A program made the position numbers and the translations under genes. From Candidatus Gastranaerophilales bacterium (lineage in GTDB: Bacteria; Cyanobacteriota; Vampirovibrionia; Gastranaerophilales; Gastranaerophilaceae): a DNA stretch of 54,334 bases. The stretch covers positions 1-54,334 of the forward strand of contig CALVGZ010000015.1 in NCBI GenBank assembly GCA_944327225.1. The letters run 5' to 3'. The notes under the pieces are model-generated. The model did no database searches. It worked only from the letters and a program-made list of their open reading frames with translations, and was not told where the DNA came from. Of the stretch, positions 1-54,334 are shown piece after piece (positions within the stretch are counted from its first letter, which is position 1; each line of letters starts with the position of its first letter).

Positions 1-19
1 AGTCTGGCCCAGGGCACCA
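1..19 (+). tRNA. 3' end of a tRNA gene (probably tRNA-Leu), cut by the window start
   Basis: The first 19 bases read as a tRNA 3' end: the last bases of a T loop, a T-stem half CTGGC, an acceptor half CCAGGGC, discriminator A and an encoded CCA. A rho-independent terminator starts four bases later. An acceptor ending CCAGGGC with a TTCAAGT-type loop resembles bacterial tRNA-Leu, but the anticodon lies outside the window, so the identity is a guess. The same bases recur at 177-195 without a proper T-stem partner. Confidence 0.55.
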
Positions 20-22
20 TTT

Positions 23-47
23 CTCTTCCGTTACGGAAGAGTTTTTT
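23..47 (+). terminator. Rho-independent terminator of the partial tRNA
   Basis: Perfect 8-bp stem CTCTTCCG / CGGAAGAG with a TTA loop, followed by six T residues. It lies four bases after the tRNA CCA. An identical copy is at 199-223. Confidence 0.9.
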
Positions 48-130
48 ATTGTCTGACTTTCACATACGCAGCTCTAAGCTTTTAATAAATTAAAAAGCTA
101 AGACCTGCGGTTTACCTGCAAACAGGTATC

Positions 131-172
131 GAATGTTGTATATTGTTTGCAATATGCAAACAAACAACATTC
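131..172. repeat. Long palindrome between the two tRNA-tail repeats
   Basis: The outer arms GAATGTTGT and ACAACATTC pair perfectly. The inner arms TTGTTTGCA and TGCAAACAA pair around an ATA loop. A three-base bulge on the left side separates the two blocks, giving about 18 paired bases. It ends four bases before the second repeat copy. It could be a recombinase-binding or folded single-strand site, but no recombinase gene is visible nearby. Confidence 0.7.
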
Positions 173-176
173 GTCA

Positions 177-195
177 AGTCTGGCCCAGGGCACCA
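177..195 (+). pseudogene. Duplicated tRNA 3' tail (remnant, no tRNA body)
   Basis: Identical to 1-19 including the encoded CCA. The bases before it (ATTCG, then TCAAGT) do not form the GCCAG half of a T stem, and no anticodon arm precedes it. It is a tail fragment rather than a gene. Confidence 0.7.
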
Positions 196-198
196 TTT

Positions 199-223
199 CT
201 CTTCCGTTACGGAAGAGTTTTTT
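199..223 (+). terminator. Second copy of the tRNA terminator
   Basis: Same hairpin as 23-47 (CTCTTCCG, TTA loop, CGGAAGAG) with a T tract, inside the second 77-bp repeat copy. Confidence 0.85.
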
Positions 224-253
224 ATTGTCTGACTTTCACATACGCAGCTCTAA

Positions 254-619
254 AATAATTTTCCATGCGATTTATTAAATAATGCACAAATATAAAAAAT
301 ATGAAATTTTTTATTAAGAAATGTTAAATTATAACTTCCTGATTTTTCATAATGTTCGGTATATTTAATAAAATAATACAAAAAAAATTACTTCTAAACT
401 AAATAATGTAAGACAAACACTAAAAAAAATGCTAATATAACAAAGCAAGTGTTCAAGTTAATATTTTAAGATTATAAATATGATAGCAAATAATAAATTC
501 CGTTAAAAAAGTTAGTCGTTACATAAGTTAAAATTAGCAACAAAAATATCAATTATTTAAGTCAGAAATTTTTTATTAATATATAGGTAATAGTGTGTAA
601 ATGTTATTGGAGGAAATCA
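254..619. other. AT-rich non-coding stretch before the HEAT-repeat gene
   Basis: No reading frame of useful length, no tRNA fold and no strong hairpin was seen between the second tRNA-tail repeat and the HEAT-repeat gene. The promoter of that gene presumably lies in the last 100 bases, but I cannot single out a box with confidence. Confidence 0.6.
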
Positions 620-1474
620 ATGACAATTAGTGTGAACAATCGAAAAAAAACCGCCAAGAAATCTTTTGAGGAATTGGTAAAGGATTTAAAGACTTCTAAT
701 TCTGAAAAAGTTCGTTATAATGCTGCCAGGATTCTTGGAGAAATGGGTGATTTTTCTGCTGTTGATCCTTTAATCGATGTTCTTAAAAATGATAAAAACG
801 GTTCTGTTCGTCTTTATGCTGCTCGTGCTTTAGGTGAGTTGGGTGATACAAACGCAACTGTTCCTTTGATTGAGTCTTTGAGATTAGACAGAAATGTTGA
901 CGTGCGTGTTCGTGCAGCTCGTGCGTTGGGTCGTCTTGGTGGTGAGATTGTTGTAGAGCCGTTAGTCGAAGCTTTAAATGATGAAAATCCTCAAGTTTGT
1001 ATTACTGCAACTGAAGCGTTGATTGAAATTGGTGATGTTGCAACTGATGCTTTAATTGAGTCTTTAGATCATGAAAAAGTTAATGTAAGATGTGATGCAA
1101 CTCGTGCATTGGGTGAAATTGGAAATCCTAAGTGTGTAGATAGAATTATAGGCATGTTAAAAGATGAATGGGTAAATGTTAGAATTTATGCAGTTACTTC
1201 ATTGGGTAAATTAAATGATAAAAAAGCAGTTCCGGCCTTAATCGAAGTTATGAAAAATGAAAAGGAAAATGATTTGGTAAGGGCGGGTGCAGCTGCTGCT
1301 CTTGGTGTATTAAGAGACCAAAGAGCTTTACTTCCGTTAAGAGAACTAATAATAAATGCTGAAGAATTAGGTGAACTTGAAGATACAGCATTAAAATCCT
1401 TTAAAAAGATTATGGCTGCTAATTGGGAAGCTATGCAAGGTAGTCAAAATGTCAAAAAACCCAGCTTCTTTTAA
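620..1474 (+). CDS. HEAT-repeat protein (PBS-lyase type repeats)
   Basis: A 284-residue protein built almost entirely of about seven helical HEAT repeats of 30-31 residues. The recurring pattern is VR..AA.ALGE.GD..AV..LI..L, clearest from about residue 35 to 245. Such repeats form a curved scaffold for protein-protein binding; in cyanobacteria the same type occurs in phycobilin lyase subunits and in many uncharacterised adaptors. No catalytic motif is visible, so the role is unknown beyond scaffolding. The start at 620 is preferred because GGAGG lies about eight bases upstream; an in-frame GTG at 593 has no ribosome binding site. It is a single-gene unit ending in a strong terminator at 1491. 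Confidence 0.85.
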   Translation: MTISVNNRKKTAKKSFEELVKDLKTSNSEKVRYNAARILGEMGDFSAVDPLIDVLKNDKNGSVRLYAARALGELGDTNATVPLIESLRLDRNVDVRVRAARALGRLGGEIVVEPLVEALNDENPQVCITATEALIEIGDVATDALIESLDHEKVNVRCDATRALGEIGNPKCVDRIIGMLKDEWVNVRIYAVTSLGKLNDKKAVPALIEVMKNEKENDLVRAGAAAALGVLRDQRALLPLRELIINAEELGELEDTALKSFKKIMAANWEAMQGSQNVKKPSFF

Positions 1475-1490
1475 GGAATATGGAGAATAA

Positions 1491-1520
1491 AAAAAGGTTC
1501 CAATTTGGAACCTTTTTTTA
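1491..1520. terminator. Bidirectional terminator between convergent genes
   Basis: AAAAAGGTTCC, loop AATTT, then GGAACC running into seven T residues. The A tract on the left serves the minus-strand operon ending at 1523, and the T tract serves the HEAT gene. Confidence 0.85.
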
Positions 1521-1522
1521 TT

Positions 1523-1810
1523 TTAAATTCTATTGTGCCAAACTCCACCTTGTCTATCAATTATTGCATCATAAAATGACCATAATCTAAAGATACCCGT
1601 TAAACCCAAGACTGCGTGTGTCACATTTTTTTCGGCTGATTGTCCGTTAATTGCCTGACCAATTCCGGGCCAAATTAAAAGGGAACAAATTGAAGCTCCG
1701 ACACTTCTTCCTGAGACTTGTCCGTCCACACCGTGTGTTCCTTCGGCATAACTTGCTTGAAATGTTATTAGCATAAATAGTGTTGTAAAAATAGCGATTT
1801 TCTTTTTCAT
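1523..1810 (-). CDS. Small exported or membrane protein of unknown function
   Basis: 95 residues. Residues 1-22 form a signal peptide (KKK, hydrophobic core, AYA/SYA-like cleavage site before EGTHG). A second hydrophobic stretch around residues 38-52 contains the turn PGIGQAINGQ, followed by a third, weaker hydrophobic stretch. The PG.GQ turn resembles small TM2-like or DUF5683-like membrane proteins, but I would not assign a family. It starts 13 bases after pepA with a clear AGGAGG-type site (GGAGGAAAG), so it is probably the last gene of the trmFO-pepA operon. Confidence 0.7.
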   Translation of the reverse strand: MKKKIAIFTTLFMLITFQASYAEGTHGVDGQVSGRSVGASICSLLIWPGIGQAINGQSAEKNVTHAVLGLTGIFRLWSFYDAIIDRQGGVWHNRI

Positions 1811-1823
1811 ACTTTCCTCCTTT

Positions 1824-3296
1824 TTAGCTTAGAATATAGTTTATAAGGCTTCTTATCATTACTCCTGTTGGTCCGAATAATGTTTCTTTGTTGGTTTTGT
1901 CGAGGTAGGCTGTTCCTGCAATGTCTAAGTGCATCCAGGATTTTGATTTTGTAAAATTTGACAAAAACCAAGCGGCAGTCGATGTACCTGCTGATTTTCC
2001 GCCCGTATTTTTAAAATCTGCTATCTCGGATTTAAGATTATCTTTAAGTTCATCCAGTATTGGCATTTGCCAAGTATTTTCGCAAAATTCTTCAGCTATT
2101 TCTCTAAAATTATTTATTTGATTTTGGTTATTGCCCATAATACCGGTTATATTATTACCGAGTGCTACAATTACTGCTCCTGTGAGTGTAGCTATGTCTA
2201 TTACTTCATCTGCATTTAAATAATCCGCATAACACAGTGCATCCGCCAAGGTAATTCTGCCTTCTGCATCTGTATTATCAACTTCTATTGTTTTTCCGTT
2301 CATTGCTGTTAATATATCACCCTGTTTGTATGCTGAACCGGATGTCATATTTTCACATAATGCACTTATGACATGAACTTCGACATCCGGCTGTAATTTT
2401 CCTATTGCTTGTATTATTCCAAGGATGGCTGCTGCTCCTGTCATATCTGATTTCATTGTAAGCATTGAGCTTGCGGGTTTTATGTTCATACCGCCCGCAT
2501 CAAAAGTAATCCCTTTTCCAATTAGGGCAATTTTTTTTCTGGGTGTGGTTTTTGGTTTGTATGTTAAATGTATAAACATTGGTTCATTTATGCTTCCTTG
2601 TCCAACTGCAAGGAATGCATTCATATTAAGTTCTTTTATTTGATTTTTGTTGTAAATTTTTGCTTCAAGTTTATGTTCTTTTGCGATTTCTTCTGCCAAA
2701 TTCGCAATATATCTTGGAGTTACGATTTGTGCTGATTCGTTTACTAAATCTTTTGCAAATTTCATCGCAAAGGATACAAATGCTCCGATTTCAGCCCCTT
2801 TTTCGATTTCCGGATCGATATTTGAGCTTAAAAGTTCAATTGTTTCAATTTTATTTTTGTCTGCGACATATTTATCAAATTGATAAAGACCTATTCTTGC
2901 ACTTGTTAATGTAATTTGAGCTATATCTTTTTTGTTAATGTTGGTACTTTGGCAACAGTTTTCTATTGTTTCTATAGCTATTGATTTATTCTTTGAAAGA
3001 GTTTTAGCTGTTCTTGCAGCCAATGCTATACATTGGGAAAATTTTTGTCTCGTAAATTCTTCTTTTTTACCAAGTCCTACAATTAATACTTTTAAATTTT
3101 CGTTAATTGCAAACTTAAAAGTTTCTTGAAATTTGCCAGTAATTGTTTCGCATTCATATATTTGTTTGCTTAATAGCCCGTTTGAGAGTTCATCTATATA
3201 TTTGAAAGTTTCACTTTTTTTGTTGTCGTTTTCAAATATAAAGCAAATAATTGTGTCTGAGTTTTGCTCTTTAATTTTTCTGGTTATAAATCTCAT
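1824..3296 (-). CDS. pepA: Leucyl aminopeptidase (cytosol aminopeptidase, M17)
   Basis: 490 residues, normal for the family. M17 enzymes are cytoplasmic hexamers with two catalytic metal ions that remove N-terminal amino acids from peptides. The signature NTDAEGR is at residues 341-347, and the metal and substrate lysine region KGITFDAGG is at 261-269, followed by MKSDMTGAAA. The N-terminal 170 residues are the less conserved macrodomain-like part. The start lies one base after the trmFO stop, so the two genes are surely co-transcribed. Nothing odd is seen. Confidence 0.96.
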   Translation of the reverse strand: MRFITRKIKEQNSDTIICFIFENDNKKSETFKYIDELSNGLLSKQIYECETITGKFQETFKFAINENLKVLIVGLGKKEEFTRQKFSQCIALAARTAKTLSKNKSIAIETIENCCQSTNINKKDIAQITLTSARIGLYQFDKYVADKNKIETIELLSSNIDPEIEKGAEIGAFVSFAMKFAKDLVNESAQIVTPRYIANLAEEIAKEHKLEAKIYNKNQIKELNMNAFLAVGQGSINEPMFIHLTYKPKTTPRKKIALIGKGITFDAGGMNIKPASSMLTMKSDMTGAAAILGIIQAIGKLQPDVEVHVISALCENMTSGSAYKQGDILTAMNGKTIEVDNTDAEGRITLADALCYADYLNADEVIDIATLTGAVIVALGNNITGIMGNNQNQINNFREIAEEFCENTWQMPILDELKDNLKSEIADFKNTGGKSAGTSTAAWFLSNFTKSKSWMHLDIAGTAYLDKTNKETLFGPTGVMIRSLINYILS

Positions 3297-3297
3297 T

Positions 3298-4629
3298 TTA
3301 TTTCTCCATTAATTTAGAAATTTTTTCTATCTCATCTAATGATCTTTTTGAACGTAGCTCATTTTTGTATTTTTTGTCTTTTAATTTCTTTTTATCACAA
3401 ATTATTTCTTCTATTATTCCCCAGTTTGCATTAATTGGTTGAAATTTTTTGTGTTCGCTATACGTTATATATTCAATTAATGCTCCCAGCATGGTTTTGT
3501 TAGTTAATTTTATCATATCAAGATTTTTTAGGTACCTGTCTATATTTATTGCACTCAGTAATCCTGTTGAAATACTTTCGCTGTATCCTTCAACTCCGGT
3601 TAGTTGTCCTGCAAAAAAGATATTTTGATATTTTTTTGTCTGCAGAAAGCAGTTTAAAATTTTCGGTGAATTAATAAAAGTGTTTGCGTGCATAACCCCA
3701 TATCTTACTATATTTGCATTTTCCAGGCCCGGAATTGATTTGATTAATTTTTTTTGTTCTCCCCAGATTAAATTTGTTTGAAAACCGACGAGATTATATA
3801 AATTTGCAAGTTTATCGTCTTGTCTTAGTTGCACAATTGCATAGAATTGATGTTTTTTAAACTCGGTTTTAATTCTTTTGTCAAAAATTCCGACAGGCTT
3901 CATTGGTCCAAATCGAAGAGTGTCTTTTCCTCTTGATGCCATTACTTCTATTGGCATGCACCCTTCAAAATAATTGGCTTCAAAGTCTTTTAGGGGAGCT
4001 CTTTTAGATGTTGTTAAAATTTCATAAAAATTTTCGTATTCTTCTTTTGTCATAGGACAGTTTATGAAGTTAGCTTCTCCTTTATCCCATCTGGAAGCGT
4101 AAAATGCTTTATCGAAATTGATTGATCCTTTTTCGACTATCGGTGCTATTGCATCAAAGAAGTAAAAATTATTCTCACCAAACTTCAGCTTAATATCATT
4201 GATTAATTCAATAGTACTAAGCGGGCCTGTTGCGATTATTGTCGGTGTATCTGTGTCAATTTTTTCATATTTATCCGTTATTAAATTTATATTTTTGTAT
4301 GATTTTATTATTTTTTCTATTTCTTTTGAAAAACCGTATCTGTCGACAGATAATGAGTTTCCTGAGGGTACTGAGCATTCTTGTGCGGTTTTTATTAATG
4401 TGGAACCCAGTATTAAAGCTTCTTTTTTTAATAATCCTGAAGCATTTAATAAATCTGTTGAACCAAGACTGTTTGAACAAACTAATTCGGCGGGATATTT
4501 TGTTTTATGAGCACCTGTTTGATATTTGGGCCTCATTTCAATTAAGTCTATTTTATATCCTTTATTTGCTAAGTATATTGCAGCCTCTGAACCTGCAAGA
4601 CCAGCACCTATAATTCTTATATTTGCCAT
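3298..4629 (-). CDS. trmFO: Methylenetetrahydrofolate-tRNA-(uracil-5-)-methyltransferase
   Basis: 443 residues. TrmFO uses FAD and methylenetetrahydrofolate to make 5-methyluridine at position 54 in the tRNA T loop. The FAD-binding motif GAGLAGSEAA is at residues 8-17, the family motif CSNSLGS near residue 52, and the C-terminal second dinucleotide segment FFAGQLTGVEGY around residue 345. Length and domain order match the family in Firmicutes and Cyanobacteria. It is the first gene of the operon with pepA. A palindrome and a small reading frame lie upstream. Confidence 0.96.
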   Translation of the reverse strand: MANIRIIGAGLAGSEAAIYLANKGYKIDLIEMRPKYQTGAHKTKYPAELVCSNSLGSTDLLNASGLLKKEALILGSTLIKTAQECSVPSGNSLSVDRYGFSKEIEKIIKSYKNINLITDKYEKIDTDTPTIIATGPLSTIELINDIKLKFGENNFYFFDAIAPIVEKGSINFDKAFYASRWDKGEANFINCPMTKEEYENFYEILTTSKRAPLKDFEANYFEGCMPIEVMASRGKDTLRFGPMKPVGIFDKRIKTEFKKHQFYAIVQLRQDDKLANLYNLVGFQTNLIWGEQKKLIKSIPGLENANIVRYGVMHANTFINSPKILNCFLQTKKYQNIFFAGQLTGVEGYSESISTGLLSAINIDRYLKNLDMIKLTNKTMLGALIEYITYSEHKKFQPINANWGIIEEIICDKKKLKDKKYKNELRSKRSLDEIEKISKLMEK

Positions 4630-4723
4630 ATTTTTATTATATATTTGTTATTTTTTTTGTTTTTTCTTTAATATAACTTTACAATTTAAGTTTTTTTCTT
4701 AAATATATTAAAGTTTTTCTTTG

Positions 4724-4737
4724 TTTTGTCGACAAAA
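4724..4737. promoter_or_regulatory. 14-bp perfect palindrome upstream of trmFO
   Basis: TTTTGTCGACAAAA is a perfect palindrome in the divergent region between trmFO (minus) and a small plus-strand frame. It is followed by a TATAGAAT that could act as a -10 box for the plus strand. It looks like an operator for a dimeric repressor; which one is unknown. Confidence 0.4.
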
Positions 4738-4749
4738 AATATATAGAAT

Positions 4750-4896
4750 ATGGTGGTATATATGCTTAAGACTGACAAAAATTATTTTAATTGCAATGAG
4801 TTAATTTTAAAGGGTATGCTAAAAAGACGCAGACTTGCCGTTTCTGCAATATATAATATTTGTGATATTAAAGAAAAAATCAGAATTGTAAAATAA
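4750..4896 (+). CDS. Possible small protein, 44-48 residues
   Basis: An open frame starting ATG at 4750 or 4762 encodes 48 or 44 residues rich in Lys and Arg, with a basic patch KRRR near the middle, ending IRIVK. A TGGTGG sequence about six bases before the second ATG could bind the ribosome, and a TATAGAAT lies upstream. Against it, the 3' end of the frame overlaps the hairpin that terminates the minus-strand ftsB-like gene, and I recognise no family. It should be regarded as tentative. Confidence 0.3.
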   Translation: MVVYMLKTDKNYFNCNELILKGMLKRRRLAVSAIYNICDIKEKIRIVK

Positions 4897-4907
4897 ATTA
4901 TTCTGAT
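4873..4907 (-). terminator. Terminator of the FtsB-like gene
   Basis: An 8-bp perfect stem ATCAGAAT / ATTCTGAT (4879-4886 and 4900-4907) with a 13-base loop. On the minus strand it is followed by six T residues (4873-4878), directly after the stop of the gene at 4898. Confidence 0.65.
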
Positions 4908-5350
4908 ATTTTATCCGGTGTTATATCTTTATTGAATTTTGAAGCAAAGGTTTCTAAGAATTTAATAAAATTATTTTCGGGAAGTTTTTTGACCTCTTTT
5001 TCTTCTTCTTGCGGCTGATTTATAATGATTAGAACCTCGTCTTTTGCTGCCATTTTGAGATTATTTCTTGCGATTGATTCAACTTTATACATTGATGAGA
5101 AATTTTTAATTTCGTTTTTTAGATTTTTGTTTCTCGTTTCTGCCTGTGTTTTTAATTCTTGTGCTTTGATTATTTTTGTTTGGTATACGACAATTTTTGC
5201 CAAATTTAACAAGGCGGAATAGCTGATTTGAAAAACGCATAATAAGAGTACAATAGTAAGAAAAGAATGGTAAAATCTGACTTTTCTTATTTTCTTTTTT
5301 TGTTGCTTTTGAACCCTTGTTTTTAAATTCATATATTTTGTATTCGCCAT
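4898..5350 (-). CDS. FtsB/DivIC-family septum formation protein
   Basis: 150 residues with the FtsB/DivIC layout. A basic cytoplasmic N-terminus (residues 1-26) is followed by one transmembrane segment at about 27-50, a coiled coil at about 55-90, and the conserved tail ARNNLKMAAKDEVLII at about 95-112, which matches the usual A...L.M...GE..... pattern. These bitopic proteins bridge FtsL and FtsQ in the divisome. The last 35 residues are a Lys/Glu-rich extension. It follows the asparaginase-like gene after 36 bases. Which of FtsB or DivIC it represents cannot be told from sequence alone. Confidence 0.8.
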   Translation of the reverse strand: MANTKYMNLKTRVQKQQKKKIRKVRFYHSFLTIVLLLCVFQISYSALLNLAKIVVYQTKIIKAQELKTQAETRNKNLKNEIKNFSSMYKVESIARNNLKMAAKDEVLIIINQPQEEEKEVKKLPENNFIKFLETFASKFNKDITPDKISE

Positions 5351-5386
5351 AAATTTATTTTAACTTAAATTTCATCTTGTGTTTAT

Positions 5387-6322
5387 TCAAATTTTAAATT
5401 CGTAACAATATTTTGCAGTTATTTCATTTTGTTGATTGTATTCAAATTCTTCAACTTTACTTTTAACCCATTTTAATTTGTTTAATATATCCATTGTTAT
5501 TAATTTTCTTGCATAATTATTATTTTGTGTTAGTTTTATTAAAAGGATTTTTTCTTCTTTAAAATTGTAAATCAATATAAAACCACCTGCACCAACTTTA
5601 GCAAAAAGTTTTTTATGTGAAAGTTTTATAATTTCGCTGTCGAGTCTGTCATATCCGCCGTATACGTCGGGGTTGTTTATTATTGATTTAATTAATATAT
5701 TATATTTTTTATTACTGAAAAGATTGAAATATGATTTTATGATGTTTTCTGCACTTAATCCCCAAAGAGGTGTTGAGCATCCGTCTTTAGTCGGATATGG
5801 ACTTTTGAAGCCTGAAAGTTCAAATTGTTTTTGATAAATTAATTTTTGAATTGGATGTTCGTATGAAGTATAGTTTTTTAAGCTATATCCCAGATATTTT
5901 GACATAGCAAGCATCATTAAATGTTTTGCTGAGCAATTATTGTGAAATTTTGTTTTTTTACCTTTAAAATTTCTTTTATCCAGTGGTTCATCCGGTTTTA
6001 AGATAAAATCCGAAACTTTAAGTTTTAATTTTTTTGTCAGGTTTTTTATTATTTTGATGTGTTTTATACTGCCTGCATGTGAGGCACAAAAAATTGCCAT
6101 TTCTTTTTCGGAGAGGTTATAATCTTGAATGATATTATAATCACAAATAATACTTGCTTGTAGCGGTTTCGCCAAGGATCGCATAAAGAAAATATTACTT
6201 GGGTCTTTACCTTTGTATTTATATATTCCGTTTTTATCTGCTAAATAGATACTTCCATAGTATTCGCAATCTATAATATCATTTCTCTTGGTAGTTAAAA
6301 GGATTTCAGGCTTGTTATTCAT
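5387..6322 (-). CDS. Asparaginase II-family protein (PF06089 type)
   Basis: 311 residues. Family motifs in order: RSLAKPLQAS at about residues 49-58, CASHAGS near 79, HNNCSAKH near 129, and GCSTPLWG near 181. Asparaginase II proteins of the Rhizobium etli ReAV type hydrolyse L-asparagine to aspartate and ammonia, using a Ser/Lys/Cys site unlike the E. coli enzymes. Here the usual NCSGKH reads NCSAKH, a small change beside the active-site region. It overlaps the upstream MshEN-like gene by eight bases, so the two are translationally coupled. No signal peptide is present, so a cytoplasmic location is expected. Confidence 0.82.
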   Translation of the reverse strand: MNNKPEILLTTKRNDIIDCEYYGSIYLADKNGIYKYKGKDPSNIFFMRSLAKPLQASIICDYNIIQDYNLSEKEMAIFCASHAGSIKHIKIIKNLTKKLKLKVSDFILKPDEPLDKRNFKGKKTKFHNNCSAKHLMMLAMSKYLGYSLKNYTSYEHPIQKLIYQKQFELSGFKSPYPTKDGCSTPLWGLSAENIIKSYFNLFSNKKYNILIKSIINNPDVYGGYDRLDSEIIKLSHKKLFAKVGAGGFILIYNFKEEKILLIKLTQNNNYARKLITMDILNKLKWVKSKVEEFEYNQQNEITAKYCYEFKI

Positions 6323-7067
6323 TTATATTTAACATTTTCTTTAGTCTTTTTTTCATGATTATATTTTCGTTTTCAAGTCTTGAAATTTCTCTTTGCATTC
6401 TGATTATTTGGTCTTCTTCGTCTTTTTTATTATCATATTTGATGGAGTTAAAGCCGATACTTAAGGGAAGTCTTTTTTTGGCTTCATCTTTTAATAGCAA
6501 TAAGCTGTCCAGTCCTTTGTCTGTAATAAATCCCATTTTGATTAGGATACTTGCCATTTTTATATGTCTGCCTTCCTCGTTTAATTCTTTTTGGTATCTT
6601 ATTGCTTGTTCAAGTTGAATAACACTAATTTTTCCTATTCTTTTCAGAAACTCTCCCGTTTTTATTTTACCTGCAATAAACATAGCTATTGTTACGTTTT
6701 TATTTGTATTCATGTTAGGTATTTTAAAATATTCAAGATCCATTAATCTGCAAAAAATTTTAGCAGTATCGGCTAATGTCCAATTATTTTTAATTGTTAT
6801 TTCAAATATATCACAACCATCCGCTAAATCTTGTAAAAAGATGTAGTATCCTTCGCTTAAACCAAGATTTCTTTGACTAAGTTCTTCTTTACCTTTGTAC
6901 GTTAACTCCGGCGTCATCGATTGAAATAAATCATTTACTTCAACTAATTCCGTAAAATCTTCTAATTTTTTTGATAAGTCTTCCAGAATTTCTTTTGTAA
7001 TAACCTGTTTTACCCACATCGGAAGATTTTTGATGTTTTGGATAAAAAGCTCTGATGTTTTTTGCAT
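6315..7067 (-). CDS. MshEN-like domain protein with C-terminal coiled coil
   Basis: 250 residues. The segment at about 130-190 has the two-repeat pattern of the N-terminal domain of type II/IV secretion ATPases (MshEN). The first repeat reads TGEFLKRIGKISVIQLEQAI and the second runs KMASILIKMGFITDKGLDSLL. MshEN domains can bind cyclic di-GMP; here the usual RLG start is KTG, so binding is uncertain. The last 30 residues are a coiled coil. No ATPase domain follows, so it is a stand-alone regulator or adaptor. It is divergent from the flagellar genes and coupled to the asparaginase-like gene. Confidence 0.6.
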   Translation of the reverse strand: MQKTSELFIQNIKNLPMWVKQVITKEILEDLSKKLEDFTELVEVNDLFQSMTPELTYKGKEELSQRNLGLSEGYYIFLQDLADGCDIFEITIKNNWTLADTAKIFCRLMDLEYFKIPNMNTNKNVTIAMFIAGKIKTGEFLKRIGKISVIQLEQAIRYQKELNEEGRHIKMASILIKMGFITDKGLDSLLLLKDEAKKRLPLSIGFNSIKYDNKKDEEDQIIRMQREISRLENENIIMKKRLKKMLNINE

Positions 7068-7180
7068 CTATAATTCCTTTTTGTTTAAGTATAAACATAT
7101 TTGGTTTTTTAATAAATACATTATATAATTTATTATATAATTTGTGAAATAAGTTATAATTATTAATGGAAGAAATTATT

Positions 7181-7621
7181 ATGGGTTTAGATGGTATTTC
7201 CGTAAATCAGCTTAGAATTACACCTGAACATAATTCAAGTGAATTGAATAAAGTTCCTAAGTTTTCGCTTGATATTTCTCGTGCTGTTGATGGATTGTCT
7301 GAAGGTCAAAGAGTTGATCCCGATAAAGAGAGAGATAAAGAAAAAAGGGAATTAAATAAACAATACAATTCTTCTGAAGATGATTCTAATCAAGATGATT
7401 TTCAAAATGATACGGATGATGTTGCAGATGAAGAAATTACTAAATATGATTTATCTCAAACCGATAAATATTTTTTAAAAGTTAACGATGACACAAATGA
7501 AATATTAATCATCGATAAGGCTTCAAAAACTGTTGTACAAACCATTGATGCTGATAGTTTATCAAATTTTGTTAATTTTTTGTCTTTTCCGCAAGGTAGT
7601 ATTGTAAATAGGAAATTCTAA
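7181..7621 (+). CDS. FlaG-like flagellar protein
   Basis: 146 residues from the ATG at 7181, chosen because GGAAG lies eight bases upstream; an earlier in-frame ATG at 7166 has no such site. The C-terminal 55 residues match the FlaG pattern: a short strand YFLKVND, a turn, then EILIIDKASKTVVQTID and LSNFVNFL. FlaG influences flagellar filament length. The middle (about 60-95) is very acidic and probably disordered. The stop is followed directly by the fliS start, and the fixed flaG-fliS order supports the call. No fliD or flagellin gene is in the window. Confidence 0.7.
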   Translation: MGLDGISVNQLRITPEHNSSELNKVPKFSLDISRAVDGLSEGQRVDPDKERDKEKRELNKQYNSSEDDSNQDDFQNDTDDVADEEITKYDLSQTDKYFLKVNDDTNEILIIDKASKTVVQTIDADSLSNFVNFLSFPQGSIVNRKF

Positions 7622-8119
7622 ATGAATCAATATGTTAAGCAATATCAAAAGTCAAGTATAGAAACCGCTTCTCGTGAGCAGATTTTAATTATGCTTTATG
7701 ATGGAGCAATACAATTTCTAAATAAAGCTAAAATTTCCATGGAAAATCATGAAATAGAAGCTACTCATAATAATTTAATGGGGGCTCAAAATATTATTCA
7801 AGAGTTTATTAATTCGTTGGATAGAGAAGTTGCTCCACAACTAGCAGAGAATTTAACTGGTTTATATGAATATTTTATAAGAAGATTAGCCCATGCAAAT
7901 ATTAAAAAAGAAATTGAACCTATTGATGAGGTTTTGAAATATTTAAAAAATTTAAAAGCGACCTGGGAAAAAGCAATTTTAATTGCTCAGCAAGAATCTA
8001 AAGAAGAACTTTTAAAATCATCAGTTTCTTCAGATTATTATGATTCGGATGATGATGAAGATGATGATGATGATGAAGAAGATGTTAATAAGGAAGATGA
8101 CGACGAGGATTGGGAATAG
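7622..8119 (+). CDS. fliS: Flagellin export chaperone FliS with acidic tail
   Basis: 165 residues. Residues 1-125 match FliS closely: YQKSSIETASREQILIMLYDGAI at the start, then four helices. FliS binds newly made flagellin in the cytoplasm, stops premature polymerisation and hands it to the flagellar export gate. The family is usually about 125-135 residues. Here a run of Asp and Glu from about 137 to 165 extends the C-terminus. This tail is unusual and parallels the acidic linker in the FlaG-like neighbour. The start directly abuts the flaG stop. Confidence 0.92.
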   Translation: MNQYVKQYQKSSIETASREQILIMLYDGAIQFLNKAKISMENHEIEATHNNLMGAQNIIQEFINSLDREVAPQLAENLTGLYEYFIRRLAHANIKKEIEPIDEVLKYLKNLKATWEKAILIAQQESKEELLKSSVSSDYYDSDDDEDDDDDEEDVNKEDDDEDWE

Positions 8120-8496
8120 TGCTTAGTATTAATGATTTTAATCATTTAAAGCTTCTCTACGAGCAGTTTCATAAAATGAATTTGCATATTAAAAGTTTAA
8201 TTTTGGCAAATGACTGGGAAAGCGTGGATTTTGCTATTCAAGATAAAGAAAAATTGCAAAGAAAAATTCTTAGTTTTGAAAAACCTCATGTTGAAGAAAT
8301 AAAAAAGTGTCCCGAATTGTTGAATTTTAGAAAAAAATTAATTCAGCTTGAAAAAGATAATATTGAACTTGTTAAATCTTTAAGACAAAATATTTTGAAA
8401 GAAATATCAAATGTTAAATTGGCAAGAAAAATCTTGAATACTTACGAGCCTTCAACAAATAAAATTGTATCTACTTTTGAAGTAAAAGATGAGTAA
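8119..8496 (+). CDS. FliT/FlgN-like flagellar chaperone (putative)
   Basis: 125 residues, all predicted helix, with a central heptad pattern KLIQLEKDNIELVKSL. The size, all-helical make-up and position directly after fliS fit the small export chaperones FliT or FlgN, but there is no diagnostic motif, so this is inference from context. The GTG at 8119 overlaps the fliS TAG by one base and has GAGG ten bases upstream. A TTG at 8110 is possible but has no spaced ribosome site. Confidence 0.55.
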   Translation: MLSINDFNHLKLLYEQFHKMNLHIKSLILANDWESVDFAIQDKEKLQRKILSFEKPHVEEIKKCPELLNFRKKLIQLEKDNIELVKSLRQNILKEISNVKLARKILNTYEPSTNKIVSTFEVKDE

Positions 8497-8498
8497 TT

Positions 8499-10001
8499 TT
8501 ACTTTCTTAGATTTTTATAGCTAAATCCGGCATAAATTGCAACACCTATGGTTATCCAGATGAAAAACATGGCAACACTTGATGTCAGTTGCTTAAAAGA
8601 AAAAACCATAAGCCCCAAACAACACAATATTCCAAGAATTGGAAATAACGGCACAAACGGAACTTTAAAAGGTCTGTTTAGATTTGGTTCGGTTTTTCTT
8701 AGTACAATTACTGATACGCATATTGCTATAAAAGCTGTAAATGTCCCGTAATTGCATAGTTCCGCCGATATATTTAAGTCCATGAATAAACCGCACACTA
8801 TAATTACCAGTCCGACACAGCATGTCATTATATGGGGTGTTCTATATTTTCTGTGTATTGCTCTTAGTACTCTTGGTAAAAATTTATCTCTGCTCATTGC
8901 GTATAATATTCTCGTTGATGCTAAATGACATATAAGAAATACCGATGCTAAAGCACAAACTGCTGCAACAGAAATGAAACCTGCCATATAATCCTTGTTT
9001 ATTATGTGCAATGCAGCTGCAATTGGTGCTTGTATATTTATTGCGTTAATGGGGCAAATTCCTGTCAATACCAGTGCTACAAGAATATACAGAATTGTAC
9101 AAAATGACAATGTTCCAAGTATTGCAACAGGTAAATCTTTTTGGGGATTTTTTGTTTCTTCGGCAGCTGTTGAAACGGCATCAAAACCAATATATGCAAA
9201 AAATATGATAAATGCTCCCATTAATACGCCTTCTAATCCGTTTGGTGCAAATGGTATCCAATTTTCTGGTTTTACATAAAATGCTCCCACAATTATAAAA
9301 GACACTATCATTAAAAGATTTAGGCACACCATTATAGTTGCAAATCTTGTAGATTCTTTTATTCCTTTGATTAAAATTATTGTTGAAATTAGGGTTAATG
9401 CTACAACCGGCAGATTTATTGCAAATGGTATTGTATCAAACAAAAATGGCATTTTATCGTGTACATCAAGCCCGTATTTGTCGCACATAGTGTATATGGA
9501 GCGAAAATCAGATCTAAGCCATATCGGAAAGTTGACTATAAATAGCGGCAGATTTGATTTAAATCCTTTTAAAAGTTGCGTTAAATATCCGCACCAAGAA
9601 CTTCCCACCGTTATATTTCCTATAACATAATTTAACATTAGGACCCATCCGACTATCCATGATGCAAATTCTCCTAATGTAGCATAGGTGTACGTATACA
9701 CACTTCCTGAAACGGGAATAATTGAGGCAACTTCACTATAGCATAGTGCAGAAAATACACATGCTATGGCAGCAAGTATCATTGAAAATACTATTGCGGG
9801 CCCTGCACCAGTACTCTCCGGACCCCCTTGTATCGCTGTTCCTATTATAGTTAGAATTCCCGTTCCGACTACTGCACCAATTCCGATTATAAAGAGGTCA
9901 AAAGCATTAAGACTTTTTTTAAGTGAGCCTTTTTGTGCTCTTTCTATAAGTTCTTTTGTAGTTTTTCTGTTTATAAGATTTGTTGCAATTCTTTTAAACA
10001 T
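8499..10001 (-). CDS. APC-superfamily amino acid permease (CAT type), copy 2
   Basis: 500 residues with about 12-14 membrane helices. Characteristic segments include FDLFIIGIGAVVGTGIL in helix 1 (about 34-50), SALCYSEVASIIPVSGSVYTY around residue 85-105, and FFAYIGFDAVSTAAEETKNP around 268-287. These match cationic amino acid transporters of the YfnA/CAT group, which import amino acids by proton symport. The substrate cannot be read from sequence. It is closely related to the upstream gene, overlaps it by eight bases, and is the last gene of the aroF-glyQ operon. A tandem duplication is likely. Confidence 0.9.
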   Translation of the reverse strand: MFKRIATNLINRKTTKELIERAQKGSLKKSLNAFDLFIIGIGAVVGTGILTIIGTAIQGGPESTGAGPAIVFSMILAAIACVFSALCYSEVASIIPVSGSVYTYTYATLGEFASWIVGWVLMLNYVIGNITVGSSWCGYLTQLLKGFKSNLPLFIVNFPIWLRSDFRSIYTMCDKYGLDVHDKMPFLFDTIPFAINLPVVALTLISTIILIKGIKESTRFATIMVCLNLLMIVSFIIVGAFYVKPENWIPFAPNGLEGVLMGAFIIFFAYIGFDAVSTAAEETKNPQKDLPVAILGTLSFCTILYILVALVLTGICPINAINIQAPIAAALHIINKDYMAGFISVAAVCALASVFLICHLASTRILYAMSRDKFLPRVLRAIHRKYRTPHIMTCCVGLVIIVCGLFMDLNISAELCNYGTFTAFIAICVSVIVLRKTEPNLNRPFKVPFVPLFPILGILCCLGLMVFSFKQLTSSVAMFFIWITIGVAIYAGFSYKNLRK

Positions 10002-11592
10002 TATTTTCCTTATTGTTTTCTATTTGTAGTTTTCTTTGTTGTTTGTAACTATACATAAAGTAAAATGCAATTCCAATAATTACCCAAACAGGGAATAGAA
10101 CTCTTGATGTTTTCAAAAATTGCATAGAATATATCATTAGTCCGCCGCAACAAAATATTCCCATTAACGGTAGAAACGGTGAAAATGGCACTTTAAAAGG
10201 CCTTGGTCTGTTTGGGTCTGTTTTTCTTAAAATTAAAACTGCTACACAAACAATTATGAATGATGCAAAAGTTCCAAAGTTACACAGTTCCGCAGCTATT
10301 GAAATGTTTAAAAACAGCGAACCTAAAATGCAAATTATTCCCACAATTACTGTTAATAAATGTGGTGTTTTAAATTTTGGATGAAGAGTTTGCAATATTT
10401 TTGGCAAAAAGCCGTCTCTGCTCATCGCATACAATATTCTTGTTCCTGCCAACATTAAAACAAGCAAAACAGAAGTTAATCCTGTTAAAGCACCAATTGA
10501 AATTAATCCTGCTACCCAATTTTGCCCTACCATTGACATCGCACTTGCAATCGGGGCCTGTACATCAATTTTGTCTATTGGAACGACTCCCGTTAAAACT
10601 AATGCAACAAGGACATACACAATTGTGCATACTCCAAGTGAACCTATAATTCCTATCGGAAGATTTTTTTGTGGATTTTTTGTTTCTTCGGCAGCTGTTG
10701 CAATTGCATCAAAACCAATATATGCAAAAAATATTATAAATGCTCCCATAAATATGCCGTTTAGTCCGTTTGGTGCAAATGGTGTCCAATTTTCGGGTTT
10801 TATATAGAACATTCCAGTAAGTATGAATAAGCCTACTACTCCAAGTTTTATTGCAACCATTAAACCGGCCATTTTTGTAGATTCTTTCATTCCTTTTATT
10901 AGTGTTATAATTATGAACAAAGTTATACATATTCCGGGTATATTAACACAAATAGGTATTCCCATAAAGTGTGGAATCATAGTGTCTATATTGTCTGCCA
11001 GCATATTTTTTACTGTAGAGTAGTCATGAATCAGGTATACCGGCGGATTTACAATGCAATCCGGTAAGAATTTTGAAAATCCTTTTATAAATTGCATGAA
11101 GTATCCGCTCCAAGCACTGACAACAGCTATATACCCAACTAAATATTCCAACATTAATACCCAACCGATTAGCCATGCCATAAATTCACCCATTGTGGCG
11201 TATGTGTACAAATAAGCACTTCCTGCAGCGGGAATCATTGATGCAAATTCAGAATAGCAAAGTGCACTAAAAACACAAGCTAGTGACGCTAGTATCATCG
11301 ATATAATTAGACCCGGGCCAGCTCCGAGCGATTCTGCTGAGCCTGCGGCAGCTATTCCGACAACGGTAAAAATGCCGCTCCCTATTATTGCACCAACTCC
11401 AAGTACAATTAAATCAAAGGCACCAAGTGATTTTTTAAGTCCTGCAGATTTAGCTTCTTCAATCATACTGTCAGGATTTTTAAGCGTTAGAAGATTTTTT
11501 ACAAATCTTGTTATTGCTCCGATTTCAGCTGTTTGCACTGAATTGGTTAAACCTAATTCATTTTCTTTTCCATTGTTTAAATCGTTGTTCAT
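9994..11592 (-). CDS. APC-superfamily amino acid permease (CAT type), copy 1
   Basis: 532 residues with the same layout as the next gene, including FDLIVLGVGAIIGSGIF, SALCYSEFASMIPAAGSAYLY and FFAYIGFDAIATAAEETKNP, plus a longer cytoplasmic N-terminus of about 25 residues. It belongs to the CAT/YfnA group of amino acid importers. The start has AGAGG four bases upstream. It begins 13 bases after glyQ and overlaps the second permease by eight bases. The two copies are alike through their whole length but clearly diverged, which suggests an old duplication with a possible substrate split. Confidence 0.9.
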   Translation of the reverse strand: MNNDLNNGKENELGLTNSVQTAEIGAITRFVKNLLTLKNPDSMIEEAKSAGLKKSLGAFDLIVLGVGAIIGSGIFTVVGIAAAGSAESLGAGPGLIISMILASLACVFSALCYSEFASMIPAAGSAYLYTYATMGEFMAWLIGWVLMLEYLVGYIAVVSAWSGYFMQFIKGFSKFLPDCIVNPPVYLIHDYSTVKNMLADNIDTMIPHFMGIPICVNIPGICITLFIIITLIKGMKESTKMAGLMVAIKLGVVGLFILTGMFYIKPENWTPFAPNGLNGIFMGAFIIFFAYIGFDAIATAAEETKNPQKNLPIGIIGSLGVCTIVYVLVALVLTGVVPIDKIDVQAPIASAMSMVGQNWVAGLISIGALTGLTSVLLVLMLAGTRILYAMSRDGFLPKILQTLHPKFKTPHLLTVIVGIICILGSLFLNISIAAELCNFGTFASFIIVCVAVLILRKTDPNRPRPFKVPFSPFLPLMGIFCCGGLMIYSMQFLKTSRVLFPVWVIIGIAFYFMYSYKQQRKLQIENNKENNV

Positions 11593-11605
11593 TTGCCTCT
11601 TTCTG

Positions 11606-12481
11606 CTATTTTTTAATTAACGGGAAGCCCATTGCTTCTCTTTGTTTTACATATAATTCTGCTACTTTTGAAGCAAGTGTTCTAACTCTTGCTATGTAGT
11701 TAATTCTTTCATCCTTGCTTATTACCCCTCTTGCATCAAGAAGGTTGAATGTGTGCGAGCATTTTAATACCCAATCGTAAGCCGGTAGAACAATGCCTGC
11801 TTCCATGCAACTCATGGCTTCTTTTGAAGCCAAATCAAATAATTCAAATAACCTTTCGGGAGACGAGATCTCGAAATTATATTTTGATTGCTCGATTTCA
11901 TTTTGGAGATATATATCTCCGTATTTAAGTTTTTCATTCCATTTAATTTCAAAAACACTGTCTTTATTTTGGAGATACATTGCTATTCTTTCAAGTCCGT
12001 ATGTTATTTCAAGTACAACAGGCTTAACTTCAATGCCACCTACTTGTTGGAAATATGTAAATTGAGTGATTTCCATTCCGTCAAGCCAAACTTCCCAACC
12101 GACCCCTGCTGCTCCCAGTGTTGGAGATTCCCAGTTATCTTCGACAAAACGTACGTCATGTTTGTTTAAATCAATACCCATCGCACTCAACGAATTTAAG
12201 TATAAATCCTGTGCGTTATCGGGAGATGGTTTAAGTATTACCTGATATTGAAAGTAATGCCCAAGCCTGTTTGGATTTTCTCCGTATCTGGCATCAGTTG
12301 GTCTTCTGCAAGGTTCTACCATTGCACAATCAAACGGTTCAGGTCCTAAGGCTCTTAAAAAAGTTGCCGGATTCATGGTGCTTGCACCTTTTTCAATATC
12401 GTAGGGCTGTTGTATAACACAGCCATTGTCAGACCAATATTTTGATAAATTTAGTATTAATTCTTGAAATGTTAAAGCCAT
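11606..12481 (-). CDS. glyQ: Glycine-tRNA ligase, alpha subunit
   Basis: 291 residues, a normal length. The alpha subunit of the bacterial alpha2-beta2 enzyme holds the class II catalytic core that activates glycine. Family segments are plain: [18 protein letters not shown] at the N-terminus, [12 protein letters not shown]-like [12 protein letters not shown] near residue 31, [18 protein letters not shown] near 56, and [21 protein letters not shown] near 125. The beta subunit gene glyS, usually next door, is not in this window; the next genes are two permeases. It lies eight bases after aroF. Confidence 0.97.
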
Positions 12482-12489
12482 CTTTCCTC

Positions 12490-13527
12490 TTATTTACTGT
12501 TTTTGTTGTCGTAGTCTATTCTTCCGATTAGCTTGTTTAACGCTTTTGCGGTTTCTTTAAATTGCTCAATGTTTAAGCTTTGAGCTCCGTCACACATTGC
12601 ATTGTCCGGATCATGATGTACTTCAAACATTAATCCGTGTGCTCCTGCGACAAGTGCAGCTTTTCCCATCGGCTCTATTAAATATCTTTTGCCTGTTCCG
12701 TGAGACGGGTCAACTATTATAGGTAAATGAGAATACTTTTTAATTATAGGTACTGCTGCTATGTCAAGTACATTTCTTGAAAATTGTGTATCAAATCCTT
12801 TAACACCTCTTTCGCAGAGTATTACATTAGGATTTCCGTTTGAAACCACATATTCGGCAGCAAGTAAAAATTCTTTTATTGTGGCCGCCGGCCCTCTTTT
12901 AATCATAACAGGCTTTTTTATTCTTCCCAGTGCTTTTAAAAGTTTAAAATTTTGCATATTTCTTGCACCAACTTGTAAAATATCGGCGTATTTGCACAAC
13001 AATGAAATATCCATCGTGTCCATGACTTCTGTTACAACAAGTAAACCGGTTTTTTCTCTGGCTTGAGCAAGATATTGAAGCCCCTTTTCTTCCAGTCCCT
13101 GAAAATCATAAGGGCTTGTTCTTGGTTTAAAAGCACCGCCTCTTAAGAATTGGCAACCCATTTCTTTTGCGGCGATTGCAACTTTTAGTAGTCCTTCAAA
13201 GTCTTTTTCAACAGAACAAGGACCAACCATCAATACGGGTCTTTCGAGTCCGCCAATTTTAACTCCGTTAGGGAATTTTATAATTGTATCTTCAGGATGT
13301 GCTATTCTTGAAACAAGCTTATAAGGCTCTTGGATTTTTTTGACTTCCCTAACTCCTTCTAGTGCTGCTATGTTTTCAGAGTTTAAATCTTTTTTGTCTC
13401 CTATAACAGCTACTACATTTAGCAATTCACCGTTGTTGACTTGTGCTTTGAGTCCCCTGTCTTCTATGTATTTTACTACTTTATTTAGTTGATCAATTGT
13501 TGCATTATGCTCCATTACGATAATCAT
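12490..13527 (-). CDS. aroF: 3-deoxy-7-phosphoheptulonate synthase (DAHP synthase, type I beta)
   Basis: 345 residues. It makes DAHP from phosphoenolpyruvate and erythrose 4-phosphate, the first step of aromatic amino acid synthesis. Residues 1-70 are the ferredoxin-like regulatory domain seen in Thermotoga-type enzymes. The barrel follows, with GPCSVE near 102, [16 protein letters not shown] near 129, and DPSHGTGKR near 268. The regulatory domain usually confers feedback inhibition by tyrosine or phenylalanine. It is the first gene of a four-gene operon with glyQ and two permeases. GGAG lies eleven bases upstream of the start. Confidence 0.95.
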
Positions 13528-13639
13528 TTGTAACTATTCTCCAATCTAAAATGTGAATATTGCATTTAAAATTCAATCACAAATATGGTTTAATGTACAC
13601 CTGTTATTAAGAAATGTTGTTTTATGTTATTATTTTTTT

Positions 13640-14128
13640 ATGTTAAAAACACGAGTTACTATATATACAGATGGTGCATGTGCAAATAATCCAGGAAAAG
13701 GCGGATATGGTGCAATATTGTTTTTTGAGGATTCGCAAGGCGTAGTACATGAAAAAAGAATATCAAAAGGCTTTAAATTAACAACAAATAACAGAATGGA
13801 ACTTCTTGCCGTTATAGATTCTTTAAGTCTTTTAAAAAAACCATGTGAAGTCAAATTGTATTTAGATTCTAAATATGTCGCTGATGCTATAAATCAAAAA
13901 TGGCTTGATAATTGGGTGTTAAAAAACTGGAAATTAAATACTTCAAATCCTGTAAAAAATATTGACTTGTGGAAGAAACTTTTAGAAGTTAAAAAACCGC
14001 ATGATATTCAATTTATTTGGGTTAAAGGTCATTCTTCAAATAAATACAATGAATTATGTGATAAATTAGCGGTTGAAGCCCGTTGTTCATCCGAGCTTTT
14101 TGATGATGTTGGTTTTTTAGTACAATAA
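13640..14128 (+). CDS. rnhA: Ribonuclease HI
   Basis: 162 residues from the ATG at 13640, close to the usual 155. It cleaves the RNA strand of RNA-DNA hybrids. All catalytic residues are present: D11 in YTDGAC, E54 in NRMEL, D76 in YLDSKYV and D141 in CDKLA, with the helper histidine in WVKGHSSNKYNE at 131. A longer frame extends upstream to 13553 but adds residues with no match to the family. No strong ribosome site precedes 13640, and the upstream sequence is T-rich. The gene is transcribed divergently from aroF. Confidence 0.93.
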   Translation: MLKTRVTIYTDGACANNPGKGGYGAILFFEDSQGVVHEKRISKGFKLTTNNRMELLAVIDSLSLLKKPCEVKLYLDSKYVADAINQKWLDNWVLKNWKLNTSNPVKNIDLWKKLLEVKKPHDIQFIWVKGHSSNKYNELCDKLAVEARCSSELFDDVGFLVQ

Positions 14129-14326
14129 CCTTCTGGCATCTGTACATGGCATTGCTGTTGTGTGAATTACAAAGTCATTTAGAGGTTGAAGATGCCTAAT
14201 CATAAAGTCTTTATTTTTAATTTTTTCATAGCAAATTGTGGAGTCAAATTCTTGCGAAAAATACTCGGTTAAATTGTTCTCCAATGGGGTTTTTGCGTAA
14301 TCTTTAAGTAGTTTTACAATTTCCAT
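14117..14326 (-). CDS. Small protein of unknown function, 69 residues
   Basis: A soluble, mixed-charge protein with no signal peptide, membrane helix or motif that I recognise. It contains the stretch DFVIHTTAMPCTDARRLLY at its C-terminus. Its end overlaps the 3' end of rnhA by 12 bases on the opposite strand. The amino-acid composition looks like real coding sequence, but only a weak ribosome site is seen. Function cannot be stated. Confidence 0.5.
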   Translation of the reverse strand: MEIVKLLKDYAKTPLENNLTEYFSQEFDSTICYEKIKNKDFMIRHLQPLNDFVIHTTAMPCTDARRLLY

Positions 14327-14389
14327 TACATTTATATTAATCCACCAAATGGAGTATTTTATTTAAAATAATGAAAATTTTTACATATC

Positions 14390-15358
14390 TTAATTTAAAA
14401 ATTCTTTATTTATTTCAAGCTCGTTTAATTTTTTACCTTGTTTTTTGCTTGTTGCTTCAATTCCCATTTTTTTAAGTTCTTGTGTTATTTTAAAAATTTT
14501 ATTTTCCGAGGTTATTTTTTCAAATTCCTTGTTAAATAATTCGTTACTTTCATTTATTTGTTGTTTTATTTTATAGAGATTTTGTGAATGTTTTGCAATA
14601 AGTTCATATATTATTTCGGCTGCATTGACTATTTTTTGCAGATTTTTTTCTTGTTTTTCCTGACTCCATAACATTTTTGTTAGCCTAATAGCCGTTAATA
14701 CAGACGAATTTCCGACTATGATTATATTTTTTTCGTTTGCATTTTTTATAACGGATAAAAAGTCGATATCAGTGTATATTTCTGTTATTACCGGCTCCAG
14801 TGGTATATACATCAATACAAAATCGGGTTGATTTATATTTATTGCATTTTCATATTTTTTATTTGCTAAGTTATTAATTGTTGCGTTTAAGTCTTTTATA
14901 AATTCATTTTTTTGGGTATTATCATTTTTGTATTCTAGGTATTTTTCTAAATTTACTTTGCAATCTATTATTATAGATTTTTCGTTCGGAAGTTTTATTA
15001 AAAAATCCGGTTTTATTTTTCTGTCGTCTGAGTTTATTGAGTTTATTTGTTTTATATAATCTACATTTTCTGTGGGATAACAAATCTTTATGATATTTTC
15101 AAGACAATTTTCACCAAATTGTCCTTTAAGATTTTGATTTGTTGTCAGTGTTTTAGCCAGCTTAGAGGCTTCTTGCATTGTAGATGCTATTTCGTTTGTA
15201 TTTAGTATATTTTGTAATTTATATTCATCTATGGTTTTTTTTAATTCATTTAGCGTTAAAATCAGTGTATCGTCTTTTTTTCTTACTTTTAAGAAAAAAA
15301 AGGATGACATTACACCCAATATAAATATTATTAAATATATAATCAATTCACTATTCAT
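14390..15358 (-). CDS. rmuC: RmuC-family DNA recombination protein
   Basis: 322 residues. One N-terminal membrane helix (about 4-23) is followed by a coiled coil and the RmuC core: LKGQFGENCLENII at about 76-89, KPDFLIKLPNEKSIIIDCKVNLEKY at about 118-142, and a later conserved stretch ending NIIIVGNSSVLTAIRLTKMLW. The core has a restriction-endonuclease-like fold (E, then D...K). RmuC limits inverted-repeat recombination in E. coli; the biochemical activity is little known. The protein is shorter than the E. coli form, mainly in the coiled coil. Confidence 0.9.
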   Translation of the reverse strand: MNSELIIYLIIFILGVMSSFFFLKVRKKDDTLILTLNELKKTIDEYKLQNILNTNEIASTMQEASKLAKTLTTNQNLKGQFGENCLENIIKICYPTENVDYIKQINSINSDDRKIKPDFLIKLPNEKSIIIDCKVNLEKYLEYKNDNTQKNEFIKDLNATINNLANKKYENAININQPDFVLMYIPLEPVITEIYTDIDFLSVIKNANEKNIIIVGNSSVLTAIRLTKMLWSQEKQEKNLQKIVNAAEIIYELIAKHSQNLYKIKQQINESNELFNKEFEKITSENKIFKITQELKKMGIEATSKKQGKKLNELEINKEFLN

Positions 15359-15457
15359 TTTTACTCCGGATTTTTTTGAATTATAACTTTTTTAAATTTA
15401 TTTTGCAATTTTGTATTCTTTAAATACAATGTTGTATAGGTTGACAAGGAGATTATT

Positions 15458-15871
15458 TTGTTAAAGAAATTTACATATTTGAGTTTATTTTTATTATTTA
15501 TTTCATTAAGTGCCAAGGCTATTGATTGGGTTGATTTGACTACTCCTTTGGGAAAATCTGTTGCTCTTGATAAAGACAGTATCATAGAAGCTGATGGAAA
15601 TTATTTTTATAATATAAAGTACAAAAATGCTCATAATTCTAATTATACGGTTGTTACAATACAATCTGGAATATTGCATCCGTTTTCATCTCGAATAAAG
15701 TTTTATTCTCTTGATGAATATGTTTCTTTAAAAGGTGATTATAAAAATATTGCATTAAATAAAACGACGAGTCTTGAAGCAGTGACTTATGATTCAGTTG
15801 TCGGTACTTGTTATAGAGAAGTAAAAAATATTAAACGTACTCAAAATATTCCTTCGATTACGTTAAAATAG
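15458..15871 (+). CDS. Exported protein resembling surface-adhesin E
   Basis: 137 residues from a TTG start, chosen because AAGGAG lies about six bases upstream. Residues 1-21 are a clear signal peptide ending AKA before IDWVDL. The mature part has the layout of adhesin-E-like proteins: W..L..P.G..V.LD..SI, then beta strands NYFYNIKYKN, and a late Cys-containing strand VVGTCYREVKNI. Some relatives sit on the outer surface, but the function here is unknown. The next gene starts two bases after the stop, so it leads a three-gene operon. Confidence 0.65.
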   Translation: MLKKFTYLSLFLLFISLSAKAIDWVDLTTPLGKSVALDKDSIIEADGNYFYNIKYKNAHNSNYTVVTIQSGILHPFSSRIKFYSLDEYVSLKGDYKNIALNKTTSLEAVTYDSVVGTCYREVKNIKRTQNIPSITLK

Positions 15872-15872
15872 C

Positions 15873-17381
15873 ATGAATAAAAATATTCAAACAGCTTTAA
15901 TAATTGGTGCAGGTCCTTCAGGATTGGCTTTGGCGTACGAGTTAATTAAAAATAATTCAGGTATTCGACCCATAATTATTGAAAAATTGGGTTGTGTCGG
16001 CGGTTTATCCCGTACTGTTTATGACGGAAATTTGGGGGTAGATATCGGCGGTCATCGTTTGTTTACTAAAAATAAATATATTCAAGGTATTTGGGATAGT
16101 TTTTTGCCTGTTCAAAATGCTCCTTCTGTCGATGATTTGTATTGCGAAAGGGATGTTAAATACCCGAAAAATGGTAAAGATCCAAATAAAGAAGATGATG
16201 TAATGCTTATAAGAAAAAGATATTCAACAATTATTCATAATGGAAAAACTTTTGAATATCCTATTAAGCTCAATTTTGAAACATTATCCAATCTTGGATT
16301 TAAGACTTCTTTTTGTGCGGGGTTAAGTTATATTAAAAGTCTTTTTTGTAAAAGAAAAGAAAATAGCCTTGAAGATTTTTTAATTAACAGATTTGGACAA
16401 GTTTTGTATGATACTTTTTTTAAATCTTATACGAAGAAGGTTTGGGGGCTGGATGCTTCTTGTATCTCCAGTTGCTGGGGGCATCAAAGAATCAGGAAAT
16501 TATCTTTATTTAAAACGATATTTAACGCATTATTTTCTAAAATAAATTTTTTAAAATTCTCTAAGGAAACCTCTTTAATTGATGAATTTTATTATCCTAA
16601 ATTTGGTTGTTCGCAACTTTGGGAAAAAATGGCCGATTACATTGTGAATAACGGAGGTGAAATAATTTTAAATTCTGAATTTGTTGACTTTTCTGTTGAC
16701 GAAGATAAAATTATTTCACTGAGATATAAAAACAATAATGAAATTCAAGAGATTTATGCTAAGTATTTTATTTCATCCATTCCTATTTCAGATTTAATAA
16801 AAGGTGTTGATGCACCATACGACCTTAAACAAAATGCTATTAATTTGCCTTATAGGGATTATATTCTTGTTAGTTTTTATACTAATGATTTTTATTTAAA
16901 AAATAAAACCGATTATAAAACTGTAAACAATATTGCTCCGGAATGTTGGATATATTTACAGGAAAAAGATGCTATCGCTTCCAGAATTCAAATTATGAAT
17001 AACTGGTCTCCGTATTTAGTTGGTGATTTCAGAAAAAATTATTTAATTTCGCTTGAATATTTTGTAAATGAAAATGATACGTTGTGGAATATGTCTGATG
17101 GCGAGTTGGTTGAAATTGCATCTTTGGAATGTGAAAAATATAATTTATTTAAAAGAAAAAATATATTAAAGTCGGATGTGTTAAGGGAAAAGAAAGCGTA
17201 CCCTGCGTATTGGGGAAGTTATAATGAGCTTAGTACAATAAAAGAATTTTTGAGCAGTTTTAAAAATTTGTATCTTATAGGAAGAAACGGACAACATTGT
17301 TATAATAATATGGATGAAGCAATGTTGTCCGGAATAAATGTTGCAAGAAAGATTATGGGCGGATTAAATAATGAAAAATAA
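15873..17381 (+). CDS. FAD-dependent oxidoreductase, UDP-galactopyranose-mutase/amine-oxidase-like
   Basis: 502 residues. The FAD motif GAGPSGLALAYEL is at about 12-24, and GGLSRTV and DIGGHRLFT follow as in protoporphyrinogen-oxidase-like and UDP-galactopyranose-mutase-like proteins. A central segment FKSYTKKVWGLD around residue 188 matches the KY..KVWG motif of that group. A C-terminal FAD contact lies near YNNMDEAMLSG. Relatives often sit in surface-glycan loci, so a sugar-modifying role is possible, but the substrate is unknown. It starts two bases after the adhesin-like gene and overlaps the next gene by 11 bases. Confidence 0.75.
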   Translation: MNKNIQTALIIGAGPSGLALAYELIKNNSGIRPIIIEKLGCVGGLSRTVYDGNLGVDIGGHRLFTKNKYIQGIWDSFLPVQNAPSVDDLYCERDVKYPKNGKDPNKEDDVMLIRKRYSTIIHNGKTFEYPIKLNFETLSNLGFKTSFCAGLSYIKSLFCKRKENSLEDFLINRFGQVLYDTFFKSYTKKVWGLDASCISSCWGHQRIRKLSLFKTIFNALFSKINFLKFSKETSLIDEFYYPKFGCSQLWEKMADYIVNNGGEIILNSEFVDFSVDEDKIISLRYKNNNEIQEIYAKYFISSIPISDLIKGVDAPYDLKQNAINLPYRDYILVSFYTNDFYLKNKTDYKTVNNIAPECWIYLQEKDAIASRIQIMNNWSPYLVGDFRKNYLISLEYFVNENDTLWNMSDGELVEIASLECEKYNLFKRKNILKSDVLREKKAYPAYWGSYNELSTIKEFLSSFKNLYLIGRNGQHCYNNMDEAMLSGINVARKIMGGLNNEK

Positions 17382-19350
17382 ATGTCCAAAATGTGGTTTT
17401 GAATACAATGAATTTGATATTTTTTGTGCCAGATGCGGTACAAAATTGTCTGATCAAAATATTTCTGCGGATAGTTCAGATAACGGAATCTCTTTCTTAA
17501 AAAATAAGGTAGATGATTTAAGATTTTTTTATCAGGACAAAAAGAATAAAGTTTCTTTTAAGGGAAAAACTTTTACTTTTGATTCGCTTGCCTTGAATTT
17601 GGTAGTATGTATGGTGGTAATTTCCCTAATTTTTTGCGGTGTTATGTATTTTGTTTTAAATAAGCACAATAATTATAAGGCTGAACTTAATTTTAAAAAT
17701 TTAACGCTTAATCCTTCAAATATTCCCGAGCTAAAGGAACCTTCAAGTTATAAAGAACTTGCTGATAATTTAAAAGATGTACAAAATTTTCTTTTAATAT
17801 ATTTAAAATACTCTACTGACCCCGTTGAAAAAAAGGAGAGAATTTTTATTTCGTATTTGGATGAAATGAATAAGTTACCTCACATTACAAACGAGAATAT
17901 GGTTGTAAACGAAAATAATCCTTGCTATAAAATCAAAACAACATCAAAAGCAAAATATTGTGCTTCTAAATTAACAAGAGAATTAAAAGATGTCGGAGTA
18001 ATGGCATTTTCGAATTATAATACAATTTATCTTTTTCCTGATAATAATTTTATTAAAAATAATTATTCTAAGTTTTTATCGGATTCACTTAGAGAATATG
18101 TCAATTTGAAAGCCAAATTTAACATCCCCGTTGGTGTCGGATTGGATTTGTATATTAAGCCAAAAAGACTTGCGGATAAAATTTATGATTTTGAAAAATT
18201 ATTTCTTTTGGCTGATAACCCTTTTGTTAGAGAGGAATCCGAAAAAATATTGTATGATGACTTTAGAAGATTTATATTTACACCTTCAATTTATGCAACT
18301 ACAACTCATGAAATGAAAAAAGAGTTCAAAATTGCATATAATTATTTTATTAAAACTAAAAAAGATTCTGCTTTAAGACCTGTTGTAATGAGTTATTTGG
18401 ATAAGCAACGTTCTTATGGCGAGGATAATTTTAAAAATGATTATCCTTATACGATGTTTAAGGATTCTTTTGATGAAAATGTCCAGAATAATACTTTTTC
18501 TGATATTTTTGCGGAACTTAGGAAAAATTTATTTTCTAAGAAAGCTGAGTATGGTTTTTCATATATTTATGATACTGTACGTTCACGCTGGTTAAAATAT
18601 AGTTCGGATTTTAAACCTGATAATGGCAATTTTGTTATAACTAATCCGGATTCCAATAATAGTATCATGATATATAACAGTACATTTTCTCTTGTTCAAG
18701 AATTGAATATATCTAAATTTGGCAAACTATTTAGTGTGAATAATGCTTTATATGTTTTTAATTCAGATAAGTTATCTATATCAAAAGTTATATTTAATGG
18801 TCGGCAATTTAGTCTGCAAAGTCTCTCTTCTCAGGATGTGACTTCTGTTTTTCCGGGAGTTGAAGTAATTAACATTGATGCTTATTCAAATTACAATATT
18901 TATTTAACTAAAGATAACAAAAAAGCTTCTTATATTGTGCTTTCAAGATATTCAAACGGTTATAACAGTTATATTTTAAGTCCGTTAAGAGGTCAAATTC
19001 AAAGTTCAATATTGCCGAACATGTTTAGCGTTGATTCAAATGATGATGTATTAATTGCATTTCATGGCAATAGTGTAAACCCTGAGGAAACTTCGGATTC
19101 TTTGCCAACGTACAAATTTGTGGTTAGAACTCGTGGTCTTTCTTCTGAAAGTAATTCAAATCAGGCTGAATTTGCGGTATTTGATAAACAAACTGCTCAA
19201 GAAGAGGAAAATAAGGAGTTAAAACATAAACCTCAAATTATGCCCAAAATTCCTTCTAAATCGGATTTGGGAATTGAGTTAAGTGATGAGTTGCTAAAAT
19301 CTCCGCCAACTCAAAATATTGAACCTCCCGTTGATGATATTGAGGATTAA
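17371..19350 (+). CDS. Zinc-ribbon membrane protein of unknown function
   Basis: 659 residues. An N-terminal zinc ribbon with C5, C8, C19 and C22 is followed by a linker, one transmembrane helix at about 73-96, and a large domain of about 560 residues that should lie outside the cytoplasm. No enzymatic motif was found in it; it contains alternating beta stretches near 400-560 and an acidic, proline-rich tail. Zinc-ribbon plus single-helix proteins are common sensors or secretion-linked proteins. It overlaps the oxidoreductase by 11 bases, so the two are co-expressed, and it ends at a strong terminator. Confidence 0.7.
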   Translation: MKNKCPKCGFEYNEFDIFCARCGTKLSDQNISADSSDNGISFLKNKVDDLRFFYQDKKNKVSFKGKTFTFDSLALNLVVCMVVISLIFCGVMYFVLNKHNNYKAELNFKNLTLNPSNIPELKEPSSYKELADNLKDVQNFLLIYLKYSTDPVEKKERIFISYLDEMNKLPHITNENMVVNENNPCYKIKTTSKAKYCASKLTRELKDVGVMAFSNYNTIYLFPDNNFIKNNYSKFLSDSLREYVNLKAKFNIPVGVGLDLYIKPKRLADKIYDFEKLFLLADNPFVREESEKILYDDFRRFIFTPSIYATTTHEMKKEFKIAYNYFIKTKKDSALRPVVMSYLDKQRSYGEDNFKNDYPYTMFKDSFDENVQNNTFSDIFAELRKNLFSKKAEYGFSYIYDTVRSRWLKYSSDFKPDNGNFVITNPDSNNSIMIYNSTFSLVQELNISKFGKLFSVNNALYVFNSDKLSISKVIFNGRQFSLQSLSSQDVTSVFPGVEVINIDAYSNYNIYLTKDNKKASYIVLSRYSNGYNSYILSPLRGQIQSSILPNMFSVDSNDDVLIAFHGNSVNPEETSDSLPTYKFVVRTRGLSSESNSNQAEFAVFDKQTAQEEENKELKHKPQIMPKIPSKSDLGIELSDELLKSPPTQNIEPPVDDIED

Positions 19351-19357
19351 AAATTTA

Positions 19358-19380
19358 AAGCCCGCTTTAGCGGGCTTCGT
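19358..19380. terminator. Terminator between convergent genes
   Basis: 8-bp perfect stem AAGCCCGC / GCGGGCTT with a TTTA loop (19358-19365 and 19370-19377). It lies between the zinc-ribbon gene and the ftsH stop. On the minus strand an AAATTT sequence follows, so it may serve both. Confidence 0.85.
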
Positions 19381-19386
19381 TTCAAG

Positions 19387-21300
19387 TTATGCTTGATTTC
19401 TTCTTTCTTTAACTTTCTCAACGATTGCGTCAAATTCATCTGCATTGATTGTTTCATGTTCAAGTAATGACATAGCAAGTTCATTAAGTATGTCGCGATT
19501 TTCGGTTAGAATTTTCTTTGCAAGTTCGTATTTTTCATCTATTATTTTTTTGATTTCAAGGTCTAATTCATAAGCTACTTGGTCTGAATAATCTTTTGTT
19601 TGACCGAAATCTCTTCCCATAAATACGTGTTCGTGAGGTTCACCATAGGTCATGTTTCCCATTTTCTCGCTCATGCCCCATTGTGTTACCATATTTCTTG
19701 CAAGTTTTGTTGCCCTTTGCATATCGTTTGATGCACCTGTTGAGATATTATCTCCGTATACCAGCTCTTCAGCCACTCTGCCACCTAGTAAATCTGTTAT
19801 ATGTGCTAACAGTTTTCTTTTGGTTTGATGTTTTGAATCATCTTTTGGAGTGTACCAAGTAAGTCCTAAAGCTCTTCCTCTTGGAATAATTGAGATTTTT
19901 TGAACTTCCTCACAATCTTCGAGCATTTTTAAAATGACAGCATGACCTGCTTCATGGTAGCTTGTCCTTTCCTTATCTTCCTGAGTTAAAACAGTTGATT
20001 TTTTCTCAATACCTGCAATAACTCTATCAATCGACTTATCTATATCTTTCATGGATATTGCTTCTTCGTCATTTCTTGCTGCAAGCAACGCTGCTTCATT
20101 CAGTAGGTTTTTAAGGTCAGCTCCCGTAAAACCTGGAACTCTTTTTGCAAGAACTTTTAAATCGACGTCGTCTGCCAATTTTTTATTTTTAGCGTGCACT
20201 TTTAAAATTTCTTCTCTGCCCTTTACGTCAGGTTCGTTTACGTATATTTGTCTGTCAAATCTTCCGGGTCTTAATAAGGCACTGTCTAATATATCGGGTC
20301 TGTTTGTTGCAGCAATTACTATTATATTAGTGTTTTCGTCAAATCCATCCATTTCTACCAACAGTTGGTTCAGCGTTTGTTCACGTTCATCATGTCCGCC
20401 GCCCATTCCAGCTCCTCTTTGGCGTCCAACGGCATCTATTTCATCAATAAAAATCATACAGGGTTGATGTTTTTTTGCTTGTTCAAATAAATCCCTGACA
20501 CGACTTGCACCGACACCGACGAACATTTCTACAAAGTCTGAACCGGATATTGAAAAGAAAGGTACTCCGGCTTCGCCTGCGACTGCTTTTGCCATTAAAG
20601 TTTTACCTGTTCCTGGGGCTCCAACTAAAAGTACTCCTTTTGGGATTTTTGCCCCGAGTTTTGTATATTTTTCACTATTTTTCAAAAAATCCACTATTTC
20701 TTCGAGTTCTTGTCTTTCTTCATCAATACCTGCCACATCTTTAAAGGTTATTTTGATTTTGTCATCCGCAAGCATTTTTGCTTTGGATTTTCCAAAATTA
20801 AGTGCAGACGAGCCTGTTTGTTGGATTCCTTTTAGTATAAGCACAATCATAATTGTAATAAAAATAATTGGTATAATGATTGAGCCGATAATGCTCATCC
20901 ATGATCCGTCTTGAGGTTTTGAAATATTGATTTCAACATTTTTATCTTTTAAAAGTTCATACAATTCCTCATCATTGTAGGGAATTTGGACTTTATACTG
21001 CATTTTTGGTATTTTTTGTTGTATTTTATTGTTCGTTAACAAAGGATTTTCGTTTACAGTTTTTTTTGTTACTTTTTCTTTATTCTGTTGTTTTTCAATT
21101 GATTGTTCCTTTGGAATGGCGGTAAGTGTATCTTTTGCTATTGTAACACTTTCTATCTGTTCAAGTTGAACTTTGTTTAAAAATTGGCTATATGATATTT
21201 CACTTGTAGATGTGGTTGGACCTTCAAAAGCAATTGAAAGTAGTGCTATCAATATAATTGCAACAATAATTATTATCCCTGTTGATTGATTTTTATTCAT
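19387..21300 (-). CDS. ftsH: ATP-dependent zinc metalloprotease FtsH
   Basis: 637 residues. It is a membrane-bound hexamer that unfolds and degrades membrane and cytoplasmic proteins. Order: transmembrane helix 1 at 8-25, periplasmic part of about 110 residues, helix 2 at 135-157, AAA domain with Walker A GAPGTGKT at 227-234 and the Walker B IDEID near 286, second region of homology ATNRPD near 331, and the zinc site HEAGH at 449-453. The periplasmic part has an unusual Lys/Gln-rich insert at about 65-100. AGAGGAG lies just upstream of the start. Expressed alone. Confidence 0.97.
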
Positions 21301-21390
21301 AAACTCCTCTTTATAGCTGATATTTATATATTGATATTATAGCAAAAGAATTATAAAATGTTAATTATGTTAATAGGATATATGAAATAA

Positions 21391-21906
21391 ATGGCTCGCG
21401 TTTTTCTTTCTTTGGGTTCTAATGTTGGTGACAGGCTTGCAAATATTCAGCAGGCAGTTAGTATGCTTAGCATTACGGATAAAATAAAAATAGTAAAATC
21501 TTCTTCTTTTTATGAAACCGAACCTTGGGGAAATGAGAATTTAAATTGGTTTGTAAATGCTGCTGTTGCTGTTGATACGGATTTATCTCCGTTGGATTTA
21601 CTTAATGTATGCCAAAATGTTGAAAAACAGTTAGGAAGAATAAAAGTTGCCGAAAAAAAGTGGTTGAACAGAACAATCGATATAGATATTTTAATGTATG
21701 ATGAAGACATTATATCAATTGAAAATACATTAATTATTCCGCATCCTTATATGCATAAGCGTGCTTTTGTTCTGGTTCCTATGCTTGAAGTTAAATCTGA
21801 TTTAGTTCATCCGGTTTTTAAAAAGTCTATATCGGAACTTTATGATGACCTTGAATACCCCGAGGATGTTTTTTTGTATGGCACAATTATCCCGAAAAAA
21901 GAATAA
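21391..21906 (+). CDS. folK: 2-amino-4-hydroxy-6-hydroxymethyldihydropteridine diphosphokinase
   Basis: 171 residues. It transfers pyrophosphate from ATP to the pterin before the folP step in folate synthesis; folP is in this window at 49562. Family motifs: SLGSNVGDR at 7-15, SSFYETEPWG near 38, RTIDIDIL at about 90-97, and IPHPYMHKRAFVL near 112. Length is normal. Its last 29 bases overlap the start of the next gene. No other folate gene is adjacent. Confidence 0.95.
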   Translation: MARVFLSLGSNVGDRLANIQQAVSMLSITDKIKIVKSSSFYETEPWGNENLNWFVNAAVAVDTDLSPLDLLNVCQNVEKQLGRIKVAEKKWLNRTIDIDILMYDEDIISIENTLIIPHPYMHKRAFVLVPMLEVKSDLVHPVFKKSISELYDDLEYPEDVFLYGTIIPKKE

Positions 21907-22993
21907 AATAGCAGTCGTTGGTGGTGGACCAAGCGGCGTTTATTGTGCATTAATGATTTTAAATTTATTTGAAAAAAATAAGTTTTCGGATTATGAAATT
22001 ACAATTTTTGAAAAAGATGGGTTTCTTAAAACCATTTTGAAAACAGGAAACGGGAGATGCAATATTACAAATTATACACCGGATATTAGAGATTTTGCAT
22101 CCAATTATCCCAGAGGGGAGAAGTTTTTGTATTCGATATTTTCAAAGTATTTTATTTTCGATACGCTGGATTTTTTTAATTCTATCGGGATAGAAACTTA
22201 TGTTGAATCTGATAATAGGGTATTTCCTGTTTCTCAAAGTGCAAAGGATGTTAGGAATAAAATGCTTAAAGCATTATATTCGTTTGATAATGTAAAGTGT
22301 GTGAAAAAATGTATAAATTTTCGAAGCGAGCTTTGTGATTTTGATTTTATTATTGTCTCTTGTGGTTCAAGAGGTAGCGAAAATTTAATTAAAGATTTTG
22401 GTCATGGGTTGGTGGAATTTAAAAATGCTCTCTGTGCATTGAATATTTCTAAAAAATTTTCCTTAGAAGGCGTTAGCGTTAAATCTTTAGAAGGTGATTT
22501 TATATTCACAAAAAACGGAGTTTCGGGTCCTTTAATATTTAAAATTTCTTCAATTAATGCGTATAAAAATTTTCCTTATGAAATTAAAATAAAATTATTT
22601 GATGAAAATGTTCTTTATGATTTAATTTCGAGGTTTCCTAAAAAAACAATCGGAAATTTGGTAAGCATTTTAATCCCTCGATCCTTAGCTAAATGTTTGG
22701 TTTCCGATTTTGATTTAAATGCTTGCGAAGTATCAAAATCAAAAATTTTTGAATATTCTTTTTTGAAATTAAATATAGTTTCTGCATCTAAGGTTGGTGA
22801 AATAGTAAAAGCCGGCGGTGTAAAATTGGACGATTTAGATAATTATTGTAAATCAAAAATTGTGAAAAATCTTTGGTTTTGCGGTGAAATTATTAATGTT
22901 GACGGTTTTTGCGGGGGATTTAATTTGCAAAATTGTTGGTCAAGTGCTTATTGTGTTGCATTTGATGTTGTAAGGTCTATAATAAGTGAATAG
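21878..22993 (+). CDS. BaiN/HI0933-family flavoprotein
   Basis: 371 residues from the ATG at 21878, which has GAGG about 12 bases upstream; an earlier ATG at 21842 adds unrelated residues. The FAD motif GGGPSGVYCAL is at about 16-26. The family motif TGNGRCNITN lies near residue 62, and GVSGPLIF near 214. The C-terminal FWFCGEIINVDGFCGGFNLQ-like segment around 334-352 is the second FAD contact. Members are FAD/NAD(P) oxidoreductases of mostly unknown substrate; BaiN acts on bile-acid intermediates, but this does not show such activity here. Overlaps folK. Confidence 0.88.
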   Translation: MAQLSRKKNKIAVVGGGPSGVYCALMILNLFEKNKFSDYEITIFEKDGFLKTILKTGNGRCNITNYTPDIRDFASNYPRGEKFLYSIFSKYFIFDTLDFFNSIGIETYVESDNRVFPVSQSAKDVRNKMLKALYSFDNVKCVKKCINFRSELCDFDFIIVSCGSRGSENLIKDFGHGLVEFKNALCALNISKKFSLEGVSVKSLEGDFIFTKNGVSGPLIFKISSINAYKNFPYEIKIKLFDENVLYDLISRFPKKTIGNLVSILIPRSLAKCLVSDFDLNACEVSKSKIFEYSFLKLNIVSASKVGEIVKAGGVKLDDLDNYCKSKIVKNLWFCGEIINVDGFCGGFNLQNCWSSAYCVAFDVVRSIISE

Positions 22994-23007
22994 TCAATGG
23001 AGTTATT

Positions 23008-24321
23008 ATGTTTGATATAGCAGTTATAGGACTTGGACCTGCAGGTTTGGAAATAGTTGATATTGCTCTTAAAAATAATTTAAAAGTAGTTGCTTTTGAA
23101 AGAAATGAACTTGGCGGAACTTGTTTAAATGTTGGTTGTGTTCCGACAAAATCTTTGCTGCATTGTGCAAAAGTCTACAAGGAAATTTTAAATTGCTCCA
23201 AACTGGGCATTGAATTGAATAAAGAGCCGAATATCAATTTTTCTTTGATGTTAGATAGAAAAGATGAAATAGTTTCGAAATTTACTAAAATATTAAATTC
23301 TTCATTATCAAAAAATATTACTCTTATAAAATCTGATGCGGAAATATATATTGACGATAATGAACCTGTTGTTGTTTGTGAAGATAACATATATAAAGCA
23401 AAATATATTGTTATTGCATCAGGTTCAAAACCTGTTGAGTTAAATGATTTAAAGTTTGATTCTAAGTTTATTTTATCTTCTGATGATTTATATAATTTGA
23501 GAAATATTCCAAAGTCGATTACTATTGTCGGAAGTGGTGCAATCGGTCTTGAGTGGGCACAAATATTTTCTTTCTTAGGTTCAAATGTTTCTGTTGTTGA
23601 AAAAGCCCCATGTCTTGCCCCTTTGCTTGATATAGATATTCAAAAGAGAATAGAAAGAATTTTGAAAACGAATAATATTAATTTTTACAAAAATGATTAT
23701 ATCATTAAAGCAAATAAGGATGAAATTATTTTAAATTCAGGTTTAAGGTTTGCTTCGGAATTAATATTGTCAGCTGTTGGCAGAAAACCTGTTCTTCCTA
23801 AGATTGTTGTGTCAGGTTGCAGAGAGGAATACAAGTTAAATATTTTTGATAATTACAAAACCGAGTTTGAAAATTTGTTTGTGACAGGTGACGCATCAAA
23901 CGGAATTATGTTGGCACATAATGCTTCTTTTCAGGCTCATGAGGTTATGAATTTAATTCTTAAAAATAAAATCCCCGAACATAAAAATATACCTTCCGTT
24001 ATATATATAACTCCTCAAATTGCTACGGTGGGTTTAAATGAGCAAAATATCGCCAATAAAGCTGATTATAAGATATCTAAAGTTTTATTGTCTTCAATTG
24101 CAAGGTCTTGGTGTGATGAGTCTTCGGACGGATTTATTAAATTAATTATCAAGGATAATTTAATTAAAGGTGCTCATCTTGTTTGTCCCGAGGCTTCTTC
24201 TTTGGTTGTTTTATTGTCTTATTTTATAGATAATAATGTTGAAATTGATAAAATAAGGCAGATTATTTTCCCTCATCCTTCTTATAGTGAGTTAATACTA
24301 GAGGCAATTAAAAATGTTTAA
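23008..24321 (+). CDS. lpdA: Dihydrolipoyl dehydrogenase
   Basis: 437 residues. It reoxidises the dihydrolipoyl group of 2-oxoacid dehydrogenase or glycine cleavage complexes using FAD and NAD. The redox motif GGTCLNVGCVPTK at 36-48 has both cysteines. The NAD motif GSGAIGLEWAQIF is near 177, and the FAD segment FVTGDAS near 293. The dimerisation domain ends with FPHPSYSE, close to the usual HAHPTLSE, so the catalytic histidine is kept. It is slightly shorter than the common 460-470. It overlaps lipA by eight bases, supporting a lipoyl role. Confidence 0.9.
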   Translation: MFDIAVIGLGPAGLEIVDIALKNNLKVVAFERNELGGTCLNVGCVPTKSLLHCAKVYKEILNCSKLGIELNKEPNINFSLMLDRKDEIVSKFTKILNSSLSKNITLIKSDAEIYIDDNEPVVVCEDNIYKAKYIVIASGSKPVELNDLKFDSKFILSSDDLYNLRNIPKSITIVGSGAIGLEWAQIFSFLGSNVSVVEKAPCLAPLLDIDIQKRIERILKTNNINFYKNDYIIKANKDEIILNSGLRFASELILSAVGRKPVLPKIVVSGCREEYKLNIFDNYKTEFENLFVTGDASNGIMLAHNASFQAHEVMNLILKNKIPEHKNIPSVIYITPQIATVGLNEQNIANKADYKISKVLLSSIARSWCDESSDGFIKLIIKDNLIKGAHLVCPEASSLVVLLSYFIDNNVEIDKIRQIIFPHPSYSELILEAIKNV

Positions 24322-25183
24322 TAAAAAAAGACTACCGGATTATTTAAAAACTAAGCTCGCATCAGTTGATAATTTGGAATATAAAAATGTAAGGAGAATT
24401 TTAGAAAAAAATAATTTAAATACAGTATGCGACGGTGCAAGATGTCCAAATAAATGCGAGTGTTACGGAAACGGGACGGCAACTTTTTTAATATTAGGGC
24501 GTACCTGTACCAGAAATTGTGCTTTTTGTAATATTTCACAAAAGACTCCAATTGGGGTTGATTATAAAGAGCCGCATCATGTTGCAGTTGCTGTTTTAGA
24601 ACTGGGGTTAAAGTATTGCGTTATAACGTCAGTTACCAGAGATGATTTAAAAGATAATCATGACTATGGTTCAATCCATTATGTTAATACGATTAATGAA
24701 GTAAGAAAATTAAACCCGAATATAAAAATTGAAATTTTAACACCGGATTTTAAAGGTGATAAGGTTGCTTTAGATAGAATTTTAGAAGCACATCCCGATG
24801 TTTTTAATCACAATATTGAAACAATTGAAAGACTTTACCCCATTGCAAGGCAAATGGCAGATTATAAATGTTCTTTGGATGTTTTATCTTATATGAAAAA
24901 TAAGGGACTTAAGACAAAATCGGGTTTTATGCTCGGGCTTGGAGAAAGTTTGGATGAGGTAAAATCTTTAATTATGGATTTAGCTAAAACCGGATTGGAT
25001 ATTTTGACAGTTGGTCAATATATCCAGCCATCCAAGAAACATCTTGAGGTTGTCAGGTACTATACTCTTGAAGAATATAAAATTATTGAGAATTTTATAA
25101 AAAGCAATACAGATATTTTTCCGGTTGTTTCTCCGCTTGCAAGGAGTTCCTATAGGGCATTTGAAGCATATAATGCTATTTAG
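24314..25183 (+). CDS. lipA: Lipoyl synthase (radical SAM)
   Basis: 289 residues. It inserts two sulfurs into octanoyl groups on lipoyl-carrier domains. The auxiliary-cluster motif C-x4-C-x5-C is in CDGARCPNKCEC near residue 37, the radical-SAM motif CTRNCAFC is near 60, and the cluster-binding RSSYRA is near the C-terminus. All are intact. It is translationally coupled to lpdA, so lipoate formation and lipoamide oxidation are expressed together. No E1/E2, glycine-cleavage or lipB gene is in the window. It converges with the MerR gene. Confidence 0.96.
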   Translation: MFNKKRLPDYLKTKLASVDNLEYKNVRRILEKNNLNTVCDGARCPNKCECYGNGTATFLILGRTCTRNCAFCNISQKTPIGVDYKEPHHVAVAVLELGLKYCVITSVTRDDLKDNHDYGSIHYVNTINEVRKLNPNIKIEILTPDFKGDKVALDRILEAHPDVFNHNIETIERLYPIARQMADYKCSLDVLSYMKNKGLKTKSGFMLGLGESLDEVKSLIMDLAKTGLDILTVGQYIQPSKKHLEVVRYYTLEEYKIIENFIKSNTDIFPVVSPLARSSYRAFEAYNAI

Positions 25184-25574
25184 AAATTGTTTTTCTTCCT
25201 CTTTTTGAAGTTTTTTTAATATTTTCTTTTTGGGTATTTGTGTTTATGTTAGCAGATTTTGCGATTTTATCAATATATTCAATATAGTTTTTCGGTTCAA
25301 TATTATTTTCTTCAAGAATTTTTAATATTATTTTTACACCCGATAAATTAAGTGCAAGATTTCGAGTTAAAAACAGTATTAATTTTGCTTTTTCAAGGTC
25401 ATCTATGCTGTAATTTCTTCTGTTTTTATCCGTTCTTTTGGGGGATAAGATACCTTCTTTATCATATATTCTTAATGTTCTTTGATGTATATTCAAAGCC
25501 TGTGCAATTGAACTTATTGGTAAAACTGCAAGTGTTGTATCTATTGGTTGATTGTTGTTATTTTCTTTATTCAT
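25176..25574 (-). CDS. MerR-family transcriptional regulator (HspR-like)
   Basis: 132 residues from the ATG at 25574, which has AGGAA about seven bases upstream. Residues about 20-90 form the MerR winged helix: LPISSIAQALNIHQRTLRIYDKEGIL, then RRNYSIDDLEKAKLI. The wing and helix pattern resembles HspR, which represses chaperone operons. A flexible Asn/Lys-rich tail follows, ending KRGRKTISK, in place of a ligand domain. There is no chaperone gene beside it, so the target is unknown. Its 3' end overlaps lipA by eight bases. Confidence 0.82.
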   Translation of the reverse strand: MNKENNNNQPIDTTLAVLPISSIAQALNIHQRTLRIYDKEGILSPKRTDKNRRNYSIDDLEKAKLILFLTRNLALNLSGVKIILKILEENNIEPKNYIEYIDKIAKSANINTNTQKENIKKTSKRGRKTISK

Positions 25575-25619
25575 ATTAATTCCTAGAACAGACAAACATT
25601 ATATAAGTTTATAATTATA

Positions 25620-26924
25620 TTATATCACTCCGTACATATCATAGCATGTTGTTTTTGTGATTTTTACATTAACTATATCTCCCGGAGTTAAAAATTCTTT
25701 GGTTTTTATATATACTAATCCATCAACTTCGGGTGCATCTTTATAACTTCTTGCTATAACAATATTGTTTGAATGTATTTCTTCTATTATACATTGAATT
25801 TTTTTTCCTGTGTAGCTTTTGTTAATTTTTAGTGAAATATTTTTTTGTAATTCCATTAATATTTTTTTTCGTTTGTTCTTGATTGATTGCTTTATTTGTG
25901 GTTTTAAGCCGTATGCGTACGTATTTTTTTCTCTGGAATATGTGAACACTCCAACTTTATCAAATTTCATTTCTTTAATAAAGTTATATAAATCGTTAAA
26001 TTCTTCTTCAGTTTCTCCGGGATATCCTACTATAAATGTTGTTCTTATTGCAACATTTTTAATGTACTTTCTTATTTTTTTAATAAATTTTCTATAATCA
26101 ATTGCAGGTCTTTTCATTCTTTTTAGAACATCAATGTTTGAGTGTTGGAGAGGAATGTCTATGTATTTAACGACCTTATTCAGTTTGTTAATCGTTTTCA
26201 TTAATTCTTCATCAAAATTTGTAGGATAGGCATACATTAATCTTATCCAATTTAAATTTTCGATTTTGTTTAATTCTTTTAATAGATTTGCAAGCATGGG
26301 TTTTTTGTATAAATCAATTCCATAGCTGGTTGTGTCTTGTGCTATAAGTATTATTTCGCTTACGCCTTTATTCGCTAGTTCTTTTGCTTCTTTTATTATA
26401 TCTTCGATTTTTCTTGATTTATATTTGCCTCTTAAATTTGGTATTACGCAATATCCGCAGTTATAATAGCATCCTTCTGCAATTTTTATATAACTTGATG
26501 AACCAACTGTTATCTGTTCTCTTTTTATTGTCTCGCAATATTTATAGTCAGGCACTTCTGAAACCTTGTAATATTCTTTATTTTCGATTGCTTCAACAAT
26601 ATTTTGATAATCACAAGTTCCGACATAATTTTTAATTTCGGGAAGTAATTTTTTAAGTTCTTCTTTGTATTTTTGTACCAAGCAACCAGTTAGTATTATT
26701 CTTTTACCCTTTTTTATCATGTTTACGATTGCTTTAATGCTTTCTTTTTCGGCATCATTTATAAACGAGCAAGTATTTATTATCACTGTTTTTATGTTTT
26801 CATTGTCATAATCAAGACTATATTTATAGCCTTTTTTGACGAGCAATCCCAGCATTAGTTCTAAATCTATCAAATTTTTAGCACATCCGAATTGTAATAT
26901 TCCGATTGTTTCTTTACTTTTCAT
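25620..26924 (-). CDS. rimO: Ribosomal protein S12 methylthiotransferase RimO
   Basis: 434 residues. RimO adds a methylthio group to the conserved aspartate of ribosomal protein S12. Order: N-terminal UPF0004 domain with the FGCAKN cysteine and two further cysteines (NTCSF, TGCLVQ), radical-SAM cluster CYYNCGYC at about 152-159, IAQDTTSYG near 204, DIPLQH near 255, and a C-terminal TRAM domain. The IAQDTTSYG and PLQHS features separate it from MiaB. It overlaps the upstream membrane glycosyltransferase by 11 bases. Confidence 0.93.
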   Translation of the reverse strand: MKSKETIGILQFGCAKNLIDLELMLGLLVKKGYKYSLDYDNENIKTVIINTCSFINDAEKESIKAIVNMIKKGKRIILTGCLVQKYKEELKKLLPEIKNYVGTCDYQNIVEAIENKEYYKVSEVPDYKYCETIKREQITVGSSSYIKIAEGCYYNCGYCVIPNLRGKYKSRKIEDIIKEAKELANKGVSEIILIAQDTTSYGIDLYKKPMLANLLKELNKIENLNWIRLMYAYPTNFDEELMKTINKLNKVVKYIDIPLQHSNIDVLKRMKRPAIDYRKFIKKIRKYIKNVAIRTTFIVGYPGETEEEFNDLYNFIKEMKFDKVGVFTYSREKNTYAYGLKPQIKQSIKNKRKKILMELQKNISLKINKSYTGKKIQCIIEEIHSNNIVIARSYKDAPEVDGLVYIKTKEFLTPGDIVNVKITKTTCYDMYGVI

Positions 26925-28494
26925 TTATTTTAAATATCAATACTTTATATACATTTTCTATTATAGCCGTTCTGTAATAATTATCCATAATATATGTACA
27001 AAAATTTACCCCATAATCATAACAAATTGTCTGTGCTCCGTATTCTTTGGTATTTCTCGGGTAAAATATTATGTAAGTTGTTTTATTTTCTTTGAGTTTT
27101 TTTATTATGTTGTTTTCTTTGAAGGTTTCAAAGTCCAGAGGTGTAAAAGTGGAATTGTAGAAATTCCATGGTTTTTTGTGAATCAGGTTAAAAATTTGTC
27201 CTTCGGGTACTACAATAAAATTTTCGTCTTTTTTTACATTTTTAATTATGTACTCGTTGGTTTTATTGAATAATATACTGTCATTAATTGTGAGCTTTAT
27301 TTCAGGAAATAACAGTGTTTTATATTTTTTATGAGAAAAATTATATTTAAAATTTATTAATGTTATTAATAGTGTGAAGATTAAGAAGAATATGTATAGC
27401 CATTTTTTATTTGTGATTTTTTTTAAAAGTACATACAGGGCTAATATTGCGAATATATACCCAAAATTTGCATAACTTAGAGGGTTTATTTTTAGAAGAG
27501 ATTTTAGATTTATAATTATAGTAAAAATAATAAGTGATATTTCTTTAATATTAAGTTTATTTTTTTTGTATAAAATAATGCCCAATACTAATATGGGAAC
27601 AATACTTAAATTAAAAAAATTATTAAGATTTAGAAATAAAAGTAGAATTGTAAATATTGATATAGATGTATATTTATAATTTTTGTTATATATATTATTT
27701 GATATTGTAAGAATTAATGTTATCAAAATAAGAACAGATAAATTCTGTATTAGATATTCTTTTTGTATAAAAACACCTATTGATTTATATAAATAGCTTA
27801 TTGCGTCTGCTGAGACCATTTCTTTTATATAAAAAAGATTTGTTTTTATATCTTCAAACGATATTTTTTTTGTTAAGCAGTAAATAAAATTAATAAAAGG
27901 AAAAATAAACACGAAACACAAATCATATTTGTTTTTAAATTTTTTTTCATAAATTTTAATTGCAACAAAAAATATCGTTAATAGAATAAAAAGCTCAAAT
28001 CTGTTTATAGCAATAAAACCAAGAGTTAAAAAGAGTAATTTTTGCTTATTTTTTAAGTAAGATAAATAAGCGATATATGATGCAGCATAAGCCCAAAGCG
28101 TTGAATATGAGTATGGAAGCACAAAAGAAAATGTCGAGTTTGAAAAAATTGAAGCACTTACAAAGAGTATTGATAAAGTTAGTGCTTCCTTTTTTTTAAT
28201 AAATTTTAGAGAAATTGTGTAGAAAATTATTAGTGATATATATGACAATATATGGCTCAAAATTAGTAGTACATTTATGTTTGAGCCAAAAAACTTATAT
28301 AAAATTGAATTTAATATATAGCCAAAGGGACCATAAATTAAAAAAATATTTTTTATTAGAGTGTCGCCCTGGGTAATTTGGTATGGGATGTATGCTTCTC
28401 TTGAAAAATCAATTAACATATTTCCTGTTTTGCCAAAGTATATAAGGCTAAAAATCAAAAATATAATTGAAAGTTGGGTTATATTTTTCTTCAT
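26914..28494 (-). CDS. Polytopic membrane protein, GT-C glycosyltransferase-like
   Basis: 526 residues with about 11-12 membrane helices and a soluble C-terminal part of about 110 residues. The first loop after helix 1 contains DFSREAYIPYQITQGDTL, with an acidic residue early in the loop as in GT39/GT83-type lipid-linked sugar transferases. Then comes YGPFGYILNSILYKFFG, also typical. The donor and acceptor are unknown. It probably modifies surface glycans from the outer face of the membrane. It is coupled to rimO by an 11-base overlap, which seems to be operon packing and not a functional link. Confidence 0.7.
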   Translation of the reverse strand: MKKNITQLSIIFLIFSLIYFGKTGNMLIDFSREAYIPYQITQGDTLIKNIFLIYGPFGYILNSILYKFFGSNINVLLILSHILSYISLIIFYTISLKFIKKKEALTLSILFVSASIFSNSTFSFVLPYSYSTLWAYAASYIAYLSYLKNKQKLLFLTLGFIAINRFELFILLTIFFVAIKIYEKKFKNKYDLCFVFIFPFINFIYCLTKKISFEDIKTNLFYIKEMVSADAISYLYKSIGVFIQKEYLIQNLSVLILITLILTISNNIYNKNYKYTSISIFTILLLFLNLNNFFNLSIVPILVLGIILYKKNKLNIKEISLIIFTIIINLKSLLKINPLSYANFGYIFAILALYVLLKKITNKKWLYIFFLIFTLLITLINFKYNFSHKKYKTLLFPEIKLTINDSILFNKTNEYIIKNVKKDENFIVVPEGQIFNLIHKKPWNFYNSTFTPLDFETFKENNIIKKLKENKTTYIIFYPRNTKEYGAQTICYDYGVNFCTYIMDNYYRTAIIENVYKVLIFKINEK

Positions 28495-28523
28495 TTAATT
28501 CTTATATCAAAAATATTTTATTT

Positions 28524-28534
28524 AGGGCAATTTT
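28524..28534 (+). promoter_or_regulatory. AGGGCAATTTT element upstream of a small gene
   Basis: The 11-base string AGGGCAATTTT lies 27 bases before the ATG at 28561, after an AT-rich -10-like stretch (TATTTTATTT). The same 11 bases occur upstream of the gene at 30414 (30344-30354). It resembles the AGGGAATTTT in the P2 and P4 promoter elements. Confidence 0.35.
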
Positions 28535-28560
28535 TTAACATAATCTAACTTTATTAATGT

Positions 28561-28977
28561 ATGATATATAATAACAATAATTTAGAACCTATTGCAGATA
28601 TTGGCGGTCATAGACTTCTTGGAATGAGAGGTTCTTTGATACGTTATATTGAAACAGGAAACGCATTTGGAGGAAATAATTTTAAAAATCCTCCGGCGGA
28701 TTCTTTTGTTGCAAATGAGCAAAAGTCTATAAAGAAAAAAGAAAATATATTGAAAAAGGTAACCTTAATCGGTACAGCTCTGGCTAGTGCTGTTGCAGTT
28801 TTCAATATTATTAAAAAGAAAAAAATATCTTTTAAGCATTTAAATATTGATAAAATAAAAGATAAATTGAAATCTATACCTTCGAGTAATTTATTTAAAG
28901 AAGGTGTAGAAAAACTTAAGTCATTAGGAAATAATTTAAAAAATTCAAAAATTGTTAAGCATTTTTTTAAAAAATAG
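28561..28977 (+). CDS. Small basic membrane-associated protein, unknown function
   Basis: 138 residues. The N-terminus carries the segment IGGHRLLGMRGSLIRYIE, a hydrophobic segment lies at about 66-81 (VTLIGTALASAVAVFNII), and a Lys-rich helical tail KIKDKLKS...KHFFKK follows. One membrane helix with a basic tail suggests a protein at the membrane surface. I do not recognise the family. There is no clear ribosome binding site. Another in-frame ATG occurs further in. An AGGGCAATTTT element lies upstream. It converges with the Spy-like gene. Confidence 0.55.
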   Translation: MIYNNNNLEPIADIGGHRLLGMRGSLIRYIETGNAFGGNNFKNPPADSFVANEQKSIKKKENILKKVTLIGTALASAVAVFNIIKKKKISFKHLNIDKIKDKLKSIPSSNLFKEGVEKLKSLGNNLKNSKIVKHFFKK

Positions 28978-28983
28978 GTTAAT

Positions 28984-29475
28984 TTAGTCTTTTTGGATTT
29001 TTTCTTTTTGTTTGTTATGAAATTCTTGCTTGATTTTTTCAAACTCTATTTTTTGTGTATCATCAAGTAATTGTTCAAATTTTTTTCTGTTTTCCATTCT
29101 CATTCTGTCTGCATTTTGTTTTAAGATGGCAAGTTCAAGTTTTAAGGGTGTTGATTCAATATCGGCTTGGATTTTTGACTTTTTTGTTAAATATATTCTT
29201 TTTATTTTTTTGCTAAGGTACTCCATTTTTTTTACTGTTTTTTGCATTTCTTTTCTATAGCATTGTCTGTTTTCGTATATTTTTTGTTTTTGTTCTTCAG
29301 TAAAATGCAATCTTGAATCAAGCATTGCATCAAAATTTTGTTGTTTTTTGTGAAATTCGTTGTGTTTTTGGTAATTAAAAGAATTGCTTTGATTATTTAT
29401 TTTTGAGTAGTCTTGAGCAAAAACATTTAAATTTAGAGTAAATAGAACTGTTAATATTATAAATATTCTTTTCAT
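28984..29475 (-). CDS. Spy/CpxP-like periplasmic protein
   Basis: 163 residues. Signal peptide at 1-20 ends FAQ before DYSK. The mature part is all helical, very rich in Lys, Gln and Glu, with LHFTEEQKQKIYENR near 56-70 and LLDDTQKIEFEKIKQEF near 135-151. These two motifs are variants of the LTxxQ repeats of the Spy/CpxP/CnrX group. Such proteins are periplasmic chaperones or sensors of envelope stress. It lies two bases after the ECF sigma gene, which strongly suggests it is part of that sigma factor's regulon or control loop. Confidence 0.72.
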   Translation of the reverse strand: MKRIFIILTVLFTLNLNVFAQDYSKINNQSNSFNYQKHNEFHKKQQNFDAMLDSRLHFTEEQKQKIYENRQCYRKEMQKTVKKMEYLSKKIKRIYLTKKSKIQADIESTPLKLELAILKQNADRMRMENRKKFEQLLDDTQKIEFEKIKQEFHNKQKEKIQKD

Positions 29476-29477
29476 TA

Positions 29478-29972
29478 TTAGTCTTCCTTTATTAAAAAAC
29501 TAAGCTTTTCTTCAAGAATTTTTCTTGCGTTATTTATTCTTGATTTGACTGTGCCGATTGGAACATTTAATTTTTTTGATATTTTTTCATAGGAATAATC
29601 TTCAAATTCATATAAAATAATTACTTCCTTCATTTTTTTAGGAAGGGAATTAACGGCTTTTAGAACTAATTTTTGTCTTTCTTTTTGGGTGTATATTGTT
29701 TCGGGAGTTTGGTTTACACTTGTTCTTTCAAGGGCGTCATCGTCATAGTCAGTATTTTTATTGTTTTTGAAATATGAACTTTTAAGATAGTCTCTGCATA
29801 TATTGGCTGTAATTGTACAGATCCATTGTGTAAATTTGTTTTGTTCCTTATATTTATTAATATTTTTCAGTGTTCTTATATAGACCTCTTGTTCAAGGTC
29901 TTCATTGTATTCTCCCGTAAATTTTTTAATTATTTGTTTAATTTTAAAACTGTTATTTAATATTTCTTTCAA
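29478..29972 (-). CDS. RNA polymerase sigma factor, ECF subfamily
   Basis: 164 residues with sigma-2 at about 15-70 (EDLEQEVYIRTLKNI, FTQWICTITANICRDYLK) and sigma-4 at about 105-158 (LPKKMKEVIILYEFEDYSYEKISKKLNVPIGTVKSRINNARKIL as a helix-turn-helix). No sigma-1.1 or sigma-3, so it is a group 4 (ECF) factor. It is preceded after three bases by a small membrane protein and followed after two bases by a Spy-like protein. A TGAAC-N16-CGTT sequence upstream of the operon fits autoregulation. Confidence 0.92.
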   Translation of the reverse strand: MKEILNNSFKIKQIIKKFTGEYNEDLEQEVYIRTLKNINKYKEQNKFTQWICTITANICRDYLKSSYFKNNKNTDYDDDALERTSVNQTPETIYTQKERQKLVLKAVNSLPKKMKEVIILYEFEDYSYEKISKKLNVPIGTVKSRINNARKILEEKLSFLIKED

Positions 29973-29975
29973 ATT

Positions 29976-30197
29976 TTATAGTCCCAGTGCAAAGTCGTTT
30001 TCCATAAGTTCGGTTTGTAAACTGTTAGTTTCGAGTGCAAAGTACAGATTTTCACCTTGAGTATATAATTGAATCATACCTCCTAGCAGCATCATCGGCA
30101 TACTAACTATAAATATGAGCTTTGCCATTGTTTTTCTTTGTTTATTTCTTCTGTACAACGGTTTTGCTTCTTGGAGCAAATTTGATAATTTATTCAT
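29976..30197 (-). CDS. Small membrane protein upstream of the ECF sigma gene (candidate anti-sigma)
   Basis: 73 residues. A basic cytoplasmic N-terminus (1-24) is followed by one membrane helix at about 25-46 and a short outer tail of about 27 residues. It is the first gene of the ECF operon. The topology fits a minimal anti-sigma factor, but there is no zinc-binding anti-sigma motif and the cytoplasmic part is very short, so the role is inference from position only. An ECF-type promoter lies 25-50 bases upstream. Confidence 0.6.
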   Translation of the reverse strand: MNKLSNLLQEAKPLYRRNKQRKTMAKLIFIVSMPMMLLGGMIQLYTQGENLYFALETNSLQTELMENDFALGL

Positions 30198-30221
30198 TTT
30201 ATTTCCCTCTTTATTTATTAT

Positions 30222-30246
30222 AACGATAAATTTAAAATAATGTTCA
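30222..30246 (-). promoter_or_regulatory. ECF-type promoter (predicted autoregulation)
   Basis: Read on the minus strand: TGAAC, 16 bases, then CGTT. This matches the general ECF pattern (GAAC at -35, CGT at -10) with the usual spacing. It lies 25-49 bases before the start of the first gene of the ECF operon. Confidence 0.5.
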
Positions 30247-30343
30247 ATTTATTTTGTTACAATTCTTAATATACTGAAATATCTTGATTTTATTATATTT
30301 TGCAGTTTTTTTATAAAGTTTATATCTGTTTTATAGAATAATG

Positions 30344-30354
30344 AGGGCAATTTT
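30344..30354 (+). promoter_or_regulatory. AGGGCAATTTT element, second copy
   Basis: Same 11 bases as at 28524-28534. It is preceded by TATAGAAT (30332-30339), a good -10 candidate, with four bases between, so the AGGG would lie close to the transcription start. It is 60 bases before the ATG at 30414. Confidence 0.35.
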
Positions 30355-30413
30355 ATGTTTAAAAAATACTTTATTTATATATAAACTAAAAATATCTTAA
30401 GAGAGATGAAAAT

Positions 30414-30671
30414 ATGATAAAAAGAAGAAATTTAGAAATTATCGAAGAAACACAAAATCCATTTGAAATGACTTTTTCAAAAGAAGAATTAATGTGTAAT
30501 CTGAATGAAATTGATGAAAAAAACATTCGTTCCAGATTTAAAAATGCAGATGACCCTATTAACCTTGCTTTTGATGCTATTGGAAAGACATCATTAAAAA
30601 CATTGGCAAAAGACTTTATTAAGGAAAGTTTCTACGACACAATTTCATTTATAACAGATATTTGTAAATAA
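30414..30671 (+). CDS. Small protein of unknown function, 85 residues
   Basis: A soluble, charged protein with no signal peptide or membrane helix. It has an acidic N-terminal half (EEL, NEIDEKN) and an amphipathic C-terminal half. A GAGAG sequence about eight bases upstream supports the start at 30414, and a terminator follows at 30724, so it looks like a complete single-gene unit. I do not recognise the family. It is divergent from the ECF operon. Confidence 0.6.
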   Translation: MIKRRNLEIIEETQNPFEMTFSKEELMCNLNEIDEKNIRSRFKNADDPINLAFDAIGKTSLKTLAKDFIKESFYDTISFITDICK

Positions 30672-30723
30672 TTATTACGATAATTATTTAGTCGGAATGG
30701 GGGATTATAGGTAGGTTTACAAC

Positions 30724-30749
30724 ATGACGCAACTTGCGTCATTTTTTTA
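30724..30749 (+). terminator. Rho-independent terminator
   Basis: Perfect 7-bp stem ATGACGC / GCGTCAT with loop AACTT, followed by seven T residues. It ends the 85-residue protein's unit. Confidence 0.85.
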
Positions 30750-30816
30750 TTAGGCAATTATTTTTTATTAGTAGTTTTATACCTGTGTGTTAATAAGTGT
30801 CTAGCTGAGGTATAAA

Positions 30817-31992
30817 ATGATTAATAAAATTCAAGCAACACCCCCTAATTTAATTTCGTTCAAACAAGCTTATCGAAAAGATAGCGATTTTAATAGTTAT
30901 AGTAGAAGGTATAATTTTTCAGGTTATTCTAGTGAAAATGAAGGTAATTTTGATTACGGGAAGTCTTGTCTCGATTGCTATGATTCTTCAAGAATAGGAT
31001 ATATCCCCCGTCATCCTGTTAGCGGTCGTATGTCTGTTCCCGAAACCAGAGGTTTAATTGGTGCTATCGGAGATTCTATTGAAACAGGTAAAGCAAATCA
31101 TTATGAAAGAATGAGAACAAGAGTTGTTCCTGTTGAAGCTACGGTTTCAAACTATTTTAAAAACAATTTGAAATTAGCAGATTTAAGGGAAAATTCAATT
31201 ACTGATTTTGAAGATTCCAGAAGCAATCATTTTAAATATTTAGATTTTTTGACTCACGTTAATCCTATGTATATGAGGCAATATACTCCTTATACTGATT
31301 GTGAAAGATTTTTTGGTCCAAATTCAAGGATTTTTTATTCAAAAGAAAGAAAAACCGTTCCTTATTGCAGAGAAGTTTTTTCAACTAATTCACCATTTGC
31401 ATTGGCTATAGGTCAGCGTTTGGACTCAGATGGAACGTTTTATGGTGCAAAAGAATTATATGATTTTAATAAATCTATAATGTATAAAGATATTAATTTT
31501 AATCGTAATAATTCTTTTAATGCATTTCAAATAAATGTTCTTGACCCCAGCAGATGCAATTTGCCGTTTGCAAAAGTTGCAAGAGCATTTAGATCCCCTG
31601 TTACGTTTAATAAAGCTAGAGTAAATGGTACAAAGGATTTAAGTGCCGGTTCAATAGTTGTTTACCGTTATGATAAATATGGTAATATTACTGGCACAAA
31701 GGTTTTTGTACAACCTACAATAAAATATATTGATCCCGCTTCTCCGGTGCCAGATTTTTCACTTCAAGCAAAATTATTAATAGAAACTGAATTTGATGGT
31801 GTCCATGGCAAAAATACAAGGTTCCTTGAAAATCCATTTTTGAATTATAGTAACGGTAATTTATCTGTAATTGCCGATCAAGCACTTGAATTTCAAAAAA
31901 ATGGTTTAACAAGTTTCTATACAGATTATGATGACTCACAACGTAAATTACGTTATCAAACAAGACAAATCGTTGATTTAAATAGAAAATAG
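30817..31992 (+). CDS. Protein of unknown function, 391 residues
   Basis: No signal peptide or membrane helix. It is rich in Tyr, Asn, Arg and Phe. The N-terminus MINKIQATPPNLISFKQAY ends in a short ISFK motif, and a di-cysteine pair SCLDC lies near residue 55. The middle (about 85-135) is charged. The rest looks globular, ending with a basic tail. I cannot assign a family or fold. GAGG lies about seven bases before the start and a strong terminator follows, so it is a single-gene unit. It may be an exported or surface protein, but the sequence does not show how. Confidence 0.7.
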   Translation: MINKIQATPPNLISFKQAYRKDSDFNSYSRRYNFSGYSSENEGNFDYGKSCLDCYDSSRIGYIPRHPVSGRMSVPETRGLIGAIGDSIETGKANHYERMRTRVVPVEATVSNYFKNNLKLADLRENSITDFEDSRSNHFKYLDFLTHVNPMYMRQYTPYTDCERFFGPNSRIFYSKERKTVPYCREVFSTNSPFALAIGQRLDSDGTFYGAKELYDFNKSIMYKDINFNRNNSFNAFQINVLDPSRCNLPFAKVARAFRSPVTFNKARVNGTKDLSAGSIVVYRYDKYGNITGTKVFVQPTIKYIDPASPVPDFSLQAKLLIETEFDGVHGKNTRFLENPFLNYSNGNLSVIADQALEFQKNGLTSFYTDYDDSQRKLRYQTRQIVDLNRK

Positions 31993-32010
31993 CATATGTT
32001 GAATATATAT

Positions 32011-32044
32011 AAAAACAGCCTCTGTAATTTAGAGGCTGTTTTTA
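32011..32044. terminator. Bidirectional terminator between convergent genes
   Basis: 13-bp perfect stem AAAAACAGCCTCT / AGAGGCTGTTTTT with loop GTAATTT. It lies between the 391-residue protein and fusA, and serves both. Confidence 0.92.
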
Positions 32045-32059
32045 TATTGGTTTTTATTA

Positions 32060-34147
32060 TTATGCTCCTGTAGCTGACTTTGAAACTATTTCTTTTTCAA
32101 TGTTTGCAGGGACTTGTTCGTATTTACAGAATTCCATTGAGAAAGTTCCCCTGCCTTGTGTATTTGAACGTAGGTCTGTTGCATATCCGAACATATTTGC
32201 AAGTGGAACTATACCTCTTACTATTACATTTCCTGTGTTTCCTAAAGGTTCTTGTCCTTCTATACGACCTCTACGACGAGAAATATCACCAATTATAGTA
32301 CCGGTAAATTCGTCAGGAATTTCAATTTCGACCTTCATCATTGGTTCTAATATGCAGGGTTGTGCTTTTTTGCAACCTTCTTTCATTGCCATAGAACCTG
32401 CAATTTTAAATGCCATTTCGGATGAATCGACTTCATGGAATGAACCGTCATATAATTCAACTTTAACGTCAATTACGGGATATCCTGCTAAAATACCGCC
32501 TTCAAGAGCTTCTTCCATCCCTTTTCTTGCCGGCTCAATATATTCTTTGGGAATTGCACCGCCAACAATTTTGTTTTCAAATACAAATCCTTCATTTTCG
32601 CCCGCAGGAGAAATTTTAACTTTAACGTGTCCATATTGACCTTTACCACCTGATTGACGAATAAATTTAGCATCTTGATCTGCTGTTCCTCTAATTGTTT
32701 CACGGTATGCAACTTGAGGTTTACCGATATTTGCTTCAACTTTAAATTCTCTTAGCATACGGTCAACAATAATATCTAAGTGTAATTCGCCCATGCCCGA
32801 AATAATGGTTTGACCGGTTTCTGCATCAGATTTAACTCTAAATGAAGGATCTTCTTCTGCAAGTTTTTGAAGTGCAACACCCATTTTATCTTGGTCTGCT
32901 TTTGTTTTTGGTTCGATTGCTACAGATATAACAGGTTCAGGGAAGCTCATTTTTTCAAGTATAATTGGAGCGTTTTCGTCACATAGGGTATCACCTGTTG
33001 TTGTGTCTTTTAGTCCTACTGCGGCACAAATGTCACCTGCATATACTTCTTGTTCTTCAAGTCTTTGATCAGCATACATTCTAACTAATCTTGAAATACG
33101 TTCTTTTTTGCCATTTGTTGAATTCAGAACGTATGAACCTGATGTTATTACACCAGAATATACTCTCAAGAAAGTTAACCTTCCGACAAACGGGTCTGTC
33201 ATAACTTTGAATGCCAGAGCTGAAAACGGTTCGGTGTCTGATGAGTGACGTTCGGTTTTTGTTCCGTCTTCAAGTTCGCCTTCAATAGCTTTAACATCTA
33301 CGGGAGACGGCATATAGTCTACCACGTTATTTAATAAAAGTTGTACACCTTTATTTTTAAAGGCTGTTCCGCAGCATACAGGAACGATTTTGTTGTTACA
33401 AACGGCTTTTCGTAGTCCTGCCTTTAACTCCTCAACTGTAATTGTCGACGGGTCTTCAAAGAATTTTTCCATTAATGTGTCATCTTCGGCTGAAATTGCT
33501 TCAACCATTTCATCTCTGTACTGTTGAGCTTTTTCTTTCAGTTCGTCAGGAATTTCCATTTCTTTGATATCTGTTCCAAGGTCATTGGTGTAGATTTCTG
33601 CTTTCATTGTCATTAGGTCAACCAGTCCTGTAAATTGATCTTCTGCACCGATAGGGAGTTGAATTGGAATTGCGTTTGCTCCTAATCTGTTTTTGATTTG
33701 GTCAACTACTCTATAGAAATCTGCCCCTGTTCTATCCATTTTATTTACAAATACCATTCTTGGTACTTCATAGCGATTTGCTTGTCTCCAAACTGTTTCA
33801 GATTGAGATTGTACGCCACCAACCGCACAGAATACCGCCACAACGCCGTCTAATACACGAAGTGAACGTTCTACTTCAATCGTAAAATCAACGTGTCCAG
33901 GTGTGTCTATAATGTTAATTTGATGCCCTTTCCATTCGGCCGTAACTGCAGCTGATTGGATTGTGATGCCGCGTTCTTTTTCTTGTTCCATAAAATCTGT
34001 TACTGCGGCACCGTCGTGTGTTTCACCTATTTTATGTGTTTTACCCGTATAGAATAAAATTCTTTCAGTAGTAGTTGTTTTACCTGCGTCAATGTGTGCA
34101 GCAATACCAATGTTGCGAATTTTATCCAATGATGTTTTTCTTGGCAT
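32060..34147 (-). CDS. fusA: Elongation factor G
   Basis: 695 residues. It is a GTPase that drives translocation on the ribosome. G1 motif [14 protein letters not shown] at about 17-30, switch [11 protein letters not shown] near 82-90, and NKMD near 136, followed by the usual domains II to V. Everything looks canonical. It is not in a str operon: rpsL, rpsG and tuf are absent, and the neighbours are unrelated. Its identity as the only EF-G cannot be judged here. TTTTT-rich flanks give no clear promoter. Confidence 0.97.
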
Positions 34148-34317
34148 AATTGATTCCTTTTTTAAATAATATCTGTCAATATATTAATTTTCGCACAAAC
34201 AAGTTGCTTGACAAGTATTTGTATTAATATTCAAATTTCTTAAAAATACTTCATTTATTGGTTTTACTTTTTTAATATTATCATTAATATATTGTTGAGT
34301 ATTATGAGGTATTATTT

Positions 34318-34854
34318 ATGGCAAAATTACTTGGAAGCAGTTTGTTTACCGGTGCGATTTCCGGTTTAAATTCTAATTATTTACTTATGTTAAACGGTGG
34401 TACAGGCTTAACTTTGGATAATTTGTTAAATTTATCTTCCGAAAATTTAAATTATTCTGTTAATCAGTCTTTTAGAAGTTATATGATGACTAATTTTAAT
34501 CAAATTGATATTGATGGCGATGGTACAATTTCACAAGAGGATTTAACTGGTTATACGACAAAATTACAGACTCAGGGCATGACATATAACGAACTTTCCC
34601 AGCTATGTTCAAGCGGCGGCACTATGTCAAGTCTTTTAGATACGGTTTTATCCAACTTTAATGAAATAGATACAAATCATGATGGAAGGGTTACACAAAG
34701 CGAAATAAATGCTTATCGTATCAATGAAGAAATAAAAGAAGTTAAAGAAAAGTATCCTAAGATTGATCCGACAAAGATGTCAATGTTCTATGAGACAGAT
34801 ACTTCAAATGATACTACGAGTTCTACTGATAACGATGACAAAGTATTTAAATAA
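34318..34854 (+). CDS. EF-hand calcium-binding protein
   Basis: 178 residues. Two EF-hand loops: DIDGDGTISQED at about 62-73 and DTNHDGRVTQSE at about 119-130. The second has the full canonical set (D, N, D, R, T, E); the first ends in D rather than E. The N-terminal 50 residues are rich in Ser, Leu, Asn and Gly (GSSLFTGAISGLNSNYLL), and the C-terminal 30 residues are Ser, Thr and Asp-rich. No signal peptide is seen. Calcium-dependent regulation or a surface role is possible. It is tail-to-tail with paralogue P1. Confidence 0.75.
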   Translation: MAKLLGSSLFTGAISGLNSNYLLMLNGGTGLTLDNLLNLSSENLNYSVNQSFRSYMMTNFNQIDIDGDGTISQEDLTGYTTKLQTQGMTYNELSQLCSSGGTMSSLLDTVLSNFNEIDTNHDGRVTQSEINAYRINEEIKEVKEKYPKIDPTKMSMFYETDTSNDTTSSTDNDDKVFK

Positions 34855-34858
34855 AAAA

Positions 34859-34878
34859 AAGGCGGGTTGACCCGCCTT
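34859..34878. terminator. Terminator between the EF-hand gene and P1
   Basis: Perfect 8-bp stem AAGGCGGG / CCCGCCTT with loop TTGA. The long A tract to its left gives a good T tract for minus-strand transcripts, so it mainly ends P1. Confidence 0.85.
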
Positions 34879-34927
34879 CATTTACACGTTTTATGAATTA
34901 AGAGAGAGTTGAGATTTAATTTTTTGT

Positions 34928-35764
34928 TTATGCTAACTTAATTGTTGAGCTTTGAATTTGTGAGCTTACTGCCTCTCCTACTGATTGTAGTTCTTGGCTG
35001 ATTGCTTCCATTTGCGATTCTACATCGGATTGTTCAAGATCGAGCATCGTTTCTTCATCGTTTACATCTTCTTCGAGCATCGCAAGTTCATCTTCATAGA
35101 ATGTTTTGTAATTGTCGGTTTCTTCAGTGTATTCTAGTTGTGCGTTTTCTTTTTCCATCTGGATATTGGATAATTCCGAATTGATAGTTGATTCTAATGA
35201 AGAAATTGTTTCTTTGGTTATGCTTGATAGTTCCGGTAAATCATATTTACCTATTATTTCGGTAAAATCGTATTCGCTAAATCTTTGCAAATCTTCGGCA
35301 TCTATGGTTTTTTCTACCGGATCATTGTTTTCATCATAGTCGTAGTATGTATATTTTGTTCCGTCGTCACTGATATCTAAATCTTTGTATTTAAGAGCTG
35401 TTCCGTCGCTTAGTATTATTCTGCCACCATCTACGGTTCCGGCATACTCGCCATTATTTGTCGGTTCAATTGCAATTCCACCTGCTACTCCTGCTGATGA
35501 TGTTCCTTCTGCAATTTCCTTTGCAATTCTTAAATAACTTGTCAGTGCTTTTCTGTTTTCTTCAAGTTTGTCAATTGTTTCGTTATAAGTTAATTTTAAC
35601 GGTGTAATTGCCTGACTTTGTTCATTTTGAATTACTGCTGTTTCGTATTGTTTTCTTCTTGCCAGTTGTCTTTTTTCACGTGAAATTTGTAAATCACGCA
35701 TTTGATACTGGGCATGTGATTGTTTTAAAACCCTTTTTCTTAATGTAAGTGTTACCCACCCCAT
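34928..35764 (-). CDS. Coiled-coil paralogue P1 (MGWVTL family), with inserted beta domain
   Basis: 278 residues. The N-terminal 45 residues (start MGWVTLTLRK; LQISREKRQLARRKQYE) and the C-terminal 70 (FYEDELAML, VESQMEAISQEL, STIKLA) are nearly identical in P2 and recognisable in P3. The ends are charged coiled coil. Between them P1 has an insert of about 110 residues rich in Gly, Asp and Tyr (GGRIILSDGT, DDGTKYTYYDYD), probably beta structure. No signal peptide or membrane helix. GAGAAAGAGGT lies upstream. I do not know the function. Confidence 0.75.
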   Translation of the reverse strand: MGWVTLTLRKRVLKQSHAQYQMRDLQISREKRQLARRKQYETAVIQNEQSQAITPLKLTYNETIDKLEENRKALTSYLRIAKEIAEGTSSAGVAGGIAIEPTNNGEYAGTVDGGRIILSDGTALKYKDLDISDDGTKYTYYDYDENNDPVEKTIDAEDLQRFSEYDFTEIIGKYDLPELSSITKETISSLESTINSELSNIQMEKENAQLEYTEETDNYKTFYEDELAMLEEDVNDEETMLDLEQSDVESQMEAISQELQSVGEAVSSQIQSSTIKLA

Positions 35765-35803
35765 AATAATACCTCTTTCTCTTTTATAAACGTGTTTTTA
35801 ATA

Positions 35804-35821
35804 TCCCTACGTTTTAATAAA
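35804..35821 (-). promoter_or_regulatory. P1 copy of the shared element TTTATT-N5-GTAGGGA
   Basis: Minus-strand sequence TTTATTAAAACGTAGGGA, 40 bases before the P1 ATG. An AGCAAT block lies 18 bases further upstream, in the same register as in P2. It looks like a promoter (-10-like TTTATT) with a conserved start-region GTAGGGA. Confidence 0.5.
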
Positions 35822-35855
35822 GATTTTTTGAGGTGAGAAATTGCTAATTTTTATT

Positions 35856-36395
35856 TTAACAGTTTACAAAACTTAATAATTCAAGACAAACTCTGCCATA
35901 TTTCTTGCTTTTAAGGATATTTAGCATGGAATTATTTTTTGTTAAAATATCTGTAAAATTTGTTTTATGTATATTGTCATATTCAATAACAATTATACCT
36001 TTATTGTCTATAAGCTCGGTTGCTTTTTGTATAATTGGTTCATAGTTTTCTTGCCATGGCGGATCTATATATATTACGTTAAATTTTTGATTTGTTTTAA
36101 AATTCAGTGCATTTGTTATAATGAGGTTTGGTTCTTGTTTAATTTTTGAGTAGTTCTTTTTGATTAATTTTGCCGTTCTTGGATTTATTTCAATTTCTGT
36201 TACATTATAACCTCTTGATAGGGCTTCTAGTCCCATAATACCGCTTCCTGCAAACATATCTAAAAAAGAATTTCCGTTTTTATAATATGGCATTAAAATA
36301 TTAAAGACGCTTTCTCTAACTTTAGATAAAGTTGGTCTTGCATTTTTAGGTATTTCGATTTTACTACCTTTATATTGCCCGCCTGTCAGATACAA
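35856..36395 (-). CDS. rsmD: 16S rRNA (guanine966-N2)-methyltransferase
   Basis: 179 residues. It methylates G966 in the 30S head. Order: YLTGGQYKGSKIEIPKNARPT-like RNA-facing start, SAM motif FLDMFAGSGIMGLEALSRG at about 43-61, and the catalytic motif IDPPW near residue 114 (DPPY/W type). Length is normal. coaD, the common partner, is not present. It is transcribed divergently from the reductase gene at 36428. Confidence 0.92.
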   Translation of the reverse strand: MYLTGGQYKGSKIEIPKNARPTLSKVRESVFNILMPYYKNGNSFLDMFAGSGIMGLEALSRGYNVTEIEINPRTAKLIKKNYSKIKQEPNLIITNALNFKTNQKFNVIYIDPPWQENYEPIIQKATELIDNKGIIVIEYDNIHKTNFTDILTKNNSMLNILKSKKYGRVCLELLSFVNC

Positions 36396-36427
36396 TTTTC
36401 ATCTCCTTTTATTATCCTAAATTTATC

Positions 36428-37792
36428 ATGAAAAAAATAGTAATAATAGGCGGTGGTGCAGCCGGTGCAAAGGCTGCTTCAAAATCAAAACGTCTTAATC
36501 CTCAAAATCACGTTGAGCTTTACACAAGGGATGAAAATATTTCAATTTCTTTGTGTGGATTACCTTATTATATTGAAGGTTCTGTAGATGATGTAAAAAA
36601 ATTAATTATAAGAACACCTCAGGATTTTATTAATATGGGAATTCCAGTGTTTTTAAATCATACTTTGGAAAACATTATCCCTGAGCAGAATTGTGTTCTA
36701 ATTAATGGTAATCATATTTTTTATGATGAATTGATATTGGCACTAGGTGCTGATGTAAATATTCCAAAAATTGAAAATATTTTTGCAAATAATGTTTTTA
36801 CCTTGAGAAGTATTGAATCTGGAGTTAAAATAAGAGAAAAAATGTTATCTTCGAAATCTGTTATTCTCCTGGGTGCCGGTTATATTGGAATTGAACTTGC
36901 TGAAGCTTTTATTAAAAACGGTCTGGAAGTAATAATTGTTGAAGCTAGAGAGCGTATCGCATCAGATTTCGACGAGGATTTTTCTAAATTAATTCAAGAT
37001 GTAATTATTTCAAAATGCAATTCCAAATTGCAGACTTATTATAATGAAAACGCAGTTAAAATAATTGTTGATGAAAATAATAATTTTAAGAGTTTGATAA
37101 CTGAATCCGGAAAAGAATTCTTTGCTGATTTTTGTGTTTTAAGTACGGGTGCTAAGCCAAATGTTGAAATTGCAAAAAAATGCGGAATTAAATTAGGTGT
37201 AACCGGTGCGATAGAAGTTGATAACAGAATGAGAACAAATATAAAAAATATTTTTGCTTGCGGTGATTGTACTCAAAAATATGATATTGTAACCAGAGAG
37301 CCTGCGTATCTTGGACTCGGCACAATAGCTAATAAAGAAGGCAGGGTTGCGGCAATTAATGCGACTTGTGGCAAGGATTTTGAAATTTTTGACGGCATTT
37401 TGACCTCTGTTATTACACGTTTTTTTGATTATACAATTTCTAAAACCGGATTAACTTTCCAAAAGGCTGTAGAATATTCTAAAAAAGTAAACCTTGAACC
37501 AATAAGTACTGTTGTAACCAAGAAAGATAAAGCCAGTTATATGCCAACAGCAAGTGAAATGACTTTAAAATTAGTAGCTGATAAAAGGAGTGGTGAGATT
37601 TTAGGGGCTCAAAGTATAGGTTGTGTCGGAAATGTCGCTCAAAGAATTAACACAATAACCTCTGCTTTAAGAGCAAGACTTACTGTTGATGAGTTATTAC
37701 ATTTGGATTTACCCTATGCACCGCCATATTCAAGTTCTATCGATCCCATTTTAACTGCCGCATATAAATTAAAAGAACAGATAAAAAAATAA
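36428..37792 (+). CDS. CoA-disulfide reductase / NADH oxidase-family flavoprotein
   Basis: 454 residues. FAD motif GGGAAGAKAASK at 8-19, catalytic cysteine C43 in SLCGLPYY, NAD motif GAGYIGIELAEAF near 153, FAD segment FACGDCTQ near 275, and a dimerisation domain with PYAPPYSS near 430. The single cysteine and the C-terminal domain fit the Cdr/Nox/Npx group, which reduces CoA disulfides or oxygen. No rhodanese domain follows. Which substrate is used cannot be told. It probably protects against oxidants. It ends at a terminator shared with P2. Confidence 0.85.
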   Translation: MKKIVIIGGGAAGAKAASKSKRLNPQNHVELYTRDENISISLCGLPYYIEGSVDDVKKLIIRTPQDFINMGIPVFLNHTLENIIPEQNCVLINGNHIFYDELILALGADVNIPKIENIFANNVFTLRSIESGVKIREKMLSSKSVILLGAGYIGIELAEAFIKNGLEVIIVEARERIASDFDEDFSKLIQDVIISKCNSKLQTYYNENAVKIIVDENNNFKSLITESGKEFFADFCVLSTGAKPNVEIAKKCGIKLGVTGAIEVDNRMRTNIKNIFACGDCTQKYDIVTREPAYLGLGTIANKEGRVAAINATCGKDFEIFDGILTSVITRFFDYTISKTGLTFQKAVEYSKKVNLEPISTVVTKKDKASYMPTASEMTLKLVADKRSGEILGAQSIGCVGNVAQRINTITSALRARLTVDELLHLDLPYAPPYSSSIDPILTAAYKLKEQIKK

Positions 37793-37815
37793 AAAGTGCC
37801 CGATAGGGCACTTTT
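37791..37815. terminator. Bidirectional terminator between the reductase gene and P2
   Basis: Stem AAAAGTGCCC / GGGCACTTTT with loop GATA. It overlaps the reductase stop codon and serves P2 on the other strand. Confidence 0.88.
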
Positions 37816-37851
37816 AAAGTTACACCATATTTGTTTTACTTGGTTATTTTA

Positions 37852-38382
37852 TTATGCTAATTTAATTGTTGAATTTTGGATCTCTGTGCTTACTGCTTCG
37901 GATACAGCCTGCATTTCTTGGCTTATTGCTTCCATTTGTGATTCAACTTCTGTTTGTTCCATATCAAGCTGAGTTTCCTGGTCGCTTGCTTCTTCTTCTA
38001 TCATTGCAAGTTCGTCTTCATAAAATGTTTTTGTTGAATCAACTTGTTCGGTATAATCTAGCTGATAGTTAGATAATTCCATTTGAAGATCACTTATTTG
38101 TCCGTCAAAATCTTCTGTTGATTCTGTTTCGCTATCATTTGCAGCCTTTTTCTGTTCTCTTAGATCTGATATTTGATCCATAATGCTTTGTCTATTTGCT
38201 CTGTATTCTTCTTTAATTGGCATTAGTGCTTGTTCTTGTTGATTTTGAACAGATGCTGTTTCGTATTGTTTTTGTCTTGCGAGTTGTCTTTTTTCACGCG
38301 AAATTTGTAAATCTCTTAATTGATAATAGGCGTGAGACTGTTTAAGCTCCCTTTTTCTTAATGTAAGTGTAACCCATCCCAT
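37852..38382 (-). CDS. Coiled-coil paralogue P2 (MGWVTL family)
   Basis: 176 residues. Residues 1-45 and the C-terminal 70 match P1 almost residue for residue, including MGWVTLTLRK, LRDLQISREKRQLAR, FYEDELAM, VESQMEAISQE and STIKLA. The middle is short, Gln/Ser/Asp-rich coiled coil, without the P1 insert. It is the minimal form of the family. It is highly charged with no signal peptide. GGGAGAAAGAGG lies before the start, and the shared promoter-like element lies 87 bases upstream. Confidence 0.75.
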   Translation of the reverse strand: MGWVTLTLRKRELKQSHAYYQLRDLQISREKRQLARQKQYETASVQNQQEQALMPIKEEYRANRQSIMDQISDLREQKKAANDSETESTEDFDGQISDLQMELSNYQLDYTEQVDSTKTFYEDELAMIEEEASDQETQLDMEQTEVESQMEAISQEMQAVSEAVSTEIQNSTIKLA

Positions 38383-38468
38383 AGTAAAACCTCTTTCTCC
38401 CTTGTTTAATTTTTCGTGTAAATTCGTGTAATGTTTTATTATTATGTAAGATAAATTTAATTTAAAAT

Positions 38469-38486
38469 TCCCTACACTGTAATAAA
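38469..38486 (-). promoter_or_regulatory. P2 copy of the shared element TTTATT-N5-GTAGGGA
   Basis: Minus-strand TTTATTACAGTGTAGGGA, with AGCAAT 18 bases further upstream. It matches P1 across about 45 bases without gaps. It lies 87 bases before the P2 ATG, leaving a long AT-rich leader. Confidence 0.5.
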
Positions 38487-38636
38487 CAATTTTTGTTTTG
38501 AAAAATTGCTTATTTTTAAAATTTTACGTTACAAAATTTAACAAAATTTTCTAAGGTGCCGTATTTATCCATACTTTACTATGGCAAAAAAGAAAGAAAT
38601 TTTGCTTTGTTGATTTTATTTTGTTGTATTTTTAGA

Positions 38637-38888
38637 TTAGCACAATGATATAATCGTGCTTTTTTTGCTCAAAATACTGAAGTCGTATAAAACTTCTTCC
38701 TTGTATAAATTGAGTTCATCTTTCAGATAAAAATCTTTTAGATTTTTATCATCTTTTTTTGTACGATTTATATCGTACAATGTCTCAAATTTCCTAAAAT
38801 TCCTTGAATAAGTTAGTTCAAGTAATTTAGAGACAACATTCCTTTCGCATTCGCTTTTTTTGCGATTGCTTTTTCCATGCAATCCCAT
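38637..38888 (-). pseudogene. P4: divergent or decaying member of the MGWVTL coiled-coil family
   Basis: An 83-residue frame starting at ATGGGATTG, with GGGGAG 12 bases upstream. Aligned without gaps to P1-P3, it keeps M1, G2, R9, K10, L25, S28, R29 and R32, and later has FYLKDELNLYKEE in place of FYEDELAM.EE. The usual C-terminal VESQMEAISQE part is missing, and the internal W, T and L positions are lost. It has the shared promoter-like element 38 bases upstream. Two perfect hairpins occur inside the frame. It looks truncated and relaxed; it may instead be a real, specialised member. Confidence 0.5.
38726..38780. repeat. Two adjacent perfect inverted repeats inside P4
   Basis: GATAAAAATC / GATTTTTATC around a TTTTA loop (38726-38750), and TTGTACGAT / ATCGTACAA around TTAT (38759-38780). 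Together they could fold into a strong two-hairpin RNA on either strand. A third, weaker hairpin with a T tract on the plus strand is at 38639-38667. Confidence 0.7.
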
Positions 38889-38925
38889 AAATACAATATA
38901 CTCCCCTTTTTTGTGTGTTAAAAAT

Positions 38926-38943
38926 TCCCTACATTTCAATAAA
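38926..38943 (-). promoter_or_regulatory. P4 copy of the shared element TTTATT-N5-GTAGGGA
   Basis: Minus-strand TTTATTGAAATGTAGGGA, followed by AATTTTTAAC as in P2. An AACAAT block is in the same register as AGCAAT of P1 and P2. It lies 38 bases before the P4 ATG. Confidence 0.5.
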
Positions 38944-39012
38944 GTATTTTTTTAAAAAATAATTGTTATAATTTTAAAAAATACTTAATATTTCTTTAAA
39001 TATTTTTTGTTA

Positions 39013-39018
39013 TATAAT
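39013..39018 (+). promoter_or_regulatory. -10 box immediately before a start codon (leaderless promoter)
   Basis: A perfect TATAAT lies six bases before the ATG at 39025, with no ribosome site between. Transcription would start at or within a base of the A of ATG, giving a leaderless mRNA. Confidence 0.5.
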
Positions 39019-39024
39019 CTAAAC

Positions 39025-39555
39025 ATGAAACATATTATTGTAATATCCGGTAAACAATTCAGTGGAAAAGACACACTTGCTCAAATTCTTTTGGAAAAAC
39101 TCGATGGTTATAGAAGGATTGGCTTGGGGGATGCAATTAAATTTGAATATTCAAAGAAAAACAATATTCCTATCGATGAAATAATCAAAAATAAACATTT
39201 GTACAGAAATGATTTGATTGAGCTTGGTAATTGGGGTCGAAGTTTGGATGAATGTTATTGGATTAAAAATTTACTGGGATACGATAAAATCGTTGTTCCT
39301 GATATTAGGGTTAAGTTTGAAGCTGATTTTTTTAAAAAAGCAGGTGCTTTTTTAGTCCGTGTTGAGTCGGATTATCAAAATCGTTCCAAAAGAGGTGTTA
39401 TTGTCAGCAATTGTGACAAAACAGAGGTTGCATTGGATTTTTATGATGGTTTTAATATCGTAATTTATAATAATTCAACTTATTCTGATTTATTAAAAGA
39501 AGCCGACAAAGTTTTGCTTGCTTATACAAAATTTATTGAACGGTCAATTATTTGA
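39025..39555 (+). CDS. Small P-loop kinase (dNMP / phosphomevalonate-kinase-like)
   Basis: 176 residues from the ATG at 39025; a TTG further upstream falls inside the -10 region. The P-loop SGKQFSGKDTL is at about 8-18, with GLGDAIK near 33 and a basic lid RSKRGVIVSN around 120-130. The fold matches small nucleoside or phospho-substrate kinases such as deoxynucleotide monophosphate kinases and the animal-type phosphomevalonate kinase. The substrate is unknown. A leaderless start is likely. It sits between P4 and P3 but shares no strand or operon with them. Confidence 0.7.
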   Translation: MKHIIVISGKQFSGKDTLAQILLEKLDGYRRIGLGDAIKFEYSKKNNIPIDEIIKNKHLYRNDLIELGNWGRSLDECYWIKNLLGYDKIVVPDIRVKFEADFFKKAGAFLVRVESDYQNRSKRGVIVSNCDKTEVALDFYDGFNIVIYNNSTYSDLLKEADKVLLAYTKFIERSII

Positions 39556-40015
39556 AATTAAGTTTCGAACTTTCAATATCCGAGCTTATTTGTTCATTTA
39601 CTGATTCCATTTCGCTTCTCATTGCTTCAAGTTGCGATTCAACAGTGGTTTGTTCTTCTTGAAGTCGAGTTTCTTCGTCTGTAGCTGCTTCTTCAAGTTC
39701 GTTTAAGATATCATCATAATAATCATTTATATTTTGTTTTTCGTCTTGATAATCTTCATTTGCAGCCGAATAATTCATTTGCCATTCTGCGTACTCATCA
39801 GAGCTTATATCCGGTCTTGCATCTCTTATTTTTAGATATTCTGATTTAGCTTCGTTTAATTCTTGTTTTTTAAGTTTATTGTATATTGATTGTTCATAAG
39901 ACAAATTTCTTTGTATGCCACGAACCTGTCTTGACATTTGAAGATCTCGGAGTTCTAAACTGTTAACCCCGCTTCTCAAGGATAATTTTCTTAGGTTTAG
40001 TGTTACCCAGCCCAT
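39548..40015 (-). CDS. Coiled-coil paralogue P3 (MGWVTL family)
   Basis: 155 residues, more distant than P1 and P2. It keeps MGWVTLNLRK at the N-terminus, LRDLQMSRQVR, a Tyr/Asp/Glu-rich coiled coil, and the C-terminal block DEETRLQEEQTTVESQLEAM with SVNEQISSDIESSKL. It has no signal peptide. GAGG lies nine bases upstream. The shared TTTATT-N5-GTAGGGA element is absent; the upstream 180 bases are AT-rich with no match. It overlaps the 3' end of the kinase gene by eight bases on the other strand. Confidence 0.7.
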   Translation of the reverse strand: MGWVTLNLRKLSLRSGVNSLELRDLQMSRQVRGIQRNLSYEQSIYNKLKKQELNEAKSEYLKIRDARPDISSDEYAEWQMNYSAANEDYQDEKQNINDYYDDILNELEEAATDEETRLQEEQTTVESQLEAMRSEMESVNEQISSDIESSKLNFK

Positions 40016-40194
40016 TTTGTTTACCTCGATTATGTATCTTATGAACTTCGACCACTTTAGTTCACATATATAAAAAGTATATATTTTGTATTGAATTTCA
40101 ATATTCTTAGAAAATTTTACAAAACTTTACAATTATACTAATTATGATTATATTTTAGAATTGGTTTATTTGTGTTAAACTTAAAAAAATAATT

Positions 40195-41061
40195 TTATTC
40201 TTCATAAAAATTATTTGTAACTAAATTTATATATTCAACCATGTGAGAAAAATAATTTAAATCACATTCGCCGTTAATGATAATATCGCACTTTGCTTTA
40301 TTCGGTATTAAATATTTTTGACCTGCTTTTTTAATGTAATTCCAGTGTTTTAGGGCATTCTCTTCATCTTGATTTCTAAGCTTTGCTCTTTTTAGAAAAC
40401 GATTTTTTCTCTCTGTATCGTCTAATTCAATATATACTTTTATATCAAAAATATCTGAGACATCATCATATATAGAACACATACCTTCAACTATAATTAT
40501 TTTTTTTGATTTAACTGGAATTGACTTAGGTTTTGATTTCCCTGTGCCGTTTACAAGGTATTCGGGAGACATTATATCGAAGCCTTTTTGTAGTTTTGTT
40601 ATATCTTCTTTTAGGAGAGATAAATCAAAGTTTTGAGGAGAATCAATATCATATCCTGCATCTCTTAGTAAATCAAAATTACCATATTGTTCAATCAGGT
40701 GTGATATATCTTTAAAATAATTATCAGCTGCAAGTATGGTAACAGGCAAATTAAGTTTTTCTATACATTCAGATATTTTTTTACATATTGTTGATTTTCC
40801 GCTTGCGGATTCACCGGAGAGTGCAATTAAAATTTTGTTTTCTGGATGATTTATTAATCTTTCCGTAAAATTATCAAGAAAATCTTTTCTATAGTTTAAT
40901 ATAAGTTGTTTATCTGATTTTTTATCGTGGTTTATTATTTGTTTGAATTTGGTTTGAAGATAAAAAGCAAGCAAAGACCTACCTGAACGTGTTTTACAGT
41001 TTGGCTTATGAATTTTTTCCTTTGTTTGATTTTCTAATAAATTTTTCACAAGTGCGTTCAT
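40195..41061 (-). CDS. Uridine kinase / phosphoribulokinase-family protein
   Basis: 288 residues. P-loop GESASGKST at 83-91, DNYFKD near 117 and a FD..DAGYDIDSPQNFD stretch near 130-146 match the uridine kinase group, which phosphorylates uridine or cytidine. The first 75 residues are an extra basic N-terminal region not found in Udk (about 210 residues), and LKHWNYIKKAGQKYL around 238 fits related enzymes that act on other phospho-acceptors. The exact substrate is unknown. It is the last gene of the rpmH-rnpA unit, 20 bases after rnpA. Confidence 0.78.
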   Translation of the reverse strand: MNALVKNLLENQTKEKIHKPNCKTRSGRSLLAFYLQTKFKQIINHDKKSDKQLILNYRKDFLDNFTERLINHPENKILIALSGESASGKSTICKKISECIEKLNLPVTILAADNYFKDISHLIEQYGNFDLLRDAGYDIDSPQNFDLSLLKEDITKLQKGFDIMSPEYLVNGTGKSKPKSIPVKSKKIIIVEGMCSIYDDVSDIFDIKVYIELDDTERKNRFLKRAKLRNQDEENALKHWNYIKKAGQKYLIPNKAKCDIIINGECDLNYFSHMVEYINLVTNNFYEE

Positions 41062-41080
41062 TGTATTTAATATAATATTC

Positions 41081-41449
41081 CTAAATATATTTATTTGCCA
41101 TTTTGTTTAGTAATATTAAAATTGAATTTCCTATCTCATTATACTTTTTATTTAAAATTCCTTCTTTTGCTATGAATATAAGGCTCTCATATTTTTTTAT
41201 CGTATTATCTTCATTATTTTTTATAAGAAGTCTTATATTTTCCCTTATCAGTCTTTTAATTCTATTTCTTTTTGTAGCTCGTTTATGGATTTTTTTTGAA
41301 ACAACAAAACCTACCCTGGTGGGGCAGTTTTCGTCGGTTTTTATTCTTCCTGCATACAATATGATTAAATCATCGGAAACGACATTTTTATTATTGTATG
41401 TTGCTGTGAAAGCTCTTCTTGCTTTCAATCTGTTTTCTTTTTTAAGCAC
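41081..41449 (-). CDS. rnpA: Ribonuclease P protein component
   Basis: 122 residues starting with GTG at 41449. It is the protein partner of RNase P RNA, which trims the 5' ends of tRNAs. The family motif [10 protein letters not shown] is near residue 60, preceded by the [16 protein letters not shown] stretch. The start codon lies inside the end of rpmH (eight-base overlap), the classic arrangement. yidD and yidC, the usual next genes, are replaced by a uridine-kinase-like gene. Confidence 0.94.
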
Positions 41450-41594
41450 GATTTTTTGCTGTTATTGCTACTTTATGGCGACCTTTAGCACGTCTTGCAT
41501 TAATTACGCGTCTGCCGTTTTTAGTAGCCATTCTAGCTCTGAAACCGCTCACATTTTGTCTTTTTCTTTTTGTACCTTCTAAAGTACGACGCAT
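41442..41594 (-). CDS. rpmH: Ribosomal protein bL34
   Basis: A 50-residue frame: [20 protein letters not shown] at the start, then [20 protein letters not shown] and a C-terminal KVAITA segment. This is bL34, with its usual run of Arg and Lys and the FRARM and GR...ARR..GR motifs. The first ten residues differ slightly from the common MKRTYQP start. AAGGAG-type sequence is found just upstream. It leads the rnpA unit and is divergent from proC. No dnaA or origin lies next to it. Confidence 0.96.
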
Positions 41595-41686
41595 ATTTAT
41601 TTCTCCTTGTGATTATTTTTGAGCTTGACATAGTATCGATGTCGGTATTTACTATATTATATTGGACAAAATGAGGTGTCAAGGTT

Positions 41687-42490
41687 ATGAAATCAAATGT
41701 TAAGCTCGGAGTTATCGGTTGTGGAAAAATGGCGACAGCAATATTGACGGGAGTTTGTAATAATAAATTTATAAATGCTAATGATATTTTTGTATATGAT
41801 ATAAATGAGGCTGCTTCAAAAAATCTTGCCGCTACGTTTGGTTTTAATTTTTTAAATTCAATTGATGATATGCTTTTAAAATGCGATGTTTTGTTGCTTG
41901 CGGTTAAACCATATACTGTTGATGATGTTATGAAAATAATTAAGAAAAATTATCGTAATAATCTAATAATGTCAATATTGGCCGGTGTAAAAATTGAAAA
42001 ATATAAATCTTATATCGAACACATTAAAATTGTGAGAATTATGCCAAATACTCCTGCGTTAGTTAATGAAGCTATGAGTGCGGTTTGCGTTTCTGATTGC
42101 GTAAGTGATTATGATATTGAATTTGCATTTAATTTTATGAAAAATTGTGGAAAGGTTATTAAGACTACTGAAGATAAAATTGATATTATAACAGCACTTT
42201 CTGGATCGGGTCCTGCTTTTTATTTTAAAATAATTAAAGATTTTGCAAACAGTGCCTGTAAGCTTGGTTTAGATTTTGATGAGGCTATGTTGCTATCCGC
42301 TCAGACTGCTTTGGGAAGTGCAAAGATGTTAATTGAAAATAATTTTGATTATTCTACTCTTATCAAAAATGTCACAACTCCGGGCGGATGTACCGAGGTT
42401 GGAAATAAAATCCTTGATAATTCCGTTATAGAAGATATTATATTTGATACTATTGATAAAACAGCTAAAAAAGCTATTGAGTTAGGTTAA
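41687..42490 (+). CDS. proC: Pyrroline-5-carboxylate reductase
   Basis: 267 residues. It makes proline from pyrroline-5-carboxylate using NAD(P)H. The dinucleotide site GVIGCGKMATAIL is at 8-20, AVKPYTVDDV near 72, and MPNTPALV near 118. The C-terminal signature around 163-227 includes SGSGPAFYF and TTPGGCTEVG, with the substrate-binding residues of the family. Length is normal. A GAGGTGTCAAGG stretch lies upstream of the start. uvrB follows after 35 bases. Confidence 0.95.
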   Translation: MKSNVKLGVIGCGKMATAILTGVCNNKFINANDIFVYDINEAASKNLAATFGFNFLNSIDDMLLKCDVLLLAVKPYTVDDVMKIIKKNYRNNLIMSILAGVKIEKYKSYIEHIKIVRIMPNTPALVNEAMSAVCVSDCVSDYDIEFAFNFMKNCGKVIKTTEDKIDIITALSGSGPAFYFKIIKDFANSACKLGLDFDEAMLLSAQTALGSAKMLIENNFDYSTLIKNVTTPGGCTEVGNKILDNSVIEDIIFDTIDKTAKKAIELG

Positions 42491-42525
42491 TTGTATTTGT
42501 AATTTTATTACGTTAATATGAATTT

Positions 42526-44511
42526 ATGAAATATAAATCTTTTGAGCTAGTTTCGAAATTTAAACCCTCAGGCGATCAGCCTAAAGCAATAAGGCAGTTG
42601 ACAGAGGGTTTTGAAAGCGGCATTGATTCTCAAACTCTTTTGGGTGTTACCGGTTCGGGAAAAACTTTTACAATAGCAAATGTTATACAAAATATTCAAA
42701 AACCGACTTTGGTTATTGCACACAATAAAACTTTGGCTGCACAGCTATATAATGAGTTTAAAGAATTTTTCCCTAACAATGCGGTTGAATATTTTATTTC
42801 GTATTATGATTATTATCAGCCTGAAGCTTACATTCCAAGAACAGATACCTATATTGAAAAATCCGCTTCCATTAATGACGAAATAGATAGATTACGTCAT
42901 AATACAACAAGGAGCTTGTACGAGAGAAATGATGTAATCGTAGTTGCTTCTGTAAGTTGTATTTATGGTTTAGGTTTACCTGAAAATTATTTTAAAGGCA
43001 CTGTAGAACTTTGTGTCGGACAAGAAATATCAAGAAAAGATTTGTTGACCTATCTTATTGGTGTTAGGTATGAAAGAAATGATATAGAATTGTCGCGTTC
43101 TACATTTCGTGCAAGAGGTGATGTCATTGAGATTATGCCCAGTTATGAGAAAATAATTAACCGAATTTCTTTTTTTGGGGATGAGATTGAAAAAATAACA
43201 AGAATTGATGCCATATCGGGTGAAATAATTGATAAACCTAATGAAATAGTTATATATCCTGCTGTTCATTATCTTTCTTATGATGAAAATGTTGAAGAAA
43301 CTATATCTTTAATTAAAGAAGAATTAAACGAACGTTTGGTTGAGTTAAAAAATCAAAATAAAATTGTTGAGGCACAAAGACTTTCACAAAGGGTTAATTA
43401 TGATTGTGAAATGATAAAGGAAATGGGTTACTGTTCGGGAATTGAAAATTATTCCAGAATTATTGAAAGAAGATTGCCAGGTACACCTCCTGCAACATTG
43501 CTTGATTATTTTGGAGACGATTTTTTGGTTGTAATTGATGAATCGCATGTTACTATTCCTCAGTTAAAAGGAATGTATTTTGGTGATAGAGCAAGAAAAA
43601 ATATTCTTGTTGATTATGGTTTTAGGCTACCTTGTGCAAAAGATAATCGTCCTTTAACATTTGATGAATTTTATAGTAAAATCGGGCAAAAGATATTTAT
43701 TTCAGCTACTCCTGCCGAATTTGAAAGAAAAGAGAGTGCTCAAATTGTTGAACAAATTATTCGTCCTACGGGTTTATTAGATCCTGAAATAGAAGTCAGA
43801 CCAACAATTTCACAGGTTAATGATTTAATTAATGAAATTAACAAAACTATTGTCAATAACGATAAAGTTCTTATTACAACTTTGACAAAAAAAATGGCGG
43901 AAGAACTGACAAATTATCTTCAAAATCAAGGTTTAAAAGTCAGATATCTCCACAGTGAAGTAAAATCATTGGAAAGAGTTGAAATTTTAAGAGACTTAAG
44001 GCTGGGAGAGTTTGATGTATTGGTAGGTGTTAATCTTTTGCGTGAAGGACTCGATATACCTGAAGTTTCCCTTGTCGCAATTATGGATGCTGATAAAGAA
44101 GGATTTTTAAGATGTGATACTTCTTTAATTCAAACAATCGGCAGAAGTGCCAGAAATGTTAACGGCAGAGTTATTATGTATGCTGATAAGATAACTGACT
44201 CAATGAATGTAGCAATTGAAGAGACCAAAAGACGGCGTGAAATACAGATTAATTATAATAAAGAAAATAATATTACTCCTAAAACTATTAAAAAATCAAT
44301 CCAGAATAATCTTTTACAGTTAGTTCAAAGTTATAGAAGTGTTGAAGATATTGTTGCCGAGCAAATGGTTGAGCTTAATGTTGATAAAAAAGATCTACCA
44401 AAACTTTTGGATAAGCTTGAAAAAGACATGCACAAGGCTGCCAAATTACTTGATTTTGAAAGAGCTATACAAATAAGAGATGAAATTAAAAAAATTAAGA
44501 GCCTTTTATAA
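42526..44511 (+). CDS. uvrB: Excinuclease ABC subunit B
   Basis: 661 residues. It is the damage-verifying helicase-like subunit of nucleotide excision repair. Walker A GVTGSGKT at 40-47, the beta-hairpin region [12 protein letters not shown] near 93, DESH near 337, helicase motifs to about 560, and the C-terminal UvrC-binding UVR motif [25 protein letters not shown] at about 628-653. Complete. uvrC is in this window at 47140; uvrA is not. It converges with the isomerase gene (3 bases apart). Confidence 0.97.
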
Positions 44512-44514
44512 TTT

Positions 44515-45489
44515 TCAAGCAATTCCTTTTTGTAATAAGTCGTGTATGTGCAGTACCCCTATCGGTTTTTTGTTTTCGGTAATAAATATATTTGTAATTT
44601 TCTTTTCATTTAGGATTTTAATTGCTTCGGTTGCAAAGACATCTTTTTGAATCGTAATTGGATTTTTTGTCATTATATCGACAGCTTTGGCATTTTTTAG
44701 GTCTTGATTAATACATCTTCTTAAATCACCATCTGTAAACATTCCCGTCAGTTCATTGTTTTGATTAATAAAGCCTACGCAACCGAGTCTTTTTGAGGTC
44801 ATCTCAAGAATTATCTCATTTATACATGAATTTTCTTTCAAAATTGGCATTTCATTTCCTGTGTGCATTAAATCTTTAACTTTTTGAAGTATAGAGCCGA
44901 GTTTTCCTCCGGGATGTCTTTCGTTAAACTGTATTTTAGAAAAACCTTTTCTTTCAATCATTCCCGTTGTAATTACATCTCCTAAAACTAATGTTGCCGT
45001 AGTTGATGAAGTTGGAGCAAGTCCCAGCGGACAAGCTTCTTTTGCGTTCGGTAATTTTAAAACAATATCTCCGGCTTTGCCTAAAGAGCTTTCAGGGTTT
45101 TTGGTTATTGCGATAAGTTTTATACCAAATCTTTTTGAATAATTTAGAATGTCAATTAATTCTTTTGATTCGCCGCTATTTGAAATTGCAATAATTACAT
45201 CGTCATTTGTTACCATTCCAAGGTCGCCGTGGCTTGCTTCGGCGGGATGTATAAAGAATGACGGAGTTCCAGTTGAGGCTAGTGAAGCGGCAATTTTTTT
45301 TGCAATATGACCTGATTTTCCCATGCCTGATAATATAACTCTGCCTTTAGTATTTTCTATCATATTTAATGCTTTTGTTAGGTTTTCATCAAGAGAATTT
45401 TTAAGTTCATTAATAGCTTCGATTTCAATATCAATGGTTTTAATTGCATTTATTATGTCTGCATTTTGCAGTTTATCAATCATTTGCAT
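44515..45489 (-). CDS. kdsD: Arabinose-5-phosphate isomerase (KdsD/KpsF family)
   Basis: 324 residues. SIS domain at about 35-175 with GMGKSGHIAKKIAASLASTG, EASHGDLGM and SNSGESKE, then two CBS domains from about 205 (MHTGNEMPIL) and 270 (MTKNPITIQ). It interconverts ribulose and arabinose 5-phosphates, the first step to Kdo. This implies a Gram-negative type outer membrane with LPS or Kdo-bearing glycan. No other Kdo gene is nearby. Start at 45489 with a GGAGG-type site (CAGGAGGC) upstream. Confidence 0.93.
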   Translation of the reverse strand: MQMIDKLQNADIINAIKTIDIEIEAINELKNSLDENLTKALNMIENTKGRVILSGMGKSGHIAKKIAASLASTGTPSFFIHPAEASHGDLGMVTNDDVIIAISNSGESKELIDILNYSKRFGIKLIAITKNPESSLGKAGDIVLKLPNAKEACPLGLAPTSSTTATLVLGDVITTGMIERKGFSKIQFNERHPGGKLGSILQKVKDLMHTGNEMPILKENSCINEIILEMTSKRLGCVGFINQNNELTGMFTDGDLRRCINQDLKNAKAVDIMTKNPITIQKDVFATEAIKILNEKKITNIFITENKKPIGVLHIHDLLQKGIA

Positions 45490-45606
45490 TTTTGCCTCCT
45501 GTCCCTTCTTTAATTGTATATTAAAATTGTGATATTTGTTAATATTATGTTAAAAAATATCAATTTTTTTTATTTATAATTTTTGTATATTTTAGGAAGG
45601 TTTTTT

Positions 45607-47007
45607 ATGGTTCAGTCTGTTGGTTTTAATAATACCAGGAATACTCAAAATGTATCTGCTTATAAAGGCAGTTACATGTCTCCGACTGCTTCTTACACGC
45701 CTTCTTTGAAAAAACAAAATGAAAATCTTCCTAAAACAACTAATCCTTTGACTTTATATACGTCTTTAAATGACTCTGACAGGCAGAAATATATTTTTCT
45801 GCTTGAATTTATGAAAGACTATCCGATAAGTCAAAATGCTGAGGGACTAAGTTGCAATAAACAGTTAAATTATTTGTTAAAGAACGGAAAACTTCTTTCG
45901 TGCTCAAAAAATGACAATTCAACTACTTTGGATAATCTATATTCAATTGCAACCGAAAAACGTGCTTTTGATTTAAATCAGAAAAATTTAATTTCAAATG
46001 TTCTTGATGTTTTGGTAAATCCGAGAGTGGTAACGCAGACTTTTGGTGATATTCCAATTCAAGAACAAAAAGCTATAATTAATTCATTAAAAGTTGATGA
46101 TCCTGCTAAAACCGATCCTTCTTTGATGAATGTTACTGCTTCTGGCACTTGTGCCGCTGCATCTAATGAGGTTAATCTTGCAGATAATTATCCGGCAGAA
46201 TATGCCCGTTGGGTTTCAAAGCTTTCTAGCGAAGAGAAAGCGTTGTATTTGGATATTGATTTATCATCTATTTCAAAAAATCCCCTTGACGCAATCAGTA
46301 TCATAAATCTTTTGGAAGCTCAAAAACTTAGTTTTAATTTTAACAAGGTAAAAATTAAAGTTAGTACTGATGAAAATGCATATATAAGGGCAAAAATTCA
46401 AGATAAATATTGGGACAAAGGTGAAAGAAATGTTGCTAATGTACTTGTGCAAAGTGCAATAATGCAGTTGGGTTCTCAAAATACTTATAATTCTTTAATT
46501 GATGCAAGAGGCGGTAAATTCAATTCGAATTCTCAAGGTTTAATTGAAGTAGAAAAAACTTTTGTAGAGTCTTTAATAAAGAATAAAGAAATTACTTCAC
46601 TTGTATACCAGAAAATCGATGATGACCAGAATCTTTTGGGTTATAACTGTTCATTCGATAAAATGAAAAAGCATATTAAAGATACTATTGATTCGGGTGA
46701 AGATGTTATTATAGGTTATGTTTTAACAAATGAAACTTCAGGACGTACCGCATCAAATTACTATAATCCGGATGTCGACGGCAAATCTAACAAAATAATA
46801 AACGGTCATGAAATTACTATTGTTGATTATAAGTATGATGCAAATGGTAATATGATATTTATATGTGTAGATACTGATGATGATAACAATAGTTTTGTAG
46901 AATACAGTTCAGATTGGTTGCTTCCAAAACTTCACCATGCAGGATATCCAGCTCATATTGTTGCAGCTGACGAAGAAGAGATTATGAGAAATGCTGAAGC
47001 TGCTTAA
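45607..47007 (+). CDS. Putative papain-like cysteine protease
   Basis: 466 residues from the ATG at 45607, with AGGAAGG upstream. No signal peptide. The first 50 residues are Asn, Ser, Thr and Tyr-rich, with an early AYKGSY motif. A possible catalytic triad is visible: C182 in SGTCAAASNE, H401 in NGHEITIVDYKY and D422 in FICVDTDDD. The last 80 residues show the hydrophobic-H...D/N order of papain-fold enzymes such as C39 peptidases. The rest is helical. Function and target are unknown. Confidence 0.55.
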   Translation: MVQSVGFNNTRNTQNVSAYKGSYMSPTASYTPSLKKQNENLPKTTNPLTLYTSLNDSDRQKYIFLLEFMKDYPISQNAEGLSCNKQLNYLLKNGKLLSCSKNDNSTTLDNLYSIATEKRAFDLNQKNLISNVLDVLVNPRVVTQTFGDIPIQEQKAIINSLKVDDPAKTDPSLMNVTASGTCAAASNEVNLADNYPAEYARWVSKLSSEEKALYLDIDLSSISKNPLDAISIINLLEAQKLSFNFNKVKIKVSTDENAYIRAKIQDKYWDKGERNVANVLVQSAIMQLGSQNTYNSLIDARGGKFNSNSQGLIEVEKTFVESLIKNKEITSLVYQKIDDDQNLLGYNCSFDKMKKHIKDTIDSGEDVIIGYVLTNETSGRTASNYYNPDVDGKSNKIINGHEITIVDYKYDANGNMIFICVDTDDDNNSFVEYSSDWLLPKLHHAGYPAHIVAADEEEIMRNAEAA

Positions 47008-47014
47008 AACAAAA

Positions 47015-47085
47015 AGGCGACACCCAGATTCGAACTGGGGATAAGAGCTTTGCAGGCTCCTGCCTTACCACTTGGCCATGTCGCC
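47015..47085 (-). tRNA. tRNA-Cys (anticodon GCA)
   Basis: Read on the minus strand it begins GGCGACATGGCC and ends GTGTCGCC, with a 7-bp acceptor stem, D loop, anticodon loop CTGCAAA (GCA), and T arm CCCAG-TTCGAAT-CTGGG. The discriminator is U, as for cysteine. CCA is not encoded. It lies downstream of uvrC on the same strand, separated by 54 bases. Confidence 0.95.
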
Positions 47086-47139
47086 GAATACTTTTTAATG
47101 TTATTAGATAAATAATTTATTGTCAAGTAATAATAAGCA

Positions 47140-48822
47140 TTATTTAAGCATAGATTTACTTCTTAGTTGTCTGTGAAATGTTATTGCAAATCTGTGTGCT
47201 TCATCTCTAATTCTTTGAAACAGATGAAGTGCCGGTGAATTTATTGCAAAGATGACTGGTTCGGATTGATTGAGTAAAAATATTTCTTCTTCTCTTTTTG
47301 CAAGAGAAACTATATTTAATTCCAAATTATATTCTTTCATAATTTTAATGACGCTTGATAATTGTCCTTTTCCGCCATCTATTATTATTAAATCAGGTGT
47401 TTCGATTTCTTTATTTTTAATTCTTTTAAATCTTCTTGATAGAATTTCTCGCATTGATTTAAAATCATCAATTTCTCCTTTTTCGATTGTTTTTAGTTTG
47501 TATTTTCTGTATTTGGATTTTTTGGGTATTCCATTTTCAAAATAGACACCCGATGCTACTGTATTTGTTCCTTGAATGTGAGATATATCATAACATTCAA
47601 TTGTGTGAGGGAAATTTTTGAGCTTTAGTTTTTCCTGCAGATATGCTCCGATTTCATTATAATCATTTTGTATATTTGATAATTCTTTTATTTTAAGTTG
47701 ATTGATGTTATATTCTGCATTTTTTTGTGCAAGCATAAGCATTTCTTTATCTTTTTTTGTAGTTGCTTTTATGATTTGCACTTCTTTTTTTAATCTTAAT
47801 GTAAGCCATTTTTTGTATAGCTCTATATTTTTAAAAGTATCAGCTATGACAATTTTAGATGGTAATTCTTCATCGTTTAATAATATATAATATTCCCTTA
47901 AAGTGCTTTCCGTAATTTCATCAAAATTTGATTCGTCTGATATTATTTGTGAAAAGGAGAAGTCTTTTTTATTTATTAATCTTCCTTGCCTTACCTGAAG
48001 AATAGTAATTGATATTAGGTTTTGTGATGTTGATATTCCTATGTAATCATTATTTGCGTTGGATGTTTTAAAAACTATATTTTGTTTTTCCATTGTTTTT
48101 TCAATGTCTTCTATGCTGTTTCTTAATAACAATGCTTTTTCAAAATTGCAACTTTTACTGGCTTTTTGCATTTCCTCATTTAGTTTTTTTATTAAGTCTT
48201 TTCTTTTTCCCGACAAAAAGAGTTCAACATTTTTAATTATTTTTTTGTATTCTTCAGGGCTGATTTTATTTTGACAGGGTGCACAGCATTGTCCTAAGTC
48301 ATAGTATAGACAAGGTCTGGATTTATATTTTGGTGTTTTACATTTTTTTAAGGGGAAAATTTTATTTATAACTTCAAGTGTTGCATACATTGCCTTTGAA
48401 TCTGTATATGGGCCAAAATATTTGCCTTTTATTGAGTTTTTGTTTGCTTTTCTTACGATTATAATTTTAGGGTAGTTTTCTTTAGTTATTAAAAAATACG
48501 GAAATTTTTTGTCATCTTTTAAAAGTACATTGTATTTAGGTTTGTGCTTTTTAATTAATTCGTTTTCTAAAATAAGTGCTTCAATTTCGGAATTTACTAC
48601 GATACATTCGATTTTTTTTATTTGAGGAACCATTATTTGAAGTTTTGGAGAGTCTTTTTTTCCGACAAAATAGCTATTTACCCTGTTATATAAATTTTTT
48701 GCCTTTCCAATATATATTATATTGTTATCTTTATCAAAATATTGATAACAACCGGGTAACTTGGGCATTAAAGCTATCTGACTAAGAATAGATTTATCGT
48801 AATTTTTTTTACTTGTATTCAT
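47140..48822 (-). CDS. uvrC: Excinuclease ABC subunit C, without C-terminal HhH domain
   Basis: 560 residues. The GIY-YIG nuclease domain is at about 20-100 (GCYQYFDKDNNIIYIGKAKN), the UVR motif near 210-240, and the RNase H-like 5' nuclease domain from about 370 (CYDISHIQGTN near 407, DLIIIDGGKGQL near 472). The protein ends with HRQLRSKSMLK. In most UvrC, about 45 more residues follow with two helix-hairpin-helix motifs. Here they are absent and no such coding follows, so it is a short form. tRNA-Cys lies downstream. Confidence 0.93.
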   Translation of the reverse strand: MNTSKKNYDKSILSQIALMPKLPGCYQYFDKDNNIIYIGKAKNLYNRVNSYFVGKKDSPKLQIMVPQIKKIECIVVNSEIEALILENELIKKHKPKYNVLLKDDKKFPYFLITKENYPKIIIVRKANKNSIKGKYFGPYTDSKAMYATLEVINKIFPLKKCKTPKYKSRPCLYYDLGQCCAPCQNKISPEEYKKIIKNVELFLSGKRKDLIKKLNEEMQKASKSCNFEKALLLRNSIEDIEKTMEKQNIVFKTSNANNDYIGISTSQNLISITILQVRQGRLINKKDFSFSQIISDESNFDEITESTLREYYILLNDEELPSKIVIADTFKNIELYKKWLTLRLKKEVQIIKATTKKDKEMLMLAQKNAEYNINQLKIKELSNIQNDYNEIGAYLQEKLKLKNFPHTIECYDISHIQGTNTVASGVYFENGIPKKSKYRKYKLKTIEKGEIDDFKSMREILSRRFKRIKNKEIETPDLIIIDGGKGQLSSVIKIMKEYNLELNIVSLAKREEEIFLLNQSEPVIFAINSPALHLFQRIRDEAHRFAITFHRQLRSKSMLK

Positions 48823-48927
48823 AACTTCATACTATCATATTTTGAAAATGTTATAAATCCTGATTTTGTGGAATGGTATTACTAAGTTACTAGCTAGTAT
48901 AAGTTGTCATGGAAAGACAGGTGGAAT

Positions 48928-49221
48928 ATGATTCTTGAATACAAGGTAGACGAACTTTCGGTTCAGGGTGCGTGGTTAAAAACATTGTATGATTTAATTG
49001 AAGAATTAAATTGTAAATGTCAGACATTTATGGAAGAAAAATACAACACGAACAGAAAATGTTTTGCTCCCGTTCGTGTAGTTAAAATTTTTGGTTCAAA
49101 CACCATTCTCGGTTGGTTAAAGCTAAGAATGGAAAGATATAATCATTTTATTGATAGCCTCAATTCACAAGATGTGTTTTCCGCATCTTTTATTGAGGAA
49201 AATGAAATTGAGGAAAATTAG
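48928..49221 (+). CDS. Small protein of unknown function, 97 residues
   Basis: Start at 48928 is preferred because AGGTGG lies three bases upstream; a TTG at 48904 extends it but has none. A soluble, mixed-charge protein with W (QGAWLKTLYDLIEELNCKCQ), two cysteines near 31-33 and one later, and an acidic tail EENEIEEN. It may be helical. I do not recognise a family. It converges with the bL25 gene (two bases apart). Confidence 0.6.
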   Translation: MILEYKVDELSVQGAWLKTLYDLIEELNCKCQTFMEEKYNTNRKCFAPVRVVKIFGSNTILGWLKLRMERYNHFIDSLNSQDVFSASFIEENEIEEN

Positions 49222-49223
49222 TT

Positions 49224-49502
49224 TTATATAACTGCAAATTCAACATTCAAGTATTCGTTGGTTGCGTAATTTATTTGAAGTTCTTGTATTTTTGCGTTGA
49301 ATTTTTCTTTGCCCAAACTCAATTCCCATTCGCCATCTTTGTTGTTTCTGTATGCCAGTTCAAATTCATGAGTGTTAATTTGAATATTTTTAGCATCCAT
49401 ATTTTTTCCGTACAAAGATCCGGGCAAATTGCCTGTTGCTCTTAATTGGCGTGGGTTTTTAGTTTCTTCTCTCGCTTCAATTTTTAATTTAGCTTTTGCC
49501 AT
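49224..49502 (-). CDS. rplY: Ribosomal protein bL25
   Basis: 92 residues. The N-terminal pattern LKIEAREETKNPRQLRATG, then LPGSLYGKN, matches the 5S-rRNA-binding domain of bL25 (L..E.R...K...LR..G.VP..LYG). Length is that of the short E. coli-type protein, without the Ctc C-terminal domain. It probably binds 5S rRNA in the 50S subunit. The start has AAGGAG upstream (minus strand). Confidence 0.85.
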   Translation of the reverse strand: MAKAKLKIEAREETKNPRQLRATGNLPGSLYGKNMDAKNIQINTHEFELAYRNNKDGEWELSLGKEKFNAKIQELQINYATNEYLNVEFAVI

Positions 49503-49561
49503 TTTATTCTCCTTGACTTAATCTTATTCTTAATTTATTAATATAAGTATTCTAATTATAT

Positions 49562-50728
49562 TTGTTGAACAAAAAAATGCAATTTTTATCAAAAACAGTT
49601 TTAAAAAAATTCATAAAAGATGAGATTTCATCAGTCGGTTTTGACGAAGGATATATTGAACAAGCTATAAAAAAACACCTATTTGTTTCAATTAAGATTT
49701 TTGATGTTACTCCTTCTCAAGCATCTATTATAAAACAAACGGCATTGTCTTGCGATTGCGATTGTGCTGTAAACAGGGGTGTTATTGATTGTTCTGTTTC
49801 GTTTTCTGATTGTATTTTGTCTGGAACTGTTGCTCAATTGACTTCAGTAGCTAAAAAATTATCATCTCAGCCCTTTTCTCTTTCTAAATTATCTGACGTT
49901 ATTTATGAAAAAATTGAAGTTGAATTGTCAAATAAACCAAAAACCAAAATTATGGGCATCTTAAATTTGACACCGGATTCTTTTTCAGACGGGGGTGAAT
50001 TTGTCGAAATAGATAAAGCTATGAACCATGCTATTGATATGATTGAAGCAGGTGCTGATATAATAGATATCGGTGCTCAATCAACAAAGCCATATTCCGA
50101 CTTGGTTTCTGTTGTATATGAAATTGAAAAAGTTACTCCAATTGTTACTGCTCTTAAGACTGCTTTTCCACATATTGAAATAAGCGTTGATACTATGACT
50201 CTTGCTTGTGCTAAGGCTGCTATTGAAGCCGGAGCTGATATAATTAATGATGTTAGTTTTTTATCTAATCCTGAATTCGTAAAGATTTGTGCTTTGGAAA
50301 ATAAAAAACTTGTAATTATGCATTCAAGGGGAAATTCAAAAACCATGGACGGTCTTACTTATTATGAAAGTATTGTTGATGAGATTTTTTCGGAAATAAA
50401 TAATAAGGTTCAGTTTGCTTTAGAGTCTGGTCTTAGCCGAAATAATGTTATTATTGATGTTGGGTTTGGTTTTGCTAAAAATATTGATCAAAATTTTAAT
50501 CTTTTAAAAAGAATTAATGAGTTTAAATCTATGGGATTTCCTCTTTTGGCGGGTGTGTCAAGAAAACGTTTTATGCAGGATGTTATTAATACAAAAGAAC
50601 CCAAGGACGCTGATTTTGTTTCTGCCTTGTGTGCTTTTTATTTAATGCAAAATGAAGTTGACTATATAAGGGTGCATAATGTTGATTTGACTTCACAAGC
50701 TTTTAAATTGCATCAAAGATTGCTTTAG
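49562..50728 (+). CDS. folP: Dihydropteroate synthase with N-terminal extension
   Basis: 388 residues. The synthase barrel begins with GILNLTPDSFSDGG at 132-145 and continues with IDIGAQSTKP near 170, DVSFLSNPEF near 235, MHSRGN near 257, and the C-terminal GVSRKRF and RVHNV segments. It condenses the FolK product with p-aminobenzoate. The first 120 residues form an extra domain with several cysteines (CDCDC), as in some Clostridium-type proteins. Start is TTG at 49562; an ATG at 49577 is possible. Confidence 0.9.
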   Translation: MLNKKMQFLSKTVLKKFIKDEISSVGFDEGYIEQAIKKHLFVSIKIFDVTPSQASIIKQTALSCDCDCAVNRGVIDCSVSFSDCILSGTVAQLTSVAKKLSSQPFSLSKLSDVIYEKIEVELSNKPKTKIMGILNLTPDSFSDGGEFVEIDKAMNHAIDMIEAGADIIDIGAQSTKPYSDLVSVVYEIEKVTPIVTALKTAFPHIEISVDTMTLACAKAAIEAGADIINDVSFLSNPEFVKICALENKKLVIMHSRGNSKTMDGLTYYESIVDEIFSEINNKVQFALESGLSRNNVIIDVGFGFAKNIDQNFNLLKRINEFKSMGFPLLAGVSRKRFMQDVINTKEPKDADFVSALCAFYLMQNEVDYIRVHNVDLTSQAFKLHQRLL

Positions 50729-51186
50729 TTTTTGTCTTCCTTAAAATTTTTTATTGGTTTTTTTAGAATTTTTTTGAATATTTCGTTAAATTTTTCAATT
50801 GGTTCAAAATAATATCCGCAGGAATCTTTTAGTTGTGCTCCCATTTTAAATATTTCTTCAGAAGGATAGTTTTTGCATATTGTTGGTCTGTTTTTGTGGT
50901 CTGTACAGAGTCTTTTTTCTTTGTCGAATTTATTGCAGGAAAAAATTAATCCAAAATCATCCTGATTAATGGGTGTGATGTGTTTGTAGAAAGAATAGTC
51001 GTCGGTTTGTTTGATTTTTTCAAATTCTTCTTTTGTTTTTATGACTTTGTTATTGTGTCTTATATAAATGTTTTCGCAACAACAGCCACACATACGGCAT
51101 TTTCCGTATCTGAAATATTTTCTTTTTAATATTCTCAAATGATAAAATTTTTTAATTTTATTAAATATTTTCTTATGAAATATCAT
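50725..51186 (-). CDS. YkgJ-family cysteine cluster protein
   Basis: 153 residues. The Cys cluster C-x2-C-x2-C-C in GKCRMCGCCCENIY is near residue 31-42, and later cysteines occur in FSCNKF, RLCTDH, TICKNYP and DSCGYY. This spacing is that of the YkgJ group, thought to bind zinc or an iron-sulfur cluster. Function unknown; the N-terminus is basic. Its last four bases overlap the folP end, and it overlaps the gene upstream by 14 bases. Confidence 0.85.
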   Translation of the reverse strand: MIFHKKIFNKIKKFYHLRILKRKYFRYGKCRMCGCCCENIYIRHNNKVIKTKEEFEKIKQTDDYSFYKHITPINQDDFGLIFSCNKFDKEKRLCTDHKNRPTICKNYPSEEIFKMGAQLKDSCGYYFEPIEKFNEIFKKILKKPIKNFKEDKN

Positions 51187-51499
51187 TTAAGAAGTCTTTA
51201 TTGTTCAAAAGTTCGGATATAAAATCATCGTTTTCGATGGATAAGTTTCCTTCGAAAGCTTGTTGTAAAACGAGTTCATTTGATGCTTTTTCATCAGTTT
51301 CTTTTAGAATTTCGCTGAATTTTTTGATATCAACTTCACGTTCATATTTTTGAATTGCAGCCGATGATATATTTGACTCATCAATGAAAAAACCATTTTC
51401 TACATCTTCAAATGGATTTGTAGCAACATTCTTAATTCTATCCAAGCTTTGACTTTGTGCAATAGATTCTGAATTATTATTTGTAATTTTATCCAGCAT
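51173..51499 (-). CDS. Small soluble protein of unknown function, 108 residues
   Basis: Start at 51499 is chosen because AGGG lies five bases upstream; a longer frame to 51541 has none. It is acidic and helical, with NPFEDVENGFFIDESNI near 25-42 and VDIKKFSEILKETDEKA near 55-72, ending NKDFLNDIS. No signal peptide or membrane helix. I do not recognise the family. Its stop overlaps the start of the YkgJ-type gene by 14 bases, so the two are coupled. Confidence 0.55.
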   Translation of the reverse strand: MLDKITNNNSESIAQSQSLDRIKNVATNPFEDVENGFFIDESNISSAAIQKYEREVDIKKFSEILKETDEKASNELVLQQAFEGNLSIENDDFISELLNNKDFLNDIS

Positions 51500-51620
51500 A
51501 TATACCCTAAGTCTTATCCTTATAATAATAGTATCTAACAAATTTGTTATTTTGAAATTAACCTTAAGGTTAGTTTATTGAAATTATAACTTTGATTTTT
51601 TTATTTTGCAAATTTTTTAA

Positions 51621-52217
51621 TTATTTTAAAGTTAATTTTTTATCTAAATAGTGCTTTTCTTCGAACTTGTAATTATTAATGTAATCAATTGCTTCTTTTG
51701 GCGTTTTTGCAATATAGTAAAGCGTTTTTGTTATTTCGGGTGCGAAATTTTCGTTTATTATATCGTTAAAAAAGTTTATCAGGTTTTTGTAGTAATTGTT
51801 TGAATTTAAAATAACAATGGGTTTATTGTTATACCCTAATTGTTTTTGAACCAACATTTCAGATAGTTCTTCCAGTGTTCCGAAGCCTCCTGCTAAGGCA
51901 ATAACGGCATCGGATATTTCATCCATTTTTGCTTTTCTTTCTCTCATGCCTTTTGTTAGAATGAATTTTGTACAGTTGCCGGGATGAATTCCAAGGTCAT
52001 ATAATTTTTGCGGCATTACTCCGGTTATTTCGCTTCCTCTTATTTTCGCTGCGTTTGTAACTTCTCCCATTAAACCCAAATTTGATCCGCCATAAACAAT
52101 ATTATAATTATTATTTGCGATTTCAATTCCCAGATTGTATGCTTCATTAAAATATATTTTTTGTATATTTGAAGAAGAACTTGCAAATATGCATATATTT
52201 TTTACTTTATTTTCCAT
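51621..52217 (-). CDS. LOG-family protein (cytokinin riboside 5'-monophosphate phosphoribohydrolase-like)
   Basis: 198 residues. The Rossmann-like core shows VYGGSNLGLMGEVTNAA near 40-57, GMRERKAKM near 89, and AGGFGTLEELSEML near 109-122. LOG enzymes remove ribose 5-phosphate from nucleoside monophosphates. The usual PGGxGTxxE is AGGFGTLEE here, a change from Pro to Ala; the catalytic Arg (MRERK) and Glu (TLEE) are kept. It overlaps the glycosyltransferase upstream by 11 bases. Confidence 0.87.
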   Translation of the reverse strand: MENKVKNICIFASSSSNIQKIYFNEAYNLGIEIANNNYNIVYGGSNLGLMGEVTNAAKIRGSEITGVMPQKLYDLGIHPGNCTKFILTKGMRERKAKMDEISDAVIALAGGFGTLEELSEMLVQKQLGYNNKPIVILNSNNYYKNLINFFNDIINENFAPEITKTLYYIAKTPKEAIDYINNYKFEEKHYLDKKLTLK

Positions 52218-53190
52218 TAATCCTCGCTATATGTTTGTATGTGTTAAAAATTATCGGTGTCAGGTATTGAGCTTTTATAAATATTATAACTTTTATTTTT
52301 TCTTTTATCGGAATTTTTTTATTTTTGAAAAAAGATGTAAAATCATATTTTTGAAATGTTTTCGTTATTTCTTTGAGAAAAATATTGTTGTATTTATTTT
52401 TTATTCTTTTATAATTCCATAAATATGCTCTCAATTCAAAAAGAAGTTTATAAGATTCAATTTTTGGAGTTTCTGGTTTGAAAAAATTGTTAATTGTTTT
52501 AAATTCATTTATGATTTCAAAAACTTTATTTGATGAATTTATGCTTGAGTTTGGATTGTCAAGCCTGTAGTTGTATAGGGCATCATTTATTAATTTAAAA
52601 TTTTCTGCAAAATAAAAACATTTAAATTGAAAAGAGGTGTCTTGAAAACTTGCACCCTGAGTTTCATTAAAAAATATGTTGTTTTCATATAGGAATTCTT
52701 TTTTATAAATTGCTGACCAGACACTTGGTTTTATTGCAAGAATTTGTGGAGTATTAAATTTGTTGCTCGAATTTTTATGGTCAATTCCATCAAATATTTT
52801 CGATCTATATTTTTTATTTTTTATAATGTAGTTAAAATTTGATTTTATAATATCATAATCTTTTTCAAGAGTTTCCCTATAGAGTTTCTCTATCATATTT
52901 TTTTCTATTGTGTCATCAGATTCAACGATTGATATATATTTTCCTTTTGCTATTTTTATGCCGATATTTATGCTTTTTCCGTAACCCAGATTCTGCTCAT
53001 TGTTTATAATTTTTATTCTTTTATCCTTTTTTGCATATTTTTGCATGATTTTTAATGAATTATCGGTCGAACAATCATTTATAATTATTATTTCCAAATT
53101 ATCGAAGGTTTGGTTTGAAATTGATTCTATACAGCTTTTGAGATATTTTTCACTGTTATATGCAGGTAATATTATAGAAATTTTATTCAT
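52207..53190 (-). CDS. Family 2 glycosyltransferase
   Basis: 327 residues. GT-A core from residue 4: SIILPAYNSEKYLKSCIESI, DCSTDNS near 40, and the acidic metal site VESDDTI near 91-97. The C-terminal half is rich in Lys, Asn, Ile and Phe and lacks a membrane helix. It transfers a sugar from a nucleotide donor to an unknown acceptor, probably on a surface glycan. It is coupled to the LOG gene by an 11-base overlap and is near the RmlC-like gene, which points to a glycan role. Confidence 0.9.
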   Translation of the reverse strand: MNKISIILPAYNSEKYLKSCIESISNQTFDNLEIIIINDCSTDNSLKIMQKYAKKDKRIKIINNEQNLGYGKSINIGIKIAKGKYISIVESDDTIEKNMIEKLYRETLEKDYDIIKSNFNYIIKNKKYRSKIFDGIDHKNSSNKFNTPQILAIKPSVWSAIYKKEFLYENNIFFNETQGASFQDTSFQFKCFYFAENFKLINDALYNYRLDNPNSSINSSNKVFEIINEFKTINNFFKPETPKIESYKLLFELRAYLWNYKRIKNKYNNIFLKEITKTFQKYDFTSFFKNKKIPIKEKIKVIIFIKAQYLTPIIFNTYKHIARINGK

Positions 53191-53283
53191 TTAATAATTC
53201 TAACCTACTTTAATTTTTTTTGTAATAATTTACACGCATTTTTTTTTGGTGTAGAGTAGTGAACATAGTTTTTGGAGTTTGTG

Positions 53284-53811
53284 ATGGATTTTGAATTTTC
53301 AACACTTGAATTAAGTGGTGCATATATGATACGCCCCATGAAGTATGTTGATAATTGCGGCTATAAATTTTGTATATATGACAGTGACATTTTGTCAAAA
53401 AGTAATTTTGATATTGATTTCAAGAAAAGTACGGTGTATTATTCAGAATTTAAATCTTTAAGAGGTATTTATTATGAAAAAAAACCATTTAATTCTCTCT
53501 TATTAAATGTTTTATCCGGAAGTATTACTGTTGTCGTTGTAGATTTAAGACATGATTATGAGACATTTTATAAGTATATTAAATTGGAAATGACTTCCGA
53601 TGATGCTTGTTCTTTGCTTATTCCTAGGGGATGTGCTTACGGTTTTTTAACTTTGTCGGATTATTCTTGTGTTGAAATTAAGTCAGACGGTAAGTATTCT
53701 TTTGATAATTTATGTGTATTAAGTTGGAATGATTGTGAATTAAATATTGATTGGGGAGTGGACTATTTGCCTATTGTGTGTAATGATGTTGCTTCTGAAA
53801 AACTAAGTTAA
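53284..53811 (+). CDS. RmlC-like protein lacking the catalytic histidines
   Basis: 175 residues from the ATG at 53284 with GGAG eight bases upstream. The cupin fold of dTDP-4-dehydrorhamnose 3,5-epimerase is evident: SLRGIYYEKKPFNSLLLNV at 58-76, SGSITVVVVDLR near 79-89, and IPRGCAYGFLTLSDY around 113-127. In RmlC the first region reads RGLHYQ with a catalytic His, here Y63; the second reads AHGF, here AYGF. Both histidines are replaced by Tyr, so it probably does another reaction or binds a ligand. Confidence 0.72.
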   Translation: MDFEFSTLELSGAYMIRPMKYVDNCGYKFCIYDSDILSKSNFDIDFKKSTVYYSEFKSLRGIYYEKKPFNSLLLNVLSGSITVVVVDLRHDYETFYKYIKLEMTSDDACSLLIPRGCAYGFLTLSDYSCVEIKSDGKYSFDNLCVLSWNDCELNIDWGVDYLPIVCNDVASEKLS

Positions 53812-53874
53812 TATTTTTACTTGATTTTTATTTTTTTGTTGTATAATAATACTGAAGGATGACTGTTTATATAT

Positions 53875-53951
<77 letters not shown>

Positions 53952-53960
53952 ATTATAAAT

Positions 53961-53995
53961 AAAGAGTTTTAGGTAATTTCTAAAACTCTTTTTTA
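53961..53995 (+). terminator. Terminator of tRNA-fMet
   Basis: Stem AAAGAGTTTTAG / CTAAAACTCTTT with loop GTAATTT (53961-53972 and 53980-53991), then a T tract. It ends the tRNA transcript. Confidence 0.85.
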
Positions 53996-54000
53996 GTGCT

Positions 54001-54334
54001 TGTAATTTAACGACCGGTTTGATTTGTGTAGTTTTTTGTCCAGGTTGATTTGTACGGCTAGATAGATTATTTTGGTAAAGCAGGCTTTGTGTGGGCGTTT
54101 TCAGGTCGGAAAATTACGATAACCTGCAAAAATCAAACTGCCGAACTGGACTTTTTTCGGACTGTACGGATAGATTGAGATTTTCTTAATATAGCTGAAT
54201 TACGCACCAATTTTGAAGTGTACGGATAAAATGATTATTTTGGTAAAGTCCAGTTCCGCAAATAATTAAAATTTTGGTTCCTCCTTTTTAAGGAATTTGT
54301 AAATTTTTTTTTACAAAAAACAATTATTATTTAT
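54001..54334. repeat. Repeat-rich, non-coding region after tRNA-fMet
   Basis: No plausible coding frame. TGTACGG followed by A or C and TA occurs three times (from 54051, 54163 and 54219). GATTATTTTGGTAAAG is repeated exactly (54065-54080 and 54233-54248). GAACTGGACTTT (54143-54154) and AAAGTCCAGTTC (54245-54256) are exact inverted repeats. The base composition is visibly richer in G and C than the neighbours. It could be the edge of a mobile element or an array of short intergenic repeats; no transposase or integrase is seen. Confidence 0.6.

Follow-up and report, generated by a model that had tools for sequence, protein, structure and literature searches.

Predicted helical hairpin proteins with conserved ends in Gastranaerophilales: possible flagellin-like subunits of a second type III export apparatus

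Gastranaerophilales are non-photosynthetic gut relatives of Cyanobacteria. The window analyzed here, a stretch of 54,334 nucleotides, is contig C15 of a 1.73 Mb genome of this order. It carries three related genes, P1 to P3, which lie on the minus strand with unrelated genes in between, as an earlier note on this DNA had described and as the open reading frames (ORFs) agree. The features considered are the following.

34318..34854, plus strand: EF-hand protein, convergent with P1 (Pfam EF-hand; synteny)
34928..35764, minus strand: P1, 278 aa, predicted helix 2-86, beta insert ~92-166 and helix 184-277 (ORF, family searches, AF2, tree)
35806..35843, minus strand: promoter-like element upstream of P1
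37852..38382, minus strand: P2, 176 aa, conserved ends and coiled-coil middle, P2-type found genus-wide (ORF, family searches, tree)
38471..38508, minus strand: promoter-like element upstream of P2
38637..38888, minus strand: "P4", conserved 83-aa gene with an intact ORF (synteny, hhalign)
38928..38965, minus strand: promoter-like element upstream of P4
39548..40015, minus strand: P3, 155 aa, the shortest member (ORF, family searches, synteny, tree), flanked by a kinase-like and a uridine-kinase-like gene (gene names from sequence inspection)

P1, P2 and P3 retrieved each other in searches and are homologous across both ends, with the family consensus MGWVTLxLRK… / …VESQMEAISxE…STIKLA. In a 47-sequence alignment of the family M1, G2, W3, R9 and E156 were invariant, and near-invariance was seen at the S28 position and at the C-terminal I…L. 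The N-terminal block (MGW..L.LRK....SR..R) aligned in register from residue 1, and the C-terminal block (...VE.Q.EA...S..I..S.I.L) was found in the P1-P3 family with the C-block HMM and in the alignment; the N-block HMM gave no matches to reversed proteins and the C-block HMM gave two. The residues R9, K10, L25, S28, R29 and R32, earlier reported as fixed, are present in all three proteins. Of the C-terminus proposed as shared, VESQ(M/L)EA is present, but the following SS(T/K) does not hold for P2, which ends in NSTIKLA.

Full-length family models matched 95 and 49 of 1,330 proteins and none of the reversed proteins. The wider search with the end blocks, suggested in the earlier note as a check, came out in their favor, as N- and C-block models run separately concurred on 67 of the 1,330 proteins. 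A chance likeness of P1-P3, or convergence of low-complexity coiled coils, has next to no probability. Glu/Gln-rich coiled coils do produce spurious weak matches, but the reversed-protein control of the full models, the independent recovery of both end blocks and the conserved synteny refute this explanation for P1-P3 and for a further paralogue on contig C6.

For the orthologues in six syntenic genomes, identity was determined over the first 50 residues (N50), the middle and the last 75 residues (C75), which resulted in 87/39/79% for P1, 90/41/80% for P2 and 81/70/87% for P3. The middles vary, as noted before, and the combination of conserved ends and variable middles is genuine and clearest in P1 and P2. 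Gene conversion keeping the ends of P1 and P2 alike was rejected, as third-position similarity within genomes was about the same as between genomes; the highest value for P1 versus P2, 72%, was found in the N-block of the window.

P4, earlier taken for a degenerate paralogue, has an intact reading frame and is 41-71% identical at the equivalent position in relatives. It lacks the C-terminal block, and comparison with the family profile revealed no similarity (hhalign probability 0.9%), which rules it out as a paralogue of P1-P3. The residues it has in common with them look coincidental. Nor are there four paralogues within ~5 kb, since only P1-P3 lie there; the true fourth, with both ends present, is located on contig C6, and relatives belonging to a wider superfamily are on contigs C3, C5, C17 and C19.

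The family of P1-P3, here referred to as the MGW family, was present in 28 of 28 genomes of the genus. P1 clustered with P2 in the tree, as a recent P2 duplicate that has gained a beta domain. The C6-type formed a separate branch and has an OmpR-type response-regulator gene (identified by its sequence) directly downstream in three loci (L008, L051, L054), and at the P3-type position other genera have one or two family genes (L048-L050). The EF-hand gene stays beside P1 in the syntenic relatives read, with 84-92% identity, and its product is a possible functional partner of P1 within the same system. An arrangement resembling that of P1 and its EF-hand neighbor was seen on contig C9 (L103), where an EF-hand-like gene (4909-5538, minus strand) adjoins a coiled-coil gene (5689-6105, plus strand) that matches the C-block model.

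The promoter-like element has the pattern CAAT-N18..20-TTTAT-N4..8-GTA[AG]G, which was derived from the sequences upstream of genes in the window and in L039-L043, L008 and L051. In addition to P1, P2 and P4, it precedes the C6 paralogue and an 89-aa gene ahead of a short superfamily member on contig C3; P3 and most long genes of the superfamily's MGxAASQ type are without it. In held-out loci, 14 of 19 element matches sit 40-160 nt before a family gene, with ~0.08 expected; the nominal P should not be taken as counting independent events, because the loci were chosen for holding family genes and are related by descent. The element was also observed upstream of two unrelated-looking genes, L125 11342-12316 and L152 18134-18415 (both minus strand), which are possibly further regulon members.

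Beyond the MGW family, a superfamily was identified with the consensus MGxAASQARFLxLTARKSxxEYQ…(variable)…LDTExxAIxTEMESVxKVI…FKTF. The P1-P3 family matched its C-block with an hhalign probability of 88.7% (E 2.6e-6), and the alignment to its N-block was in register from residue 1 and weak. Proteins of a MGYAIFTARK type were matched by both models and bridge the two groups; as the N-block alone is weak, the link rests on the C-block and these bridging sequences. Every one of the order's 192 genomes was matched by the superfamily profile (E ≤ 1e-3), usually in many copies, with between 3 and 13 matches per genome among those listed (for most genomes the best 11 scored candidates). The window's genome has four long members (on C3, C5, C17 and C19) and one short member (on C3). 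In 109 other Cyanobacteriota no clear case was found, and one marginal match had an E of 1.7e-4.

Searches of Pfam, NCBIfam and PHROGs with P1-P3 and their relatives gave only sub-threshold coiled-coil noise, PDB sequences searched with both profiles gave nothing significant, and a limited literature search yielded no publications on this family. The earlier statement that no named family matches therefore holds for Pfam, NCBIfam, PHROGs and PDB sequences. By these comparisons no library searched describes the family, and more distant relatives are conceivable beyond the reach of any single family search. Between superfamily members, genes for a 270-aa protein (MSYKxDSYLVIANKF) and a ~90-aa protein were observed in one operon (L110 6585-7400 and 7586-7855, L111, L122), neither of which had a convincing Pfam match. 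In the window's genome a gene of the ~90-aa type also stands ahead of the short C3 member.

For each branch, a single protein was modeled as a monomer with AlphaFold2 (AF2): P1 and the MGMAASQ protein encoded on C19. The P1 model (mean pLDDT 95.7) consists of helix 2-86, the beta insert at ~92-166 and helix 184-277, so that the insert, earlier described as beta-rich, is so in the prediction. Read from secondary structure and alignments to hairpins, P1 is predicted to be an antiparallel long two-helix hairpin with both ends together at the base. Its top Foldseek matches were mostly flagellins, all below significance (best E 0.013), and in VIA-align flagellins, at Z 9-10, were level with generic hairpins (Z 9-11), many of these cytoplasmic; a structure search of BFVD gave no significant match. 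The C19 protein (mean pLDDT 88.2) was modeled with a large beta domain between two helices (2-46 and 283-357). Its best Foldseek match was a flagellar filament (E 8e-4, low TM-score), and in VIA-align 2 all of ranks 1-24 went to flagellar chains (FliD, FliC, FlgL, rod or hook; Z 10.0-6.3), bearing in mind that VIA-align re-orders candidates supplied by Foldseek. Unrelated chains reached Z ≤ 6.3, and FlgL (5yti) aligned with Z 8.2 and an rmsd of 2.5 over 120. A Z of ~8 may mean a common arrangement only; the weight lies on all 24 ranks being flagellar.

Two full FlhA genes are present in the window's genome, together with one FlhA C-terminal-like gene; in L059 (7292-8800, plus strand) a stand-alone protein corresponds to the C-terminal half of FlhA only (FHIPEP 321-656). 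One FlhA belongs to a flagellar-type cluster on contig C21, with a flagellin fragment at the start of that contig. Pfam assignments placed the genes of a second apparatus on three contigs, with FliE-FliF-unknown-FliH-FlhA on C8 (L058), FliMN_C-FliO-FliP-FliQ-FliR on C2 (L150) and a second FlhB on C19 (L099); scattered as it is, this second export apparatus looks complete in gene content. All 192 genomes of the order contained FHIPEP, the gate protein, and many of them had no strong flagellar-type match. Fourteen genomes without this match have one FliP each, and the window's genome and G011 have two. The MGW family was present, and a strong flagellar-type FlhA match absent, in the congeners G022 and G024 and in genera g26, g37 and g3, and the family is therefore unlikely to be the flagellar filament.

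On C19 a single gene separates a superfamily gene from the second FlhB, 0.9 kb away, in L110, L111 and L112 superfamily genes lie within ~5-8 kb of the FliE-FliF-FliH-FlhA operon, and in L122 a superfamily operon lies 6-8 kb from an FlgE/F/G-D1 gene and a FliK-like gene. Of 17 stretches of 20 kb around second-type FlhA genes, 6 contained a superfamily member. As the genomes are related, this closeness to the gate operon is suggestive at best, and none of the export-gene clusters read contains P1-P3. Gate and superfamily are both universal in the order, so that their co-occurrence is uninformative there. Three genomes from another order of the class had the gate protein, in a different cluster, and no detected superfamily. 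Co-occurrence as proof of dependence on a type III secretion system (T3SS) was rejected on both grounds. In stretches from that other order (L147-L149) the FlhA-type gate gene adjoins an ATPase-like gene and a conserved ~880-aa gene, with no superfamily members in the stretch.

We tentatively propose that the proteins of the P1-P3 superfamily could well be flagellin-like and exported, as subunits of a second type III apparatus that does not serve motility, with export and assembly inferred. The conserved N- and C-terminal helices would pack together and form a base for polymerisation or docking, with the variable middle (nothing, a coiled coil or a beta domain) facing outward. The proteins would leave the cell, without a cleaved signal peptide, via the second apparatus (FliE-FliF-FliH-FlhA, FliMN-FliO-FliP-FliQ-FliR and FlhB), which the order would keep even in genomes without a flagellar FlhA. 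Polymerisation and a surface location are likewise presumed: the subunits might form or decorate a non-motility surface structure, replacing flagellin, cap and junction proteins. The suggestion of the earlier note, a shared partner for assembly or export and perhaps a surface-structure subunit, fits the predicted hairpin with its ends together, the axial-like larger members and the universal gate. The location of P1-P3 outside export clusters, the unspecific fold match of P1, the weak N-block link, the lack of a sequence match to axial families and the three genomes of the other order with a gate protein, though in a different cluster, and no detected superfamily speak against this reading and keep it tentative.

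A role as cytoplasmic coiled-coil scaffold or adaptor, unrelated to secretion and with the universal export apparatus a coincidence, is rather improbable. It would suit the dispersed single genes that adjoin housekeeping genes, the lack of a signal peptide as seen by eye and the many cytoplasmic hairpins among the best structural alignments of P1; the fold of the C19 relative, which matches flagellar axial proteins, and the siting of related operons next to export or hook genes in several genomes argue against it. The proteins might otherwise be individually secreted adhesins or effector-like proteins that use the second type III apparatus, with the ends serving as export or chaperone signals and no polymerisation. 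The many divergent copies per genome and strongly variable middles agree with this, and a chaperone could then be encoded by the ~90-aa gene that neighbors the short member in L110, L111 and the window's genome. It is nevertheless unlikely, as both ends are long pairing helices, exceeding the needs of an N-terminal signal, and the C19 relative resembles axial proteins. That the family supplies extra components of a true flagellum is very improbable: some genomes, including that of the window, do have flagellar FlhA and flagellin as well, but the congeners and genera listed above have the MGW family without a strong flagellar-type FlhA match.

A broader and doubtful possibility is that a second flagellum-type type III machine, retained where flagella have been lost, exists throughout Gastranaerophilales and has an outer part of flagellin-like hairpin subunits with interchangeable middles, which would make it a new kind of surface organelle. 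In published genomes, full flagellar gene sets were found in only three of nine (PMC3787301, PMC4040986), a single-scaffold relative was without filament, cap and junction genes and L/P rings (PMC3787301), and the reduced sets of flagella-less Melainabacteria were read as genome reduction or as an incomplete set (PMC3787301, PMC4040986). With gate proteins in all 192 genomes and a large flagellin-like family, a working second apparatus becomes a concrete alternative to genome reduction. The family also supplies candidates for surface proteins in gut bacteria known mainly from genomes.

Among known systems, needle or WXG100 identity was rejected, as no Pfam family match exceeded its cut-off. 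Like the needle, inner-rod and tip proteins of non-flagellar T3SS, which are helical hairpins exported and polymerised by the secretion system, the superfamily has short members (~106-110 aa); however, the second apparatus shares FliE, FliF, FliH and FliO with flagella, and the 106- and 110-aa members matched none of the needle, rod or tip families in Pfam. WXG100/ESX proteins share the small helical hairpin and a conserved W near the N-terminus, but W3 of the family sits in the first helix and not in the turn, and in Pfam only P3 gave a WXG100 match, sub-threshold at 11.5 bits versus a cut-off of 27.3 (E 0.38).

The flagellar axial proteins (FliC, FlgL/HAP3, FliD, FlgE/FlgG) have paired conserved N- and C-terminal helices around a variable central domain, an architecture also predicted for the superfamily, and usually no cleaved signal peptide; they are the best structural matches of the C19 relative, for P1 they were level with generic hairpins, and a flagellar-type gate is present in the same genomes. 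They differ in that neither family nor superfamily matched Flagellin_N/_C, FlgL, FliD or rod/hook families in Pfam and NCBIfam, no ANNLAN-type rod/hook motif was seen in the aligned ends of the family, P1-P3 are dispersed single genes with single, much longer helices, and the family occurs in genomes without a complete flagellum as judged by the absence of a flagellar-type FlhA match. At most, the family would work like a flagellar axial protein, and by sequence it is not a member of that group. The truncated flagellar gene sets described for Gastranaerophilales (Di Rienzi 2013; Soo 2014; PMC3787301, PMC4040986) concern the same machine, with gate and basal-body genes and without filament, cap and junction; the difference is that here a working second apparatus with its own subunits is proposed.
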